In this document: positions 1-64,000 of the stretch, piece after piece
Numbering within the stretch: the stretch's first letter is position 1
Layout: each line of letters opens with the position of its first letter
From: Palleronia rufa
GTDB lineage: Bacteria > Pseudomonadota > Alphaproteobacteria > Rhodobacterales > Rhodobacteraceae
Reading direction: 5' to 3'
Assembly: GCF_000743715.1 (NCBI RefSeq)
Contig: NZ_JQEY01000001.1
Coordinates: forward strand, 639,665 to 703,664
DNA: 64,000 bases
Made by a program: the position numbers and the translations under genes
The notes under the pieces: generated by a model
Told to the model about the DNA's origin: nothing
What the model saw: only the letters and a program-made list of their open reading frames with translations
Databases searched by the model: none

Positions 1-461
1 TCGACGCCGATGTGGATCTTGCGCCATAGACGGCGTTTCGCGCCGCCATGCTTGCGGGCGTTCCACTCGCCTTCACCCTCTGCCTTGATGCCGGTGCTGT
101 CGATCAACAGGTTCAGCGGCCCATCTGAGCCGCGGTAGGGAATAGTCACGGACAAGGTCTTCTGGCGCCGGCTCAGTGTGCTGAAGTCGGGCACCGCCCA
201 GTCGAGGCCGACCAGGCGCAGGAGGCTTTCAATGAACCCGGTCGTCTGTCGGAGCGCCATGCCAAAAAGGACTTTCATCGTCAGGCATGTCTGGATCGCG
301 GCGTCGCTATATAACGGCTACCGGCCTCGCTTGCCGGTCGGCGGCCGCACCCAGACCATGTCCGGATCGAACCAGATCGTCAGGGAACCACGCTGCTTCA
401 GCGCTTCGTTGTAGGCCGGCCAGTTCTTTGTCTTGTAGCTCGGCGGGATCGGTCTGCTCAT
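1..461 (-). pseudogene. IS5-family transposase, N-terminal half with internal stop, cut by window edge
   Basis: Read from the ATG at 461 toward base 1, the translation begins MSRPIPPSYKTKNWPAYNEA and later reads LLIDSTGIKAEGEGEWNARK, which is the DDE domain (first catalytic Asp in LLIDSTG) of IS5-family transposases common in Rhodobacterales. A TAG at 318-320 interrupts the frame after KRGR, where relatives read on into PLYSDAAIQ. The reading frame is otherwise intact to the window edge, where the C-terminal half is missing. The IS end lies near 526, where the minus strand reads GGCTTTGTTGCGCAAAG. The internal stop suggests this copy is inactive unless a sequencing error or suppression is involved. 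Confidence 0.8.
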
Positions 462-526
462 GCAGGACAGCTACCACGCTGGATTGACGAGATGAATCCC
501 TCACCCAGTCTTTGCGCAACAAAGCC

Positions 527-756
527 CTTTCAATGAACCCGGTCGTCTGTCGGAGCGCCATGCCAAAAAGGACTTTCATCGTCAGGCATGTCTGGATCGA
601 ACCAGATCGTCAGGGAACCACGCTGCTTCAGCGCTTCGTTGTAGGCCGGCCAGTTCTTTGTCTTGTAGCTCGGCGGGATCGGTCTGCTCATGCAGGACAG
701 CTACCACGCTGGATTCACGAGATGAATCCCTCACCCAGTCTTTGCGCAACAAAGCC
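527..756 (-). mobile_element. Second, deleted copy of the IS5-family 5' end, in tandem
   Basis: Bases 527-756 repeat the sequence of 227-526 almost exactly, in the same orientation, and end in the same terminal sequence (TTTGCGCAACAAAGCC at 511-526 and 741-756). The copy lacks about 71 bp that lie at 299-369 of the first copy. The lost segment is bounded by TCTGGATCG and TCCGGATCG, so deletion between short repeats is likely. The deletion shifts the transposase frame, so only about 35 residues match before a stop. Confidence 0.8.
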
Positions 757-772
757 ATATGCAACTGTAGTA

Positions 773-1051
773 CTAGCCGACGGCTGAGGCCACCATGTCC
801 GGATCCTGCATGATGACGCGAACGTAGGCCACGGCGAAATCCGGGGCGGTGGTGCGGGCCTGTTCCCAGTCGCGCAGCGTGCCGATAGGAACGTGAAAGC
901 GCCGGGCGAACTCGGGCTGCGACAGACCCAGCCGAGTGCGGGCGGTGCGGATCAGCCGGGCCCTCTGACCGCGCTCGAGGCCCTCGAACGTCACATCGCC
1001 GTCTTCCGAATCGGAAGGGTCAGCGGGGATCGCGATATCGTTTTTCTTCAC
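773..1051 (-). CDS. XRE-family antitoxin, partner of BrnT-type toxin
   Basis: A 92-residue protein with a helix-turn-helix at about residues 36-75. The core reads LSQPEFARRFHVPIGTLRDW, the usual pattern of DNA-binding antitoxins that pair with RelE-fold toxins. I chose the GTG at 1051 because AAGGAG precedes it with normal spacing; an in-frame ATG further upstream has no such site. The gene overlaps the 3' end of the toxin gene by 32 bp, so the two are translationally linked. Canonical BrnA has a ribbon-helix-helix end; here the C terminus is an XRE domain, a known variant arrangement. It likely neutralises the toxin and binds the upstream dyad. Confidence 0.75.
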   Translation of the reverse strand: MKKNDIAIPADPSDSEDGDVTFEGLERGQRARLIRTARTRLGLSQPEFARRFHVPIGTLRDWEQARTTAPDFAVAYVRVIMQDPDMVASAVG

Positions 1052-1292
1052 CTGGATTGCTCCTTCTGACCGAAATGAACCGGGGCAGGTCGCCGCGCCA
1101 CACAAACACGGCGGCATAAAGCTTGCCGTAGACTAAGCCCACGGCCTTGAAGCGCTCCTCGCCGTCTTCGGGGCGGATCGTCGGCACGACCAGATGATCC
1201 GGGTCCGCCATGACGGCATCGCCGAAGAGCAGCGGCAGGCCGTGTCGGTCCCGGTTGATCGCATCCTTGGCCGGGTCGAACCTGTCGCTCAT
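1020..1292 (-). CDS. brnT: BrnT-family ribonuclease toxin
   Basis: A 90-residue protein matching the BrnT family along its whole length. It has the N-terminal FDPAKDAINRDRHGL segment, the central GEERFKAVG strand and the C-terminal SVRRSNPGEEKRY block (canonical form ISARRAtrrErrrYE). BrnT has a RelE-like fold and cleaves RNA, stopping growth when its partner is lost. I place the start at the ATG at 1292. The frame is open about 190 bp further upstream, but that part does not match the family and overlaps the promoter dyad. The toxin gene is first and the antitoxin second, as in brnTA operons. Confidence 0.75.
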   Translation of the reverse strand: MSDRFDPAKDAINRDRHGLPLLFGDAVMADPDHLVVPTIRPEDGEERFKAVGLVYGKLYAAVFVWRGDLPRFISVRRSNPGEEKRYRDPR

Positions 1293-1298
1293 GCTGGC

Positions 1299-1327
1299 AC
1301 CATACGGAATTCCCGTATGTTCTGCAA
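1299..1327 (-). promoter_or_regulatory. Promoter and autoregulatory dyad of the brnT operon
   Basis: On the minus strand TTGCAG (1327-1322) and TATGGT (1304-1299) are 17 bp apart, a plausible sigma-70 promoter seven bases before the brnT start codon. The spacer contains the inverted repeat CATACGGAATTCCCGTATG (1301-1319, arms of 7 bp). Toxin-antitoxin operons are usually repressed by the antitoxin at such dyads. The call rests on sequence pattern only. Confidence 0.5.
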
Positions 1328-1669
1328 CGGATTTCACCGCGGCGGTGGGTCGCAACCAAAGCGCGAACCGAGGGCCGCTCCGCTCCACGGCAACCGGAAC
1401 GTCCGGGACGGGTGTTATGTAATCCCATTTAGGGTTAAATCCGAGGCATACACCGTCCCGGCCTGAAACCGTCAGAGGTGACAAAAAGTTTGACGGTCGG
1501 CCCGCCCTGCGCTTACTCCTAGAAGTAATCCGGTAGGACGGAACGCAGGACAGGCCTTCAGCCCTTTTGGAAGGGGCCCCTGCTTCGAGGCACGCGAGTT
1601 CACCATATGTGGTGAGCCGACATGACCGCCTCCCAAGTTGGATTGTTGTGATCCCACCTTGGCACAGTG
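1328..1669. other. Intergenic stretch, no recognised gene
   Basis: Open frames exist on both strands but none matches a family I recognise. One frame runs continuously into brnT from an upstream ATG at 1484, but it has no ribosome-binding site and BrnT proteins do not carry such an extension. Confidence 0.4.
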
Positions 1670-1813
1670 ATGCCGTCGGGGGGCGGTTACACTATCAAAG
1701 CCAATCCCAATCGTCCCGAATACCCGATCAGCGCCGAGCGCGTTGCCGATGGACGCGTATACAAGTTCGCTGGCGAAGATGTCGCCATGTATCTCCGAGC
1801 CTCAGCCGACTGA
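1670..1813 (+). CDS. Possible small protein of 47 residues
   Basis: A short open frame starting MPSGGGYTIKANPNRPEYP and ending FAGEDVAMYLRASAD. The composition is protein-like, with alternating strands and a final helix, unlike the Arg/Ser/Pro-rich frames around it. There is a TGA 18 bp upstream in frame, and GTG at 1667 is an alternative start. No convincing ribosome-binding site is visible. I do not recognise the family. It could also be the C-terminal remnant of a larger gene. Confidence 0.35.
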   Translation: MPSGGGYTIKANPNRPEYPISAERVADGRVYKFAGEDVAMYLRASAD

Positions 1814-1898
1814 TCCGTTCGCCAAACGTTCTCAAAGACGTCCAAATATGCAAGTGAGGGCCTGTTGGGCCAACAAGGTCTCGCCGGGCGAGGAGCAC

Positions 1899-1930
1899 GT
1901 CGCCCCCCCACACGGGGCGTGGATCGAAAC
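1899..1930 (+). CRISPR. Solitary type I-C-like CRISPR repeat (no array)
   Basis: A 32-bp segment starts GTCGCCCCCC, contains GGGGCGTGG, and ends GGATCGAAAC. Length, hairpin (CGCCCC with GGGGCG) and 3' end ATCGAAAC all fit type I-C repeats. No second repeat is found in the roughly 100 bp on either side, and no cas gene is in the window. It may be the last remnant of a deleted array, or an isolated repeat captured by transfer. Confidence 0.55.
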
Positions 1931-2013
1931 GGAGGCATCGCGTCGGCGGGTTTGATCGGCGGGACCACGACGCGGATCGCTGGGCTCGCCTCGGCGTACC
2001 GGGGGGATCGGCC

Positions 2014-2781
2014 TTATCCGTTGTCGGACCCGCCCCCGGCGGTGCCGGCCGCCATGTGGCGCACCCGGTCGATGGCCAGGGGCTCGATCGCGCGGATGAG
2101 CGCCGTGCGCCCGCGGGCTTCGACGCTCTGGGACAGGTCCCGCCGGCGCTTGAAGATAATCGTGTCGCGGGCCACGTCATGCTCCCAGCCGCGCGCGGTC
2201 GCTTCCACGAACCACTGGTAATCCTCCATCGCGAAACCGCCGGCCACGTCGCGCGCGGGAAACCCGAGCTCCTGCCAGGCGGCGCGCGGCGCCATGCAGA
2301 GCGCGTCGTAGTAATTCGCGGTGGACATGACATGCGGCGAGAAGAACGGATCGTCCTGCGGGGGGTTGGCATAGACGTTCTGGATCGCGTCGAACTGCCA
2401 GTTCAGCTCGGGGTGCACGATGACCCGGCGGCCGGCGGTCCCGGCGACGTCCAGGCAATCGGCCGCGTTCGCCAGCCAGTTCTGTGAAAAGAGATCGTCG
2501 GCATCCAGAAAGGCCACGTAGTGGCCTTGGGCCTCTGCCACCAGCGCGTTGCGCGCAAGGCCCTGGTCGCGGCACGCGACCTCTATCCGGCGCCACGGCG
2601 CGAAGGCGGGCCGGTTGAAATAGGCGCGCGCGGCCGCGGTCGGCGTATCCATCCCGATGAGCCGTTCGACCCAGTGGCCTGCCGCCTCGGCCGCGGCGAT
2701 GGCGGCTTCGGCGCTGTGCATGGTCGGACCGGCGACGTGGGTCTCGGCATGGACGGTCATGGCGAGGGTGATCGTGCTCAT
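2014..2781 (-). CDS. Glycosyltransferase family 2 protein
   Basis: A 255-residue protein with the GT-A fold signature of family 2. It begins with the strand STITLAMTVHAE and contains the DxD metal/nucleotide-sugar site in YVAFLDADDLFSQNW at about residues 88-102. The segment FAMEDYQWFVEATARGWEHD fits the acceptor-side ED motif. No membrane segment is seen, so it is probably a cytosolic enzyme acting on a membrane-linked glycan. Its start overlaps the stop of the upstream gene (ATGA), so the two are co-translated. The sugar and acceptor cannot be told from sequence. Confidence 0.75.
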   Translation of the reverse strand: MSTITLAMTVHAETHVAGPTMHSAEAAIAAAEAAGHWVERLIGMDTPTAAARAYFNRPAFAPWRRIEVACRDQGLARNALVAEAQGHYVAFLDADDLFSQNWLANAADCLDVAGTAGRRVIVHPELNWQFDAIQNVYANPPQDDPFFSPHVMSTANYYDALCMAPRAAWQELGFPARDVAGGFAMEDYQWFVEATARGWEHDVARDTIIFKRRRDLSQSVEARGRTALIRAIEPLAIDRVRHMAAGTAGGGSDNG

Positions 2782-4148
2782 GCCATATCTCCTCGGCGGG
2801 GGGCCGCAATTGCGGCCTCGAACGCTCCGGGCGCCTCCAGGTCGGCGATCGGCACCAGCCGGCCGCGGTCGGCGGCGTCGAGGTGATGCGCGTCGGCCAG
2901 CCTGTTACGCACGATGGGGTCCTCACAGATCAGAAGGTCGATCATCGGCAGGATCCGGTAAAGCATCCCCTCGCGTGCGGGTATCAGGTGCCCCAGAGGC
3001 GTCGGCTGGTCGCACGGCGCGATCATCGCGATGTTGAAACCGGCGCGCAGGGCCCGCCCGTAGCTTTGCAGCGCCGCCGAGAAGAGCGGGGCGTGATCGG
3101 CGATCACCGCCGCCGGGCGCAGACTGCGCAGCAGATCCGCCAGGAGCCGCGTGTTGTCGTCCCGGTGGCGCCGCGCCTGATCGGGAATATGCAGGACGCG
3201 CAGCCCCGGTGGCACAAAGGGCAGGGGCGCGGGCGGCAGGGACGCGGTCTGCAGCACCACGACGTCCGCGGCGCCGAAGGCGGCCACGGCGGCGGCGAGC
3301 GTCCGCTCCACGACCGGCTCCGGCCCCCCGTCCCCGCCGGTCACGATCACCGCGCGAGCCCGCCGCCAGCCGAGCGCCGCCTGCATCCGGTACAAACACG
3401 CGATCCTGTCGGTGATCCGGGTGGTGGAGAAGGGCAGCACGCGCAGCCGCAGCGCGGCCGGCCAGACCCGCAGCACGGCGGGATCGTGGCGGGCGGCAAG
3501 GGTCACCATGCGCCCCAGCTCGCCCGTGGCCAGGCGATCGCGCAGATCGGCGTGGCGCGCGGCGAGGCGGTCGACGATTTGCGCGTCCGTCAGCCCCAGC
3601 ACTTCGTTCATGCCCGCAAGGCTCGCCGGGGCGGCGTCGCGGCCCTCGGCGCGGCCCCGGGTGAGCCAGTGATCGAAAGGCGTGCCGGGATGGTCGGCTA
3701 CGTCGGGATAGCGCCGCAGATAGGACCGGGTCGAGAACAGGCTGGTCGGATCGCGTCCCTCCCGCGCGCCGGCCTGGATATAGTGGGCGACCGGGTCGAT
3801 CCGCTTGGCGGCGATGTCCGATTGGTGGGCGAAGTAGAAGGCGGCGTCGAAATGGGGCTTGATGCGGTCGTATTCGGCGCCGACGGTGGGCGGCCGTGGA
3901 TTGAGCGCCGCAGCGCGTACCAGACGGTCGAGCGCCGCGCCGTAGTGGGGGGGAGCGTCCGGGGCGGTCGCCTCCGCCTCCGCCCAGGCGGCGTCCCGGA
4001 TCCGCAGAGGGCCGCCGTAGGATGCCGGGCTTTCGGCGTCCGCCGCGTCCACGCGCGTTTGCGCTGCGGGCAGGGGACCGAGCGCCTGGACGGCCGACCT
4101 TGCCCTGAGGTAGGTGGCCCGCAGGATCGTATTCAGCCGCCGCGGCAT
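2778..4148 (-). CDS. Exopolysaccharide-type protein with YDRIKPHFD...YIQAGAREGRD repeat module
   Basis: A 456-residue protein. Residues about 90-170 hold the segment HFDAAFYFAHQSDIAAKRID, then VAHYIQAGAREGRDPTSLFS and a second related unit, RYPDVADHPGTPFDHWLTRG. These paired units occur in proteins of surface-polysaccharide loci of alphaproteobacteria, often joined to glycosyltransferases. The C-terminal half has Rossmann-like strands such as ARAVIVTGGDG and LRVLHIPDQA but no DxD site I can point to. I chose the ATG at 4148, preceded by GGAAAAG, over an upstream ATG at 4220. It is coupled to the downstream family 2 glycosyltransferase. Exact activity is unknown. Confidence 0.6.
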   Translation of the reverse strand: MPRRLNTILRATYLRARSAVQALGPLPAAQTRVDAADAESPASYGGPLRIRDAAWAEAEATAPDAPPHYGAALDRLVRAAALNPRPPTVGAEYDRIKPHFDAAFYFAHQSDIAAKRIDPVAHYIQAGAREGRDPTSLFSTRSYLRRYPDVADHPGTPFDHWLTRGRAEGRDAAPASLAGMNEVLGLTDAQIVDRLAARHADLRDRLATGELGRMVTLAARHDPAVLRVWPAALRLRVLPFSTTRITDRIACLYRMQAALGWRRARAVIVTGGDGGPEPVVERTLAAAVAAFGAADVVVLQTASLPPAPLPFVPPGLRVLHIPDQARRHRDDNTRLLADLLRSLRPAAVIADHAPLFSAALQSYGRALRAGFNIAMIAPCDQPTPLGHLIPAREGMLYRILPMIDLLICEDPIVRNRLADAHHLDAADRGRLVPIADLEAPGAFEAAIAAPRRGDMA

Positions 4149-4400
4149 CGCGCTTTTCCGTTCTTGGTGACTGTCTGACGTCCGGCTACGCCATGGTGAG
4201 GGGAAAAGACAACGCAACATTGCGCTGTCGCGCGATCCGGCCGACCGACCGCGGATGTCCTTTTCAATGCGGCGGGACCGGTCGGACTCAAGGGATCGTT
4301 TACGGGAGAGTGTGAAATCCCGCGCGAAGGCGGGACCGGATGTTCGTTCCGCAGGCGGCGAACGGAGCCTGATTTGACCGACGCGGCATGTTTGTGAACG

Positions 4401-5150
4401 TCATTTTTCGTGATCGTGGGCCGTGTCACTGTCGCGGTTGCCGAACCCTACGGACATCCGACGATACTCCAGCGGGCTCGACAGCGCGACGCTGCCCCGG
4501 GGCAGACCGAGAAGCCGGTCGCATATCGCACCCTCGGCCACCATCCTTGTGTCAAAATCGGCCGCCGCCGCGTCGGTGTCTCCGGCCAAGGCAGACTCTA
4601 TCGCATTGGCAAGGATGACGCGGCGCCCCTGCGCCAAGCCAACGATCACCTCGGCGGTGAGTCCGGGATCGGCCAGATCGGACGTGCCGTCCTCGACACC
4701 TTCCGCGAGCATCCCAGTCAGGATCGGCTGCACCGTGGCAGAGGTCGCCTCGAATATCCGCTGGAACAGGACATCGTTGCCCGGTCGAGCCAGTATTTCG
4801 GCGAAGACCCGCAGCGAGTCCGGGTTTTCGGTGTTCCAGCGTAGCGACCCGCCGATGAAGGCATTCAGACGGGCAAGCGCGTTACCAGAGGTTTCCTTCC
4901 GCGCGGCCTCAGCGGCAACCAGCGCATGATCCGTCATGCGGGTCACGATCCCGGTCAGCAAGTCATCCTTGGCGGTGAAGTGGTGGTAGAAGCCGCCCTT
5001 GGAGATGTCGGCCACTTCCAGGACGTCGGCGATGGTCACGATTTCCCACCCCCGCTCCATGAACAGCGATTGAGCGGCGTCCAGGATCGCCTGGCGCCGG
5101 TCGGACGCGGCCATCCGATGGCGGCGGTGTGATCTGTTCCCTTCGGTCAT
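4401..5150 (-). CDS. TetR/AcrR-family transcriptional regulator
   Basis: A 249-residue protein. The N-terminal helix-turn-helix (about residues 18-63) reads RQAILDAAQSLFMERGWEIV, then ADISKGGFYHHFTAKDDLLT, the TetR signature. The C-terminal ligand domain is long and ends in a charged tail. A perfect dyad lies 23 bp upstream of the start, so it probably represses its own gene and a divergent one. The divergent side now holds only a 65-residue frame and an IS110 element, so the regulated gene may have been lost. The ligand is unknown. Confidence 0.8.
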   Translation of the reverse strand: MTEGNRSHRRHRMAASDRRQAILDAAQSLFMERGWEIVTIADVLEVADISKGGFYHHFTAKDDLLTGIVTRMTDHALVAAEAARKETSGNALARLNAFIGGSLRWNTENPDSLRVFAEILARPGNDVLFQRIFEATSATVQPILTGMLAEGVEDGTSDLADPGLTAEVIVGLAQGRRVILANAIESALAGDTDAAAADFDTRMVAEGAICDRLLGLPRGSVALSSPLEYRRMSVGFGNRDSDTAHDHEK

Positions 5151-5173
5151 TCTCGATCGCCCCTTGATTACAA

Positions 5174-5186
5174 ACCGACAGTCGGT
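5174..5186. promoter_or_regulatory. TetR-type operator
   Basis: ACCGACAGTCGGT is a perfect palindrome with 6-bp arms and a central A. It lies in the short region just upstream of the tetR start, the usual place for autorepression. The surrounding bases (TTACAAACCGAC and GTCGGTACGTA) fit TetR/AcrR sites. Confidence 0.55.
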
Positions 5187-5252
5187 ACGTATTCCCGAAC
5201 GTCGCGCGTCAAGTCGTGCGGATCGACCGATGGCGCAGGGAGACAGCGAGAG

Positions 5253-5450
5253 ATGGAAGAGACACCCAGGGGTCTGATGCCGAAGGGGGCAGAATCCTAC
5301 GCTCTCATGAGCGCTTCAGGCTTTCCAAGCACACCAACACTACCCCGCAGTCGCGGGATGGTCAAAAACTATAGCCTGTGCATGGCGCTGGAGACGGCAA
5401 TCCGAACCGATGGCTATCATGCTCTCATCCGCGGACTGGATACCGCCTGA
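5253..5450 (+). CDS. Uncertain 65-residue open frame
   Basis: The ATG at 5253 is preceded by AGGGAGA at a workable distance, and the frame is divergent from the tetR gene, as expected for a TetR target. The translation shows no known domain. It may be a remnant of a gene lost when the adjacent IS110 element arrived, or simply a chance frame. Confidence 0.2.
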   Translation: MEETPRGLMPKGAESYALMSASGFPSTPTLPRSRGMVKNYSLCMALETAIRTDGYHALIRGLDTA

Positions 5451-5570
5451 CGCTATTCGATGCGGGCTTGCCTCTCTCTAAGCTCGGATATCTGTCCCAA
5501 CGTAGGCCGAGGGTTCCCCATCTTTGGCTGCCATCTCCAGCGTTCTGCACACGCAGGCTGACGTGGCCTT

Positions 5571-6596
5571 CTAGGCGGGCAGTGGCGTCTTGCGGGCGAT
5601 GTCCCAGATGGACCCTGACAATTCACGGGCGATAGCCGCCAGCACGCGCGGTTGAGGTTTTCCCGCCCGCGACAGATGGCGGAACCGCTTGCACAACCGG
5701 GATTGCGCCTTCCAACCGATATCTCGGATCGGTTGCGGCAGGTGGGCCGACCGGCGCAGATAAGGCTGTCCTTCTTTCGGCGGGTGCCGGTAAGACCAGC
5801 TCGCTTCGACCAGCATGGTTCTGGCCAGGGCATTGCCGGTTCGGGTCAGGCGCCCCCGCCTTGTCGTGGAGCCGCTGGAATGTTCACTCGGCACCAGACC
5901 CAACCAGGCCATCAACTGGCGGGGGTTCTCAAAGCGGGTGATGTCGCCGATCTCGGCCACCACCGTCGCCGCGATCGTGGTGTTCACACCGCGCAAGGCG
6001 CGCAGCGCATCAACGACAGGGGCAAAGCGCCAAGTCGCGACCGCCTCTTCGATGGCCTTGTCCAAGATCGCTACGCGGACTTCGATCTGATCGATGGCGC
6101 GCTTCAACTCCTCGAAGGCGAGTTGCTGGTGGGAATAGGGGAAGCGGCGCAGTTCGGCGAGCCAGCGCCGATGACGCTTGGTCCAGTAAATGCCATTTCG
6201 GTAGGACAGCCCGTGGAGCAAGAGGAAGCTCTGCAAGTGTTGTTTGGCGGCCTTCAGGGCATCCATCGCCTGCTCCCGGGTGCGGATCAGATCGCGCATT
6301 GCTTCCTGCTCCTCGTCCGGCGTCCAGATCGGGGTGAGCTCTCCGGCCCGCCACAATCGCGCCAGCATCTCGGCGTCGCGCCGGTCAGTCTTGACGCGGT
6401 CTCCGGCTTTGCGCGGGATCATCGCCGGCGAGACTACCGCGCACTCGAACCCGAGCTTGGTCAGGAGCCGGTGCAGACCGTATCCACAGGGACCGGCCTC
6501 ATAGCAGAAAGCCGGAACCTTGCCGGTTTCGCTCAGCCGCTTCGTGAGCCGTAGCACGGCATCGGCTGAATGGGCGATCGTGCCGTAGAACCTAAT
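5571..6596 (-). pseudogene. IS110-family transposase lacking its N terminus
   Basis: About 340 residues match IS110 transposases: FCYEAGPCGYGLHRLLTKLG, then PRKAGDRVKTDRRDAEMLAR, and the C-terminal transposase-20 block ALRGVNTTIAATVVAEIGDI with a Ser-containing tail (SSGSTTRRGRLTRTGN). The family starts with a RuvC-like part bearing the first Asp of the DEDD set. Here the frame begins abruptly with IRFYGTIAHSADAV, exactly where the inverted repeat of the IS481 element starts at 6597, and a stop follows. The first roughly 50 residues are not on the other side of that element, so the gene is broken. The guide RNA that IS110 elements need would be encoded outside the transposase gene and cannot be confirmed here. 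Confidence 0.8.
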
Positions 6597-7656
6597 TGTT
6601 CAGTCCCGGACGATCACATAGACTCTCGCCGGTCTGCGCTCTTCATGGCAAGGTCGTTTCTGCGTGAGGTTCGGGATGGGGGACGATCATGCTGATCTCT
6701 CTTCACAAGCAGGCGACGACGACACCCAGGATCAGAGCTGCGATGCAGGCGAGCGATGAGCCGGCGTGGATGGTTGCGGAGCGCTACAGCATCTCCGAAC
6801 AGACGGTCTGGAAGTGGCGCAAGCGGGATGGCGTTCACGACCACAGCCACACCGCGCACAGGCTGCAGACGACGCTGACCCCTGCCCAGGAGGCGGTTGC
6901 CGTAGCGTTGCGGAAGGCTCTGCTGTTGCCGCTCGACGACCTGCTGTCCGTCGTTCGCGAGTTCCTGAACCCGAACGTCTCGCGCTCCGGGCTGGATCGC
7001 TGTTTGCGGCGACATGGGGTGAGCAAGCTCCGCGACCTCACACCAAAGGCGCCGAAGCCTGCGCACAAGCCTTTCAGGGCCTATGAGCCCGGCTATCTGC
7101 ATGTCGACGTGAAATACCTGCCGCAGATGCCGGACGAGCAGCGGCGACGCTACCTCTTCGTGGCGATTGACCGTGCGACCCGATGGGTCTTCGTCCGCAT
7201 CTACCCAGCGAAGACGGCCGCCAACGCGCGCCGCTTCCTGCGTGACCTGGAGCGCGCCGCGCCGATGAAGATCACACGTGTTCTCACCGACAACGGCAAG
7301 GAGTTCACCGACCGGCTGTTCGGCCTGCGCAAGCGCGCGGCCACGGGCAACCACGAGTTCGACCGCCTCTGTGCCGACCTCGGGATCGAGCATCGCCTCG
7401 CACCACCGATGCGGCCGCAAACCAACGGCATGGTGGAGCGCTTCAACGGGCGGATCGAGGACGTCCTGCAGAGTCATCGCTTCCGATCAGGCGAGGACCT
7501 TGAGCAGACGATCCTGCGCTATGTCCGCCTCTACAACGGCCAGCTCCCGCAATCCGTCCTGAAGGGCAGAACGCCTATCGACGCCCTCAAGGACTGGCAT
7601 CGCCAAAAGCCAAGGCTCTTCAAAAAGCGGCCATACAATCAAGCGGGATCTGACAC
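6597..7656 (+). mobile_element. IS481-family insertion sequence
   Basis: Terminal inverted repeats are visible. The left end reads TGTTCAGTCCCGGACGATCA at 6597-6616. The right end, read on the minus strand from 7656, is GTGTCAGATCCCGCTTGATT. They agree at most positions after a one-base offset. The element is about 1.06 kb and contains one intact transposase gene. No clean target duplication is seen; the flanks share only CTA. It interrupts the IS110 transposase on its left. Confidence 0.75.
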
Positions 7657-7669
7657 CTACCGCTCATGA
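6689..7669 (+). CDS. IS481-family DDE transposase
   Basis: A complete 326-residue protein. The N-terminal helix-turn-helix reads ASDEPAWMVAERYSISEQTV followed by WKWRKR. The rve-type catalytic core has the first Asp in GYLHVDVKYLP (about residue 137), the second in RVLTDNGKEF, and the Glu in QTNGMVERFNGRIED, all with normal spacing. The last residues (SDT) are encoded by the right inverted repeat, and YRS comes from flanking DNA, so this copy borrows its stop codon from the host. It looks intact and may be mobile. Confidence 0.9.
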   Translation: MLISLHKQATTTPRIRAAMQASDEPAWMVAERYSISEQTVWKWRKRDGVHDHSHTAHRLQTTLTPAQEAVAVALRKALLLPLDDLLSVVREFLNPNVSRSGLDRCLRRHGVSKLRDLTPKAPKPAHKPFRAYEPGYLHVDVKYLPQMPDEQRRRYLFVAIDRATRWVFVRIYPAKTAANARRFLRDLERAAPMKITRVLTDNGKEFTDRLFGLRKRAATGNHEFDRLCADLGIEHRLAPPMRPQTNGMVERFNGRIEDVLQSHRFRSGEDLEQTILRYVRLYNGQLPQSVLKGRTPIDALKDWHRQKPRLFKKRPYNQAGSDTYRS

Positions 7670-7873
7670 CGACACCCTGTCCGCCGCACGATCGAAAGCT
7701 CTCCGCGCATCCTTTGGAATTGGAAGGCCAGCGACGACTGCCCGGGCCTTGTCGACATACCCTTGCCTCTTCTTGGCCGTCCAGTCAGGCGGCGACGCCA
7801 CGAGCGAGCGGAGGTTGGACGTCTGGTCCGCAGCTTTGATTAGTGCAGCTGCTGGACGCTCAGGTGGGCAGGT
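7664..7873 (-). pseudogene. Probable gene remnant, C-terminal part only
   Basis: A 69-codon open stretch on the minus strand reads like real protein, including LIKAADQTSNLRSLVASPPD and a helical end, GLPIPKDARRAFDRAADRVS. It has a TAG upstream in frame and no ATG. Only one weak GTG is available. It lies immediately beside the IS481 right end. I take it as a remnant left by island rearrangement; the family is not recognised. Confidence 0.3.
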
Positions 7874-8027
7874 CTAGACTTCTACAGAACACCTTGATGC
7901 CACCGCAGCGCAATCCGCGATAGCCGCCGTTCGGTCGCCGCGCCGCATCAAGTGATGTGGGCTCTCTCGGGTCATTCGCAGCGTCTTGTTCGAACGCCCG
8001 CTATTGCTTCAACGCCGCCTGACCAAA

Positions 8028-8044
8028 CCTCCGATAGTCGGAGG
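8028..8044 (-). terminator. Probable intrinsic terminator of recA
   Basis: CCTCCGA and TCGGAGG (7-bp arms, 3-nt loop) form a strong hairpin about 58 bp past the recA stop. On the minus strand it is followed by TTT. The T run is short, so termination may be partial. Confidence 0.5.
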
Positions 8045-8101
8045 TCTCCGGTGCGGTCAGGCTCATCGCGACATTTCGGGCCTTGCGCTCAGGACAGATG
8101 C

Positions 8102-9181
<1,080 letters not shown>

Positions 9182-9229
9182 GTTGCGCTCCTTGTTTCAT
9201 GTCCGCCTATCGACGACAACGACTGCTTC

Positions 9230-9244
9230 GTTCGCCTCTTGTTC
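9230..9244 (-). promoter_or_regulatory. LexA (SOS) box of recA
   Basis: GTTCGCCTCTTGTTC matches the alphaproteobacterial SOS consensus GTTC-N7-GTTC exactly. It is 49-63 bp upstream of the recA start, a normal distance. A second, imperfect copy (GATC-N7-GAAC on the plus strand) follows within about 25 bp. Confidence 0.8.
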
Positions 9245-9335
9245 TTGATCGCACAATGAGATCAAAGACAGAACGTTGCAAGTCCGAATTCGGTCCCGGC
9301 CCGCCCAACGTGGGCCGCAGATGGTAAAGAAAGCC

Positions 9336-11354
9336 TTACGAAAGGAGCGATTCTATAGTTGCGATCAGCTCCGACAGAGAAAACGGCTTTTGCATGAACA
9401 CGGAACTCGGGATCTGCGCCTGATGTTCGGAGAAGCTCTCTTCGGCGTAGCCCGACATGAACACGACCTTCACGTCGGGCCGTGATTCGAGCGCTTCGCG
9501 CACCCAGGACGGGCCGTCCCTGCCGGGCATGATGACGTCGGAGAGGAACACGTCGATCGAGAGGTCGGGATTGGTCGCAATCTCCAGCGCGGCTTCGGCA
9601 TTCTCGGCCTCCAGCACGGTGAAGCCGCGCAGCTTCAGCGCCCGTGCGGCGAAGGCGCGCACCGGAGCCTCGTCCTCCGCCAAGAGGATCACACCGGTCG
9701 CGGGCGCTTCGGCGCGCGGCGAGACGGCATCCTTTCCGGGGGCCGGCTTCACCTCCGGGTGGTCATGCGCGGGAAAGTATAGCGTAAATATCGTACCCTC
9801 GCCGACGACACTGTCGGCAAAAATGTAGCCGCCGGTCTGTTTGACGATGCCATAGGCGGTGGACAGACCCAGCCCGGTGCCCTCGCCCTGGCGCTTGGTC
9901 GTATAGAACGGCTCGAAAATCTTCGTGAGCCGGTCGGGCGGGATCCCGGTGCCGGCATCCTCCACCCGCACCACTACGTAGTCGCCCACCGGCACGGTCA
10001 CCCTGTCGCGGGTCAGGGGCTCATGCAAGGTCGACATGCCGGTCGTGACATGAATACGCCCGCCGGAAGGCATGGCGTCCCGTGCGTTCACCACGAGGTT
10101 CATGATGACTTGTTCGAGCTGGCGCTTGTCCGCCCGCACCATTTTCACGCCCGGCTCATGGGTAACGTCGAGAAACACTTTTTCGCCCACCAGCCGGTTC
10201 AGAAGGTGCATGAGATCCGACAGCGTGTCGCGCAGATCGACCGTCTCGGGGCGGAGATTCTGCTTGCGCGAGAAGGCCAGCAACTGGCGCACAAGGCTCG
10301 CCGCGCGGTTCGCATTCTGGTTGATCTGCTCGAGATCTGCGAAATCCGGATCGTCCACGGTGTGGCGCAGCAGCAGAAGGTCGCAATGACCGCTGATCGC
10401 CGTCAGCAGGTTGTTGAAGTCGTGGGCCACGCCCCCGGCAAGCTGGCCGATCGCCTGCATCTTCTGGGACTGAACGAACTGCGCCTCCAGCGTCTTGAGT
10501 TCGGTCGCATCCTGAAGAACCGCGATCAATCGGGCGTCGTCCTCCGCATTGATGCGGTCGAGCGTGATCTGTACGAAGATGTCGCCCGCCGCGCGGGAGG
10601 CGCGGCCCACCTCGGGACGGTGAACGGCGCGGCCGGCGAAGGCCTCTCCGAGCCATTCTCCGACCGATCGGCCCAGCCCTTCGAGCAGGTTCGCCAGCGG
10701 CGGCGTCTCACCGGGTTCGATGCAGAGCAGGTCCCGGGCGGCCCGGTTGGCCACGGCGACGGTGCCGGACCGGTCAAGTTCGATCAGCGGGACCGGCAGG
10801 GCGTCGAAGCCGAGCGTCGGTCCAGCCAGCGTGGGCGTGGCGCGGGAGGGCGGCGCGGGGCGCGGTTCCACCTGCCACAGCAATGTGCCTTCACCCGCGT
10901 CGCGGACCGTCATACGCCGGCGCTCTTCGTCCCGTCCCACCCACCGCTCGGCGCTGCCCTCCGACAAGGCCTGTTCGCGCAGGTCGGTAAGGACCGCATC
11001 CGGATCGGCGGTGGTCTGCGCCAGGATCGTGCGCACGTCCAACGCCCCCTTGCGCGTCCACAGCACGTCGCCCATGGCGTCGGTCAGGGTCACGGGATGG
11101 CGCGCTTCGGCAAAGAGCGCGCGAAGCGTCCTGGCCTGCCACCGGCGCGACAGGGCACGGCGCCCGCCCACTGCCACAACCGCGATGGCAATCGTCGCGA
11201 AGGTCGTAGCTGCGGCCACAAGCGCAAGGCCGGGCGCGCGCCACGGCAAGACAAGCGCCGCGCCAAGAAGGGCCACCGCCAGTCCGATCAGAAAGAAGGA
11301 CCGCGGCACGAGGCCCGCGGCCACCGTTTCTGGTGTCAATCGGATGTCGGACAC
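9336..11354 (-). CDS. cckA: Cell-cycle hybrid histidine kinase CckA
   Basis: A 672-residue membrane kinase. Two N-terminal membrane segments (FFLIGLAVALLGAALVLPW and LALVAAATTFATIAIAVVAV) are followed by PAS-like regions, then the HisKA box QLAGGVAHDFNNLLTAISGH with the phospho-accepting His. The HATPase domain has MNLVVNARDAMP, EDAGTGIP and GTGLGLSTAYG. The C-terminal receiver has ILLAEDEAPV and the phospho-Asp in VFLSDVIMPGRDG. This layout and the kinase core are those of CckA, which feeds phosphate through ChpT to CtrA and, in Rhodobacterales, controls motility and gene-transfer-agent genes. I chose the GTG at 11354 with AGGAGG just upstream over the ATG at 11381. Confidence 0.9.
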   Translation of the reverse strand: MSDIRLTPETVAAGLVPRSFFLIGLAVALLGAALVLPWRAPGLALVAAATTFATIAIAVVAVGGRRALSRRWQARTLRALFAEARHPVTLTDAMGDVLWTRKGALDVRTILAQTTADPDAVLTDLREQALSEGSAERWVGRDEERRRMTVRDAGEGTLLWQVEPRPAPPSRATPTLAGPTLGFDALPVPLIELDRSGTVAVANRAARDLLCIEPGETPPLANLLEGLGRSVGEWLGEAFAGRAVHRPEVGRASRAAGDIFVQITLDRINAEDDARLIAVLQDATELKTLEAQFVQSQKMQAIGQLAGGVAHDFNNLLTAISGHCDLLLLRHTVDDPDFADLEQINQNANRAASLVRQLLAFSRKQNLRPETVDLRDTLSDLMHLLNRLVGEKVFLDVTHEPGVKMVRADKRQLEQVIMNLVVNARDAMPSGGRIHVTTGMSTLHEPLTRDRVTVPVGDYVVVRVEDAGTGIPPDRLTKIFEPFYTTKRQGEGTGLGLSTAYGIVKQTGGYIFADSVVGEGTIFTLYFPAHDHPEVKPAPGKDAVSPRAEAPATGVILLAEDEAPVRAFAARALKLRGFTVLEAENAEAALEIATNPDLSIDVFLSDVIMPGRDGPSWVREALESRPDVKVVFMSGYAEESFSEHQAQIPSSVFMQKPFSLSELIATIESLLS

Positions 11355-11441
11355 GATGCCTCCTCGTACTGGGGCCGTCATGGACCGCAGACCTTTAAGG
11401 GCGCGTTAATTCGCGTCGCCGGAACAGGCGCCTCGGCGCAA

Positions 11442-12605
11442 CTATGAGTTGTCCGCCAGCACGGCGCAATAGAAACCGTCACCGTCGTCGAGGGGCGTCA
11501 GACGCATCTCCGACATCACGACGAGCCCGAGCCTATGGGCGGCGGAGCGGGCCTGGACCACGTTTTCGGACTCCAATAGCGAGCAGGTCGCGTAGACCAG
11601 CGCCCCCCCGGCACGCAGATGCGCGTGAGCGGCGTCGAGAACGTCAGCCTGGAGCGCGCGCAACTCTTCCAGGCGGGCGGGCGTGAGGCGGATCTTGCCC
11701 TCCGGCGAGCGCCGCCACGCGCCGCTCCCCGAACAGGGCGCGTCGACGACAACGACATCGTAAGGCGGTTCCGCCCGCAGGTCTGCCGTGTCGCGCCGCG
11801 CGACCTGCAGCCCGGCCCGGTCGGCGCGCGCGGGCAGGTCCGCCATCCGCCGAGGCGCCGCGTCGTGGGCATGGTAAAGCGCGGCGTGGCGGTCGGCCAT
11901 GGCCAGCGTCTTGCCGCCGCCTCCCGCGCAATAATCCAGGATCCGGGTCGCGCCGGCCAAGGGAATGGCGTCCACGACCGCTTGGCTGGCCGCGTCCTGC
12001 AACTCGACCAGGCCGGTCGCATAGGCGCGCGAACCCGCGATCCGCCGCGCACCGTCGGTCACCTCCAGCGCGGTGGGCGACAGCGGGTGCGGGCGTGTGT
12101 CGATCCCGTCGGCGCGCAGCGCCAGGATCGCCGCGTCGCGGCTGCTCCGCGAGAGGGAGACACGCAGATGCACCGGGGCGCGGGTCCGCAGCCGTTCCAT
12201 AACCGGCGCGAAATCGCCGCCAAGACTGGCCTGAAGTTCCGGGGCCAGCCACCGAGGGCAATCGAGCGCTGTCAGCGGATCGAGCGGCAAAGGCGATGCG
12301 GTCTCCGCCTCCGTCAGCGGCGGCGGACCGTAGGCGCCGCCGATGAAAAGGTCCTCGGGCCTGCTGTCCATGCCGCGCAAAAGGCCGATCATGCGTGCGC
12401 GCCCGTCCTCACCGCCGCCCAGCGCCGCAGAGGACCACCAGCGGCGCACTGCGTCGAAGACGTGGTCGCGCACCGCCGCGCGGTCGCCGGAACCGGCGTA
12501 GCGCGCGCCGCGGGCCCAGCGGGTGAGCGCGCGCTCTGCTGCCTCACCGGTCGCGATACGGTCAAGGATCCCTATCGCCGCCTGAACACGGGCCGCCGGA
12601 GTCAA
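11442..12605 (-). CDS. rsmB: RsmB/NOL1-type RNA (cytosine-5) methyltransferase
   Basis: A 387-residue SAM-dependent m5C methyltransferase. The SAM site is ILDYCAGGGGKTLAMAD, with motif IV DVVVVDAPCSGSGAWRRSPE and motif VI GGALVYATCSLLESEN, which carry the two Cys used in catalysis and release. The N-terminal half is a helical NusB-like region rich in Arg. Such proteins methylate 16S rRNA (C967 in E. coli) or related targets. It seems to start at TTG 12605 and is shorter than E. coli RsmB (429 residues). Precise target is inferred from family only. Confidence 0.8.
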   Translation of the reverse strand: MTPAARVQAAIGILDRIATGEAAERALTRWARGARYAGSGDRAAVRDHVFDAVRRWWSSAALGGGEDGRARMIGLLRGMDSRPEDLFIGGAYGPPPLTEAETASPLPLDPLTALDCPRWLAPELQASLGGDFAPVMERLRTRAPVHLRVSLSRSSRDAAILALRADGIDTRPHPLSPTALEVTDGARRIAGSRAYATGLVELQDAASQAVVDAIPLAGATRILDYCAGGGGKTLAMADRHAALYHAHDAAPRRMADLPARADRAGLQVARRDTADLRAEPPYDVVVVDAPCSGSGAWRRSPEGKIRLTPARLEELRALQADVLDAAHAHLRAGGALVYATCSLLESENVVQARSAAHRLGLVVMSEMRLTPLDDGDGFYCAVLADNS

Positions 12606-12963
12606 CGCGGGTCGTCCATGAGGGCCGTCCAGCGAATTGGTGGTTCGCGGCGCCTGTGTCGGTCAAGCATCCCTGAGGCCCTCCTGCGGATCGGCATTTT
12701 CGGAACGCCCGGCAGATCGTCGCAATGGCCATCACGCCGTTCGATCACGCTGGAACGTGTCAGTGGCTCTGCTCCGCCGTCACGGCGGCGCGCGTCCTCG
12801 CACCGCATCCGGTGCACGGTTTACGCCCCGGGGCGCCCGCTGGGAAGGGCGGCCGTCAAGCGCGAGCGGCCCGGCAGATACCTGCACCAAGGCCCTCGAA
12901 ACCGCCCGTCCCGATCAAGCGTCGCTGAACGATTTTCAGGAACCTTCCCGCACTGGAAGACTG
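12606..12963. other. Intergenic stretch, no convincing gene
   Basis: A 71-residue minus-strand frame (12602-12817) ends with TTGA overlapping the rsmB start, which resembles local gene coupling. Its translation is Arg-rich with no recognised domain, and I could not support it as a gene. Confidence 0.35.
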
Positions 12964-12995
12964 TTGATGTCGTATGGATCTCTGTTAACATACGA
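12964..12995 (+). promoter_or_regulatory. Promoter with 26-bp dyad upstream of the nuo-like operon
   Basis: TTGATG (12964-12969) and AACATA (12987-12992) are spaced by 17 bp. Within them TCGTATG (12970-12976) and CATACGA (12989-12995) form an inverted repeat with a 12-bp spacer, the size of an operator for a dimeric regulator. It is 56 bp before the nuoA start, and the local region is AT-rich compared with its surroundings. The regulator is unknown. Confidence 0.45.
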
Positions 12996-13050
12996 TGATC
13001 ATTGATAATATCGGCCGCTCATCGACGCGGGCGACGAGAGCGAGGCGCCG

Positions 13051-13386
13051 TTGCTGACCTTTGGCATCATTCTGGGCTGGGCGGTTCTGTCGGTTCTGTT
13101 CGCCCTCGCGGTCTTGCCGAAGGCGCATGCGACTGCGCCTCAGGCGATGCCGTTCCTTGGCGGCGGGACACCGGACACCCACGCCTGGCAGCGCTTCCAT
13201 TTCCGCCCGTACACCATGTCCCTGCTCTTCGTGGCCTTCGAGATGGAGATGATGTTCATGTATCCCTGGGCAGTCGTTTTCGTCGAAGAGGGCATAAAGG
13301 CGCTTGCCGAGATGGGCATGTTCCTGACCATCCTTTCGGTCGGAATTCTCTACGGCTGGCGCGAGGGGATCTTCCGGTGGGAATGA
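13051..13386 (+). CDS. nuoA: Complex I-like subunit A (NuoA-like)
   Basis: A 111-residue membrane protein with three predicted segments, matching NuoA. The conserved loop after segment 1 is shortened. The segment-2 motif FDvEa-FlyPWAV appears as FEMEMMFMYPWAVVF, so the usual Asp is Glu. The last helix reads EMGMFLTILSVGILYGWREG. The start is TTG at 13051, after a GCGAGG site; no ATG is available in frame before a stop. NuoA helps form the quinone-binding junction of complex I. It overlaps the next gene by 4 bp. Confidence 0.8.
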   Translation: MLTFGIILGWAVLSVLFALAVLPKAHATAPQAMPFLGGGTPDTHAWQRFHFRPYTMSLLFVAFEMEMMFMYPWAVVFVEEGIKALAEMGMFLTILSVGILYGWREGIFRWE

Positions 13387-14291
13387 TGTCGCTGTCCCGG
13401 CTGATGTCGCGCGCGCCGGCTCCCGTGTTTCCGGCCATCGGGCCGGGACGGCAAGCCGATGTGGAGCGTCTGCTCAGCCGGTCGGGCCTGCGGGCCGCCG
13501 CCACCCCGCGGGATGCGGCGATCCTGCTGGTTGCCGGCGACATTCCCGGCACGGCCGCCGCGCCTCTTGCGCGTGTCCATGACCAGATCCCCCGTCCCCG
13601 CGTTACGGTAAGTTGGGGCCACGACGAACCCGACGCGATCGCGGCACGGATCGCGGAGGCCTGGCGCGAGGTCTGTGCGGGCGGCGAAGGTGAGGGCGAC
13701 CGCCTTCCCGATGAGCCACCCAACAAATGGAAAGGCGTCGGGCCGAACGGACAGGGCGGTAAGGGCATGATGGGCGGCGTGCCCTATGGGCGACCGATGG
13801 CGATGACCGGGCCCGATATCCGAGACGGCCTGCAGCTCGACAGGTACACCGCGCGGTTCGGCCCATTCGCGCCGATGCTCCCCCCTGGGCTTGTGCTGGA
13901 GGTGACCTTGCAGGGCGACGTGATCTGCGATGTGACGGTGGAGACCCAGCCGTTCGCCCAGCCCGCCGACGCGGACGCGCCGGATCTTTGCGCGGCGCGG
14001 ATGCTGCGGCTGCTGGGCCTGGCCGGTCCCGCGGACCGTGCGACGGCCGGAAAAAAGCCGCGCGGCGTCTGGATGCGGGGCGCCGTGCCCGGCGGCCTGG
14101 GGTCCGTCGACGGTGCGGGCGACGCGCGGGACCGCCTGTCGCGCTGGCTCTCGGGCACGCCGGTTACCGCCTCGGTGCCCGACATTCCGGCGCTTCTGAA
14201 GGGGGCCGAGTGGTCCGAAGCGATGCTGATCCTCGCCTCCCTGCCGCCGTCGGCGATCCTGCGCGCCTGCCAGACGCCCGAGGCCGCATGA
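13383..14291 (+). CDS. Cysteine-poor soluble subunit, NuoB/NuoD-like remnant
   Basis: A 302-residue protein with no membrane segments, encoded where nuoB, C and D normally sit. Residues about 35-80 (RDAAILLVAGDIPGTAAAPL and ARVHDQIPRPRVTVSWG) resemble NuoB by eye, where the family reads RDADILIVsG...Yd-MPEPKwVIsmG. The four Cys that hold cluster N2 in NuoB are absent. The centre (GGKGMMGGVPYGRPMAMTGP, then LDRYTARFGPFAPMLPPGL and VLEVTLQGDVI) resembles the N-terminal part of NuoD and hydrogenase large subunits. It probably caps the membrane arm but cannot bind N2. This assignment is inference; no search was possible. Confidence 0.5.
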   Translation: MMSLSRLMSRAPAPVFPAIGPGRQADVERLLSRSGLRAAATPRDAAILLVAGDIPGTAAAPLARVHDQIPRPRVTVSWGHDEPDAIAARIAEAWREVCAGGEGEGDRLPDEPPNKWKGVGPNGQGGKGMMGGVPYGRPMAMTGPDIRDGLQLDRYTARFGPFAPMLPPGLVLEVTLQGDVICDVTVETQPFAQPADADAPDLCAARMLRLLGLAGPADRATAGKKPRGVWMRGAVPGGLGSVDGAGDARDRLSRWLSGTPVTASVPDIPALLKGAEWSEAMLILASLPPSAILRACQTPEAA

Positions 14292-15148
14292 TCGTCCTTC
14301 TCGCCCTTGTCGTTCTCGGGACCCTCCTGGTCGGAACGCTGTTTGCCGCGATGCTCGACCGGTCGCACCTGTCGATCGTCGCGTTCTTCGCACGCCAGCG
14401 GGTAGAGACCGAAGCGCCGGACCGGCTGAACAGGGATCTGGCGCCGGCATGGTATCTGACGCTCGCCGGTGCCGGTCTGTCGGTGGTGCCCTTCGCGCCC
14501 GGTCTCGCATTGATCGACAGCCCGGTCGGCATCGTGATCTGGGGGTCCTGCGAAGCGCTCGTCATCGTCACCGTCTTTCTGCACGGCTGGTCTCCGAACG
14601 CGCCGTTCCCGTTGATCGGGGCCTATCGATATGCCGCCATCGGACTGCCGGTCATGCTGCCGTCCATGTTCGTGCTGATCGCCGCGGCCCTGCCGGCCGA
14701 GAGTCTGTCGCTCATCGCCATCGTTGAGAGCCAGCGCGAGATCTGGAACGTGATCCGGCAGCCGCTGGGCCTGCCGCTTTTCCTCATCGTCGCGCTGGCG
14801 ATGACGCTGCGCGGACCGATGGATTACGCGGATGCCGCCGATATCGCCACCGGCACCTCGGCCGAGGCCAGCGGCGCGGGCCGCGCTTTGTGGCAGACGG
14901 CGCGGCTGGCGATGCTTGTGTCGGTCTCGGCCATCGCCGCGACGGTGTTCCTGGGCGGACCGTTGGGGCCGCTGCTGCCGGGGCCGGTCTGGCTATGGCT
15001 GAAGACCGCCGCGCTGATGGCGCTGATCGTGTTGCTGGGCAATCGGATCGCACGCACGACGCCCAGCCGCATGATGTGGATCCTCTGGGTCGTACTGCTG
15101 CCGCTGTCGTTCCTCCACCTGCTGATTTCGGGGCTCGTCGCGCTATGA
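14288..15148 (+). CDS. nuoH: Complex I-like subunit H (NuoH-like), divergent
   Basis: A 286-residue protein with about eight membrane segments, shorter than typical NuoH (about 320-345). The core block PFDLPEaE-ELVaGy-vEYSGm, which lines the quinone channel, appears only as a weak relic: GPMDYADAADIATGTSAEAS followed by GAGRALWQTARLAML. Most of the conserved acidic residues are therefore gone. The ATG overlaps the stop of the previous gene. By position and topology it anchors the soluble subunit to the membrane arm, but standard quinone chemistry looks doubtful. Confidence 0.65.
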   Translation: MIVLLALVVLGTLLVGTLFAAMLDRSHLSIVAFFARQRVETEAPDRLNRDLAPAWYLTLAGAGLSVVPFAPGLALIDSPVGIVIWGSCEALVIVTVFLHGWSPNAPFPLIGAYRYAAIGLPVMLPSMFVLIAAALPAESLSLIAIVESQREIWNVIRQPLGLPLFLIVALAMTLRGPMDYADAADIATGTSAEASGAGRALWQTARLAMLVSVSAIAATVFLGGPLGPLLPGPVWLWLKTAALMALIVLLGNRIARTTPSRMMWILWVVLLPLSFLHLLISGLVAL

Positions 15149-15750
15149 CGGATCTGCTGGTCGCCCTTCTCGCGGTATGTGCCGTCTGGACCGGATGGCG
15201 GGTCTTCCGCGTCGATTCTATGGTGCGCGCGACATTCTCGTTGATGCTGTCCTTCGTTGCGGTCGGTGCCATCGGGGTCTTGCTGTCCGCCCCCTATATC
15301 GGCGTCGCGACGGTTTTCATGATGGCGGTCGAGATGATGGTCATGGCCATTTTCATGGTCATGTTCATGATGAATCCCGCGGGGTTGAACCCGATGAGCA
15401 TGGTTCACCAGCACCGGGTGTCCATCGGCGCGGGCGTGCTGGCTTTTTTCGGATTGGCCGCGGCCATCCTGGTGTCGCGCCCACCGTCCAACCCGGTGGC
15501 GCCGGACGCGGATGTGGTCACCGAACTCGGCCTTGAGCTGCTCGGCCCGTCGATGCTGATCTTCGAAACCGCCGGGGTGACCTTGCTGGCCACCATGGTC
15601 GGCGCCGTGATCCTCTCCTCGCGCCAGGGTCGGTTCGGGTCCGCGGACGAAGGCTCCCGCCCCCCTGGACTGACCGAGGGCGGAGATCCCGCCGGTCAGC
15701 GTCCCGACGGCGGCGGCGGCGGACATCACCATCACGGAGGCCACGGATGA
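15145..15750 (+). CDS. nuoJ: Complex I-like subunit J (NuoJ-like) with His-rich tail
   Basis: A 201-residue protein with about five membrane helices. The family helix with its pi-bulge region is seen as APYIGVATVFMMAVEMMVMA followed by IFMVMFMMN. The C-terminal tail is soluble and ends GGGGGHHHHGGHG, which is not usual for NuoJ and could bind metal. NuoJ couples quinone-site changes to the antiporter-like subunits. It overlaps both neighbours by 4 bp. Confidence 0.75.
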   Translation: MTDLLVALLAVCAVWTGWRVFRVDSMVRATFSLMLSFVAVGAIGVLLSAPYIGVATVFMMAVEMMVMAIFMVMFMMNPAGLNPMSMVHQHRVSIGAGVLAFFGLAAAILVSRPPSNPVAPDADVVTELGLELLGPSMLIFETAGVTLLATMVGAVILSSRQGRFGSADEGSRPPGLTEGGDPAGQRPDGGGGGHHHHGGHG

Positions 15751-16052
15751 CCCTGACGATCGTGCTTCTCGGGGCTACCGCGCTTGTCGGCATCGGGCTT
15801 TACGGTGCGCTCAGCCAGCAAAGCTTCGTCATGCTGATGATGGGGCTGGAGTTGATGCTGAACGGCGCGTTGCTGGCGATCATCGGCTTCTGGTCCCTGA
15901 GCCTCGGCGGCATGCCGGAGGGCCAGCTCATGGCGATCATCGTCATGGCGGTGATGGCCGTGGAACTGGCCATCGGTTTCGCGTTGATCGTCGCGGTCTA
16001 TCGCAAGCGCCAGGCCGACGTGACCGAAAGCATAGACACCCTCAGGCAATGA
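15747..16052 (+). CDS. nuoK: Complex I-like subunit K (NuoK-like)
   Basis: A 101-residue, three-helix protein, normal NuoK length. Helix 2 holds the conserved Glu in MLMMGLELMLNGALLAIIGF and helix 3 a second Glu in MAVMAVELAIGFALIVAVYR. These two buried Glu are required for proton movement in NuoK/MrpC proteins, and both are kept here. Overlaps nuoJ and nuoL by 4 bp. Confidence 0.88.
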   Translation: MTLTIVLLGATALVGIGLYGALSQQSFVMLMMGLELMLNGALLAIIGFWSLSLGGMPEGQLMAIIVMAVMAVELAIGFALIVAVYRKRQADVTESIDTLRQ

Positions 16053-17965
16053 TCTGGGCGCTCGCATATTTCCCGGTCCTCGCCGGACTTGCCATCTGGG
16101 CGATCGGCGGCTCTCGGGCGACGCTCGGCGCGATGGGCGCGGTCGCGGCGGCGGCGACGCTTGCACTGGCGCTTGTCGCCGGAGGCGGGACCGGACGCTT
16201 CGTCTGGTCGGAACTCATCGTGCTGCAGGCCGCCCTGCCCCCGCTGGCACAGTCGGTCGCCATCCTGGTGCCCGCGATCCTGCTGCCCATCACCTTGTTC
16301 GCCACATCGCAGGAGGACACCCGCGGCCTGCCGCGGCTGGTCGGGCTGATGCTGGTCTTTACCGGCGGCATGGAACTGGTCGTCATCGCGGGTGACCTGG
16401 TGACGCTGCTGATCGGATGGGAAATCGTCGGCGCCTGCTCCTGGGCGCTGATCGGTCACAAGTGGCGCGAACAGGCTCCCGGCCCGTCGGCGAATTTCGC
16501 GTTCGTGTTGACGCGCGCGGGCGATCTGGGCCTGTTTCTCGCGGTGATGGCGACGATGGGCGCGACGGGCAGCGCCAGCTACGCGGCGCTCGGCACGCTC
16601 GACGGCGTGCCGCTGGCCCTGGCGGCGTTCGGTCTGCTTGTGGCAGCGGTGTCGAAGGCGGGCCAGGTGCCCTTCGCGCCCTGGCTGTTCCGCGCCATGG
16701 ACGGCCCCACATCGGTATCTGCCCTGCTGCATTCGGCGACCATGGTCGCGGCGGGCGCCTATATCCTTGCGCGTCTGCACCCGCAGCTGTCGGCGGCTCC
16801 CGGCTTCGGCGCGGCGGCGATTGCCGTGGGCCTCGGCACCGCGGTGCTCGGCGGTATCGTGGCGCTGCGCCAGACGCACGCCAAGAAGCTGCTGGCGGGA
16901 TCGACCTCGGCGCAGATGGGCCTGATGATCGCCACCGTCGGCGCCGGCTATCCGGGCGTCGCGGTGCTGCACCTGATCGTCCATGCCGCGACAAAGGCGG
17001 CGCTGTTCTGTGCCGCTGGCGTCGCGCATCGCGTCTCGGGCAGTTTCGACTTGCGCCGCATGGGGCTTGCCGCCTCCCTGCCCGCGGCCACCGTGCTGAC
17101 CGCCATCGCGGCGCTGTCTCTGGCCGCCGTTCCGCCGCTGTCGGGCGGCTGGAGCAAGGAGGAAATGGTCAAGGCGCTGGAACATGCCGGGCCTCTTCTG
17201 GGGGCGCTAACGATCGTCTCCGGCGGATTGAGCGCCGCCTATGCCACACGGTTCGCCGTCGCGGCCTTCGGGCCCGGCGAAACCCGCGATGCCCGCACCC
17301 GTCCGGGCGAGATGGCGGCGCTGGCGCTGCTGTCGGGCGGAGCGCTCGCGCTGTCGGCGCTGTGGCTGCCGGCCGTCAATGAGCCGGTCGCGGCATGGAT
17401 CGGGGCGGAACTGCCGTCCGGGTCGCGGATCGGCCTGATCGCATCGCTCGTCGCCGTCGCGTTCGGGGTGCTGGCGGGAGTCCATGCCGCGCGGGCAGAC
17501 AGCACCGACCCTACGCCGGAGTGGCTGGGCCTGTCCGCGCTCTACGAATACGCCGTGATCCGGCCGTTCCATGCGCTGTCGCAAACCGCCGCGGATTTCG
17601 ACGACACCACGATCGACCAGTCCGTGATCCGACCGTTCCAGGCGTTGTCGCAAACCGCCGCGGATTTCGACGACGCGACCATCGACGGCCTGGCGCCCGG
17701 CGCGGCCACCGGTGCCATGACCGGATCGGCCCGTGCCGCACGCGGTGCGATCGGCATCGCGGTGCAGGGCAGCGCAGCGCTCGCCGCGCTCGGCGCAGGA
17801 CTGGGCGAGCGGCTGAGCGATCTCATTCCCGACGGAACGGGACGGGTCACCGGGATGGCGGGGGCAGACCTGCGCCGCCTGCAGACCGGGCTTGCACATC
17901 ACTATTACACCATTCTCATGGTCGGCTTCGCGCTGGCCGTGGGATTGCTGATCTTCGGAGGCTGA
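16049..17965 (+). CDS. nuoL: Complex I-like antiporter subunit L (NuoL-like)
   Basis: A 638-residue antiporter-type subunit. The helix-5 Glu is present in LLIGWEIVGACSWALIGHKW, and helix 7 has its Lys in VAAVSKAGQVPFAPWLFRAM. The helix-8 region reads GPTSVSALLHSATMVAAGAY. The long C-terminal extension that forms the lateral helix of complex I is present and carries a 23-residue tandem duplication (VIRPFHALSQTAADFDD), then a final membrane helix, TILMVGFALAVGLLIFGG. It is one of three antiporter-like pumps in this operon. Confidence 0.88.
   Translation: MIWALAYFPVLAGLAIWAIGGSRATLGAMGAVAAAATLALALVAGGGTGRFVWSELIVLQAALPPLAQSVAILVPAILLPITLFATSQEDTRGLPRLVGLMLVFTGGMELVVIAGDLVTLLIGWEIVGACSWALIGHKWREQAPGPSANFAFVLTRAGDLGLFLAVMATMGATGSASYAALGTLDGVPLALAAFGLLVAAVSKAGQVPFAPWLFRAMDGPTSVSALLHSATMVAAGAYILARLHPQLSAAPGFGAAAIAVGLGTAVLGGIVALRQTHAKKLLAGSTSAQMGLMIATVGAGYPGVAVLHLIVHAATKAALFCAAGVAHRVSGSFDLRRMGLAASLPAATVLTAIAALSLAAVPPLSGGWSKEEMVKALEHAGPLLGALTIVSGGLSAAYATRFAVAAFGPGETRDARTRPGEMAALALLSGGALALSALWLPAVNEPVAAWIGAELPSGSRIGLIASLVAVAFGVLAGVHAARADSTDPTPEWLGLSALYEYAVIRPFHALSQTAADFDDTTIDQSVIRPFQALSQTAADFDDATIDGLAPGAATGAMTGSARAARGAIGIAVQGSAALAALGAGLGERLSDLIPDGTGRVTGMAGADLRRLQTGLAHHYYTILMVGFALAVGLLIFGG
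17555..17692 (+). repeat. 69-bp in-frame tandem duplication in nuoL
   Basis: Units 17555-17623 and 17624-17692 are near-identical; most differences are silent or conservative. They encode VIRPFHALSQTAADFDDTTI and VIRPFQALSQTAADFDDATI. Single copies of this motif are usual where NuoL passes into its lateral helix. Confidence 0.85.
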
Positions 17966-17969
17966 CCCC

Positions 17970-19442
17970 GTGCTGACACTCGCCGTTCTCATCCCGCTTT
18001 TGGCGGCTCTGGTCCTTGCCTTCGCGCCCCTGTCCGAAGCCGCGTCGCGCTGGACGGCCACCGGCGCCGCCGCGCTGTCGCTCATTGCGCTGATGGTCGT
18101 GTGGGCAGCCGGGGGTGAGGGCTTTCGCGCCGTGGCCGAGGTGCCGTGGATCCCGGCACTCGGCATTGCATGGCGCGTCGGCGTCGACGGCATGTCGCTG
18201 TCGCTGGCCCTGGTGAGCGCCCTGGTCTTCGTCGCCGCGACCGCCTGGCCGATGAAGCTGCACGACGCCCGCGCCTACTACGCCTGGATGGCCTTTCTTG
18301 CGGGCGTGTCCATCGGCCTTTTCGTCACCCTCGATCTCATCGTCTTCTACGTGTTCTTCGATCTCAGCCTGGTGGGGATGTATTTCCTCATCGGTCGCTG
18401 GGGCCACGGCGACGCGCAGCACGCGGCGCTGAAATTCTTTATCTATACGCTGGCCGGATCGCTGCTGATCCTCATCGGCATCATCGTGCTGGCGCTGAAC
18501 ATGCCGACGCTTACATTCGACATGCGCGCGATGATCGACACCCCCCCGCTGGCCGCCGCGGGGGTCGTTCCGGGGCTGGTGTTCCTGGCGTTCGTCATCG
18601 GCTTCGGCATCAAGACGCCGGTCTTTCCCGTGCACACCTGGCTGCCGCCGGCCCATGTCAACGCTCCCGGCCCCGCCTCGGCGATCCTGGCCGGGGTCCT
18701 GCTCAAGATGGGCACCTACGGGCTGATCCGCATTCCGCTGCAGATGATGCCGGAGACCTTCGCCCGCTGGGCGCTGCCCCTGGCGATCATCGGCGTCGTG
18801 TCGATCGTCTGGGGCAGCATCGTCGCCTTCGCCCAGGAGAACCTGAAGCGGCGGATCGCCTACACCTCCGTCAACCACATGGGCTACACCGTGCTCGGCA
18901 TCGCCGTCGCCGGGTCGGCCCTGGGGAGCGAGACCGCGCGGCAACTGGCCCTCACCGGCGCGGTGGTGGAGATGATCGCCCACGCGCTGATCACCGGGGC
19001 GTTGTTCCTCATCGCGGGATCGGTCTGGCAACGGGCCGAGGACTACCACCTGCCCAACTTCGGCGGGCTGGCAGGCACCGCACCGCGGCTGACCGGAGCG
19101 GCCACGCTGGCCGCGTTCGCATCGCTGGGGCTGCCGGGGCTTGCCGGCTTCGTGGCAGAGCTTCAGATCTTCGTCGGCGCATTCGGCGTCTATCCCTGGC
19201 TGGCCGTCATCGGCCTTCTTGGCATCCTGATCACCGCCGCGCTGTTCCTGCGAATGCTGCGGCAGATGTTCTTCGGCGATCTTCCGGCGGAGCGGAAGGG
19301 CTTTACGGACCTGAACCGGACAGAGACCGTGTTGCTGACCGCCCTGCTGGCGCTGGTGGTGCTGATCGGCATCTGGCCCACCTGGCTGTTGTTGCTGATC
19401 GACGCGCCGTCGCTAATCCCCGCCATCGGCGCGGGGGGCTGA
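17970..19442 (+). CDS. nuoM: Complex I-like antiporter subunit M (NuoM-like)
   Basis: A 490-residue antiporter-type subunit with about 14 helices. The helix-5 Glu of NuoM (FFE in most members) is replaced by Asp at residue 131, in [20 protein letters not shown]. The helix-7 Lys is kept in [18 protein letters not shown], as is the helix-8 Lys in [18 protein letters not shown]. The start is GTG at 17970, four bases after the nuoL stop. It should move protons in the membrane arm, possibly less efficiently. Confidence 0.87.
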
Positions 19443-19443
19443 G

Positions 19444-20835
19444 GTGCCGATTGGCGATCTGGCCCCCGAGTTGGCGGTTCTGCTGACGGCGGTGGCGATT
19501 CTGTTGCTTGCGATGGTCCTTCCGCGGCGCAGCCACCACTGGTGCGCGATCCTCGCCGCCGGCGGCCTTGGCTTGGCCATGATCATGGGCTGGAGCCAAT
19601 CCGACGCGCAGCGCCTGACTTTCTCCGGCACGCAAGCGCTGGACGGCGCGACGACATGGGCGCGGATCGTGATACCGGGGATCACGATCCTGTGCGTCGG
19701 TCTCGCGCCGCGCTGGTTTGCGACCGACCGGCGACATGGCGAGTATTACGCAATGCTGCTGTTCTCGACGCTCGGCGCGCTGGCGATGGCGGGCGCGGCG
19801 GACCTGATGCAACTGGTGCTGGCGGTCCTGCTGTCGTCGGTCACGGGATACGTCCTGGCCGCCTACCACCGCGACTGGGCCATATCGCTTGAGGCGGGGA
19901 TGAAGTATTTCCTGGTCGGCGCGCTGGCCAATGCGATCCTGGTGATCGGCGTCATCCTGGTGATGGGCATGGCGGGCAGCTCCGATTACGGCGAACTTGC
20001 CGGCTCGATCCCGAACGATCCCCTTGCCCTCACCGGGCTGGCCCTCATCCTCATAGCGCTGTTCTTCAAGCTGGGGGCCGTTCCGGGCCATACCTGGGTT
20101 CCCGATGTGGCAGAGGGCGCGCCCGTGCCCGCCGCCGCCTTCCTGACCGTGATCCCCAAGCTGGCCGCGGCGGTGGCGCTCTACCGGCTGGTCGCCCTGG
20201 CGCCGGGGGTGGAGGCGCTGCCGCTTCTCATCGCGCTCGCCTCCGCCGCGACCATGACGCTCGGCAATCTCTGCGCGCTCTGGCAGGACGACGTGCGCCG
20301 CCTGGTCGGCTGGTCGTCGGTCAGCCAGAGCGGCTACGCCCTGATGGCCGTGGCGGCGGCGGGCGCGGTGCCCGAGGCGCTGCCGGCCCTGCTCGGCTTC
20401 ATGACCGTCTACGGCATCGCCAATCTCGTCGCCTTCTCGGTGGTTGCGGATCTGCGCGGGCGCACGGCCATCTCCGGCTACAACGGCTTGCTGCCCGCGC
20501 AACCCGTTGCCGCCGCCGCGCTGGCGCTGGCCTTTCTGTCGTTTGCCGGCATCCCGCCGCTGGCCGGATTTCTCGGCAAGTTCGCGCTCTTCTCCGCGAC
20601 CCTCGACGCCGGTCTGGCCTGGCTCGCCATCGTCGCCGTCGCCAATACGGTGCTGTCGCTGTTCTACTACCTGCGCGTCATCGGTCCGGCGTTCTTTTCG
20701 CAGCCGCACGACGGGATCGGGACCCTCGGCGGCAGCGCGCGCGCGGTCCTGTGGCTGTCGGTCGCCATCCTGATCGCGATGACCTTCCTGTGGTCGCCGA
20801 TCTGGTCCGCCCTCCCGGCCGATCTGCTGCCCTAG
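19444..20835 (+). CDS. nuoN: Complex I-like antiporter subunit N (NuoN-like)
   Basis: A 463-residue antiporter-type subunit starting at GTG 19444. The helix-5 segment that normally reads LxLELqsLxLYVLaA is [20 protein letters not shown], so the conserved Glu is Leu at residue 129 by eye alignment. The helix-7 Lys remains ([17 protein letters not shown]) and so does the helix-8 Lys ([18 protein letters not shown]). The stop codon TAG at 20833-20835 is made of the TA target of an IS630 insertion plus the first base of that element. The sequence after the element would also restore a TAG. Confidence 0.85.
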
Positions 20836-21770
20836 AGCATGATGAGATAAGCTTGAAGCGTATCCAGTATTGGCGAGGTAATTCGCGCACTCCTGTGGGC
20901 TGAAGCGGTCGAGCAGTGTCCCGATCCTGCGCCACGTTGCCTCCATTGTGCGCTCGGCTGCGTTGCGGAGCATGTGTTTGAGCTTCGAGAAGACCTGTTC
21001 AATCGGGTTCAGGTCGGGGCTGTAGGGCGGCAGAAAAAGTAGATGCGCTTTCGCGTTACGGATCGCCTGCCGCACGGCTTGCCCTTTGTGGCTGCCCAGA
21101 TTGTCCATAACCACCACATCGCCCGGGCGCAGGGTTGGGACGAGCACGTGCGCGACATAAGCCCGGAACGCTTCGCCGTTGACGGGACCGTCCAAAACAA
21201 AGGGCGCGTCGATCCGATCATGACGCAGCGCTGCGATAAAGGTCATGGTGCGCCAGTGACCATGCGGGGCCCGCCCGATCAGGCGTTCACCTCTGGGAGC
21301 CCAGCCGCGCAGCGGGGCCATGTTGGTCTTGGCCCAGGTTTCATCAATGAACACGAGACGACGGGGGTCGATCCGGCCCTGGTGCCGCTTCCAGCGCACA
21401 CGGCGGCGGCTCACGTCGGGGCGGTTCTGCTCCTCGGCGAGTTGGGTCTTTTTTTGAACGAGTAGCCCGTGCGGCGCACGAAGGCCCAGACGGTGCGGTA
21501 GTCGACCTTGAGCCCGCGCTCGGCCAGTTCCACCACCAGTCCGCGCAGTGTGAACGGCTCCGTTATCCGCTCCAGAAGCCACGCCTCATGCCCGCCTGCA
21601 ATCTTGCGTGGCGGGTGGCCGCCTGTCCCTGCCGGAGCGCAACTCCCGGTCGCACGCAAACGCTGCGACCACTTCACAACACTGGACGGAGCCACATCCA
21701 GGGCCGCTGCGACCTGACGCACGCTCTCGCCCCCCAACAGCCGCGCCATTGCCCTCTCTCGAAGGTCCAT
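20835..21770 (-). CDS. IS630 transposase in two frames (A7 slippage)
   Basis: The first frame starts at ATG 21770 ([20 protein letters not shown]) and carries the helix-turn-helix DNA-binding half, ending at 21411. A run of seven A on the minus strand (21455-21449, in GGYSFKKK) allows a -1 shift into the catalytic frame. That frame has [31 protein letters not shown] and [20 protein letters not shown], the DDE set of the family. The second frame has no stop inside the element and would run on antisense through nuoN and into nuoM as far as 19303. The enzyme may still be functional if slippage occurs. Confidence 0.75.
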
Positions 21771-21880
21771 TGAAAGTGCTCTACCCACTACTCGCCCTCC
21801 ATCTTGTGGTCGGCAACAGTGAATCACCAAAATGCAGGCCTGTGAATCCTCTATCGATTCAGGCTGATTTCATCCCGCTC
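20835..21880 (-). mobile_element. IS630-family insertion sequence, copy A
   Basis: A 1,046-bp element flanked by TA on both sides (20833-20834 and 21881-21882), the standard IS630/Tc1 target duplication. The left end reads GAGCATGATGAGATAAG and the right end, inverted, GAGCGGGATGAAATCAG. It sits exactly at the nuoN stop codon and beside an older IS5-family remnant. Confidence 0.85.
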
Positions 21881-21882
21881 TA

Positions 21883-22459
21883 GGGTGCGCTTTCGGTCCA
21901 GCTTCGGGACAACGGTTGACGGCAGACGCGGCTTCGCGTCGGCAGATGGGCGGTGCCGCCGCGGGCCGCGACACGCGCGACCGGAGCAAGCCTGTCGTTG
22001 CCGCGATCCGCGGCCACGGCGGCGGGCGGCAGCGGGTCGAGCAGGATCGGGGCCGTGGTCTTGCCGAAGGCCCGGCCGGCGCGATGCCCATCCAGCCGTC
22101 GTGGATCTTCGTGCTCAATCCGCCACGGGACCGGCCGACGGCGAGATCCTCGCCCGCTTATTTCGGCCCGAGGCGTGCTGGCGGGCGCGGACGATGGACC
22201 TGTCGATCAACCGCAGTGACCGCCGCGAGCGCCGGGCCAAGTCCTCGAACACGTTCAGACGGATAGCGCGCCTGGCCCGGCAATCGAAGCGGTTGTCCCA
22301 TGATGAGGGGACCGTAGCGGTCCGGCAGGTCGCGCCACGGCGCCCCGGTGCGCCGCACGTGGAAGATCCCGTTCACCGCCGGCCGATCGTCGTCCCGCCG
22401 CGTGCCCATGGCCTGCTTTGGCAACGCCACGCCTCGTCGGTCGGATCGTATCGCGTCAT
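21883..22459 (-). pseudogene. Decayed IS5-family transposase
   Basis: Starting at ATG 22459 the minus strand reads MTRYDPTDEAW. After shifts of frame it continues VNGIFHVRRTGAPWRDLPDR, and nearer 22000 PLPPAAVAADRGNDRLAPVA. These match in order the N terminus, the RTGAPWRDLP motif and the DRGYD region of IS5/IS427-type transposases. At least two frameshifts and a stop separate the parts. IS630 copy A lies immediately next to its 3' end. Confidence 0.75.
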
Positions 22460-22534
22460 GACACCCTCCCCGCACGATATGCGGAGTGGATCACGACATT
22501 GCCCCGAACGGAAATCCCCAACTGGGTTCGACTC

Positions 22535-23596
22535 CTAGCCCTGCGCCCCGGCCATGTCGGCCATCTCGGCGACCCGGGTGCCCAGCGCATCCAGTTCCGT
22601 GTCGTCGAGCCGCCGCGCGGTAACGGTCCCGAGTGTTCCGCCCCCGCCGCGGTCCAGTTGCCTGGCGTAGCGCGGATCGTAGTGATGGGCCATCAGCTCA
22701 GCAGCCAGATCCGCATTCCGACCCTCTCGGGCCAGATCGCGCCAATGCGCCACCCGCTCCCGCCCCTGCAGCCGGATGAGCGATACCAGGATACCGTCGA
22801 GCCGCCCGGGATCGGCGCAGAGGTCGTCATAGGTCCGCGCCAGATAGGCGGCGCGCACCTCCAAAGGCGCCTCCACCGTGATCCGCGGTGCCGCCTGCAT
22901 GGCCTTCCACAATCCCGGGGGCAGGACGCGTTCGCCCACCTTGCTGGACTCGGCCTCCACCAGAACCGGGCGCGCGGGGTCGAGCGCCCGCATCGCCTCC
23001 GCCAGGGCGGATTCGAACCCCTTCTGCGCGGGCTGTCGGCCCATCGCGCCGAACAGCGATCCGCGGTGGTTCGCCAGCCCCTCCAGGTCGATCACCTGCG
23101 CGCCGGCCCGGGCGGCACGGTGCAGGATCTCTGTCTTCGCGGTGCCGGTGAACCCGTCCAGAAGCACCACACGCGCCGGGAACGCCCGGTCGTAGAGCGC
23201 GGTCTTGACCAGCCCGCGATAGGTCCGGTAGCCGCCGTCGAGCACCGCCACCCGCCAGCCGATCTGGCCCAGGATCGCGGCAAAGGCATTGGACCGCTGC
23301 CCGCCGCGCCAGCAATAGACCAGCGGCCGCCAGCCGCCGTCGTGATCGGCAAGCGGCCCCTCGACATGGCGCGCGGCGTTGCGGGCGACGAGCGCGGCGC
23401 CGATCTTGCGGGCCCGGAACGCGCTCTGCCGGACGTAGATCGTCCCTACGCGGGCGCGCTCGGCGTCGTCCAGGACCGGCAGGCTGACGGCGCCGGGCAC
23501 ATGGTCCTCTGCGAACTCCGCGGGCGAGCGGACGTCGATCACGCTGTCGAACGGCGCGGCGCCGAAGGCGGAGAGGCTGTCGGGGCGAAAGGACAT
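22535..23596 (-). CDS. mnmH: tRNA 2-selenouridine synthase
   Basis: A 353-residue enzyme that replaces sulfur with selenium in the wobble 2-thiouridine of some tRNAs, via a geranylated intermediate. The N-terminal rhodanese domain has FDSVIDVRSPAEFAEDHVPG and its catalytic Cys in PLVYCWRGGQRSNAFA. The C-terminal P-loop region reads VVLLDGFTGTAKTEILHRAA, the usual variant in MnmH, followed by DLEGLANHRGSLFG. Length is normal. Selenophosphate synthase is not in the window. Confidence 0.9.
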   Translation of the reverse strand: MSFRPDSLSAFGAAPFDSVIDVRSPAEFAEDHVPGAVSLPVLDDAERARVGTIYVRQSAFRARKIGAALVARNAARHVEGPLADHDGGWRPLVYCWRGGQRSNAFAAILGQIGWRVAVLDGGYRTYRGLVKTALYDRAFPARVVLLDGFTGTAKTEILHRAARAGAQVIDLEGLANHRGSLFGAMGRQPAQKGFESALAEAMRALDPARPVLVEAESSKVGERVLPPGLWKAMQAAPRITVEAPLEVRAAYLARTYDDLCADPGRLDGILVSLIRLQGRERVAHWRDLAREGRNADLAAELMAHHYDPRYARQLDRGGGGTLGTVTARRLDDTELDALGTRVAEMADMAGAQG

Positions 23597-23605
23597 GGGC
23601 CGCGT

Positions 23606-24243
23606 CTAGCGCACCGTATCCGCATTGCCCAGAACATGCGCGGCCATGGCGCGGCCGCTGCGCCAGGCATCCCCGGCAGAAGGGCCAAGCGCCCAGTCGC
23701 CGCCCAGAAGGCAGCCGCCGCCGGTGTCGAGGAACGGCCGGCCAAGCGCCCGCACGGTCCGGGCATGGCGCCAGCGATGAGCCGCGGCATGGGTGGCGGG
23801 CGCGGCCCCGGGGGCGAGCGCGCGCCACATGGCGTCGGCCACGGTGCCGGCGTCCTCCTCCAGATGCGCGGCGCTCCAGCCGGGGTCGGCATGGGCGACC
23901 AGCGCGCCCGGATCGGCGCCCGGCCGGTCGCCCTGGGACAGCACCTGCGCGACCGGCACGGCGGGGGCCGGAGCGGGTCCGGAGCGGACCGCCATCAGCG
24001 TCCAGCACGGGGCCATGTGAACGCGGTCCAGCGCCCGATGATGACGAGATCCCGTTCTGATCCGCGCGCGGGGCCGGGTTCCGCGCCAGCATTCTCGGGG
24101 CCGTCGGGCGCGCTGACGCCCGTTCCCGCCGCCCGGTCGGCGCCGACAACGGCGGCGCAGATCGGGTTGAGCGGCTCCCTTTGCGCCGCGCGAAAGACCA
24201 TGCGGGGCGGGAACGGTCCGCACCGCGGTCGCGCGCGGTGCCT
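23606..24243 (-). pseudogene. 5'-truncated renalase-like FAD oxidoreductase
   Basis: The last 136 codons (from ATG 24016) read as the C-terminal half of renalase-type NAD(P)/FAD proteins: MAPCWTLMAV, then HADPGWSAAHLEEDAGTVAD, HAAAHRWRHARTVRALGRPF and GGDWALGPSAGDAWRSGRAM. The N-terminal FAD-binding Gly-rich motif is missing, because the pabC gene begins only a few bases further upstream (24245). The stretch 24017-24243 is not recognisable in any frame. The gene is probably a remnant of deletion. Confidence 0.65.
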
Positions 24244-24244
24244 G

Positions 24245-24889
24245 TCATGTCCGGCGGGGCTCCAGCAGCGCCGGGATCAGCCCCCGCAGCGCGTTGCCGA
24301 CGAAGATCTCCGCCCCCTCCAGATCGGCCGGCCAAAGCTCGGCCTCATGGGCGCGGCCGCTGTCCAGCAGGGTCCTGCGCAACACACCGGGCAGGGCACC
24401 GTCCGACACGGGCGGGGTGGCCAGACCCCGTTCGGTGGCGACGAAGACGTTGGTAATCGTGCCCTCCGCCACCCGGCCCCGATCGTTCAGGAACAGCAGC
24501 TCGTCAAGCGCGGCGGGCAGCGCCGCCCGGGCCCGGTCGTAGATCCCGCGCTCTGTCGTCTTGACCCGGCGCCAGGGATCGCCGGCAAGGATCCGCGCCC
24601 CGGCCCATCCCAGCCGCCACGGTCCCGGCCGGGGATCGAGCGCGGTGGTCTCAACCTCGACGCGGCCGGCGACATCGACCGTCAACCGGGCGCGCCGCAC
24701 GTCCGCCGTCCGCACCCGCTCGATCCGCGCCCGGACAGCGCCCGGATCCACAGCGATGCCCAGCGCCGCGCAACTGCGCGTCAACCGTGCCAGGTGCAGC
24801 GGGATCAGCCCCGCGCCGCGCGGCTCCAGGCGCAGGGTCTCTATGACCTTCAGCCCGTCGGGGAGAGGTCCGCGAAACGCGCTTTCCAT
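24245..24889 (-). CDS. pabC: Aminodeoxychorismate lyase
   Basis: A 214-residue class IV PLP enzyme that converts aminodeoxychorismate to p-aminobenzoate and pyruvate for folate. The PLP Lys is in WRRVKTTERGIYDRARAA (about residue 108). The family signature NDRGRVAEGTITNVFVA and the C-terminal ALPGVLRRTLLDSG are present. Its start overlaps the pabB 3' end by 40 bp, so the two are co-expressed. Class IV aminotransferases are alternatives, but the position beside pabB supports PabC. Confidence 0.85.
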   Translation of the reverse strand: MESAFRGPLPDGLKVIETLRLEPRGAGLIPLHLARLTRSCAALGIAVDPGAVRARIERVRTADVRRARLTVDVAGRVEVETTALDPRPGPWRLGWAGARILAGDPWRRVKTTERGIYDRARAALPAALDELLFLNDRGRVAEGTITNVFVATERGLATPPVSDGALPGVLRRTLLDSGRAHEAELWPADLEGAEIFVGNALRGLIPALLEPRRT

Positions 24890-25974
24890 AGCGCCTCCTC
24901 ATACTCTCCGCCGCCGTCGCTGTCATGCACCACCCCGCCGCCCACGTTGAGCCGCACGCGACCGTCCGGCCACATCACCAGCGTTCGGATCGCCACGCCC
25001 ATGCGCATCGCCCCGTCCGGCGCGATCCACCCCACCGCGCCGCAATAGACCCCGCGCGGCCACGGTTCCAGCGCGCGGATGATCTGCATGGCGCGGATCT
25101 TGGGCGCGCCGGTGATCGACCCGCAGGGAAACAGCGCGCGGATCACGTCGCCGAGCGCCAGCCCCGGCGTCAGGACGCCTTCGACATCCGACACCATCTG
25201 ATGCACGGTTTCATAGCTTTCGATGTGAAAGAGCCGCGGCACGGTCACGCTGCCGACCCGGCTGATCCGGCTGATGTCGTTGCGCAAGAGATCCACGATC
25301 ATCAGATTCTCTGCGCGGTTCTTTTCGGACGCCAGAAGCGCCGCCCTGAGGGCCGCGTCCGCGTCCGGCGTGGCGCCTCTGGGGGCCGTGCCCTTCATCG
25401 GGCGCGTGCGGATCCGCCCCGTCGGGTCGATGTCGAAGAAAAGCTCCGGGCTGCGGCAGAGGATCGCCGGGCCGCCAAGCTCTACCAGCGCGCCGTGCCG
25501 CACCGGCTGGCGGGCCCGGAGCGCCGCATAGAGCGCCCGCGGCGTGCCGGTCGCGCGGGCCTCTACCGGAAATGTAAGGTTCGCCTGATAGATGTCGCCC
25601 GCAGAGATGTAGCGCTGCACCTGCGCGAAGGCCTCGGCGTAGCGCGCCGCGTCCCAGAGCGGCGCAAGGTCCGTCAGCATCGCCGGACCGGTGTCGGGGG
25701 GCGGCGCCGCGCCGGGTGCATCGAACACCCCGAAGGACAAAAGCGGCAGGTCGCGGTCCGGCGGCATGAGCGGCGCCAGCTTGCGCGAGAACGCATAGCC
25801 GGTCTCATAGGACAGATACCCGGCCAGCCAGGCGCCGGCGTTCCGCGCGGCCTCCATCCGGGCCAGTGCGGGCATGACCTGATCCGCCTCCCAGGCCTCG
25901 ATCGTGTCGCGCGGCGCGGCAAAGCGGGTGCCGCCCCCCGGCGGACCCGCGTCGAAGGTCACATGGGCGCTCAC
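24850..25974 (-). CDS. pabB: Aminodeoxychorismate synthase component I
   Basis: A 374-residue chorismate-binding enzyme, short for PabB but with the full catalytic block: RPMKGTAPRGATPDADAALR, KNRAENLMIVDLLRNDISRI, ESYETVHQMVSDVEGVLTPG and LFPCGSITGAPKIRAMQIIR. It aminates chorismate with ammonia from a PabA glutaminase, which is not in the window. The start is GTG at 25974, overlapping the aroB stop as GTGA. A long upstream extension in the same frame is Arg-rich and lies inside aroB, so I exclude it. Confidence 0.88.
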   Translation of the reverse strand: MSAHVTFDAGPPGGGTRFAAPRDTIEAWEADQVMPALARMEAARNAGAWLAGYLSYETGYAFSRKLAPLMPPDRDLPLLSFGVFDAPGAAPPPDTGPAMLTDLAPLWDAARYAEAFAQVQRYISAGDIYQANLTFPVEARATGTPRALYAALRARQPVRHGALVELGGPAILCRSPELFFDIDPTGRIRTRPMKGTAPRGATPDADAALRAALLASEKNRAENLMIVDLLRNDISRISRVGSVTVPRLFHIESYETVHQMVSDVEGVLTPGLALGDVIRALFPCGSITGAPKIRAMQIIRALEPWPRGVYCGAVGWIAPDGAMRMGVAIRTLVMWPDGRVRLNVGGGVVHDSDGGGEYEEALWKARFADLSPTG

Positions 25975-27086
25975 CGCGCCGCCAGCGCGTCCGCCAGAAC
26001 GTCGCGCAGGGCTTCGCGGGGCACGTCGCCGGTCACGAAGGCCGCGCCGATCCCCCGCGCCAGGATCAGACGAAGCTGTCCGTCCCGCACCTTCTTGTCC
26101 TGCGCCATGAGGTCCATCAGGCCGTCGGCGTCGGGCAGCGGTCCGGGAATGTCCGCCAGGTCGGTCTTCATCCCCATGCCGGACAGATGCGCGCGCACCC
26201 GCGACGGATCCTCCTGCGCGCAAAGTCCCAGTCGCGCCGACAGTTCGAACGCCAGGGCACAGCCGACCGCCACGCCCTCACCGTGGAGCAGCCGGTCGGA
26301 ATAGCCCGTCGCCGCCTCCAGCGCGTGACAGAAGGTGTGGCCCAGGTTCAGAAGCGCGCGGTCGCCCTGCTCGGTCTCGTCGCGGACGACGATATCGGCC
26401 TTCATCCGGACGGACCGGCGCACGGCCTCCGCCCGGAGCGACGGATCGCCCGCGGCGAGGGCGGGGCCGTTCGACTCCAGCCAGGCGAAGAACGTCGCAT
26501 CGCCCAGAAGCCCGTATTTCGCCACCTCGCCGTAGCCGGCCAGAAAGTCGCGCCGGGCGAGCGTCTCCAGAACGGAGATGTCGGCCAGCACCAGCGACGG
26601 CTGGTGAAACGCCCCGATCAGGTTCTTGCCGGCGGCCGCGTTGACCCCGGTCTTGCCGCCCACGGAACTGTCCACCTGCGCCAGGAGCGACGTGGGGACC
26701 TGCACAAAGCGCACGCCCCGGCGCAGGATCGCGGCGGCGAAGCCGGCAAGGTCGCCGATGACACCGCCGCCCAGGGCGATCACCACATCGCGCCGCTCGA
26801 TCCGCTCGGCCAGAAGCCATTCGACCGCCTCGCCCAGACGCGCCCAGGATTTCGTGCCCTCCCCCGGCGGCAGGGACAGGGCGGAATGGGCGATGCCCGC
26901 GGCTTCCAGCGACCGGGCGAGCGCCGGCAGATGCAGGGCGGCCACGGTGTCGTCGGTCAGGATCGCCACGCGCGGGCGGCCGAGCAGCGGCGCGATGCGG
27001 GCGCCGGCTTCGTCCAGAAGGCCCGGGCCGATCTCCACATCGTAGGCGCGGGCCCCCAGCGGCACATGAACGGTGGAACGGCTCAT
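25971..27086 (-). CDS. aroB: 3-Dehydroquinate synthase
   Basis: A 371-residue NAD- and metal-dependent enzyme that closes DAHP to 3-dehydroquinate, step two of the shikimate pathway. The NAD-binding region has DVVIALGGGVIGDLAGFAAA followed by ILRRGVRFVQVPTSLLAQVD and SSVGGKTGVN. The metal-binding His and surroundings are in LNLGHTFCHALEAATGY and LLHGEGVAVGCALA. It overlaps aroK and pabB by 4 bp each, forming one operon for chorismate and folate precursors. Confidence 0.95.
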   Translation of the reverse strand: MSRSTVHVPLGARAYDVEIGPGLLDEAGARIAPLLGRPRVAILTDDTVAALHLPALARSLEAAGIAHSALSLPPGEGTKSWARLGEAVEWLLAERIERRDVVIALGGGVIGDLAGFAAAILRRGVRFVQVPTSLLAQVDSSVGGKTGVNAAAGKNLIGAFHQPSLVLADISVLETLARRDFLAGYGEVAKYGLLGDATFFAWLESNGPALAAGDPSLRAEAVRRSVRMKADIVVRDETEQGDRALLNLGHTFCHALEAATGYSDRLLHGEGVAVGCALAFELSARLGLCAQEDPSRVRAHLSGMGMKTDLADIPGPLPDADGLMDLMAQDKKVRDGQLRLILARGIGAAFVTGDVPREALRDVLADALAAR

Positions 27087-27628
27087 CGGGACTCCAGCAC
27101 GTCGGGACGGGTGGCGATCACGCCGATGGTCCGGTCGGCCATCGCCTCGATCGACAGGTCCGGGCCCGCATCGACGGTGAGATCGGCGCGCGCATAGGCC
27201 GGCTCGCGGCTCGCGATCAGGGTCTCCAGCGTCACCCGGGGATCGGCGGTGCGCAGGAGCGGGCGCGTGTCCTTGTGGCGGACCCGCGCCCAGAGCAGCT
27301 CTGGCGTCGCCCGGATCCAGACCGCCACGCCGCGCGCGGTGATGGCGATGCGGTTGCGCTCGGCCAGGTAGGCGCCGCCGCCGGTGGACAGGATCGCCGG
27401 CGCGCCGTCCAGAAGCCGTGACAGGATCTGGCTTTCCTTCTCTCGAAAGAACGGCTCTCCGTAGCGCTCGAAGATCTCCGGAATCGTGGCATTCGCGGCG
27501 CGCTCGATCTCATGGTCCGAATCGAGGAACGGCACCCCCAGCGCGCGGGCCACGGCCGCTCCGATGGCGGTCTTGCCGGCGCCCATCATCCCCACCATCA
27601 CGACTGTTTTCCTCAATCGGCGCGCCAT
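27083..27628 (-). CDS. aroK: Shikimate kinase
   Basis: A 181-residue P-loop kinase that phosphorylates shikimate. Walker A is MVGMMGAGKTAIGAAVA, the substrate-binding Asp is in FLDSDHEIERAAN, and SRLLDGAPAILSTGGGAYLA holds the GGG motif. I chose the ATG at 27628 (MARRLRKTVV); the open frame continues upstream but does not match the family. First gene of the aroK-aroB-pabB-pabC run. Confidence 0.93.
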   Translation of the reverse strand: MARRLRKTVVMVGMMGAGKTAIGAAVARALGVPFLDSDHEIERAANATIPEIFERYGEPFFREKESQILSRLLDGAPAILSTGGGAYLAERNRIAITARGVAVWIRATPELLWARVRHKDTRPLLRTADPRVTLETLIASREPAYARADLTVDAGPDLSIEAMADRTIGVIATRPDVLESR

Positions 27629-27765
27629 CGTGGCGTTGTCTCGCTGGTCTGACCCGGTTTGGCGCCTGAATGGCGTGATATTCCGTGAAAGACCAGCTAT
27701 AATGCCCCTTGAGCCGCGCGTCAGATGCGGCCACACGGGCAAGGCATACGGAACAGGCGCATACC

Positions 27766-27900
27766 ATGGTCAGATTGCTGAAATTCCTGCTGTTCGTGCT
27801 GGTGATCGGCTTTGTCGGACTGGTCGGCTACGCCTATCTGGGCAACATGGCGCCCCAGCGGACCGAACGCATCGAACCCGTGACCCTGGATGCGCAGTAG
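27766..27900 (+). CDS. Small single-pass membrane protein (44 residues)
   Basis: The frame from ATG 27766 encodes a basic start (MVRLLK), one hydrophobic helix (FLLFVLVIGFVGLVGYAYLG) and a short polar tail (NMAPQRTERIEPVTLDAQ). It is divergent from aroK. The stop overlaps the start of the next gene, which supports expression. Small proteins of this shape next to aroK are familiar in Rhodobacterales, but the function is not known to me. Confidence 0.6.
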   Translation: MVRLLKFLLFVLVIGFVGLVGYAYLGNMAPQRTERIEPVTLDAQ

Positions 27901-29413
27901 CCGCGCGGCCCTGGGGGCCGTCCTGGCGCTTTGCGCGGGGGCCGACGCCAGCGCGCAGGGCGAACCGCTGTCGGCCATCGACTGGCTGTCGGACACCGTC
28001 GTGACACCCGTGGCGATGCCGGCATCCGCCGCCGAGGGCGCGGAGGCACCGGTGGCCCGATCCGCGCGCCCGGAGGTCGTCGTCATCCGACCGCTGGACC
28101 GGCCCGCGCCGGACCTGGTCGGACTGTCTGCGGCCGCGGCGCGCGGGCTCCGGGGGGACCTCTGGTCGGCCTCCATCGCGGACACCGTCGCGCGACAGGT
28201 GGCAGAGCTTCCGACGCCGCGGATGCCGGTGTCCCAGGACCTGCTGCAGGCGATGCTGACCGTAGAGGCCAAGCCGCCCCGCGACAGCGCCGACGGCGTG
28301 GGATTCTTCCTGACCCGGCTCGACGCGCTTCTGGCGCTGGGGGCCTTCGACGCGGCGCGCGCGATGATGGAGCGGGCCGGCCACGAGGATCCGCAGATCT
28401 TCCGCCGCTGGTTCGACATGACCCTGCTCACCGGGCGCGAAAACGCCGCCTGCGAGCGGATGCGCGCCCTGCCGGAGATCACCCCAACCTATCCCGCGCG
28501 GGTCTTCTGCCTGGCGCGGTCGGGCGAATGGCCGGTGGCGGTCGTCACGCTTGAGACCGGGCGCGCCCTTGGCGTCATCACCGCCGCGGAGACGGAGCGC
28601 CTGACCCGGTTTCTCGACGATCAGGCCGGCGGCACGGCGCTGCTGCCGCCGGTTCCGCCCACGCCGCTCGATTTCATGATCTACGAAGCCATCGGTGAGC
28701 CGATGGGCACCCAGGACCTGCCGCTGGCCTTCGCCCATGCCGATCTGCGCGGAAACACCGGCTGGAAGCCCCGGATAGAGGCAGCCGAGCGCTTGGCGCG
28801 CGCCGGTGCGATTTCGCCGGGGCGGCTCTGGCAGATCTACGCAGAGCGTGAGCCTGCCGCGTCAGGCGGGCTGTGGGACCGGGTGGAGGCCGCGCAGAGG
28901 TTCGACGCGGCCCTTGCGGATGAGGACCTGGAAGCGGTCTCGCGCATCCTGCCCGCCGTCTGGGACGCGATGCGCGATGTCGCGCTGGGCGGGGTCTTTG
29001 CGGCGCGGTACGGTGCGATCCTGGCCCCGATGGCGCTGACGGGCCAGGCGAAATCCGCGGCGCAGGCGGCGGCGATCCTGGCCGGCGCGACGGACAGCCT
29101 GGCCGACCCCCTGCCAGACGGGCCGCTGGCGGCCATCGTCGCGGGCGGGGCGCCCGATCCCGACGATCCGGACCCGGTGCTGGCCGCCATCACCGCCGGC
29201 CTTACCGCGAAGGAGGTTCCCGATACCGTCGCAGCCATGCTCGGGGACGGCCGCACGGCCGAGGCGCTGATCTTCGCCATCGAGCTTCTGGAACAGGGCG
29301 CCGCGGGGAATCTCGATGCCGCCTCCGACGCGCTGGCGATCCTGAGGCGCGCCGGGCAGGCGGACCGGGCCCGCCGCGCGGCGCTCGAACTGCTTCTGCT
29401 GGCCCCGGCATGA
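27890..29413 (+). CDS. Secreted, alanine-rich conserved hypothetical protein
   Basis: A 507-residue protein starting with a signal peptide (MRSSRAALGAVLALCAGADA followed by SAQ), so it is probably periplasmic. The rest is helical with repeated pairs such as FFLTRLDALLALGAFDAARA, resembling tetratricopeptide-like solenoids. There is no catalytic motif. It is coupled to the small membrane protein upstream and to xerD downstream by overlaps, an order I associate with Rhodobacterales. Function unknown. Confidence 0.6.
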   Translation: MRSSRAALGAVLALCAGADASAQGEPLSAIDWLSDTVVTPVAMPASAAEGAEAPVARSARPEVVVIRPLDRPAPDLVGLSAAAARGLRGDLWSASIADTVARQVAELPTPRMPVSQDLLQAMLTVEAKPPRDSADGVGFFLTRLDALLALGAFDAARAMMERAGHEDPQIFRRWFDMTLLTGRENAACERMRALPEITPTYPARVFCLARSGEWPVAVVTLETGRALGVITAAETERLTRFLDDQAGGTALLPPVPPTPLDFMIYEAIGEPMGTQDLPLAFAHADLRGNTGWKPRIEAAERLARAGAISPGRLWQIYAEREPAASGGLWDRVEAAQRFDAALADEDLEAVSRILPAVWDAMRDVALGGVFAARYGAILAPMALTGQAKSAAQAAAILAGATDSLADPLPDGPLAAIVAGGAPDPDDPDPVLAAITAGLTAKEVPDTVAAMLGDGRTAEALIFAIELLEQGAAGNLDAASDALAILRRAGQADRARRAALELLLLAPA

Positions 29414-30324
29414 GCCTGTCGCGCCGGATCTCCACGTTTCTGGACGCGAAATCCGCCGAGACCGGCGCGGCGGCCAATACCCAGCTGGCCTATGCGCGCG
29501 ACCTTGCGGATTTTTCCGCCTGGCTCGACGCGCGCGGCACCGGTTTCGACGCCATCGACCGCGGCGCGATCGAGGCGTACATCATCTCATGCGAGGCCGC
29601 GGGGCTGGCCGTCTCGACCCGCGCGCGCAGGCTCTCGGCGATCAGGGGGCTGTTCCGCTTCGCCTATGAGGAGGGCTGGCGCACCGACAACCCGTCGATC
29701 CGCATCAAGGGTCCCGGCCGCGCCCGCCGCCTGCCCAAAACGCTGTCGGTCGAGGCTGTCGACCGGCTGCTGGAGGCCGCGCGCCGCGTCGGGCGCGCCG
29801 ATGCCGACCGGCTGCGCAACGTCTGTCTGATGGAACTGCTCTACGCCACGGGGATGCGGGTGACGGAACTGGTGTCCCTGCCCGTCGCCGCCACGCGGGG
29901 CGACCCGCGGATGCTGCTGATCCGCGGCAAGGGCGGGCGCGAACGCATGGTCCCGCTCACCGGCGGCGCGCGGGCCGCGCTGTCCGCCTGGCTGTCCCTC
30001 CGCGACGCGGGCGACGATCCGAAGGCGCCGTCGCGGTTCCTTTTCCCGTCGCGGGGCAAGGCGGGCCACCTCACCCGGCACCGGTTCTTCCAGCTCATCA
30101 GAGAGATCGCGCTGGAGGCCGGGCTGGACCCCGCCGGCGTCACGCCCCACACCCTGCGCCACGCCTTCGCCACCCATCTGCTGGCCGGGGGCGCGGATCT
30201 CATGGCGATCCAGGCGCTGCTGGGCCACGCGGACGTCGCCACGACCCAGATCTACACCCATGTCCTGGACGCGCGGCTGAAGGAACTGGTGCTCGACCAT
30301 CACCCGCTATCGACACGCGGCTGA
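29410..30324 (+). CDS. xerD: Tyrosine recombinase XerD-like
   Basis: A 304-residue site-specific recombinase. The N-terminal SAM-like domain includes STFLDAKSAETGAAANTQLA. In the catalytic domain the first Arg is in LLYATGMRVTELVSLP, the Lys in IRGKGGRERMVPL, HTLRHAFATHLLAGGADLMA holds H-x-x-R, LLGHADVATTQIYTHV ends with the nucleophilic Tyr. With XerC it resolves chromosome dimers at dif. The ATG at 29410 overlaps the previous stop. Confidence 0.88.
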   Translation: MSLSRRISTFLDAKSAETGAAANTQLAYARDLADFSAWLDARGTGFDAIDRGAIEAYIISCEAAGLAVSTRARRLSAIRGLFRFAYEEGWRTDNPSIRIKGPGRARRLPKTLSVEAVDRLLEAARRVGRADADRLRNVCLMELLYATGMRVTELVSLPVAATRGDPRMLLIRGKGGRERMVPLTGGARAALSAWLSLRDAGDDPKAPSRFLFPSRGKAGHLTRHRFFQLIREIALEAGLDPAGVTPHTLRHAFATHLLAGGADLMAIQALLGHADVATTQIYTHVLDARLKELVLDHHPLSTRG

Positions 30325-30390
30325 TGCGCCTGCCTTGTGCCGCGCGGCCCGCAACCCCATAACTGACCAAACCTCGGACATGCCGGAGCA

Positions 30391-31689
30391 ATGGAACCCA
30401 CCTCATCCTTCCTCGACGCCGCCTTCTGGACAACGGTCGGCGCGATCGTCCTGCTGCTTGTCTGCTCCGCCTTCTTTTCCGGCTCCGAGACCGCGCTGAC
30501 CGCCGCCTCTCGCGGGAAGTTGCGCTCGCTCTCCGACAAGGGGTCCAAGGGCGCCGAACGCGCCCTGCGGATCACGGAGGACAACGAGCGGCTGATCGGC
30601 TCCGTCCTGCTGGGCAACAACCTGGTCAACATCCTGGCGACCTCTCTTGCCACCGCGCTCTTCACGCGGCTCTTCGGCGAATCCGGCGTGGCCATGGCGA
30701 CACTGATCATGACGCTGCTGGTGCTGATCTTCGCCGAGGTGCTGCCGAAGACCTACGCCATCACCAACGCCGAGACCGCGGCGGCCGGGGTCTCCGCCCC
30801 GATCGCGGTGGTGGTCAAGGTGTTTTCGCCCGTCGTCAGCGCGGTCCGCGCATTGGTGCGGGCGATCCTGCGCCTCTTCGGCGTCCAGACCGACCCCGAC
30901 AGCCAGATCCTGGCGATCCGGGAAGAGATCGAGGGCGCGCTGAACCTGGGCCACTCCGAAGGTGTCGTCGAAAAGGAGGACCGCGACCGGATCCTGGGCG
31001 CGCTGGATCTGGCCGAACGGACGGTCGAGGAGATCATGCTCCACCGCTCGAAGATCGAGATGCTGGACGCGGACGATCCGCCGGCCGAGCTGCTCCGGCA
31101 ATGCCTTGAAAGCCCGCACACCCGCCTGCCCGTCTACCGCGACAAGCATGAGAACATCATCGGCGTGATCCATGCCAAGGACCTGTTGCGCGCCATGCAC
31201 GCCCGCCTTGGAACGGAGGGCGGCGCGCTGGCGGCCTTCGACATTTCCGAAGTCGCCATGCCGCCCTATTTCGTGCCCGAGGTGACGACGCTGGACGACC
31301 AGATGCGGCAGTTCCTGCGTCGGCACACGCATTTCGCGCTGGTGGTGGACGAATACGGCGCATTGCAGGGACTCATCACGCTTGAGGACATCCTGGAAGA
31401 GATCGTGGGCGAGATCACCGACGAGTTCGACCTGGACGCGGAGGCCCCCTATCGCCGCACGGACGGCGGCGATTGGATCGTGGACGGCGGCATGACCATC
31501 CGCGACCTGAACCGCGCCGCCGACTGGTCCCTGCCCGACGACGAGGCCAACACCGTCGCGGGTCTGGTGATCCACGAGGCGCAGACGATCCCGACCCAGG
31601 GACAGGTGTTCTCGTTCCACGGCTTCCGGTTCGAGGTCATGCAGCGCACCGACAACAGGATCACCCGCCTGCGCATCCGGCCGCTGTGA
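30391..31689 (+). CDS. CNNM/CorC-family membrane protein with CBS pair
   Basis: A 432-residue protein. The N-terminal CNNM domain has helices near residues 12-32, 68-90 and 95-115 and the motif FFSGSETALTAASRGKLRSL. The CBS pair follows (EIMLHRSKIEMLDADDPPAE and HFALVVDEYGALQGLITLED), then a CorC/HlyC C-terminal domain (GGDWIVDGGMTIRDLNRAAD). Members are linked to Mg2+ and Co2+ efflux; annotation as hemolysin is historical. The next gene starts inside its stop (GTGA). Confidence 0.85.
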   Translation: MEPTSSFLDAAFWTTVGAIVLLLVCSAFFSGSETALTAASRGKLRSLSDKGSKGAERALRITEDNERLIGSVLLGNNLVNILATSLATALFTRLFGESGVAMATLIMTLLVLIFAEVLPKTYAITNAETAAAGVSAPIAVVVKVFSPVVSAVRALVRAILRLFGVQTDPDSQILAIREEIEGALNLGHSEGVVEKEDRDRILGALDLAERTVEEIMLHRSKIEMLDADDPPAELLRQCLESPHTRLPVYRDKHENIIGVIHAKDLLRAMHARLGTEGGALAAFDISEVAMPPYFVPEVTTLDDQMRQFLRRHTHFALVVDEYGALQGLITLEDILEEIVGEITDEFDLDAEAPYRRTDGGDWIVDGGMTIRDLNRAADWSLPDDEANTVAGLVIHEAQTIPTQGQVFSFHGFRFEVMQRTDNRITRLRIRPL

Positions 31690-32453
31690 GCTTCCCTTAT
31701 CTCGACGCCCCGCGCCCCCGCGCCTTTGCCCATCGCGGCTGCGCGGAGGGCTGCGCAGAGAACAGTTTCGAGGCCGTCGCACGTGCCGTCGACATGGGGT
31801 TCGGGTATGTCGAGACCGACGTGCAGGCGACCCGCGACGGCGTGGCCGTGCTCTTTCATGACGACACCACCGACCGGCTTATGGGCGCGCCCGGCCGCAT
31901 CGCCGACCGGGACTGGGCGGACTTGGCGCGAACGGGTCTGGCCGGCGGCGGAGGGCTGGCGCGGCTCGATACGGTGCTGGACGCCTTTCCGGGCCTGCGG
32001 CTCAACATCGACGCCAAGACCGACGACGTTGTGGGTCCCATGGCCCGCGCCATCGCGGATGCGCACGCCACCGACCGGGTCTGCGCCGCCGCCTTCGACA
32101 TCCGTCGCACACGCGCGCTGCGCGAGCGTCTGGGACCGCGGCTCTGCTGGTCTCCCGCCATGGGCGGGGTGGCGGCGCTGTGGGCCTGGGGGTGGGGCGT
32201 TGCCGTACCCGGTGAGACGGCGCCCTGCTACCAGGTGCCGCTGCGCTGGAATGGCATCCCGCTCGTCACCCGGCGCGTCGTCGCCGCCGCCCATGCGCGC
32301 GGGGCGGAGATCCATGTCTGGACGGTGGACGATCCGGCGGAGATGACCCGCCTGCTGGACCTCGGCGTGGACGGTCTGATGACCGACCGGCCGCGGGTGC
32401 TGATCGACGCGCTGTCCCGGCGCGGCGCCTGGCATCGGCAGCCGCAGGGCTGA
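31686..32453 (+). CDS. ugpQ: Glycerophosphodiester phosphodiesterase
   Basis: A 255-residue TIM-barrel enzyme that splits glycerophosphodiesters to glycerol 3-phosphate and an alcohol. The catalytic residues are in AFAHRGCAEGCAENSFEAVA (His-Arg, Glu-Asn), YVETDVQATRDGVAVLFHDD (metal-binding Glu-x-Asp and His) and LNIDAKTDD (Asp-x-Lys, where Glu-x-Lys is usual). No signal peptide is seen, so it is cytosolic. Start is GTG 31686, overlapping the previous stop. The gene symbol is by family resemblance only. Confidence 0.82.
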   Translation: MSFPYLDAPRPRAFAHRGCAEGCAENSFEAVARAVDMGFGYVETDVQATRDGVAVLFHDDTTDRLMGAPGRIADRDWADLARTGLAGGGGLARLDTVLDAFPGLRLNIDAKTDDVVGPMARAIADAHATDRVCAAAFDIRRTRALRERLGPRLCWSPAMGGVAALWAWGWGVAVPGETAPCYQVPLRWNGIPLVTRRVVAAAHARGAEIHVWTVDDPAEMTRLLDLGVDGLMTDRPRVLIDALSRRGAWHRQPQG

Positions 32454-32590
32454 TGCCTTGGCGCGCCGCCCGTCGCGGCATCCTGTCCCGCGCGGCATGC
32501 GCCTCGGACCCCGCGTTGCCGCCGATCAGGTCGGGCGGCTCAGGGCGGTCGGCGCAGGCTACCCGGCCCGGACATTCCGGCGCCCCCGAC

Positions 32591-34060
32591 CTAGATCGCG
32601 TATATGTCGCCGAATTTGGCCTCGAGGTAGTCCAGCAACGGCGCTTCGGAGGGCGCCTGTCCGCAGGCGCGGGCGATGAGGTCGCGGGGCGGGTAGAGCC
32701 CGCCGTGGACCTGGACCCGTCCGGCCAGCCAATCCGTGGCCGGGGACGGATCACCCGCGGCCAGGGCCGCGTCCAGGTCCGGCAGATCGTCGCGCAGTGC
32801 CGTCGCCAGGCAGCCCGCATAGACATTGCCCAGCGTGTAGGTCGGGAAGTAGCCGAACAGCCCCACGGACCAGTGCACGTCCTGAAGGCAGCCCAGAGCG
32901 GCGCGGGGCGGGCGATAGCCGAAATCGGCCTCGAACCGCGCGTCCCAGGCCTCTGACAGATCGGCGGCCTCCAGCCGTCCGGCGATCATCTCGCGCTCCA
33001 GATCGAAGCGCAAAAGGACATGAAGGTTGTACTGAACCTCATCCGCCTCGGTGCGAATGTAGCCCCGGTGCAGGCGGTTCACGGTTCCGTAGAAGGCCTC
33101 CGGATCCATGCCAAGCGCGCCGAAGCTCTGTTCCATCCGCCCGTGCAGCCAGCCGGTGAAGGCGCGGCTCCGGCCCAGCTGGTTCTCATAGATCCGCGAT
33201 TGGCTTTCGTGAACCCCCATGGAGACGCCGCGCCCGAGGGGGGTGAAAAGATACGCCGCGTCTATGGTCTGCTCGTAGCAGGCATGGCCGACCTCATGGA
33301 TGGTGGAATAGATGCAGTTGAACGGATCGGCGGGGTCGGTCCGGGTGGTGATCCGCACGTCGGTGCCCGACCCCGAACTGAACGGATGCACCGCCCGGTC
33401 GATCCGGCCCCGCGCGGTGTCATAGCCGAAGGTGCGCGCGATCCCGGCACTCAGGCCCATCTGGGTGTCCGGATCGAAGGTGCCCGACAACGCCGACGGC
33501 TGGCGCGCGGCCCCCAGCGCGCGGTCGCGCAGCGCGATGAGCCGCGGGCGGAGCGCGCCGAACATGTCTTCCAGCATCGCCGCCGTGGCGCCGGGCTCAT
33601 AGTCGTCCAGAAGCGCGTCATAGGGATCGCCGCCATCGGCCAGTGCTGCGGCCTCCTCGCGCTTGAGCGCGACGACCCGGGCCAGGACCGGTGCGAAGGC
33701 CGGAAAATCGTCCGCCGCCCGCGCCTCGGCCCACTGGCCCTGCGCCATGGAGGTGACGCGCGCCAGTTCCGACGCGAGCCGCGCGGGCACCCGCGCCGTC
33801 CGCTCGAAACTGCGGCGGATGTGGCGCAGATTGGCCTCGGCCGCGGGATCGTCGGCCGCGGCGCGCTCCAGCCAGTCGCCGAGGCGCGGGTCGGTCCGGC
33901 GGGCGTGGAGCAGCCCCTCCATCACGCCCATCTCCTCGGCCCTCTGGGCGGCGGCCCCGCGCGGCATCACCGTCTCCTGGTCCCAGCCCAGGCGCATGGC
34001 GACGTGGGACAGCGCCTCGGTCTCACGCTGGTGGGCCATCAGATCGGCATAGGCGCTCAT
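32591..34060 (-). CDS. Metallocarboxypeptidase, M32 (Taq) family
   Basis: A 489-residue helical peptidase. The zinc site HEVGH (with YSTIHEVGHACYEQ) and the downstream Glu in SMGVHESQSRIYENQLGRSR give the HEXXH...E ligands. Family motifs such as DPFNCIYSTIHE, TPLGRGVSMGVHESQS and IRTEADEVQYNLHVLLRFDL are present. It trims C-terminal residues from peptides in the cytoplasm. Its ATG at 34060 overlaps the ctaA stop as ATGA. Confidence 0.9.
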   Translation of the reverse strand: MSAYADLMAHQRETEALSHVAMRLGWDQETVMPRGAAAQRAEEMGVMEGLLHARRTDPRLGDWLERAAADDPAAEANLRHIRRSFERTARVPARLASELARVTSMAQGQWAEARAADDFPAFAPVLARVVALKREEAAALADGGDPYDALLDDYEPGATAAMLEDMFGALRPRLIALRDRALGAARQPSALSGTFDPDTQMGLSAGIARTFGYDTARGRIDRAVHPFSSGSGTDVRITTRTDPADPFNCIYSTIHEVGHACYEQTIDAAYLFTPLGRGVSMGVHESQSRIYENQLGRSRAFTGWLHGRMEQSFGALGMDPEAFYGTVNRLHRGYIRTEADEVQYNLHVLLRFDLEREMIAGRLEAADLSEAWDARFEADFGYRPPRAALGCLQDVHWSVGLFGYFPTYTLGNVYAGCLATALRDDLPDLDAALAAGDPSPATDWLAGRVQVHGGLYPPRDLIARACGQAPSEAPLLDYLEAKFGDIYAI

Positions 34061-35202
34061 GCCGGATCCCTCAGGGACTGGCTGCGCGGATAGGCCGTCT
34101 GATGGCGGGCGCGCAGGATCAGCACCCAGAGCGCGACGGCGCCAAGCTGGTGCAGGATCGCCAGACCCCAGGGCGCCGAATACATCACGGTCACGATCCC
34201 CAGCACGATCTGCAGCACCATCATGGCGATCACGCCGTGCCATGCGCCCCGCGTCGCGCGGAAGGAGGACCGGCGCGCGCGCAACAACACCACGAGCCCG
34301 GCGGCGAAGAGCAGGTAGCCCCAGGACCGGTGGATGAACTGCACCAGCCCGTCGTTCTCGAAGAAGTTGCGCCAGAGGGGCTGGATCTGGAACGGATCGG
34401 GCGGCAGGAAACCCCCGGCCATCAGCGGCCAGTCGGTATAGTTGCGGCCCGCGTCGATGCCGGCGACCAGCGCGCCCAGCAGGATCTGCACGAACGCCAG
34501 CGCCAGGATCACGCTGCCCGCACGCATCAGCGCAGGCTCCCGGCCCCGTCGGGCCTGCATCAGCTGCGCGTCGCTGCGCGACAGGGACAGGGCGAACCAG
34601 GCGATCAGGCCCAGGATGACGAAGGCCAGGCCCAGATGCGTGGCCAGCCGGTAGGAGGCCACGTCCACGGCCCTGCCGCTGAGGCCGGAGGACACCATCC
34701 ACCAGCCGATCGCGCCCTGCAACCCGCCGAGCGCGCCCAGCGCCAGCAGCCGGCCGGTCCAGCCCGGCGGGATCCTGCGTGCGGCCAGGAACCCCACGAA
34801 CCCCAGCGCCCAGACCAGACCGACGATCCGGCCCAGTTGCCGGTGGCCCCATTCCCACCAGTAGATCGACTTGAACTCCGACAGGGTCATGTCGGCGTTC
34901 TGCAACTGAAATTCTGGGATTTCCCGGTATTTGGCGAACTCGGTCTCCCAGGCGGATTGCGACAGGGGCGGCAGGGCGCCGGTCACGGGACGCCATTCGG
35001 TGATCGCCAGTCCGGAATCCGTCAGCCGGGTCAGCCCGCCCACCGCGATCATCGCCACCACCAGGACGAAAAGCACCAGAAGCCAGGCGCGCACCGCCCG
35101 GCGCGCGCCGCGGGGAAGCGCGTCGATCATGCCGCCCTTCGGGGCCGGGTCCCGGGGGCGCTGGGTGCCCACCTCTTCGAAGATCGCGCGCTTCTGAGCC
35201 AT
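34057..35202 (-). CDS. ctaA: Heme A synthase (COX15/CtaA)
   Basis: A 381-residue, eight-helix membrane enzyme that oxidises heme O to heme A for cytochrome aa3. The four heme-coordinating or catalytic His are in WWEWGHRQLGRIVGLVWALG, YRLATHLGLAFVILGL, LVQFIHRSWGYLLFAAGL and LAILHQLGAVALWVLI. The conserved motif GGLTRLTDSGLAITEWRPVT follows the first helix. There is no Cys pair in the periplasmic loops, as in the alphaproteobacterial class. I chose ATG 35202 because the longer frame upstream lies in trmJ antisense. Confidence 0.93.
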   Translation of the reverse strand: MAQKRAIFEEVGTQRPRDPAPKGGMIDALPRGARRAVRAWLLVLFVLVVAMIAVGGLTRLTDSGLAITEWRPVTGALPPLSQSAWETEFAKYREIPEFQLQNADMTLSEFKSIYWWEWGHRQLGRIVGLVWALGFVGFLAARRIPPGWTGRLLALGALGGLQGAIGWWMVSSGLSGRAVDVASYRLATHLGLAFVILGLIAWFALSLSRSDAQLMQARRGREPALMRAGSVILALAFVQILLGALVAGIDAGRNYTDWPLMAGGFLPPDPFQIQPLWRNFFENDGLVQFIHRSWGYLLFAAGLVVLLRARRSSFRATRGAWHGVIAMMVLQIVLGIVTVMYSAPWGLAILHQLGAVALWVLILRARHQTAYPRSQSLRDPA

Positions 35203-35263
35203 GGGGCCTCCGACCTCACCCGTGTCGCGCGGCAAGCTATGCCCGCTGCGCCGGGCGCACAAG

Positions 35264-35983
35264 TCAACCCGGCCGGCGGCGGACCAGTTGCCGCAGCGCG
35301 CCGTGCAGAAGCTGCACGTCGGGACCCGACAGCGGCATCCGCGACCAGAGGTTGCGAAAGCTGCGGCGCATATGCGCGGCCTTCTCCGGCGGAAAGAAGT
35401 ACCCGGCCTCATCCAGCCGGTCCTCCCAATGGGTGGCGAAGCGGTCGACATCGGCGGCGGTGGCCATATCCGTTGACGGCGCCTGGGCATGCTCGACCGC
35501 CCCGCGCCGCCATTCATAGCCCAAGAGCAGCACGCATTGCGCCAGGTTCAGCGACGGGAACAAGGGGTTCACCGGCACCGTGACGACCGCATTGGCGCGG
35601 GCCACGTCGTCGTTTTCCAGCCCCGCGCGCTCTGGCCCGAACAGGATGCCGACACGCCGTCCCTGACCGATCATCTCACGCGCCGCCTGCATGGCGGCCT
35701 CCGGCTCGAACACGGGCTTCGGCATGTCGCGTCGCCGGGCCGTGGTGGCAAAGACGAAATCGCAGGTATCGGCGGCCTCGGCGAGCGTTCCGGCCACGCG
35801 CGCGCCCTCCAGGACCGGCTTCGCGCCAGAGGCCATGGCCGCGGCCCTGGGGTTCGGCCAGCCGTCGCGGGGCGCGACCAGCCGCAGGTCGGTCAGGCCG
35901 AAATTCAGCATCGCGCGGGCCGCGGCGCCGATGTTCTCGCCCATCTGCGGGCGGATCAGGATGATGGCGGGTGTGTCGGACAT
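35264..35983 (-). CDS. trmJ: tRNA (cytidine/uridine-2'-O-)-methyltransferase TrmJ-like
   Basis: A 239-residue SPOUT enzyme. The N-terminal strand AIILIRPQMGENIGAAARAM holds the N-G-A-x-R RNA-binding motif, and the SAM knot is made by RVGILFGPERAGLENDDVAR and VTVPVNPLFPSLNLAQCVLL. It likely methylates the ribose at tRNA position 32. A C-terminal helical tail (about 60 residues) suggests dimerisation, as in TrmJ. I chose the ATG at 35983 (MSDTPAIIL) as family members start there. Confidence 0.83.
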   Translation of the reverse strand: MSDTPAIILIRPQMGENIGAAARAMLNFGLTDLRLVAPRDGWPNPRAAAMASGAKPVLEGARVAGTLAEAADTCDFVFATTARRRDMPKPVFEPEAAMQAAREMIGQGRRVGILFGPERAGLENDDVARANAVVTVPVNPLFPSLNLAQCVLLLGYEWRRGAVEHAQAPSTDMATAADVDRFATHWEDRLDEAGYFFPPEKAAHMRRSFRNLWSRMPLSGPDVQLLHGALRQLVRRRPG

Positions 35984-36076
35984 GGGCTGCGTGTTAGCCG
36001 CGCTCGCGCGGACCGGCAACCATGGTCAAGCGCGCGGCGCAGGGCTAAGACGCGCACACCTGCCAAGGAGACCGCC

Positions 36077-36694
36077 ATGGCCGAAGACCTGCCGCAACTC
36101 TACCTGATCTCGCCGCCGCAGGTCGATCAGGCGTTCGTCGAACGCCTCGGCCCGTTGCTCGACGTCCATCCGGTCGCCTGCCTGCGGCTGGCCCTTGCCA
36201 CCCGGGACGAGGACCGTCTGCTGCGCGCCTGCGACGGGCTGCGCGCGGTGACAGAGCCGCGCGACGTGGCGCTGGTGATCGCCGACCACTGGAAGCTGGC
36301 CCAACGCGCCGGGCTCGACGGCGTGCACCTTGGCGACGGATCGCGGCAGGTGAAGAGGGCGCGCGCGGATCTGGGCGCCGACGCCATCGTCGGGGCCTAT
36401 TGCGGCGCCTCGCGCCACGACGGGATGACATCCGCGGAGATGGGCGCCGATTACGTGGCCTTCGGCCCCGTGGGCGGCCCGGACCTGGGGGACGAGATGG
36501 CACAGGACGACCTGTTTCAGTGGTGGTCAGAGGTGATCGAGATCCCGGTCGTGGCGGAAGGCGGTCTGGACGCGGCGGCTCTGGCGCGCCTTGCCACCAC
36601 CGCCGATTTCGTCGCTTTGGGGGAGGAGGTCTGGTCCGCGCCGGACCCCTCCGCGCGGCTGGGCACGTTGCTGGCGGCGCTTTCGGGGGGCTGA
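36077..36694 (+). CDS. Thiamine-phosphate synthase-like protein
   Basis: A 205-residue TIM-barrel protein. It has LYLISPPQVD, DVALVIADHWKLAQRAGLDG and VHLGDGSRQVKRARADLGAD, then ADYVAFGPVGGPDLGDE and IPVVAEGGLD, the ThiE/TenI layout. AAGGAG lies six bases before the ATG. In true ThiE the loop after FGP reads tptKt; here VGGPDLGD lacks the Thr-Lys pair that holds pyrophosphate, so activity may differ (a TenI-like role is possible). Confidence 0.7.
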   Translation: MAEDLPQLYLISPPQVDQAFVERLGPLLDVHPVACLRLALATRDEDRLLRACDGLRAVTEPRDVALVIADHWKLAQRAGLDGVHLGDGSRQVKRARADLGADAIVGAYCGASRHDGMTSAEMGADYVAFGPVGGPDLGDEMAQDDLFQWWSEVIEIPVVAEGGLDAAALARLATTADFVALGEEVWSAPDPSARLGTLLAALSGG

Positions 36695-36718
36695 GCCGCG
36701 CGCGGCGCCCAGAATTTA

Positions 36719-36737
36719 CCGTTTGATAAAAAAACGG
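36719..36737 (+). promoter_or_regulatory. AT-rich dyad upstream of preT
   Basis: CCGTTTGATAAAAAAACGG has arms CCGTTT and AAACGG and a 7-bp spacer, in an AT-rich patch 54 bp before the preT start. It differs from the RutR box downstream at 46882, so a separate regulator may control preT and preA. Pattern only. Confidence 0.4.
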
Positions 36738-36790
36738 ACCGTGCCATGCTGATCCGGGACTAGGGACCGGATCAACCAAAGGACCAGAGC

Positions 36791-38164
36791 ATGGCCGACA
36801 GCTATACCCCCGGCATCGCCGCCCACCGTCTGGAAGCAGAGCAGATCGCGCTGAACTTCGCCGATCTGCACCCGCCGCTGGACGCGCATGAGGCCGCGGT
36901 CGCCGCGGACCGGTGCTATTTCTGCTACGACGCGCCCTGTGTGACCGCCTGCCCCACAGCGATCGACATTCCGCTTTTCATCCGCCAGATCTCGACCGGG
37001 CAGAGCGATGAGGCCGGGCGCACGATCCTGGGCCAGAACGTGCTGGGCGGCATGTGCGCCCGCGTCTGCCCGACGGAGGATCTGTGCGAAGGGGCCTGCG
37101 TGCGCGAGGCCGCAGAGGGCAAGCCGGTCGAGATCGGCCGCCTGCAGCGCCACGCCACCGACACGCTGATGGCGCGCCAGGACCACCCGTTCGGGCGCGC
37201 GCCCGAGACCGGCCACCGGGTCGCCGTGGTCGGGGCCGGTCCGGCGGGGCTGGCCTGCGCGCACCGGCTGGCCATGCGGGGCCATGCGGTGACGCTCTAT
37301 GACGCCAAGGACAAGCCTGGCGGGCTGAACGAATTCGGGATCGCGGCCTACAAGTCCACGGACGGTTTCGCGCAGGCAGAGGTCGATTGGCTCTTGCAGA
37401 TCGGCGGCATCGCGTTGGAGCCGGGCCGCGCACTGGGGCGGGATCTGACGCTGGACGGGCTGACGGCGGAATTCGACGCGGTGTTCCTGGGCGTGGGTCT
37501 TGCCGGGGTCAACGCGCTGGAGGCGGCGGGGACGGACCGCGACGGCGTGCAGGATGCGGTCGGATTCATCGCTGCCCTGCGCCAGGCGGACGATCTGTCC
37601 GCCCTGCCGGTGGGCCGCAATGTGGTCGTCATCGGCGGCGGCATGACCGCCATCGACGCCGCCGTGCAGTCCAGGCTGCTGGGCGCGGAGACCGTGACCG
37701 TGGCCTATCGCCGGGGCCGCGGCCGGATGGGCGCGTCGCGCTACGAGCAGGATCTGGCGACATCCAGTGGCGTTCGGATCCTGGAGAACGCGCAGCCGCG
37801 CGCGATCCTCGGCAACGGCGCCGTACAGCAGATCGAGCTGGAATACACCGCCGACGACGGGACCGGCCTCAAGGGCACCGGAGAGACCCTGCGCCTGCCC
37901 GCCGACCAGGTGTTCAAGGCGATCGGCCAGACGCTGACGCTGGCGGCGGGGCTGGAGGCCGACGGCGCCAAGATCCGCGTGGACGCCCGCGGCCGCACCT
38001 CTGCCCCGCGTGTCTGGGCCGGCGGCGACTGTACCCCCGGCGACGACCTGACCGTGGTCGCCGTGGCTCAGGGCCGCGACGCGGCAGAGGACATCCATGC
38101 CGAACTGACCGGCGCCGCCCGTGCCGTGACCGGCGCCCGTATCGGCGACGCCGCCCGGACCTGA
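36791..38164 (+). CDS. preT: NAD-dependent dihydropyrimidine dehydrogenase, subunit PreT
   Basis: A 457-residue flavin and Fe-S subunit that passes electrons from NADH to PreA, which reduces uracil or thymine. The N-terminal Fe-S Cys are in CYFCYDAPCVTACPTAIDIP and GGMCARVCPTEDLCEGACVR. The FAD site VAVVGAGPAGLACAHRLAMR and the NAD site VVVIGGGMTAIDAAVQSRLL are intact. VFKAIGQTLT and VWAGGDCTPGDDLTVVAVAQ are typical of the GltD-like family. It precedes preA in the same orientation with one small frame between. Confidence 0.92.
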   Translation: MADSYTPGIAAHRLEAEQIALNFADLHPPLDAHEAAVAADRCYFCYDAPCVTACPTAIDIPLFIRQISTGQSDEAGRTILGQNVLGGMCARVCPTEDLCEGACVREAAEGKPVEIGRLQRHATDTLMARQDHPFGRAPETGHRVAVVGAGPAGLACAHRLAMRGHAVTLYDAKDKPGGLNEFGIAAYKSTDGFAQAEVDWLLQIGGIALEPGRALGRDLTLDGLTAEFDAVFLGVGLAGVNALEAAGTDRDGVQDAVGFIAALRQADDLSALPVGRNVVVIGGGMTAIDAAVQSRLLGAETVTVAYRRGRGRMGASRYEQDLATSSGVRILENAQPRAILGNGAVQQIELEYTADDGTGLKGTGETLRLPADQVFKAIGQTLTLAAGLEADGAKIRVDARGRTSAPRVWAGGDCTPGDDLTVVAVAQGRDAAEDIHAELTGAARAVTGARIGDAART

Positions 38165-38176
38165 GGGGGACACACC

Positions 38177-38692
38177 ATGGCCGATCCGAGCACGGCCGAA
38201 CGCGGGGCGCTCGATGCGATATCGACGTTGCAGGACCCGGTGCGATTGCGCGCCACGATTGCGAACGCTCGTGGAAGAAATAGCCCTGTCGTGGAACGCG
38301 CCGTATTCTCGCATCTGCGCGCGGTTCGGCCAGAGGCAACTCCCGGAACGGTCGAACACGATGTCCGGCTGGCTGTTCACGCGCCGAAAGAGATGGTGAC
38401 CGCAGAGCGCGGAAAGACCGCGCGGCTCAGCCGCACGCGAAAGAAGATCGGCCGGGACGGTGAGGCCAGGGCCGCTGCCGACCTGACGCTCCGCCAGACC
38501 GCCTTGGGCGGGTTCGTAATGCCGGTGGAACGCGGGCACCCCGAACTGCCGTTCGAAGCCGTCGTGCCGCGCCAGTCCAAGACGTTCGACGCAGGCGTGC
38601 ACATTGCCGCCCGGGATCGCCCGGTCGCCGGGACCATCGACCCGACCCCCTCAACGCAAGCTGGCACAGGAGATCAGCCATGGCCGATCTGA
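38177..38692 (+). CDS. Hypothetical protein between preT and preA
   Basis: A 171-residue frame starts at ATG 38177, 12 bp after the preT stop, and overlaps the preA start by 13 bp, as expected for an operon member. The translation has a basic central part (KEMVTAERGKTARLSRTRKK) and no domain I recognise. Frame quality is mixed; another frame (38214-38399) also reads like protein (SWNAPYSRICARFG), so a frameshift in an older gene is possible. Function unknown. Confidence 0.35.
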   Translation: MADPSTAERGALDAISTLQDPVRLRATIANARGRNSPVVERAVFSHLRAVRPEATPGTVEHDVRLAVHAPKEMVTAERGKTARLSRTRKKIGRDGEARAAADLTLRQTALGGFVMPVERGHPELPFEAVVPRQSKTFDAGVHIAARDRPVAGTIDPTPSTQAGTGDQPWPI

Positions 38693-39984
38693 CCACCGAC
38701 TTCGTGGGCATCACCAGCCCCAACCCGTTCTGGCTGGCCTCGGCCCCGCCCACGGACAAGGAGTACAACGTCCGCCGCGCGTTTCAGGCCGGTTGGGGCG
38801 GGGTCGTATGGAAGACGCTGGGGGCGGAGGGCCCTCCGGTCGTCAACGTCAACGGCCCCCGCTACGGCGCGATCCACGGCGCCGACCGGCGGCTTCTGGG
38901 TCTCAACAACATCGAGCTGATCACCGACCGCCCGCTGGAGGTGAACCTGGAGGAGATGGCCCGGGTCAAGGCCGACTGGCCGGACCGCGCGCTGATCGCC
39001 TCGATCATGGTCCCGTGCGAGGAAGCCGCCTGGAAGGCGATCCTGCCCCGCGTGGCCGAGACCAACGCCGACGGGATCGAGTTGAACTTCGGCTGCCCCC
39101 ACGGGATGAGCGAGCGTGGCATGGGCTCTGCCGTGGGTCAGGTGCCCGAATACATCGAGATGGTCGTCCGCTGGTGCAAGGCATATTACGACCGCCCGGT
39201 GATCGTGAAGCTGACCCCCAACATCGCCGACATCCGCAAACCGGCAGAGGCCGCGCGGAACGGCGGTGCCGATGCCGTCAGCCTGATCAACACGATCAAC
39301 TCGATCACGTCGGTCAACCTCGACACCATGAGCCCGGAGCCGTCGATCGACGGCAAGGGATCGCATGGCGGTTATTGCGGCCCCGCCGTCAAGCCCATCG
39401 CGCTGTCCATGGTGTCCGAGATCGCACGGGCCGAGGCGACGCGGGGCATGCCGATCTCCGGCATCGGCGGCGTCACCACCTGGCGCGACGCGGCCGAGTT
39501 CATCGCCTTGGGTTGCGGCAACGTGCAGGTCTGCACCGCGGCCATGACCTACGGATTTCGCATCGTGTCGGAGATGGCGTCGGGGCTGTCGGCCTGGATG
39601 GACGACAAGGGCTATGCGCGGGTGTCCGACGTGGTGGGCCGCGCGGTGCCGAACGTCACCGACTGGCAGTACCTGAACCTCAACTACGTGACCAAGGCGC
39701 GGATCGACCAGGACGCCTGCATCCAGTGCGGCCGCTGCTACGCCGCGTGCGAGGACACGTCCCACCAGGCCATCGCCATGTCCCCGGCGCGGATGTTCAC
39801 CGTGAAGGACGACGAATGCGTAGCCTGCAACCTCTGTGTGGAGGTCTGCCCGGTCGAGGACTGCATCACCATGGTGGAACTGCAGCCCGGCGAGACGGAT
39901 CCCCGCACTGGCAGGACGGTCGAGGACGCTTCCGCCAACTGGACCACCCACCCCAACAACCCCGGCGCCGTCGCGGCGGAGTAA
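38680..39984 (+). CDS. preA: NAD-dependent dihydropyrimidine dehydrogenase, subunit PreA
   Basis: A 434-residue subunit that reduces uracil and thymine to their 5,6-dihydro forms. The FMN barrel has LASAPPTDKEYNVRRAFQAG and WGGVVWKTLG, and the active-site loop LNFGCPHGMSERGMGSAVGQ carries the catalytic Cys (in full-length DPD the motif is NLSCPHGMGERGMG). The C-terminal ferredoxin-like part has CIQCGRCYAACEDTSH and CVACNLCVEVCPVEDCI for two 4Fe-4S clusters. It is the partner of preT and the first step of the reductive pyrimidine pathway completed by genes near 47-50 kb. Confidence 0.93.
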   Translation: MADLTTDFVGITSPNPFWLASAPPTDKEYNVRRAFQAGWGGVVWKTLGAEGPPVVNVNGPRYGAIHGADRRLLGLNNIELITDRPLEVNLEEMARVKADWPDRALIASIMVPCEEAAWKAILPRVAETNADGIELNFGCPHGMSERGMGSAVGQVPEYIEMVVRWCKAYYDRPVIVKLTPNIADIRKPAEAARNGGADAVSLINTINSITSVNLDTMSPEPSIDGKGSHGGYCGPAVKPIALSMVSEIARAEATRGMPISGIGGVTTWRDAAEFIALGCGNVQVCTAAMTYGFRIVSEMASGLSAWMDDKGYARVSDVVGRAVPNVTDWQYLNLNYVTKARIDQDACIQCGRCYAACEDTSHQAIAMSPARMFTVKDDECVACNLCVEVCPVEDCITMVELQPGETDPRTGRTVEDASANWTTHPNNPGAVAAE

Positions 39985-40440
39985 GGGGGTTTGGACGGGG
40001 CCGGGCGGACCTGATGGGAGCTTGATCGCGATGCCGCCACAGATGTGCGCTGAGGCGGCAACGCTGGTGCCGGATCGGTCGGGCATGTGCTCTTGAGAGC
40101 AGGTATTGAACATCGGCTGGGGGTCCGCAATTTGCCGAATGCCGCGTTCCGCATGATGCCAGCTTCGGCGGGTTGTGCTGCGATTGCAGCACGGTGTTCC
40201 GTTTCATACTTCGTTTGCCCTCGATGGCGTTCCGGCCATCCGTGGCGGACCCCTGTGCAGTGCTGAGAGCGTTTTGCGCGAACGTGGCATTGAGAACGGT
40301 GCCATACTCAGCCGACGCGATCGAGACGCGCGGTCGTGCCGCAGGACTTTCCGGCTCGGCCAAGCTCTTATCCAGCCGGATTTCGCATGGTTCCGATCCT
40401 CGACCCATCACCGGGTCTGCCGCGCGAAGACACCAACTGA
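39985..40440. other. Intergenic stretch, no recognised gene
   Basis: Between preA and the AraC remnant I find no family match in any frame. Frames are Cys- and Arg-rich, typical of non-coding DNA here. It may be debris from the recombination that brought in the neighbouring guanidine cassette. Confidence 0.4.
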
Positions 40441-40770
40441 TTTGTCAGTCGCCGGGGAGCCCAGTATGTCGGGATAAGGCGGCTTGTCGCTATCGCCCGC
40501 CCTGTAGCCTGTGGTGGTGTCGCGACGGCCATCGTAGAACATCGTCCCGAAAACGACGTGGCGTTGCGCATCGACATTGCGCAATCGCGCGCTGGCAGCC
40601 CCCCGGAAGCGCCTCTTGATGCGTTGCAGCGGGCGCTTGCCGAACTCGGCGCTGGTGCCCCGGTGACGGAATGCGCCTTCGATGCGGGTTGCCGCGACAG
40701 CGCGTCGTTCATCACCGCCCTACGTGCGGCGCAGGGCCTGGCGCCGGGCTGGCTCTTTCGCGCCGGGTGC
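40441..40770 (+). pseudogene. C-terminal fragment of an AraC-family regulator
   Basis: The open frame reads DALQRALAELGAGAPVTECA, FDAGCRDSASFITALRAAQG and LAPGWLFR, matching the second helix-turn-helix of AraC proteins (usual form VTEAALDAGYdSpSAFIaAFRRalGtTPgrYF). The upstream part (GAQYVGIRRLVAIARP) is too short for the remaining domains, and there is a TGA just before 40441. The 3' end runs into the antisense of the small membrane protein gene at 40720. It is a remnant. Confidence 0.55.
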
Positions 40771-40953
40771 GCTTGTTGCTGCCGCAAACGCCGCAGCACG
40801 AGCGTAAACGATAGCTGCAATGGGAATCCCAACGCACGCGCTCAGAACCGGCCAGACGCTTGCATCCGCGTGGGCGTGAGAGGCGGCTGCGGTGTGGGAC
40901 AGCGCTGGGTTTGCGGACAGCAGGGACAGGACGGCGAGGGTCGTGGTTTTCAT
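40720..40953 (-). CDS. Small secreted or membrane protein with His residues
   Basis: A 77-residue protein with a signal-like start (MKTTTLAVLSLLSANPALSH), a short His-containing segment (TAAASHAHADAS), one hydrophobic helix (WPVLSACVGIPIAAIVYARA) and a basic tail. Its ATG overlaps the previous stop, so it is the sixth gene of the guanidine operon. It may be periplasmic and bind metal; that is inference from the His and the context. Confidence 0.55.
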   Translation of the reverse strand: MKTTTLAVLSLLSANPALSHTAAASHAHADASVWPVLSACVGIPIAAIVYARAAAFAAATSAPGAKEPARRQALRRT

Positions 40954-41405
40954 GCTTCGATCTCCCGCTTACGGGTTGTCAGAAAGTCCCGCAGATCGAG
41001 GGCGGACTTTTCGTCCATCGACACGTAGATCAGCGACATGTTGGTGCGCTCGCGGACCATCTCTCCCGGGAACGGCAGGTAGGACAGCTCTCGGGATCCG
41101 AAGCTGGGGGACGCGGTGCCGACCTGCCACTCCGTCGTCAGTTCCACGTCCACAAGCTTCAGTGCCGTCGCGCCGGAGCGGCCGGGACGCTCGAACGGCA
41201 CGCCCGCCAGCCTGAGGTAGCTGGTCTTGTCCCTGGCCTGGACGAACCCGTCGATGAACTGGGCGGCAAGCACCTGAAGGTCCGCCGCCGCATCCTCTGC
41301 ATGCATGTGGCTGTGCAGGTGATCCGCGTCGTGGGGGTGGTTGTGGTCGTGCGGATGGTGGTGGTGATGGTCGTGCGGGGCATGGTCATGGGGCATGGGG
41401 GTCAT
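40950..41405 (-). CDS. Histidine-rich cytosolic protein of the guanidine operon
   Basis: A 151-residue protein. The first 35 residues hold about 16 His (for example HDHAPHDHHHHHPHDHNHPH), then a folded domain without obvious catalytic residues (LQVLAAQFIDGFVQARDKTS, FGSRELSYLPFPGEMVRERT). It overlaps the ureohydrolase gene by 4 bp. Guanidine hydrolase is a nickel enzyme that elsewhere needs HypA/HypB-like chaperones; none is encoded here. A nickel store or chaperone role is therefore a reasonable inference, not shown by sequence. Confidence 0.65.
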   Translation of the reverse strand: MTPMPHDHAPHDHHHHHPHDHNHPHDADHLHSHMHAEDAAADLQVLAAQFIDGFVQARDKTSYLRLAGVPFERPGRSGATALKLVDVELTTEWQVGTASPSFGSRELSYLPFPGEMVRERTNMSLIYVSMDEKSALDLRDFLTTRKREIEA

Positions 41406-42676
41406 CCGATCCTGTGGGGTTCTGGGTTCGACCAGCGCTTGCCGTCGAACTCGCCATGGGGAATCGCCACCGGCTTGTCGATGTGGCGCTTGTGGGCCCC
41501 CAGCTTGCCGTGGGACACCAGCGATCCCAGAACGTCCACGATGACCCGCGTGCCCATCAGCGCCGTGATCTCTGACTGGTCGTAGGGCGGGCTGACCTCG
41601 ACCAGCTCCATCCCGCAGATGCCTTCGGCCGCGACCCTGGAGGCCAGCGCGAGGGCCTCTCGCGGCAGGAAGCCGCCCGGTTCGGGCCAGCCGGTTCCGG
41701 GCACGAAGCCGCAGTCGATGCTGTCGATGTCGAAGGACAGGTAGACCATGTCCACCCCGTCCCAGGCCATTTCCAGCGCCATCTCGGCGGTCCTGTCGAT
41801 GCCCATCGCCTCCATGTCGGACATGGTGATGATGTTGGTCTGGCGCTCGCGGGCGACCTTCACGGCCTCACGCGGGACCTGCCAGCCGCCGATGCCGACC
41901 TGAACCAGGTTCCTGGGCGACACGTTCGGCATGTCGGTGGCGTGGAACCACGGCGTGGTGTGCATCCGCTCGTCCAGGTCCTTTTCCTGGATGTCGGCGT
42001 GGCGGTCGAAATGCACGATGCCGATTTTCTTCGATGTGCATTCGGCAATGCCGCGCAGGCACGGGAAACCGATGGAGTGGTCGCCGCCGATCATGATGGG
42101 CAGGGAACCGGACGAGAACACGTGGCTGACCGCCCGGCTGATCTGGTCGAAGCTCTTTTCGATGTTCGCCGGAATGGTGAACACGTCGCCGGCGTCGCAC
42201 ATGGTCATCTGCTCGCGCAGGTCGACGCCGGTTTCGTAGTTGTAGGGCGTGTAGAGCGCGGAGATCTTGCGCACCCCCTGCGGTCCGAAGCGGGTGCCGG
42301 CGCGGTAGGTGGTGCCGCCGTCGAACGGGATGCCCAGAACGGTCGCGTCGTAATGGGCGACCTCCTGCACGTCCTCGGCATAGGGCGCTTTCAGGAAGGT
42401 GTTGATGCCGGCGTAATGGGGCAGCTCGCCGCGCGCGAAGGTGGGAATGGACTTGTCGTCGATGCTGTCGGCGCCCGTCAGGCCCATGCGCAGCGCCCAG
42501 CGGCGCTCTTCGTCCCAGCGCCCCCCCGGCAGCTCTTCCTCCTTCTGCATGGCCTTCCAGCCGCCCAGCTTGGTCAGGTCGGGATGGTGGCCACGGCGCC
42601 CGCGGGCGGCAAGGCGGCCGGCCATGGCGCGGGGATGGCGGGAGCGCGCTTCGGCGCGGTCAAGATCAGAGAACAT
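41402..42676 (-). CDS. gdmH: Guanidine hydrolase-like ureohydrolase
   Basis: A 424-residue member of the arginase/agmatinase superfamily with a long N-terminal extension (about 90 residues), as in guanidine hydrolases. Metal ligands are in IMIGGDHSIGFPCLRGIAEC (His), IGIVHFDRHADIQEKDLDER (Asp, His, Asp) and YLSFDIDSIDCGFVPGTGWP (Asp, Asp). HTTPWFHATDMPNV is also seen in this group. It is predicted to split guanidine into urea and ammonium with nickel. The evidence is the family, the ABC importer behind it and the guanidine-I riboswitch in front. I chose ATG 42676 with GAGGGAGA upstream over 42691. Agmatinase or guanidinobutyrase are the alternatives. Confidence 0.8.
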   Translation of the reverse strand: MFSDLDRAEARSRHPRAMAGRLAARGRRGHHPDLTKLGGWKAMQKEEELPGGRWDEERRWALRMGLTGADSIDDKSIPTFARGELPHYAGINTFLKAPYAEDVQEVAHYDATVLGIPFDGGTTYRAGTRFGPQGVRKISALYTPYNYETGVDLREQMTMCDAGDVFTIPANIEKSFDQISRAVSHVFSSGSLPIMIGGDHSIGFPCLRGIAECTSKKIGIVHFDRHADIQEKDLDERMHTTPWFHATDMPNVSPRNLVQVGIGGWQVPREAVKVARERQTNIITMSDMEAMGIDRTAEMALEMAWDGVDMVYLSFDIDSIDCGFVPGTGWPEPGGFLPREALALASRVAAEGICGMELVEVSPPYDQSEITALMGTRVIVDVLGSLVSHGKLGAHKRHIDKPVAIPHGEFDGKRWSNPEPHRIG

Positions 42677-42771
42677 CGCTGTCTCCCTCATGTGCCCCGA
42701 TCTGCGGGGCGGTCGGTACGGGCCTTGGCAAACCTGTCTGCGCGGGGCCCGGCGGCGCGCAGGAGGGACGT

Positions 42772-43539
42772 CTAATGCGCGGCGAGCCGGGGGTAGTTGT
42801 CCAGGATATGCTGAAAGGGCACGCCGCCGTCGCGCGCATCGAAATCATATGTGACCGTGGCGCCGAACGCCTCTGGCATGTGGGGATCCCAGCGCGTCTT
42901 GTCGAAGACCAGCACGCGGTCGCCAAGCTTGAAGCCCTCGCTCAGATCGTGGGTGACCATGAAGACCGTCATTCTCGTCTCGGCCCGCAGCTCTGTCAGG
43001 AAGTCATGCATGGCAATTCGCGTGCCAGGGTCGAGCGCACCGAACGGTTCGTCCAGCAAAAGAATCCGGGGCCGCGCGGTCAGGGCCTGTCCGATGGCAA
43101 GGCGTTGCTGCATTCCGCCCGACAGTGTCGCGGGATAATTCTTGGCCACATGCGCCAAGCCGATGCGGTCCAGCGTCTTGTCAGCCCGGTCGCGTGCCGC
43201 ACGCAGTCTGGCGCCGAAGAACCGGCCCAGCCCGCTTGGGAAGCTCTCGGCAGCGACGATGTTGTCGCGTACGGTCATGTGCGGGAAGACTGAGTATCTC
43301 TGGAACACCACGCCGCGCTCCCGCCCCGGCTCGCGCGCAGGTTCGCCGCCGTCGATGCGGATCTCGCCGCGGCTCGGCGTCTCGTCCGCCAGCAGCAGGC
43401 GGAGGAAAGTGGACTTGCCGCAGCCAGAGGCCCCCACGATAGAGACGAACTCTCCCTCTGCCACGTCCAGATTGACCCGCTCGATGATCGAGCGATCGCC
43501 ATAGCGCTGCCAGACATCTGTGACGGTCACGAAGCTCAC
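42772..43539 (-). CDS. ABC transporter ATP-binding protein, guanidine importer
   Basis: A 255-residue nitrate/sulfonate-type ATPase. Walker A is VGASGCGKSTFLRLLLADET, the Q-loop GVVFQRYSVFPHMTVRDNIV, the signature LSGGMQQRLAIGQALTARPR, Walker B ILLLDEPFGALDPGTR, and the switch His is in FMVTHDLSEGF. The start is GTG 43539, overlapping the permease stop (GTGA). It lies 95 bp before the ureohydrolase gene on the same strand. Confidence 0.9.
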   Translation of the reverse strand: MSFVTVTDVWQRYGDRSIIERVNLDVAEGEFVSIVGASGCGKSTFLRLLLADETPSRGEIRIDGGEPAREPGRERGVVFQRYSVFPHMTVRDNIVAAESFPSGLGRFFGARLRAARDRADKTLDRIGLAHVAKNYPATLSGGMQQRLAIGQALTARPRILLLDEPFGALDPGTRIAMHDFLTELRAETRMTVFMVTHDLSEGFKLGDRVLVFDKTRWDPHMPEAFGATVTYDFDARDGGVPFQHILDNYPRLAAH

Positions 43540-44348
43540 AGCCCCGCCTCCAGCCACGGGAAGGCGGCGCGCGACGTGGCCTTCAACGCCCAATCTATCA
43601 GAAAGGCCAGAAGCGTGATCCAGATGACGTAGGTCAGGATGATGTCCATCGCGAGATACCGGCGGACAAGGAAAATGCGGTAGCCAAGCCCAGAGTCCGC
43701 CGCGACCGCCTCGGCCGCGATCAGGAACAGCCACGCGGCCCCCAGCGACAAGCGCACCGACTGAAGCAGGCGCGGCAGGATCTTCGGCAGAACCACACGC
43801 AGGGCGATCACCGCCGTCGACGCGCCAAGGGTCTGCGCCTTGACGATTTCCTCATGCGGGATGTCGAGCACGCGCTGGCTGAGGTCGCGGGTTATGAATG
43901 GCGTGATGCCCACGACGATCAGAACGACCTTGGACGTTTCTCCCAATCCGAAGACGATAAAGAGGATCGGCAGAAGGGCCAGCGGCGGCACCATCGAAAC
44001 GACGGCGACGAAATCCGACAGGGTGCGCCGCGCATAGGGCAGCATGCCGATCAGAGTTCCCAGTACCGTTGCCGACGCGGCGGCGATGCCGACCCCAAGG
44101 CCAAGGCGGCGCAGGCTGGACAAGGTGTCGGTCCACAGCAGGATGTCACCCGAGCGCCGGTCACCTTCGGTGAAGATCTGCCGCGCGGTCGCGGCAATGG
44201 TTTCCGGCGCGGGCAACAGCTTGTCCGCGGGATTCGCGGCCAACCGGACCTCCGATCCGATCCAGTAGGCGATCAGCACGGCCACGAAGGGCACCGCGGC
44301 CAGAAGCACGGCGGCGGGCCGGGCGGGACGTCGGTTGATCAAGCGCAT
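43536..44348 (-). CDS. ABC transporter permease, guanidine importer
   Basis: A 270-residue inner-membrane permease with about six helices. The cytoplasmic coupling motif EAA---G is in IVKAQTLGASTAVIALRVVL (near residue 175), and VVSMVPPLALLPILFIVFGL is the helix region typical of the TauC/SsuC group. It precedes the ATPase gene by an overlap and follows the binding protein gene by 52 bp. Confidence 0.87.
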   Translation of the reverse strand: MRLINRRPARPAAVLLAAVPFVAVLIAYWIGSEVRLAANPADKLLPAPETIAATARQIFTEGDRRSGDILLWTDTLSSLRRLGLGVGIAAASATVLGTLIGMLPYARRTLSDFVAVVSMVPPLALLPILFIVFGLGETSKVVLIVVGITPFITRDLSQRVLDIPHEEIVKAQTLGASTAVIALRVVLPKILPRLLQSVRLSLGAAWLFLIAAEAVAADSGLGYRIFLVRRYLAMDIILTYVIWITLLAFLIDWALKATSRAAFPWLEAGL

Positions 44349-44400
44349 GTCAGGCTCCGTTGCATGCGATCAGCCCCGACCGCGCGACGCGGGACGGGTG

Positions 44401-45465
44401 CTACAGCTCGCCGTCAGCGGCCATCTGCATGAAGCTGGCATCGAAGCGGAACTGGACGTTGCGCTCGTCTCCGGTGATCGTTCCATCGGGATACTCGATC
44501 CCGATAAAATCGGCCGATGGTGCGTTGACGCCCAGGATGCCCTTGTCGAAGAGGAACTCGGCAATGCCGACCATCGTATCTGGCAGATCCGCGCTTTCGG
44601 CCTGGGCCACGCCGTCGGCGGGGTCGTAGAACATCTCGGTCGCCTCCAGCTGCGACTTGTACCCCTCCAGATCGGTACCGGAGGCTTCGGCCATGGCGCT
44701 CAGCACCTCTGCGTCGCCCTGCGCCATCAGTTCCATGACCTCGTACCAGGCGCCGACCAGCGCGCGACCGAAATCGGGGTTGGCCTCCAGCACCTCGGTG
44801 TTGACGACCATGAGATCCAGGATCTCTCCGGGGATCTCCGAGCTGTCGAACAGGATCTTCGCATCGGGGTTCGACGACAGGATTTCCGACACCAACGGGT
44901 TCCACGTCACGACGGTGTCCACGTCATCGCTGGCGAAGGCCGCGATCATGTCCGCGTCGGAGGTGTTGACCACGCCGCCCAGGTCACGCTCGGACAGTCC
45001 GACCGTGTCCAGCGCGCGGGCCAGCAGGTAGTGAGAGACCGACAGTTCCACGAGGTTGACGGACGTGCCCGCCAGATCTTCCAGCGTCGTGTCGCCAGAG
45101 GCGATCACCGCGTCGTTGCCGTTGGAAAAGTCGCCGATGATCAGCGCGGTCGTGTCCACGCCGCCCCCCGCCGGGATCGACAGCGTATCCATGTTGGTGG
45201 CCGAGACGCCGTCGAAGGCGCCGGCGGTGTATTGATTGACGGATTCCACGTAGTCGTTGATCTGCACGATATCGACCGTGATGCCGTATTTCCCGGCCCA
45301 TTCATCCATGATACCGGACTGATCCAGATAGCCCCACGGCATCCAGCCGACATAGATCGACCAAGCGACGGAGAAGTCCGTTTTCTCTTGTGCAACGGCA
45401 GGTGGTGCGGCTGCGCTCGCAAGTCCGATGGCGGCGGCGGAGGCAAGATACATGGCTCTCGTCAT
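44401..45465 (-). CDS. ABC transporter substrate-binding protein, guanidine importer
   Basis: A 354-residue periplasmic protein. The signal peptide is MTRAMYLASAAAIGLASAAA followed by PPAVAQ. The mature part fits the NMT1/TauA class (FSVAWSIYVGWMPWGYLDQS, ATNMDTLSIPAGGGVDTTAL, TWNPLVSEIL). Related proteins are often annotated as urea binding, but the guanidine-I riboswitch 95 bp upstream and the ureohydrolase downstream point to guanidine. The ATG at 45465 was chosen for the signal peptide. Confidence 0.85.
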   Translation of the reverse strand: MTRAMYLASAAAIGLASAAAPPAVAQEKTDFSVAWSIYVGWMPWGYLDQSGIMDEWAGKYGITVDIVQINDYVESVNQYTAGAFDGVSATNMDTLSIPAGGGVDTTALIIGDFSNGNDAVIASGDTTLEDLAGTSVNLVELSVSHYLLARALDTVGLSERDLGGVVNTSDADMIAAFASDDVDTVVTWNPLVSEILSSNPDAKILFDSSEIPGEILDLMVVNTEVLEANPDFGRALVGAWYEVMELMAQGDAEVLSAMAEASGTDLEGYKSQLEATEMFYDPADGVAQAESADLPDTMVGIAEFLFDKGILGVNAPSADFIGIEYPDGTITGDERNVQFRFDASFMQMAADGEL

Positions 45466-45559
45466 GGGGCATCCCTGTTGGTCAGCGTCCCGCCCGATCG
45501 TCTTGTCTGTCAGGTCGGATCCGCTGGCGGAACGGGAGTGTGGTGCGGTCCAGATCTGC

Positions 45560-45670
45560 GCAGTGCTCCTCCCGGGATTTTGCCCCGCCGTGTGCCTGAC
45601 CGGAATTTGCCGACCCGGTGATATTTCTTGGACCTGACCCGCAATGCGGCGGAACCCTAAATACCCTGCA
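45560..45670 (-). promoter_or_regulatory. Guanidine-I (ykkC) riboswitch
   Basis: The minus strand from 45660 reads TTAGGGTTCCG, then GGTCAGGTCCAAGA, ACACGGCGGGGCAAAATCCC and GGGAG, in the order and spacing of the ykkC/guanidine-I aptamer (consensus blocks CTAGGGTTCCG, GGTCTGGTCCGAGA, ACACGG...GGGAtAAAAgCCCGGGAGA). GCAG (45669-45666) and CTGC (45563-45560) could close stem P1. It ends 95 bp before the importer gene. It should switch the operon on when guanidine rises. Confidence 0.88.
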
Positions 45671-46161
45671 TTCCGATACAAGCAGACCCGCGGCCTGCCG
45701 TATCAAGCTCGCCGTGCGCGCCGGGCCCCACTTTCTGCACATGCCGTATTTTTGGGCCCCCATCCGTCGAGACGCTCAAGACGATAGCGGAAACGTTGCT
45801 TAGCTGCTGACAATCAGCAGATCCCAAGCCGCCCCAGAAACCGAAATTCGCGGGTCAGCCGAGGAGACTCCCAGGCCCGAAAATGTTGATTTCCACAGGG
45901 TCGCGCCGTCCGGACCGCACGTGACAGGCCGTGTCGCAGGCTCCAACCGGTTATCGATCGCGGCCAAGTCAAGGAAGTCGGCTCCTTATCTGCCGGGGTC
46001 TTGACGTTATCCGAAGCCTCGCAGTGCCGCATTGCGATGGCGTACGGGGCTGATTGTCTGGAATGTCATTCAAGGGATTGATACGGTTTGCCTGCGAAAC
46101 CCGCGCGCTTCGTTCGGCAGCCAATGCCGGTGTCGCGAGCTCCTTCCAACACGCCGGCGTC
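45671..46161. other. Intergenic region between riboswitch and rutR
   Basis: Contains the presumed promoter of the guanidine operon (minus strand) and the 3' flank of rutR. A 72-residue minus-strand frame (45814-46032) has no known domain. No tRNA, repeat array or conserved gene is evident. Confidence 0.4.
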
Positions 46162-46761
46162 TTACCGCACCGACAGCATCCGTCGGAACAGGGCGTCCAG
46201 GTGGGTTGCGGCGCTGTCGAATGGGTCGGTGTCGCCCAGCACCGCCCGCACCTGCACGTCGAAATCGGCGTAGTGCTGGGTCAGCGCCCAGATCGAGATG
46301 ATGGTCTGGCGGCCGTCCACCGGCGCGATGCGGCCCTCCGCAGCCCAGGTCTCGATCAGGTCGGACTTTTCGCTCACCAGGCGCTGGAGTTCCCCGGTCA
46401 GGTGTCCCATCATCACCGGCGCGCCGCGCAGGATCTCTCCGGCAAAAAGGCGGCTCTCGCGCGGCATCTGCCGCGATAGGTCCAGCTTGCGGCGCATGTA
46501 GGCCAACAGCTCCTCGACCGGATCGCCCGCCGGATCCAGAGCGATCAGCGGGTCGAGCCAGGTGGCCAGGAGGCCGGTCAGCAGATCCTCGTAGATCGCC
46601 TCCTTGGACGGGTAGTAGTAGAGCAGGTTGGGCTTCGACAGGCCCGCCTCTCCGGCGATGGCGTCCAGGGTCGCGCCGCCGAACCCCTGGCGGGAGAACA
46701 CCTCCAGCGCGGCCTCGCGGATGGCGGCGCGGTTGCGCGTCTGGATGCGGGTTTCGGTCAC
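46162..46761 (-). CDS. rutR: RutR-like TetR-family regulator of pyrimidine use
   Basis: A 199-residue repressor matching RutR across its length: AIREAALEVFSRQGFGGATL, EAGLSKPNLLYYYPSKEAIY, MPRESRLFAGEILRGAPVMM and IISIWALTQHYADFDVQVRA. RutR binds uracil and thymine and releases operators of the form TTGACCA-N2-TGGTCAA. Such a site lies 121 bp upstream, next to the hydrolase gene transcribed away from it. Start is uncertain: GTG 46761 gives the family length, while an ATG at 46815 adds 18 residues. Confidence 0.88.
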   Translation of the reverse strand: MTETRIQTRNRAAIREAALEVFSRQGFGGATLDAIAGEAGLSKPNLLYYYPSKEAIYEDLLTGLLATWLDPLIALDPAGDPVEELLAYMRRKLDLSRQMPRESRLFAGEILRGAPVMMGHLTGELQRLVSEKSDLIETWAAEGRIAPVDGRQTIISIWALTQHYADFDVQVRAVLGDTDPFDSAATHLDALFRRMLSVR

Positions 46762-46881
46762 GGCAAACGCCCCGGCCCGGCGATGCGCAGCCCAGGGATG
46801 CGGCACCCGGCGCATGGATCTGGGGCGGAAACGTCTTCCATACGCGCGAACCTTGACTGACCCCGGCTCTCTGGTAGCGTC

Positions 46882-46903
46882 AATTTGACCGGTTGGTCAA
46901 ATT
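46882..46903. promoter_or_regulatory. RutR box
   Basis: AATTTGACCGGTTGGTCAAATT is a near-perfect palindrome with arms TTTGACC and GGTCAAA and is the RutR operator pattern. It sits 24 bp before the pyrimidine hydrolase start codon and between two divergent genes, so RutR could control both itself and the catabolic operon. Confidence 0.75.
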
Positions 46904-46926
46904 GCATCGCAGCACGGAGACCACCC

Positions 46927-48186
46927 ATGGCCCCATCCGCCGCTCCCGGAGAGAACATGCGCGTCGATGGCGACCGGCTCTGGGACGCGCTGATGGAAAT
47001 GGCCCGGATCGGTCCCGGCGTCGCGGGCGGCAACAACCGCCAGACGCTGACCGATGCCGATGCCGAGGGCCGCGCGCTCTTCCGGACCTGGTGCGAAGAG
47101 GCCGGTTGCACCATGGGAATCGACAGCCTGGGCACGATGTTCGCGCGGCGCGAGGGGTCGGACCCGGACGCCCTGCCGGTCTATGTGGGCAGCCATCTCG
47201 ACACCCAGCCAACGGGCGGAAAGTACGATGGCGTGCTGGGCGTGCTCGGCGGGCTGGAGATCGTGCGGACGCTGAACGACCTCGGCATCCGCACGAAGCA
47301 TCCCATCGTCGTCACGAACTGGACCAATGAGGAGGGCACCCGCTTCGCCCCCGCCATGCTGGCCTCCGGCGTCTTCGCGGGTGTCCATGACCAGGCCTGG
47401 GCCGAGGACCGGACCGACGCCAGGGGACTGCGGTTCGGCGATGAGCTGGACCGGATTGGCTGGCGCGGCGATGAGGAGGTCGGCGCGCGCAGGATGCACG
47501 CCTTTTTCGAGCTGCATATCGAGCAGGGCCCGATCCTGGAGGCCGAGGGCAAGCAGATCGGCGTCGTCACCCATGGCCAGGGACTGTGGTGGCTGCAGAT
47601 CACGCTGACCGGCAAGGACGCCCATACCGGCTCGACCCCCATGGAGATGCGCGCCAACGCGGGCCTGGGCATGGCGCGGATCCTTGAACTCGTCCACCGG
47701 ATCGCCATGGAGAACCAGCCGGATGCCGTGGGCGCCGCGGGCCATATCGACGTCTACCCCAACTCGCGCAACGTGATCCCCGGCAAGGTCGTGTTCACGG
47801 TCGATTTCAGGTCTCCCGACCGCGACAAGCTGGACGGGATGAAGGCGCGGCTGGAGGCCGAGGCGCCCGAGATCGCCGCGGATCTGGGCCTGGGTTTCGA
47901 GATCGAGGAGGCCGGTCATTTCGATCCCGTGACCTTCGATCCAGGCTGTGTGTCCGCCGTGCGCGACGCGGCCGACCGGCTGGGCTACGCGCATCGCGAC
48001 ATCGTGTCCGGCGCCGGCCACGACGCCTGCTGGATCAACCGGGTCGCGCCCACGGCCATGGTGATGTGCCCCTGCGTGGACGGGCTGTCCCATAACGAGG
48101 CAGAGGAAATCACCAAGGACTGGGCCACGGCGGGGGCGGACGTGCTGCTCCATGCGGTCACGGAAACCGCCGGGATCGTTACTTGA
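46927..48186 (+). CDS. M20-family amidohydrolase (beta-ureidopropionase candidate)
   Basis: A 419-residue binuclear metal hydrolase of the hydantoinase/carbamoylase family. Ligands: His and Asp in VGSHLDTQPTGGKYDGVLGV, the Glu pair in TNWTNEEGTRFAP, His in MHAFFELHIEQGPILE, and a C-terminal His in VDGLSHNEAEEI. With dihydropyrimidinase and preTA next to it, it likely cleaves N-carbamoyl-beta-alanine to beta-alanine, CO2 and ammonium. I chose ATG 46927 after GGAGA; a longer frame would start inside the operator. N-carbamoyl-L-amino-acid hydrolase is the alternative. Confidence 0.85.
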   Translation: MAPSAAPGENMRVDGDRLWDALMEMARIGPGVAGGNNRQTLTDADAEGRALFRTWCEEAGCTMGIDSLGTMFARREGSDPDALPVYVGSHLDTQPTGGKYDGVLGVLGGLEIVRTLNDLGIRTKHPIVVTNWTNEEGTRFAPAMLASGVFAGVHDQAWAEDRTDARGLRFGDELDRIGWRGDEEVGARRMHAFFELHIEQGPILEAEGKQIGVVTHGQGLWWLQITLTGKDAHTGSTPMEMRANAGLGMARILELVHRIAMENQPDAVGAAGHIDVYPNSRNVIPGKVVFTVDFRSPDRDKLDGMKARLEAEAPEIAADLGLGFEIEEAGHFDPVTFDPGCVSAVRDAADRLGYAHRDIVSGAGHDACWINRVAPTAMVMCPCVDGLSHNEAEEITKDWATAGADVLLHAVTETAGIVT

Positions 48187-48276
48187 CGGCGCGGTGCGGC
48201 CATTGCCCCCGCCCCGCAATGCGCGCACTCTGCGCCGGACCGCATGTGCGGCGGGCAATGCCGAAGGAGATCCCGG

Positions 48277-48546
48277 ATGACGTCGAAATGGGGCGCTGCG
48301 ACGCTGTTCGCTCTGACGCTGGGGGCATGTACCGGCGGGGCCACGATCGACGATGGCGACACGGGCGTGCGACGCGTTGGCGACACAATCGTTGTCGAGG
48401 ATGTCGCCGGTCCGACGCTGATCGTGGACGCGAACGGCTGTCAGGCGATCATCCCGCCCGGAGCGACCGCCGGAGAGTTCGTCCGCGACGGGGCCGGCAA
48501 TCCGGTCTGCACGGGCTCCGGATTCGCCCTGCTACCGCAACGCTGA
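48277..48546 (+). CDS. Small lipoprotein
   Basis: An 89-residue protein with a lipoprotein signal (WGAATLFALTLGACTGG; lipobox LGAC) and a short domain (GDTIVVEDVAGPTLIVDANG then CQAII). AAGGAG precedes ATG 48277. The domain resembles small outer-membrane-linked proteins but I cannot name it. It lies between the two pyrimidine hydrolase genes, on the same strand. Confidence 0.6.
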   Translation: MTSKWGAATLFALTLGACTGGATIDDGDTGVRRVGDTIVVEDVAGPTLIVDANGCQAIIPPGATAGEFVRDGAGNPVCTGSGFALLPQR

Positions 48547-48603
48547 TGGGGGGCCGGCCCCGTTCCGGCCATGTCGGGGATCGACCCGCAGGAGCGACAT
48601 GAC

Positions 48604-50058
48604 ATGACAACGGTCATCAAGAACGGCACGATCGTCACCCACGACCTGACCTATGGCGCCGATATCGCCATCGAGGGCGGCCGGATCGCCCGGATCGGCC
48701 CCGACCTGACCGGCGACGAGGTCCTCGACGCCACCGGCTGCTACGTGATGCCGGGCGGGATCGATCCGCATACGCATCTGGAGATGCCCTTCATGGGCAC
48801 CTACTCCGCCGACGATTTCGACTCCGGCACCCGCGCGGCCCTGGCCGGCGGGACCACCATGGTGGTGGATTTCGCCCTGCCCTCGCCCGGGCAGGGCCTG
48901 CTCGACGCGCTGAAGATGTGGGACAACAAGTCGACGCGCGCCCATTGCGACTACTCGTTCCACATGGCCGTGACCTGGTGGGGCGAACAGGTCTTCGACG
49001 AGATGGAGACCGTCGTTCGGACGCGCGGCATCAACACCTTCAAGCACTTCATGGCCTACAAGGGCGCGCTGATGGTGCAGGACGACGAGATGTACGCCTC
49101 GTTCCAGCGGCTGGCCGAACTGGGCGCCATCGCGCTGGTGCATGCCGAGAACGGCGACGTTGTGGCCGACCTCTCGGCGCGGCTTCTGGCCGAGGGCAAC
49201 ACCGGCCCCGAGGGCCACGCCTATTCCCGTCCGCCCCAGGTCGAGGGCGAGGCCACCAACCGGGCCATCATGATCGCCGACATGGCCGGTGTGCCGCTCT
49301 ACGTGGTCCACACCTCGTGTGAGGACAGCCACGAGGCGATCCGCCGCGCGCGCCAGCAGGGCAAGCGGGTCTGGGGCGAGCCGCTGATCCAGCACCTGAC
49401 ACTCGACGAGAGCGAGTATTTCAACGCCGACTGGGACCACGCGGCCCGGCGCGTCATGTCGCCGCCGTTCCGCGACAAGCGGCATCAGGACAGTCTCTGG
49501 GCCGGGTTGCAGTCGGGATCGCTGTCGGTGGTGGCGACGGACCACTGCGCCTTCACCACCGAACAGAAGCGCAACGGCCTGGGCGATTTCACCAAGATCC
49601 CCAACGGCACCGGCGGGCTGGAGGATCGGTTGCCGATGCTCTGGACCCACGGCGTCGCCACGGGACGGCTGACACCCAACGAATTCGTCGCCGTGACATC
49701 GACCAACATCGCCAAGATCCTGAACTGCTACCCGAAGAAGGGGGCGATCCTGGTCGGCGCTGATGCCGATCTGGTCGTGTGGGATCCGGAACGGGAAAAG
49801 ACCATCACCGCCTCGGCGCAGCAATCGGCCATCGACTACAACGTGTTCGAAGGCCAGCACGTCAAGGGCCTGCCGCGCTACACGCTCTCGCGCGGGCGGG
49901 TCATGGTGACCGAGGGCGAGATCAGCGGCCAGGAGGGCCACGGCCAGTTCGTGCCCCGCGCGCCGAAGGGATCGGTGAACCGCGCGCTGTCCTCGTGGAA
50001 GGCCCTGACCGCGCCGCGCCCGGTGGAGCGGTCGGGCATCCCGGCCAGCGGGGTGTAA
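48604..50058 (+). CDS. hydA: Dihydropyrimidinase
   Basis: A 484-residue amidohydrolase that opens dihydrouracil or dihydrothymine to the N-carbamoyl beta-amino acid. Metal ligands: GGIDPHTHLEMPFMGTYSAD (HxH), carboxylated Lys in FKHFMAYKGALM, His in ALVHAENGDVVADL, His in YVVHTSCEDSHEAI, and Asp in VVATDHCAFTTEQK. Length is normal. ATG 48604 was chosen over 48571 for the family start (MTTVIKNG) with CAGGAG upstream. Confidence 0.93.
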   Translation: MTTVIKNGTIVTHDLTYGADIAIEGGRIARIGPDLTGDEVLDATGCYVMPGGIDPHTHLEMPFMGTYSADDFDSGTRAALAGGTTMVVDFALPSPGQGLLDALKMWDNKSTRAHCDYSFHMAVTWWGEQVFDEMETVVRTRGINTFKHFMAYKGALMVQDDEMYASFQRLAELGAIALVHAENGDVVADLSARLLAEGNTGPEGHAYSRPPQVEGEATNRAIMIADMAGVPLYVVHTSCEDSHEAIRRARQQGKRVWGEPLIQHLTLDESEYFNADWDHAARRVMSPPFRDKRHQDSLWAGLQSGSLSVVATDHCAFTTEQKRNGLGDFTKIPNGTGGLEDRLPMLWTHGVATGRLTPNEFVAVTSTNIAKILNCYPKKGAILVGADADLVVWDPEREKTITASAQQSAIDYNVFEGQHVKGLPRYTLSRGRVMVTEGEISGQEGHGQFVPRAPKGSVNRALSSWKALTAPRPVERSGIPASGV

Positions 50059-50957
50059 TGACGCCGTTCCAGGGTCTCTCGGCCTTTCCGGTCACGCCCC
50101 TCGACGCGGACGGCGCCGTGGCGCCCGACCGGCTGGCGCGGCTCGTCGCGCGGATCGCGAAGACCGGCGCGGCCTCCATCGGCGTGCTCGGCTCGACCGG
50201 CAGCTACGCCTATCTGGTCTCCGACGCGCGCGCCCGGGCGCTGGAGGTGGCGATCGGCGCGGCGGGCGGCACGCCGGTTCTCGCCGGAATCGGCGCGCTC
50301 GCCACCCGAGACGTGGTGCGCCATGCGCGGGATGCCGAAGCCGCGGGCGCGGCCGGCCTGATTCTCGCGCCTGTCTCCTATCTGCCGCTGACCGACGACG
50401 AGGTGTTCGGCCTTTTCGCCGATGCGAGCGAGGCGACGGACCTTCCGATCTGCGTCTACAACAACCCCATCACGACGGGATTCACCGTCTCGGAGGCGCT
50501 TCTGGCCCGCCTCGCGACGATCCCGGGGGTCGTCGCGGTCAAGAACCCGGCGCCTGCGGACGGCGATTTCGGGGCCGGGATCGCGCGGTTGCGCGCCGCG
50601 CTGCCGGCGGACTTCTCGCTCGGCCAGTCGGGCGACGCGGCCATCGCGGCGGCCCTGTCGGCGCCGCTGGACGCCTTCTATTCGGTCTTCGCGGGCGCGT
50701 TCCCCGAGACCGGCGCCGCGCTCTGGGCGGCGCGCTCGGACCCGGCCGCGCTCGGCGCGCTCAACGCCCGGCTGGCCCCGCTCTGGGCGGTGTTCCGGCG
50801 GCATGGCGGCATCCGCGTGGTGCACGAGGCGGTGGAGATGCTCGGCCTCGGCCCCGCGATCCCGCCACGCCCCCTGCGCCCGCTCGACGCCGACGCCCGG
50901 CACGACCTGCGCGGCGCGCTTCTGGCGGCGGGCCTCCTGGAAAGCCGCGCGGCATGA
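50058..50957 (+). CDS. DapA/NanA-family aldolase-like protein in pyrimidine operon
   Basis: A 299-residue TIM-barrel protein. It has the Schiff-base Lys in IPGVVAVKNPAPADGDFGAG and the Tyr in DLPICVYNNPITTGF. The family G-T-T-G-E near residue 45 is GSTGSYAYL here, so the conserved Glu is absent. Its start overlaps the dihydropyrimidinase stop (TAATG), so it is part of the operon. Substrate unknown. Activity on a product of thymine or uracil breakdown is plausible but unproven. Confidence 0.75.
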   Translation: MTPFQGLSAFPVTPLDADGAVAPDRLARLVARIAKTGAASIGVLGSTGSYAYLVSDARARALEVAIGAAGGTPVLAGIGALATRDVVRHARDAEAAGAAGLILAPVSYLPLTDDEVFGLFADASEATDLPICVYNNPITTGFTVSEALLARLATIPGVVAVKNPAPADGDFGAGIARLRAALPADFSLGQSGDAAIAAALSAPLDAFYSVFAGAFPETGAALWAARSDPAALGALNARLAPLWAVFRRHGGIRVVHEAVEMLGLGPAIPPRPLRPLDADARHDLRGALLAAGLLESRAA

Positions 50958-51733
50958 GCGATCCGGTGGTGCGGGCCGACGCCCTCGACCTCACCTTCCG
51001 GACGGGCGACGGGCCCGTCCAGGCTTTGAAGGACGTGTCCCTCGACATCGGGCGGGGCGAGTTCGTCGGCTTCATCGGCCCGTCGGGCTGCGGCAAGACC
51101 ACGTTCCTGCGCTGCGTTGCGGGCCTGGAGACCCCGACCGGCGGCACGCTGACGGTCAACGGCATGACCCCGGACGAGGCCCGCCGCGCCCGCGCCTATG
51201 GCTACGTGTTCCAGGCGGCCGGGCTCTACCCCTGGCGGACCATCGGCGGCAACGTCCGTCTGCCGCTGGAAATCATGGGGTTCTCCCGCGCCGAACGGGC
51301 GCGCCGGGTGCGCGAGACCCTGGCCTTGGTGGAACTCGACGGGTTCGAAAAGAAATACCCCTGGCAGCTTTCGGGGGGCATGCAGCAGCGCGCCTCCATC
51401 GCGCGGGCGCTCAGCTTCGACGCGGACCTGCTGCTGATGGACGAGCCCTTCGGCGCGCTGGACGAGATCGTGCGCGATCGGCTGAACGAGGAGCTTCTGG
51501 GCCTCTGGGACCGCACCGGCAAGACCATGCTCTTCGTCACCCATTCGATCCCCGAGGCGGTGTATCTCTCGACCCGGATCGTGGTGATGAGCCCGCGTCC
51601 GGGGCGCATCACCGACGTGATCGACAGCCCCCTGCCCCGCGACCGCCCGCTCGACATCCGCGACACCCCCGAGTTCATCCGGATCGCCCACCGGGTCCGC
51701 GAGGGCCTGCGCGCCGGGATGGACGCGGCGTGA
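50954..51733 (+). CDS. ABC transporter ATP-binding protein, pyrimidine-type importer
   Basis: A 259-residue ATPase of the nitrate/taurine group. Walker A FIGPSGCGKTTFLRCVAG, Q-loop GYVFQAAGLYPWRTIGGNVR, signature LSGGMQQRASIARALSFDAD, Walker B LLLMDEPFGALDEIVRD and switch His in LFVTHSIPEAVYLS. The start overlaps the previous stop (ATGA). It probably powers uptake of a pyrimidine or related ring, given the operon. Confidence 0.9.
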   Translation: MSDPVVRADALDLTFRTGDGPVQALKDVSLDIGRGEFVGFIGPSGCGKTTFLRCVAGLETPTGGTLTVNGMTPDEARRARAYGYVFQAAGLYPWRTIGGNVRLPLEIMGFSRAERARRVRETLALVELDGFEKKYPWQLSGGMQQRASIARALSFDADLLLMDEPFGALDEIVRDRLNEELLGLWDRTGKTMLFVTHSIPEAVYLSTRIVVMSPRPGRITDVIDSPLPRDRPLDIRDTPEFIRIAHRVREGLRAGMDAA

Positions 51734-51992
51734 CGGATAGGTGTTCGACATCGTCTGGGTCCGCGATCGGCGCGGGGCGGATGGCAGACCCGCAGGACCT
51801 TGGCTCGGCGTGGTGGACGCATCGGCAGAGGCAGGGACATCGAACGGTGCAGCGAAGCCTGTCCGGCAGAGCCGGGCGCAAAATCCGAACGCAGCGGAGA
51901 GATGCCTTTCCCGGCGCACCCTTCGCGATGGGACGGGCAGCGGGCGCCCTGCGGAAGATCGGCAGGATGACTGCGGGGCGGGCGTGTCGCGA
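51734..51992. other. 259-bp gap inside the ABC operon
   Basis: All other genes here are joined by 1-4 bp overlaps, but 259 bp separate the ATPase from the first permease. The gap is open in the permease frame from 51741, yet the translation is low-complexity Arg/Ala/Gly and has no signal or membrane part. No inverted repeat or transposase match is seen. It may be a decayed insertion. Confidence 0.4.
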
Positions 51993-52994
51993 ATGATCGA
52001 CCGGCCTTTCCTCTCGGCGCCGGGCGCCGGGATCGGCCGCTCCGGCCGGGTCGCGCTGTGGGTTCGGGCGCGGGGGCTGTCGGTCCTGCCGGTCCTGACC
52101 GTGGTCGCGGCCCTGCTGGCGCTGTGGTATCTGGCCTGCATCCCGATGAACGCCGCGCAATCGGTGACCGATGCGGCCCGCGCCGACATCGCCGTCACGC
52201 CCGACAGCGCCCGCGACCGGCGCTCCATGTCCGGCCTGGCGCTGGCCCTCGCCAACCCGGGCGTCGCGGCCCGTTCGGCCTTCACCCAGGCCCGCCCCCG
52301 CCTGCCCGCCCCGCACCAGGTGGCGCGAGAGCTCTGGGCCACCACGGCCCTGGTGTCCCCCACCTCGAACCGGAGCCTGATCCACCACGCCTGGGTCACT
52401 CTTTCGGCCACGCTGCTGGGCTTCGTCATCGGCACCGGTCTGGGGATCGTGCTGGCCACCGGCATCGTCCATTCCCGGGTCATGGACCTCAGCGTGATGC
52501 CCTGGGCCATCGTCAGCCAGACCGTGCCGATCATCGCCATCGCGCCGATGATCATCGTCGTGCTCTATTCCATCGGCATCGAGGGGATCCTGCCCAAGGC
52601 GGTGATCTCCGCCTACCTGTCGTTCTTTCCCGCCGTGGTCGGCATGGTGAAGGGGCTGCGCTCGCCCGACCGGATGCAGCTGGACCTGCTTCGGACCTAC
52701 GCCGCCAGCGGGGCGGCGACGTTCCTGAAACTGCGGCTGCCCGCCTCGCTGCCCTATCTCTTTGCCTCGCTCAAGATCGGCATCGCGGCCAGCCTTGTGG
52801 GCGCCATCGTGGGTGAACTGCCCACCGGCGCCGTCGCCGGGCTGGGCGCGCGGCTGCTGGCGGGCAGCTATTACGGGCAGACCGTGCAGATCTGGGCCGC
52901 GCTCGTCGCGGCCGCGATCCTGGCGGCACTTGCGGTGGGCGCCATCGGGGTGATCGAACGGATCACCCTGTCGCGCCTGGGCCTGCGGCTGTGA
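51993..52994 (+). CDS. ABC transporter permease
   Basis: A 333-residue permease starting MIDRPFLSAP. After one N-terminal helix (VLPVLTVVAALLALWYLACI) comes an unusually long polar loop of about 90 residues, then the five-helix core of the SsuC/TauC class, with MQLDLLRTYAASGAATFLKL as the coupling EAA-like motif. It overlaps the next permease gene by 4 bp (GTGA). ATG 51993 is chosen as the first start that gives the family topology. Confidence 0.8.
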   Translation: MIDRPFLSAPGAGIGRSGRVALWVRARGLSVLPVLTVVAALLALWYLACIPMNAAQSVTDAARADIAVTPDSARDRRSMSGLALALANPGVAARSAFTQARPRLPAPHQVARELWATTALVSPTSNRSLIHHAWVTLSATLLGFVIGTGLGIVLATGIVHSRVMDLSVMPWAIVSQTVPIIAIAPMIIVVLYSIGIEGILPKAVISAYLSFFPAVVGMVKGLRSPDRMQLDLLRTYAASGAATFLKLRLPASLPYLFASLKIGIAASLVGAIVGELPTGAVAGLGARLLAGSYYGQTVQIWAALVAAAILAALAVGAIGVIERITLSRLGLRL

Positions 52995-53893
52995 CCGCCC
53001 TTGCCCGCCCCGCCCCGATCGCGGCCGCCCTTGCCCTGGTGCTGCTGGCGTTGGTCTCTCCCCGCGCCGTTCCGATCCTGGCCCTTTGGCTGGCGGCGTT
53101 CGCGCTGAACCTGTGGCTTGCCGGCCGCGACACGCGGAGCGCGCGCATGGCCGTGCCGGCGATCTTCGGGGTCACGGTGCTGATCCTGTGGGAGATCACG
53201 GTGTGGCTCTACGCCGTCCCGGGCGTGATCCTGCCCGCCCCTACCGCCATCGCGGCGGCCTTCACGGCCAATCTCCGGACCCTCTGGGGAGACTTCGTGC
53301 AGACCTTCGTCAAGGGCGCGTTGTCGGGATATGCCATCGGCTGCCTCTCCGCCTTCGCGGTGGCATTGCTGGCCGACCGGTTCGCGTTCCTCAAGTCCGG
53401 GCTGCTGCCGGTGGGCAATTTCATGGCCGCCCTGCCCATCGTCGGCACCGCCCCGATCCTGGTGATGTGGTTCGGCTTCGACTGGCAGTCCAAGGCCGCC
53501 GTGGTCGTGGCGATGGTGTTCTTTCCCGTGCTGGTGAACACGGTCGCGGGGCTGACGGACACACAGGCGATGCAGCGCGACCTGATGCGGACCTATGGCG
53601 CGGGCTACTGGGCGACGCTGACCAAGCTGCGCCTGCCCGCCGCCATGCCGTTCGTCTTCAACGGGTTGAAGATCTCGACCACCCTGGCGCTGATCGGGGC
53701 GATCGTCGCGGAATTCTTCGGCAGTCCGATCCAGGGCGTGGGGTTTCGCATCTCGGTCTCGGTCGGCCAGCTGGCGCTCGACATGGTCTGGTCCGAAATC
53801 GTCGTCGCGGCCCTTGCGGGCAGCCTGTTCTACGGCATCATCGCCGCCATCGAGACCCGGGTGACCTTCTGGCACCCGTCCAACCGGGGATGA
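52991..53893 (+). CDS. ABC transporter permease, second subunit
   Basis: A 300-residue permease with two to three leading helices and the same core as its neighbour (MQRDLMRTYGAGYWATLTKL as the EAA-like loop, NGLKISTTLALIGAIVAEFF). Two different permeases suggest a heterodimeric channel. The start is GTG 52991. Confidence 0.85.
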   Translation: MTALARPAPIAAALALVLLALVSPRAVPILALWLAAFALNLWLAGRDTRSARMAVPAIFGVTVLILWEITVWLYAVPGVILPAPTAIAAAFTANLRTLWGDFVQTFVKGALSGYAIGCLSAFAVALLADRFAFLKSGLLPVGNFMAALPIVGTAPILVMWFGFDWQSKAAVVVAMVFFPVLVNTVAGLTDTQAMQRDLMRTYGAGYWATLTKLRLPAAMPFVFNGLKISTTLALIGAIVAEFFGSPIQGVGFRISVSVGQLALDMVWSEIVVAALAGSLFYGIIAAIETRVTFWHPSNRG

Positions 53894-53925
53894 CACCCGG
53901 ACCCATCCATCAGAGGAGAAACGAC

Positions 53926-54915
53926 ATGAAGGTAACGATCATCGCGGGCGTCGCGGCACTGGGACTGGGCGGTGCGGCAAGCGCCCAGGACAGCGTGACG
54001 CTGCAGCTGAAATGGGTCACCCAGGCCCAGTTCGCGGGCTACTACGTGGCCGAGGACCAGGGCTTCTACGACGAGGAGAACCTGGACGTCACGATCAAGC
54101 CCGGCGGCCCCGACATCGCGCCCGAGCAGGTGATCGCGGGGGGCGGTGCCGATGTGATCGTCACCTGGATGGCGGCCGCGCTGGCCGCGCGCGAACGCGG
54201 CGTGCCGCTGGTCAACATCGCGCAGCCGTTCTCATCGGGCGGGCTGCAGCTGACCTGCCTGGCCGAGACCGGAGTCGAATCCCCCGAGGATTTCCCCGGC
54301 CGCACCCTTGGCGTCTGGTTCTTCGGCAACGAGTATCCGTTCTACGCATGGATGGCGCAGCTTGGGCTGCCCACCGACGGATCGGACGCGGGCGTGGAGG
54401 TGCTGAAGCAGGCGTTCAACGTGGACCCGCTGCTCCAGGGTCAGGCCGACTGCATCTCTACCATGACCTACAACGAATACGGCCAGATTCTGGACGCCGG
54501 CTACACAGCCGATGAGCTGGTCAACTTCAACTACCTGGAGGAAGGCGTGGGGATGCTGGAGGACGGGCTCTACGTGCTGGAAAGCGACCTTGAGGATCCC
54601 GCCTTCGTGGACAAGATGGAGCGGTTCGTCCGCGCCTCCATGAAGGGCTGGAAATGGGCCGAGGAAAACCCAGAGGACGCCGCGCAGATCGTCGTGGACA
54701 ACGACACCTCCGGCGCGCAGACGCTCGATCACCAGGTCTATATGATGGGCGAGGTGGCGAAGCTGACCGAAGGCTCCGACGGGACGCTGGACGAGGCCGC
54801 CTATCAGCAGACCGTGGAAACCCTGCTGTCGGCCGTTTCCGACGACAACCCGGCCATCACCAGGGAGCCGGAGGGCGCCTGGACCCATGACATCACCGAC
54901 GCCGCGCTGAAGTAG
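53926..54915 (+). CDS. ABC substrate-binding protein, NMT1/THI5-like
   Basis: A 329-residue periplasmic binding protein. The signal peptide (MKVTIIAGVAALGLGGAASA) is followed by LQLKWVTQAQFAGYYVAEDQ, the opening motif of THI5/NMT1 proteins that bind pyrimidine-like rings, then ENLDVTIKPGGPDIAPEQVI. The ATG is preceded by AGAGGAG. Last gene of the importer; a uracil, thymine or dihydropyrimidine ligand is inferred from the operon. Confidence 0.87.
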   Translation: MKVTIIAGVAALGLGGAASAQDSVTLQLKWVTQAQFAGYYVAEDQGFYDEENLDVTIKPGGPDIAPEQVIAGGGADVIVTWMAAALAARERGVPLVNIAQPFSSGGLQLTCLAETGVESPEDFPGRTLGVWFFGNEYPFYAWMAQLGLPTDGSDAGVEVLKQAFNVDPLLQGQADCISTMTYNEYGQILDAGYTADELVNFNYLEEGVGMLEDGLYVLESDLEDPAFVDKMERFVRASMKGWKWAEENPEDAAQIVVDNDTSGAQTLDHQVYMMGEVAKLTEGSDGTLDEAAYQQTVETLLSAVSDDNPAITREPEGAWTHDITDAALK

Positions 54916-54927
54916 CGGATCCGGGCG

Positions 54928-54961
54928 ATCCGGGGCACGGGCCCCGGGGTCCCCGCCGGAT
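54928..54961 (+). terminator. GC-rich inverted repeat after the importer operon
   Basis: ATCCGGGG (54928-54935) can pair with CCCCGCCGGAT (54951-54961), with one bulge, 13 bp after the stop codon. There is no T run, so factor-independent termination is uncertain. Confidence 0.35.
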
Positions 54962-54979
54962 GCCGGGACTGAACACCTA

Positions 54980-56029
54980 GTTCACCGTGCATTTACGTTG
55001 AGACATACCCGGCATGCCGAAGGTAGTTCCAGCACTCTTGCGGTGTGAAGAGGTCGCAGATGTTGCCGAGGATTTGGAGGAGATGGTCGAAGCTGCGTGC
55101 GCCTGCGCCTCGCAGTAGCGCCTTGAGTTTGGAGAAAGCCATCTCGATTGGATTCAGGTCAGGGCTGTATGGCGGCAGATAGAGGAACCAGCATCCGCAC
55201 GCTTTCAGAGCTTCGGCCGCGCGAACGTTCTTGTGGGTGCTGAGGTTGTCGAGGATGACGACGGTGCCTGGCTCGAGCGCCGGGGCGAGTTGGGTTTCGA
55301 CGTAGGTTGCGAAAGCGTCCCCGTTCATCGCACCGGCGATGATCCAGAGGGCATGAGGGCTTCCGACGTCAGCCCGGCGATGAAGGTTTGTGTGCGCCAT
55401 TTGCCGAATGGGGCCGCGGCGGTCAGGCGATTTCCCTTCGGAGCACGGCCACGTAGCCGGGTCATGTTGGTTTTGACGGAAGTTTCATCGACGAAGACCA
55501 GCCGTTGCGGCATGGTCCGCATGAAGGGCTGGCGTCGTACTATCCAGTCATGCCGGGCGCGGACGACATCGGGTCTCCGCCGCTCGTCCGCGACCAGCGA
55601 CTTTTTTTATATGTGAACCCGAGACGACGCAGGGCGCGCGACAACGAGCTTTGGTGCACGTGAACCCCTTCCGCATCCAGCAGTGCCGCCTGAAGTTCGA
55701 CCATCGTGATATCGGGATCTTGCTCGACCAGCTCCAGCAGGAATGCCTTGTGGGCACCCAGCTTGCCCCATCCAAGGGGCCTGCCGCACCTCGCGGCAGC
55801 AAGAGGCTCGCCCCGCCGCACCCGGCCCGAAAGTCGCGCACCGGTCGCGGGCGAGATCATCAACCGGCGCGCGGCTTCGCGACCGCTGAGACCGTTCTCG
55901 ACATAGCGTTGGAAGCGGCGACGAAGATCAAGCGAAAGCGGTGCGGGCATGGCGAATTTCTCCTGAACAGGATGAATCACAACCAACCACGCATGGGAAT
56001 CCCCGATTCAAGGTAAGCGCAAGCGGCTT
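54980..56029 (-). mobile_element. IS630-family insertion sequence, copy B
   Basis: An element of about 1,050 bp bounded by TA at 54978-54979 and 56030-56031. The left end includes TGCATTTACGTTGAGA and the right end, inverted, TGCGCTTACCTTGAAT. It differs in sequence from copy A, so they are separate IS630 types. It lies between the pyrimidine importer and the glgE operon. Confidence 0.78.
54993..55950 (-). pseudogene. IS630 transposase with A7 slippage site and a second frameshift
   Basis: The first frame (ATG 55950, MPAPLSLDLRRRFQRYVENG) carries the helix-turn-helix and reaches FTYKKSRW. Seven A at 55608-55602 allow -1 slippage to KKKSLVADERRRPD and on to QRLVFVDETSVKTNMTRLRG. A second shift near 55350-55380 is needed to enter the last frame ([53 protein letters not shown]). 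Slippage can explain the first shift; the second looks like a true mutation, so the enzyme is probably inactive. Confidence 0.75.
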
Positions 56030-56404
56030 TAAGGGCGGACAGCCGGAATTTATCCGGGGCTTCGCCGCTTGCCGGCAGTCTCGGCCAATCCTGCGCGAGC
56101 CTTGCCGATGTCCGGAACCCTTCGCGCGGGGCGCCGCGCGAAGGGTGAGACGGGCGCACCGGCCTTCGACGACCTCACGAATGGCCACGCCGGCGCCACG
56201 CCCGGCATCGCCCCGTGCCGCGGGGATAGCTGTCCCCTCTCCCGCGGGGCGCGCCCGGCCTTTCTCTGTGCGTCCGAGGCGTGCCGAAGCGCCGGAGAAT
56301 GCGCCAGGTGGACGATCCTGTTGGAACCAGCCTCGGCCCCAACCGTATTTCTAGGGCAACAGGCAAAGGTCCTGAATTGCGTCGCAGAGAGAGGGGCACC
56401 GGAT
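56030..56404. other. Upstream region of the glgE operon
   Basis: The glgE frame is open through here, but the translation is low-quality and does not resemble the GlgE N-terminal domain, so I treat it as leader and promoter region. No clear -35/-10 pair stands out. Confidence 0.4.
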
Positions 56405-58369
56405 ATGGTATCGGCACAGCGCAACACGTCCCATGAGGGGAAACTGCAGGATCTCGCCCGCAGGCGCATGGCAATCGAAGCGGTCGAACCCTGCATCGAC
56501 GGCGGCCGTTTTGCGGCCAAGGCCGTCGCCGCGGCGCCCATGCGCGTTTCGGCGGACGTGTTCGGCGACGGGCACGAGGTGATCGGCGCCGCCATCGTCG
56601 GCCCGGGCGATGAGATGATCGCGATGCAGCATGTCGACAACGACCGCTGGGAGGGGCGGATCACCTTCGACGCTGCGGGTCCGGCGCGGTTCGCGGTGGC
56701 GGCGTGGCGCGACGTCTGGGGCACCTGGGCGCGCGACACGCGCAAGAAACTCCATGCCGGGCAGGATGTGTCTGTGGAACTGCAGGAAGCGCGCCGGATC
56801 CTAGAGGATGCGAAAGCCCCCCGGGGGACCGGCAGCGCCGTCAAGGATCTGCGCAAGGCCGCGAAAGCGGGCGATGTCGCAACGCTGCTGTCGCCGGACG
56901 CCACCGCGCTGATGGCCCGGATCGGGCCGCGCGCAAACCTGACCCGGACGGAGGCGTTTCCGGTCTGGGTGGACCGGGAACGCGCGGCGTTTTCCGCGTG
57001 GTATGAGCTCTTTCCCCGCTCGACCGGCGCTCCCGGCCGCCACGGCACGTTCCGCGACGTGATCGGGCGGCTCGACTACGTGCGGGACCTGGGCTTCGAC
57101 GTGCTCTATTTCCCGCCCATCCACCCGATCGGAACGACCAACCGGAAGGGCAAGAACAACGCCCTGAAAGCGGGGCCTGACGATATCGGATCACCCTACG
57201 CCATCGGATCCGCGGACGGGGGCATGGACGCCGTGCACCCCCAGCTCGGCACGCTTGAGGATTTCGACGCGCTGGTGGACGCGGCCGCCGGAAAGGGCCT
57301 GGAGATCGCGCTGGACATCGCGCTGAACGCGTCGCCCGATCATCCCTGGATCTCAGAGCATCCCGACTGGTTCGAGAGGCGTCCCGACGGCACCATCAAA
57401 TTCGCCGAGAACCCGCCGAAGAAATACGAGGATATCGTCAACTTTCGCTACTACGACGGAGAAGAGCCGAACGCCCCCTTCTGGGAGGCGATCCGCGATC
57501 TTTTCCTGTTCTGGATCGATCACGGGGTGACGATCTTCCGGGTGGACAACCCCCACACCAAGCCCTTCCCGTTCTGGGAATGGATCATCGCGGAGGTGCG
57601 CCGGACCTGCCCCGGCGCGATCTTCCTGAGCGAGGCATTCACCCGCCCGAAGGTAATGAAGCATCTTGCCAAGATCGGTTTCAACCAGAGCTACACCTAT
57701 TACACCTGGCGCGACACCAAGGCCGAGTTGACCGAATACCTGACCGAACTGACGACCGGGCCATCCCGCCATTACATGCGGCCCAACTTCTTCACCAACA
57801 CGCCCGACATCAATCCGATCTTCCTTCAGACATCGGGTCGGCCTGGGTTCCGCACCCGGGCGCTGCTGGCGGGCACGCTGAGCGGCAACTGGGGCATGTA
57901 TTCCGGGTTCGAGCTGTGCGAGGCCGCGCCCCTCCCCGGACGCGAGGAATATCTCGACTCGGAGAAATACGAACTGCGCCACCGCGACTGGGATGCCGAA
58001 GGCAACATCAAGGCCGACATTAGGCTGGTCAACACGCTGCGGTCCCAGAACCCGGCGATGCGGAATTTCCTGAACCTGCGGTTTTTTCCCGCGTTCGACG
58101 ATCGCGTGCTCCACTATGGCCGGTTCGACCCCGAACACCGGAACTACCTGCTCTTTCACGTGCTGATCGATCCTCATGCAGGGGCAGAGTTCGGGTTCCA
58201 GGTCCCGCTGTGGGAATTCGACCTCGCCGACGACGCGTCGATCGAGGTCGAGGACGCGATCCACGGCAACCGCTTCACCTGGCACGGCAAGGATCATATC
58301 CTGCGTCTGGATCCGCACGAGCGGCCCTACGCGATCTGGAAACTGCACCCGCCGGGAGGCGCATTGTGA
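56405..58369 (+). CDS. glgE: Alpha-1,4-glucan:maltose-1-phosphate maltosyltransferase
   Basis: A 654-residue GH13_3 enzyme that adds maltose from maltose 1-phosphate to alpha-glucan. The catalytic barrel has VLYFPPIHPIGTTNRKGKNN, the nucleophile Asp in GVTIFRVDNPHTKPFPFWEW, and the general acid Glu in GAIFLSEAFTRPKVMKHLAK. The N-terminal beta-domain (about 150 residues) and the helical insert are present. I chose ATG 56405, after AGAGAGGGG, as the family start. The stop overlaps the treS start (GTGA). Confidence 0.94.
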   Translation: MVSAQRNTSHEGKLQDLARRRMAIEAVEPCIDGGRFAAKAVAAAPMRVSADVFGDGHEVIGAAIVGPGDEMIAMQHVDNDRWEGRITFDAAGPARFAVAAWRDVWGTWARDTRKKLHAGQDVSVELQEARRILEDAKAPRGTGSAVKDLRKAAKAGDVATLLSPDATALMARIGPRANLTRTEAFPVWVDRERAAFSAWYELFPRSTGAPGRHGTFRDVIGRLDYVRDLGFDVLYFPPIHPIGTTNRKGKNNALKAGPDDIGSPYAIGSADGGMDAVHPQLGTLEDFDALVDAAAGKGLEIALDIALNASPDHPWISEHPDWFERRPDGTIKFAENPPKKYEDIVNFRYYDGEEPNAPFWEAIRDLFLFWIDHGVTIFRVDNPHTKPFPFWEWIIAEVRRTCPGAIFLSEAFTRPKVMKHLAKIGFNQSYTYYTWRDTKAELTEYLTELTTGPSRHYMRPNFFTNTPDINPIFLQTSGRPGFRTRALLAGTLSGNWGMYSGFELCEAAPLPGREEYLDSEKYELRHRDWDAEGNIKADIRLVNTLRSQNPAMRNFLNLRFFPAFDDRVLHYGRFDPEHRNYLLFHVLIDPHAGAEFGFQVPLWEFDLADDASIEVEDAIHGNRFTWHGKDHILRLDPHERPYAIWKLHPPGGAL

Positions 58370-61300
58370 ATATCATCGACCAGAACACGATCACCGACAC
58401 CCCCGTGGGCGAGACGGCGGACTGGTACCGCGACGCGATCATCTATCAGCTGCACATCAAGGCGTTCATGGATTCCAACGGCGACGGCATCGGCGATTTC
58501 GCCGGATTGATGAGCCGGCTCGACCATGTGCAGGAACTGGGCGCCACGGCGATCTGGATCCTTCCGTTCTATCCGTCGCCGCTGCGCGACGACGGCTACG
58601 ACATCGCCGATTTCAAGGAGGTCAATCCGTCCTACGGGACGATGGCGGATTTCGAGGCCTTCGTCGAGGAAGCGCACCGCCGCGGGCTGAAGGTCATCAC
58701 CGAACTGGTCATCAACCACACCTCCGACCAGCATCCGTGGTTCCAGCGCGCGCGCCGGGCCCCCAAGGGCAGTCCCGAACGCGATTTCTACGTCTGGTCC
58801 GACGATGCGTCCAAATGGATGGACAAGACGCGGGTGATCTTCAACGACACTCACGACAGCAACTGGACCTGGGATCCGGTGGCCGGCCAATTCTACTGGC
58901 ACCGGTTCTTCGACCACCAGCCGGACCTGAACTTCGACAACCCCGAGGTGATGGCCAGCGTTCTGGAGGTCATGCATTTCTGGCTGGACAAGGGCGTGGA
59001 CGGTCTGCGGCTTGACGCGATCCCCTATCTGGTGGAACGCGACGGCACCAACAACGAGAACCTGCCGGAGACCCACGCGGTCCTGAAGGCGATCCGCGCC
59101 GATCTGGACAAGCACTACGACGGCCGGATGCTGCTGGCCGAGGCGAACCAGTGGCCGGAGGACACGCGCCCCTATTTCGGCGACGGCGACGAATGCCACA
59201 TGGGATTTCACTTCCCGCTGATGCCGCGGATGTACATGGCCGTCGCCCAAGAGGACCGCTATCCGATCACCGACATCCTGCGGCAGACCCCCGCAATCCC
59301 CGAAGGCTGTCAGTGGAGCATTTTCCTGCGCAACCACGACGAGTTGACGCTGGAAATGGTCACCGACCGCGAGCGCGACTATCTGTGGGAGTTCTACGCC
59401 TCCGACAAGCGCGCGCGGATCAACATGGGCATCCGCCGCCGCCTGGCGCCGCTGCTGCAGAACGACCGGCGCAAGATCGAGCTGCTGAATTCGCTGCTGC
59501 TGTCGCTTCCGGGCACGCCGATCGTCTACTACGGCGACGAGATCGGGATGGGCGACAATTACTATCTGGGGGACCGCGACGGCGTGCGCACGCCGATGCA
59601 ATGGTCGGCCGACCGCAATGCCGGGTTCAGCCGCGCCAACCCCCAGCAGCTCTACCTGCCGACGATCCAGGACCCGGTGCACGGTTTCCAGGCGATCAAC
59701 GTCGAGGCGCAGAACACCACGCCCGCCTCGCTGCTGAACTGGATGAAGCGGATGATCGCGGTGCGCCAGCGCCATCCGCTGTTCGGCCGGGGCGAGATCG
59801 AGTTGCTCTATCCGCGCAATCGCAAGGTCTTCGCCTATCTGCGGCACGACGAGACCGAGACGGTGCTCTGCGTCGCCAACCTGTCGCGCCAGGCCCAGGC
59901 GGCAGAGATCGACCTTGCGGCCTATGCCGGCAAGGTGCCGGTCGAACTGACGGGCGCCTCCTCCTTTCCGCCGATCGGCGAGTTGCCCTATCTGGTGATG
60001 CTGCCGGCCTACGGGTTCTACTGGTTCCAGCTTGCCGCGGACGAGGCCCCGGCCTGGCACGTCCCGATCCCGGCGATGCTGCCCGATTTCGTGACCCTGA
60101 CGACGCGCGACGGGCGGCTGTCCACCGCGCTGAACGACGCAAACGCCCAGCGCGTCGAAAGCCGGACGCTGGCCGAATATCTGCCGCTCCAGCGCTGGTT
60201 CGCCGCCAAGGGCGCGCGGATCGACTCGATCGCGCTGGACCGTCTGGCCGAGATGTCCGACGGCCGCCACATGCTGGCGGTCGCCAACGTCTCGCTGGGC
60301 GACGGCGACACACAGCGCTATTTCCTGCCGCTTTCCGCCGCATGGGGAGAGGACGCGCTGACCATGGGCCCGCGCCTGCCGGCGACCCTGGCCAAGCTGC
60401 GCCGCACCAACACGGTCGGCGCCATCCTGGACGGCGCGATGGACGAGGATTTCGCCCGGACCCTGCTTGCGTCGCTGAAGTCGGGGGAGACGCTGGAGAC
60501 CGATGCCGGGCGGATCGCCTTTCGCGGATCGGATGCGCTTTCACAGATGGACACCCCGATGGAGCCGCGTCTTCTGTCGGCGGAACAATCCAACGCCTCC
60601 ATCGCGTTCGACGACAAGCTGATCCTCAAACTCTACCGCCGGCTGCGCCCGGGCGTGCAGCCCGACATAGAGATCGCGCGGTTCCTGACCGAGGACACCG
60701 ATTTTGAGTCCAGCCCGGCCCTTCTCGGGACAATCGAGTGGGAGGCCGCGGACGGCACCATCACGACCCTGGCCGCGGCGACCGCCTTCGTGCGCAACCA
60801 GGGCGACGCCTGGACCTATGTGACGGAGGCGCTGGAACGGGACATGGAGCATCAGGACCTCAGCGGCCCGGATGCGCAGGACACCCCCGATGACGAGGCG
60901 ACGATGGGCGGTCCGCTCGATCTGGGCGACGTCCTGGGCCGCCGTACGGCTGAGTTGCACCTGGCACTGGCCAGCGGTTCGGACGGCACGGCGTTCTCGC
61001 AACAGGCGTTCGCGCAGGACGACCTGAAAACCCTTGCCCGGGACGTCGAGGCCGAGCTTGGCGCCACGCTCGACCGTCTGGCCCGTATCCAGGGCGACCT
61101 GCCCGAGACGAGCCGCGCGTTGGCCGGCGCCGTGCTGGAGCAACGGAACCGGCTTGTTCACAAGGTCCGGCAGGTCGCTGATCTGCCGCCTTCGGGCGGG
61201 CAGTGCCGTATCCACGGCGACTATCATCTCGGTCAGGTGCTGGTCGCGCAGACCGATGTCATGATCATCGACTTCGAAGGAGAGCCGACGCGGACACTGG

Positions 61301-61659
61301 ATGAGCGCACGGCCAAAACGTCGCCCCTGCGGGACGTCGCGGGAATGTTGCGCAGCTTCGACTATGCGCTGTGGTCGACGGTGCGCCGCCGGATCGAAAT
61401 GGGCGCCAGCCCCGAGCGCACGCTGGCCGGGGTGAACCGCTGGCGCGAGGCGACGCAGGGGACGTTCCTGCGCGCCTATCGCGCGACCATGGACGGCAGC
61501 CCCGTGCATCCCGCCGACAAGGCGCTAGAAACCGGCCTGCTGGATCTCTTCCTGGTTCAGAAAGCGGCCTACGAAGTGGGATATGAGATGTCGATGCGAC
61601 CGGACTGGGTGGACATTCCCCTGCGCGGCTTGCTGGCCCTGGCCGAAGACGCGGTGTAA
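58366..61659 (+). CDS. treS: Trehalose synthase-maltokinase fusion
   Basis: A 1,097-residue fusion. The first 550 residues are TreS (GH13_16), which interconverts trehalose and maltose: GADWYRD start region, [20 protein letters not shown] (nucleophile Asp), [20 protein letters not shown] (Glu) and [13 protein letters not shown]. The C-terminal half is a maltokinase (Pep2/Mak) with the kinase signature [20 protein letters not shown] followed by IIDFEGEP. Maltose is thus phosphorylated on the same chain for GlgE. The GTG at 58366 overlaps the glgE stop. Confidence 0.94.
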
Positions 61660-61661
61660 CC

Positions 61662-63863
61662 ATGGACACGATATTTCCAGATACGGCACCGCCGGCATCC
61701 GCAATCGAGGCGATCCTGCGCGGGCAACAGGGCGATCCGTTCCGGTGGCTGGGCATGCACCGGCAGGACGGCAAGGGGATCGTGCTGAATGCCTTCCTGC
61801 CCGATGCGGCAGAGGTCGAGGTCATCGACCAGAAAGGCAAATCCGCCGGACCGCTCGAACGCATCCACCCGGAAGGCTTCTTTCACCGGGCCTGGCCGCG
61901 CCGGAAATCGCCCTTTGGCTACCGCCTGCGCTGCCGCAACGCCGCCGGTCATTCGTGGGAGTTCGCCGATCCCTACGCGTTCGGTCCGGTCATGGGCGAG
62001 ATGGATGAATATCTGCTGGCCGAAGGCCGGCATGAGGAGCTCTATCGCCGGCTTGGCGCCCATCCGATCGACTACGGCGGCGTTCGCGGCACCGCATTCG
62101 CGGTCTGGGCGCCGAACGCGCGGCGCGTGTCGGTCGTGGGGCATTTCAACGCCTGGGACGGGCGCCGCCACGCAATGCGGCGGCGCGGCGCGTCCGGTGT
62201 ATGGGAGATTTTTCTGCCCGGTATCGGACCCGGCGACCTTTACAAATACGAGATCGTCGGGGCCTACGGGGCCGTCCAACCGCTCAAGGCCGATCCCGTG
62301 GGTTTCGCCGCAGAGGTGCCGCCGCAGACCGCGTCGATCGTTGCGGGCCTGCCCCGGCACGAGTGGACGGACGACGGCTGGATGCGCGCGCGGTCTGCCG
62401 ACCAGCGAGCCGAACCGGTGTCGATCTATGAGGTGCATCTGGGATCGTGGCGGCGCGGCCTAGAGGGCGAGACGCTGAGCTATGCCGATCTGGCACAGCA
62501 GCTCATCGACTACGTGACCGACATGCGGTTCACCCATGTCGAATTCCTGCCGGTGACCGAGCATCCGTTCTCCGGATCATGGGGATACCAGCCCGTCGGC
62601 ATGTTCGCCCCGACCGCGCGTTTCGGCATCCCCGAAGACTTCGCCCGGCTGGTCGATCGCCTGCACGGCGCGGGCATCGGGGTGATCGTCGACTGGGTGC
62701 CCGCACATTTCCCGTCGGACGCCCACGGGCTTGGCCAGTTCGACGGCACCGCGCTCTACGAACATGCCGACCCGCGCCAGGGATTCCACAAGGACTGGAA
62801 CACGCTGATCTACAATTTCGGCCGACGCGAGGTGGCGAATTTCCTGCGGGCGTCGGCGACCTACTGGCTGAAGGAATATCATGTCGACGCGCTGCGCGTG
62901 GATGCGGTCGCGTCGATGCTGTATCTCGACTATTCCCGCAACGAGGGCGAATGGATCCCGAACCGGTACGGCGGACGCGAGAACCTCGACGCCATCGAGT
63001 TCCTGAAGGGCGCGAATGCGGCCGCGCACCACTACGCGCCCGGCAGCCTGACCATCGCCGAGGAAAGCACCGCCTGGCCCGGTGTCAGCCGGCCGGTCGA
63101 GGACGGCGGTCTCGGCTTCGATTTCAAGTGGAACATGGGCTGGATGCACGACACCCTGTCCTACATGGCGCATGAGCCGGTCCACCGGACGTATCACCAC
63201 GGTGAGATGACCTTCGGGCTGCATTACGCCTTCAGCGAGAATTTCGTGCTGCCGCTCAGCCACGACGAGGTGGTGCATGGCAAGGGGTCGCTGCTGACGA
63301 AAATGCCCGGCGACCGCTGGCAGCAATTCGCGAACCTCAGGGCCTATTTCGGCTTCATGTGGGGGCATCCGGGCAAGAAGCTGCTGTTCATGGGCGGTGA
63401 GTTCGGACAGGAGCGTGAGTGGAACCACGACCGGTCGCTAGACTGGCATCTGTGCCAGGACCCGATGCACGACGGCCTCCGCAGGCTGGTGCGCGATCTC
63501 AACGGTCTCTACCGGACCGAACGCGCATTGCACCGGCAAGACTGCACGCCCGAAGGATTTCGCTGGATCGAGGGCGGCGACACCGAAAACAACGTGTTTT
63601 CCTTCCTGCGCCTGTCCGACGACGGCGCGCCGCCGGTCGTTGTGGTCAGCAACATGGCGTCGGTGTTCCGCGAAGGGTACCGCATCGGGGTGCCGCAAGG
63701 CGGTCCCTGGCGCGAGGCCCTGACGTCAGATGCGGCGGAATACGGCGGCACCGGCACCCGGAACGGCGATCTGAACGCGTCGGACGACGGGCTGCACGGT
63801 CAGCCGGCGTCGCTGTCGCTGACACTGCCGCCGCTGGCAACCCTTTTCCTCACGCCGCGTTGA
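61662..63863 (+). CDS. glgB: 1,4-alpha-glucan branching enzyme
   Basis: A 733-residue GH13_9 enzyme that adds alpha-1,6 branches. An N-terminal CBM48 region ([20 protein letters not shown]) precedes the barrel. Nucleophile Asp is in [20 protein letters not shown], the acid Glu in [20 protein letters not shown], and [20 protein letters not shown] is the family motif. It starts two bases after the treS stop and acts on the linear glucan made by GlgE. Confidence 0.95.
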
Positions 63864-63869
63864 GGCGAC

Positions 63870-64000
63870 ATGCAATCGCCATCGCTTCTCCTCAACCGTC
63901 GCGTGCTTGCCGGCTCTGACGTACCGCTGGGTGCGACCTGGGACGGGTCGGGCACCAATTTCGCGCTGTTCTCGGCCCACGCGACAAAGGTGGAACTATG
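63870..64000 (+). CDS. glgX: Glycogen debranching enzyme, start only (window edge)
   Basis: The frame starts six bases after glgB and reads [20 protein letters not shown] then [12 protein letters not shown], the CBM48 opening of GlgX/TreX isoamylase-type debranching enzymes. The remaining roughly 650 residues lie outside the window. Trehalose hydrolase TreZ starts differently, so GlgX is favoured. Confidence 0.75.

Follow-up and report, generated by a model that had tools for sequence, protein, structure and literature searches.

A complex I-derived operon in Palleronia rufa as a candidate non-redox metal ion/proton antiporter

What does the membrane arm of respiratory complex I do where it is encoded apart from an electron-input module? 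This question is raised by an operon of Palleronia rufa, which we analysed within a window of 64 kb, that is, the whole stretch of DNA under study, to which the positions below refer. At 13051–20835 of the forward strand, which also carries all features described below, eight overlapping or abutting ORFs are arranged in the order nuoA, X, nuoH, nuoJ, nuoK, nuoL, nuoM and nuoN, and a Pfam search of these ORFs placed A, H, J, K, L, M and N all over the cut-off. The operon is real and intact.

Gene order, genomic setting and conservation

By tblastn (E 1e-4), E. coli NuoH, J, K, L, M and N matched the window, and no match to NuoCD, E, F, G or I was detected in its 64 kb. Of the components of complex I, the membrane subunits A, H, J, K, L, M and N were thus present with their proton-path Glu and Lys residues (the exceptions being NuoN E133, NuoJ Y59 and part of NuoH), and C, E, F, G and I, which should stand beside them, were not found in the window, in agreement with the membrane arm without an electron-input module proposed in the preliminary description. 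The search for a second, canonical nuo operon that it recommended located a separate complex I operon on the same contig, approximately 480 kb from the X-type operon, with NuoD at C1:171005 and NuoB at C1:174175; the segment C1:154701–174700 matched E. coli NuoCD, E, F, G, H, I, J, K, L, M and N. The X-type operon is therefore not the sole complex I of the genome. The recommended comparison with other Rhodobacterales detected the full A-X-H-J-K-L-M-N order in seven of the eight relatives examined, the eighth stopping at a contig edge. The gene overlaps, together with the order kept in relatives, rule out an assembly gap concealing nuoB, C, D or I.

The family extends through Alphaproteobacteria, Gammaproteobacteria and Actinomycetota, with the gene order conserved across phyla, and is frequently plasmid-borne (coordinates served to infer the G678-type contig mapping of the two Palleronia genomes). 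Copies from Actinomycetota other than Salinispora and Streptomyces group in the same NuoH clan. Several carriers are marine, and others were isolated from soil, sediment and sputum. All eight genes are under purifying selection, with dN of 0.06–0.25 at dS of 0.49–1.07 against two relatives, and decay of the operon was rejected on these values. A decaying relic of complex I, as might be suspected from the Martelella copy, which is cut past the start of X and followed by a transposase, and from the apparently broken Pseudarthrobacter copy, with a shortened X and then a transposase, is extremely improbable given this selection, the order maintained across phyla and the newly gained conserved residues described below.

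The gene order is already in print. A ‘partial NDH-1 operon 2’, or nuoAHJKLMN operon, has been linked to marine or osmotic adaptation (Penn and Jensen 2012, PMC3314556; Ian 2014, PMC4018334; Sun 2018, PMC6002675; Almeida 2019, PMC6676996). As far as the accessible text of these papers goes, it holds the same seven nuo genes, its order in Almeida (nuoA, hypothetical protein, nuoH, J, K, L, M, N) is that of the window, and it likewise spreads horizontally, with proteobacterial clades next to it in Penn and Jensen (PMC3314556); this likeness is one of gene order and description rather than of compared sequences. The hypothetical gene carries no assignment in the accessible text of Almeida. In the same accessible portions, the interpretation given is that of a salt-related pump of protons or sodium, with no metal role.

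Gene X and the loss of cofactor and quinone ligands

The preliminary description placed one soluble gene between nuoA and nuoH. The gene is indeed there (13386–14291, 301 aa), and it can now be specified as a degenerate NuoB with a NuoD-like part joined to it, on the basis of the NuoB profile, PSST chains and the PF00346 matches of its homologues. X matched the NCBIfam NuoB profile with E 8e-6, under that family's own cut-off, and PSST chains of the PDB with E 1e-4. Its NuoB-like segment (residues 30–78; 13473–13619) aligned with NuoB at an hhalign probability of 96.7, against less than 1 for five controls. The cysteines that bind cluster N2 in NuoB are lacking from this segment, after which X reads SWGHD where NuoB has SMGSC. 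Energy-converting hydrogenases and Ehr complexes are members of the complex I superfamily with altered NuoB and NuoD homologues; compared with these, X has no invariant cysteine across 15 homologues, and C202 is invariant in the eight window-type sequences.

The NuoB-like segment is followed by a linker (13707–13835) with GPNGQGGKGMMGGVPYGRPMAMTG, at the site where relatives carry HMBD or His/Met-rich segments. In the window X, Met is present here but no HMBD or His run, and Met 128, 129, 138 and 140 are invariant in all eight window-type sequences. Nearly all members inspected have a His/Met-rich or HMBD segment in either X or NuoJ, and a His/Met insert lies in NuoJ of both members that have no X. 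PF00346 exceeded its cut-off in two X homologues: the X of Thioclava contains five HMBD copies (E 1.3e-75) and Complex1_49kDa (E 7.1e-13), and that of Halomonas contains Complex1_49kDa (E 2.7e-7).

Downstream of the linker, a putative NuoD-like hairpin (13833–13955) contains GPFAPMLPPGLVLEVTLQGDVI. In a shuffle test, this hairpin resembled the genome's own NuoD (p 0.0075) and not E. coli NuoD (p 0.51), and the hairpin of the G566 homologue aligned at the same NuoD position with p <0.0005 and 0.02, respectively; several other relatives were not significant, and in Paracoccus and Thioclava a segment other than the hairpin had been chosen. If this alignment is right, X has GPFAP where NuoD has GPQHP, and the quinone-site His of NuoD would be replaced. 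The C-terminal part of X gave an hhalign probability of 0.8% against NuoD, and the kinship of the window X itself to NuoD is weak; an AlphaFold model of X built from five sequences was of no use, at a mean pLDDT of 36.5. Taken with its homologues, X descends from NuoB and, by way of its relatives, from NuoD, with cofactor and quinone ligands apparently gone. The NuoB remnant is fused to the NuoD-like part, and B and D are thus both there in disarmed form.

The neighbouring membrane subunits were consistent with the weak quinone-site motifs reported earlier. The NuoA-like subunit (13051–13386; 111 aa, TTG start; PF00507 E 6.9e-22) bears the motif FEMEMMFMYPWA. The NuoH-like subunit (14288–15148; 286 aa; PF00146 E 3.5e-41) lacks the entire QxRxGPNxxG quinone loop, which is missing from 22 of 22 NuoH rows in the alignment read by eye. 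The canonical rows of the residue tables are few, namely E. coli and the own sequence, with S. meliloti in the NuoH table only.

All the cofactor and quinone motifs sought have been lost, which leaves one of the two guesses of the preliminary description, a pump with an unknown donor as its driver, unsupported. A redox pump in which bound copper takes the place of the N2 cluster and electrons pass to a modified quinone site would fit the metal-binding segments, which are flanked by the NuoB and NuoD parts, close to where N2 used to be bound; we regard it as very unlikely, as the NuoH quinone loop is missing, the NuoD His appears replaced and a donor subunit was not found in the operon.

Proton path and methionines of the membrane arm

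Proton-path residues were scored in tables of 22 family sequences; G272, truncated by the end of its contig, is not among them, nor are G566, G591, G597, G674, Martelella, Pseudarthrobacter, Gordonia, Sulfitobacter and the second of the Roseivivax plasmids, and the canonical rows do not include the genome's own NuoN. The NuoK-like subunit (15747–16052; PF00420 E 1.2e-17) retains the equivalents of Glu36 and Glu72, which are kept in 22/22. The NuoL-like subunit (16049–17965; 638 aa; PF00361 E 9e-50) retains its key residues, E144, D178, K229, H254 and K342 being kept in 22/22 and K399 in 20/22. NuoM K234, K265, H322 and E407 are likewise kept throughout (22/22; 17970–19442; 490 aa; TIGR01972 450.6 bits, over cut-off). 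In the NuoN-like subunit (19444–20835; 463 aa; TIGR01770 E 1.8e-92), K158, K247 and K395 occur in 22/22 and K217 in 18/22, and the TM5 Glu133 equivalent is lost in 22/22. Most proton-path residues of NuoL, M and N and both of NuoK are thus kept.

The NuoJ-like subunit (15145–15750; 201 aa; PF00499 E 1.4e-18) has a Met-rich TM3 (residues 59–76; 15319–15372) and a His-rich C-terminal tail with GGGGGHHHHGGHG (15709–15747). Met60 occupies the place of Tyr59, with Met there in 20 of 22 family sequences. Ten positions (M26, 59, 60, 64, 67, 71, 75, 76, 84 and 137) are Met in 20–22 of the 22 family sequences and in none of 16 canonical sequences; for the TM3 subset (M59, 60, 64, 67, 71, 75 and 76), the counts are at least 20/22 against 0/16. 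The canonical set, made up of 14 NuoJ from 16 loci plus E. coli and the own sequence, is proteobacterial, with many enterobacterial members. Within residues 1–160, the family has 15–19 Met, as against 5–9 in canonical NuoJ, and no Met enrichment was found in NuoH, L, M or N.

These methionines could also belong to a copper-gated proton valve or sensor, in which metal at X and NuoJ opens or closes proton flow and is not itself transported. The metal-binding signatures fit it equally, and no continuous metal path was seen, the one-face stripe of TM3 methionines being weak (p 0.07); the conservation of Met along a membrane helix fits transport better, and we consider the valve rather unlikely.

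With complex I, the operon shares the seven membrane subunits, the antiporter Lys/Glu residues, the NuoK Glu pair and, through X, NuoB (and NuoD) ancestry; unlike complex I, it lacks NuoC, E, F, G and I, the N2 cysteines and the quinone loop, and has NuoJ Tyr59 and NuoN Glu133 replaced. The Mrp Na+(K+)/H+ antiporter is, according to the accessible text of PMC7419157, a non-redox complex in which antiporter subunits are joined to a NuoJ/NuoK-like module, with the transported cation at the Y59/Glu706 position of this module. Unlike Mrp, the operon encodes NuoA, NuoH and X, keeps NuoJ as a separate protein and has three antiporter subunits. Instead of an mrpA–G set with fused MrpA and MrpE/F/G, it consists only of nuoA-X-H-J-K-L-M-N, with Met in place of the cation-coupling Glu706 (as mapped in PMC7419157) and without the TM5 Glu of MrpD, whose counterpart in NuoN is inferred.

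The relation to Mrp, the marine origin of several carriers and the published reading in Salinispora, Streptomyces and Kocuria speak for a Na+/H+ or proton secondary pump in salt or osmotic adaptation, as published for the actinobacterial ‘partial NDH-1 operon’. However, NuoJ has Met (20/22) at the cation site of Mrp, the NuoN TM5 Glu is lost (22/22), and the metal-binding segments and the copper neighbours described below are left unexplained. Carriers are also found among soil, sediment and sputum isolates, and among the published ones a Streptomyces was isolated from mine fluid rich in copper and a Kocuria came from a copper mine; for both, the accessible text gives an osmotic or hyperosmotic explanation. 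We thus consider a salt pump unlikely.

Copper neighbours and proposed function

Across the family, copper ATPase or multicopper oxidase genes lie near the operon beyond chance. Seven of 12 genomes had such a gene no more than 15 kb away, where 0.61 would be expected (P 3e-7; Vreelandella L083, with fragmentary annotation, was left out), as did 6 of 10 after two near-duplicate pairs were collapsed (0.53 expected, P 3e-6). Among plasmids, linkage was detected in 10/19 within 5 kb (4.18 expected, P 0.001) and in 11/19 within 15 kb (6.72 expected, P 0.017), where 19 of 20 family records were counted, without H5, H6 and other second-tier hits such as H24–H27, H29, H41 and H44. These statistics count related records as independent. 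Linkage was not observed in 5/12 genomes, nor in 9/19 plasmids at 5 kb and 8/19 at 15 kb.

No copper genes stand beside the window copy: recA, a histidine kinase and RsmB make up one flank, and a transposase and a rhodanese-domain protein form the second. The copper genes tested were also absent around the G177, L033 and L034 copies, the first of which adjoins a heavy-metal-associated protein, and Kocuria flava has its published nuo genes and its copD/czcD cluster in separate regions. The TTGACCTTCC...GGAA boxes of the genome's own copper ATPase were not found before the window operon. A CueR-like dyad at 12944–12959 is not counted as evidence: a scan of 29 operons found it before only one, its relaxed pattern occurs three times in the 64 kb, and the dyad is one base shorter than the genome's own two copper boxes and lacks their TTGACC. 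A copper role was not found in the accessible open-access literature on the operon and related systems (PMC6676996, PMC6002675, PMC3314556, PMC4018334, PMC7419157, PMC7558416, PMC6305408 and PMC8795404 included), and the word copper has no occurrence in PMC3314556 and PMC4018334.

The retention of the proton machinery, the loss of electron and quinone parts, the gain of metal-binding segments and the copper neighbours in relatives together make a metal-ion transporter the probable product of the operon. Of the two earlier guesses, that of a secondary transporter assembled from parts of complex I is the better one. We give an even chance to a non-redox antiporter of complex I descent that exchanges protons for a soft-metal ion, Cu(I) being the likeliest, and probably works in export; transport, substrate and direction are all read from sequence. 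X would dock on NuoH and NuoA at the docking place of the Q-module and collect metal from the cytoplasm, the metal would cross the Met-rich NuoA/J/K junction, and protons moving inwards through NuoL, M and N would expel it, with several H+ per metal ion, much as Mrp drives Na+ out. Somewhat more tentatively, the operon may represent a new functional class, in which the redox module has become a metal-binding protein and the coupling site a Met site. It would then be a Cu(I) exporter driven by many protons, which plasmids have carried from phylum to phylum and which annotation lists as an NADH dehydrogenase.

If this reading is right, complex I would have exchanged its driving partner, from electrons to a metal ion, and kept its proton-moving arm. 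The long-standing question of how events at NuoB, D, H and J are coupled to the distant antiporter subunits could then be tested in a natural redox-free complex, the metal of which can be titrated. The operon would add a copper-resistance machine to the P-type ATPases and RND pumps, and both the NADH dehydrogenase annotation and the published salt-adaptation reading would be corrected.

Operon content and spread of the family

The preliminary description had reported a complex I-like operon without an electron-input module, and this observation holds. The products of nuoA, H, J, K, L, M and N in the window matched their Pfam families above the cut-off, and searches of the window with E. coli NuoCD, E, F, G and I were negative at E 1e-4. 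The search for a second, canonical nuo operon in the Palleronia rufa genome (3.85 Mb, 33 contigs) located one on the same contig, approximately 480 kb away, where C1:154701–174700 (the contig's own coordinates) matched E. coli NuoCD, E, F, G, H, I, J, K, L, M and N, with NuoB at C1 174175; the window operon (13051–20835, + strand), a run of eight overlapping or abutting ORFs, is therefore a second system. Decay was ruled out by dN of 0.06–0.25 at dS of 0.49–1.07 against two relatives for all eight genes, and the operon is maintained.

Full window-type X, the 301-aa soluble product encoded between nuoA and nuoH (13386–14291, + strand), was found in 5 of 295 genomes of the taxonomic family, P. 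rufa included; most remaining X matches there were canonical NuoB by position and length. A species collection gave four named loci (Palleronia salina, P. pelagia, Histidinibacterium aquaticum and an uncultured Rhodobacteraceae). When sought in other Rhodobacterales, the A-X-H-J-K-L-M-N order was complete in seven of these eight window-type relatives, the eighth being interrupted by a contig end. Plasmid carriers were Roseivivax, Acuticoccus, Halomonas and a broken Martelella copy. A wider set of plasmid carriers, gathered through NuoH, included Paracoccus, Thioclava, Sulfitobacter and Nitratireductor, together with the Actinomycetota Mycobacterium, Rhodococcus, Gordonia, Arthrobacter, Pseudarthrobacter, Pseudonocardia and Curtobacterium; Methylobacterium and Rhodopseudomonas carried the seven nuo genes without X.

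Nine of 398 Pseudomonadota genomes (P. rufa included) scored at least 314 bits with the family NuoH profile, lower-scoring members being possible; the next place scored 232, and the eleven next-ranked loci examined grouped with canonical NuoH in a tree. In this NuoH tree, which drew its canonical rows from Proteobacteria alone and had its long branches flagged, 26 family rows stood apart from 19 canonical rows (support 100/98), and the window type formed a single clade of 11 rows (100/99). We found no family member with a solved structure; in the PDB, the NuoH profile scored highest against E. coli NuoH (230 bits).

Several carriers showed further features. The copies in Martelella (L082) and Pseudarthrobacter (L105) were apparently broken by transposases, after the start of X and after a shortened X, respectively. 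Four Halomonas-group loci (L081, L085, L086 and L087) carried the ergothioneine gene egtB 3' of nuoN, accompanied by all or parts of egtD where the stretch extends far enough. Three distant carriers (L080, L082 and L105) had an ion/potassium channel gene a short way upstream of nuoA, and in L084 a relative of this gene lay approximately 7 kb past nuoN. Paracoccus (L094) and Sulfitobacter (L109) each had, approximately 3 kb before nuoA, a separate piece bearing the annotation 'proton-conducting transporter membrane subunit'.

Ancestry of the soluble gene X

The 'one soluble gene' between nuoA and nuoH is now read as a NuoB–NuoD derivative. Residues 30–78 matched NCBIfam NuoB (E 8e-6) and mitochondrial PSST (E 1e-4), and the X profile matched NuoB with a probability of 96.7%, five controls remaining below 1%. 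This remnant ends at the point corresponding to the start of NuoB's SMGSC cysteine motif, and is followed by a glycine/methionine linker and a hairpin, GPFAPMLPPGLVLEVTLQGDVI, that aligns with the start of NuoD. Support for the hairpin was uneven: the window X gave p 0.0075 with the NuoD of its own genome but p 0.51 with that of E. coli, the relative G566 gave p <0.0005 and 0.02, respectively, and the alignment was not significant for several other relatives. NuoD was not recognised in a profile comparison of the C-terminal part of the window X (0.8%). X of Halomonas (2.7e-7) and Thioclava (7.1e-13) matched the NuoD Pfam family above the cut-off, and the window X was alignable with Halomonas X throughout its length at 36% identity. 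Because of the NuoB remnant, the hairpin, the relatives' NuoD matches and this alignment, X is best read as a fused, disarmed NuoB–NuoD, of which the NuoB half is firm and the NuoD half is supported chiefly by the relatives.

Membrane-arm residues and metal-binding segments

We compared 22 family sequences at positions numbered as in E. coli, after confirming the residue letters in the E. coli sequence. Conserved in 22/22 were E144, D178, K229, H254 and K342 of NuoL (K399 in 20/22), K234, K265, H322 and E407 of NuoM (E144 as D or E), K158, K247 and K395 of NuoN (K217 in 18/22), E36 and E72 of NuoK, and R148 of NuoH (E228 in 20/22). Lost were NuoN E133 and NuoH E216 and E218 (22/22), NuoH E157 (16/22) and NuoJ Y59 (20/22, Met instead). 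The nuoH quinone motif, described earlier as weak, proved to be missing altogether, the QxRxGPNxxG loop being absent from 22/22 aligned rows. NuoL (16049–17965) contains a near-perfect tandem repeat in its C-terminal part, with IRPFxALSQTAADFDDxTID occurring twice.

In the Mrp antiporter, the site of the transported cation lies between Glu706 (equivalent to NuoJ Y59), the NuoK-like subunit and the MrpD TM5 Glu (PMC7419157). The residues remodelled in the family are those of the Mrp coupling point, with the NuoN equivalence inferred, and mainly for this reason we propose an antiporter that handles a soft metal.

NuoJ is the most-changed subunit. Ten positions were Met in 20–22 of 22 family sequences and in 0/16 canonical ones, one of them in place of Tyr59, and the first 160 residues contained 15–19 Met vs 5–9 in canonical NuoJ. 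Met 60, 64, 67, 71 and 75 of TM3 fall inside an 80-degree helix arc, which is weak alone (p 0.07). The Met content of NuoK was 8–10% vs 4–5% in two canonical sequences; NuoH, L, M and N showed no Met enrichment. Window-type NuoJ ends in a His-rich tail, and the window-type X linker is glycine- and methionine-rich only. In the wider set, the linker is openly metal-binding: that of Thioclava contains five copies of HMBD (E 1.3e-75), and those of Mycobacterium avium, Rhodococcus, Arthrobacter, Pseudonocardia and Curtobacterium contain runs rich in His/Met. Two X-less members (L098 and L100) carry a comparable His/Met-rich insert inside NuoJ, as though the NuoB–NuoD scaffold were less important than the metal site.

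Copper neighbourhood and predicted function

The published 'partial NDH-1 operon' (nuoAHJKLMN) has been interpreted as pumping protons or sodium in adaptation to marine or osmotic conditions (Almeida 2019, PMC6676996; Sun 2018, PMC6002675; Penn and Jensen 2012, PMC3314556; Ian 2014, PMC4018334). Almeida 2019 gives its order as nuoA, a gene for a hypothetical protein, and then nuoH, J, K, L, M and N. Two published carriers come from mines, Streptomyces albidoflavus SM254 from copper-rich fluid and Kocuria marina SO9-6 from a copper mine (PMC6002675), and in print the operon is put down to osmotic/hyperosmotic adaptation. The nuo genes of Kocuria flava lie apart from its copD/czcD cluster (PMC6002675), which counts against copper linkage. 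In the open-access literature searched, we found no copper role for the operon and no identification of the hypothetical gene.

Using models of copper P-type ATPase (TIGR01511, above cut-off) and multicopper oxidase (PF07732), we detected a copper gene within 15 kb of the operon in 7 of 12 genomes (0.61 expected, P 3e-7), or in 6 of 10 with duplicates collapsed (G597/G674 once, two Palleronia once; 0.53 expected, P 3e-6). Among 19 plasmid records, 10 carried one within 5 kb (4.18 expected, P 0.001) and 11 within 15 kb (6.72 expected, P 0.017), under a null that is strict because the plasmids' own copper genes stay in it. CueR-type regulators were located within 1.5 kb of the operon in two genomes (G152 and G288), and next to the operon or close by in Roseivivax, Acuticoccus and Martelella. 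The tested copper genes were not found in the flanking stretches examined around the window copy and three relatives (L033, L034 and G177), and the window is therefore linked to copper only through its family; the G177 copy does have a heavy-metal-associated protein next to it.

A CueR-type-box-like dyad of 16 nt, CTTCCCGCACTGGAAG (12944–12959), lies 107 bp upstream of nuoA. It resembles boxes before two relatives' copper ATPases, is one base shorter than the two boxes of its own genome and lacks their TTGACC; this type was not found before 28 other operons scanned. Within approximately 125 bp of the operon's end lies a transposase (20959–21830, − strand; DDE_3 domain approximately 20959–21360, E 3.2e-34), whose second-frame ORF (21414–21830) had no Pfam match and whose element has 21 full-length copies in the genome. 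The P. rufa copper ATPase and CueR are on a separate 4.8-kb contig, which ends in a 336-bp piece identical to window 21548–21883.

The system belongs to the complex I superfamily. It departs from complex I in the redox tests that define the latter, and from the Mrp antiporter in gene set and cation site. It is very likely non-redox, and the family is likely metal-linked. Its mode of action is probably that of Mrp, a soft metal taking the place of Na+, and Cu(I) export by proton antiport is a plausible prediction.
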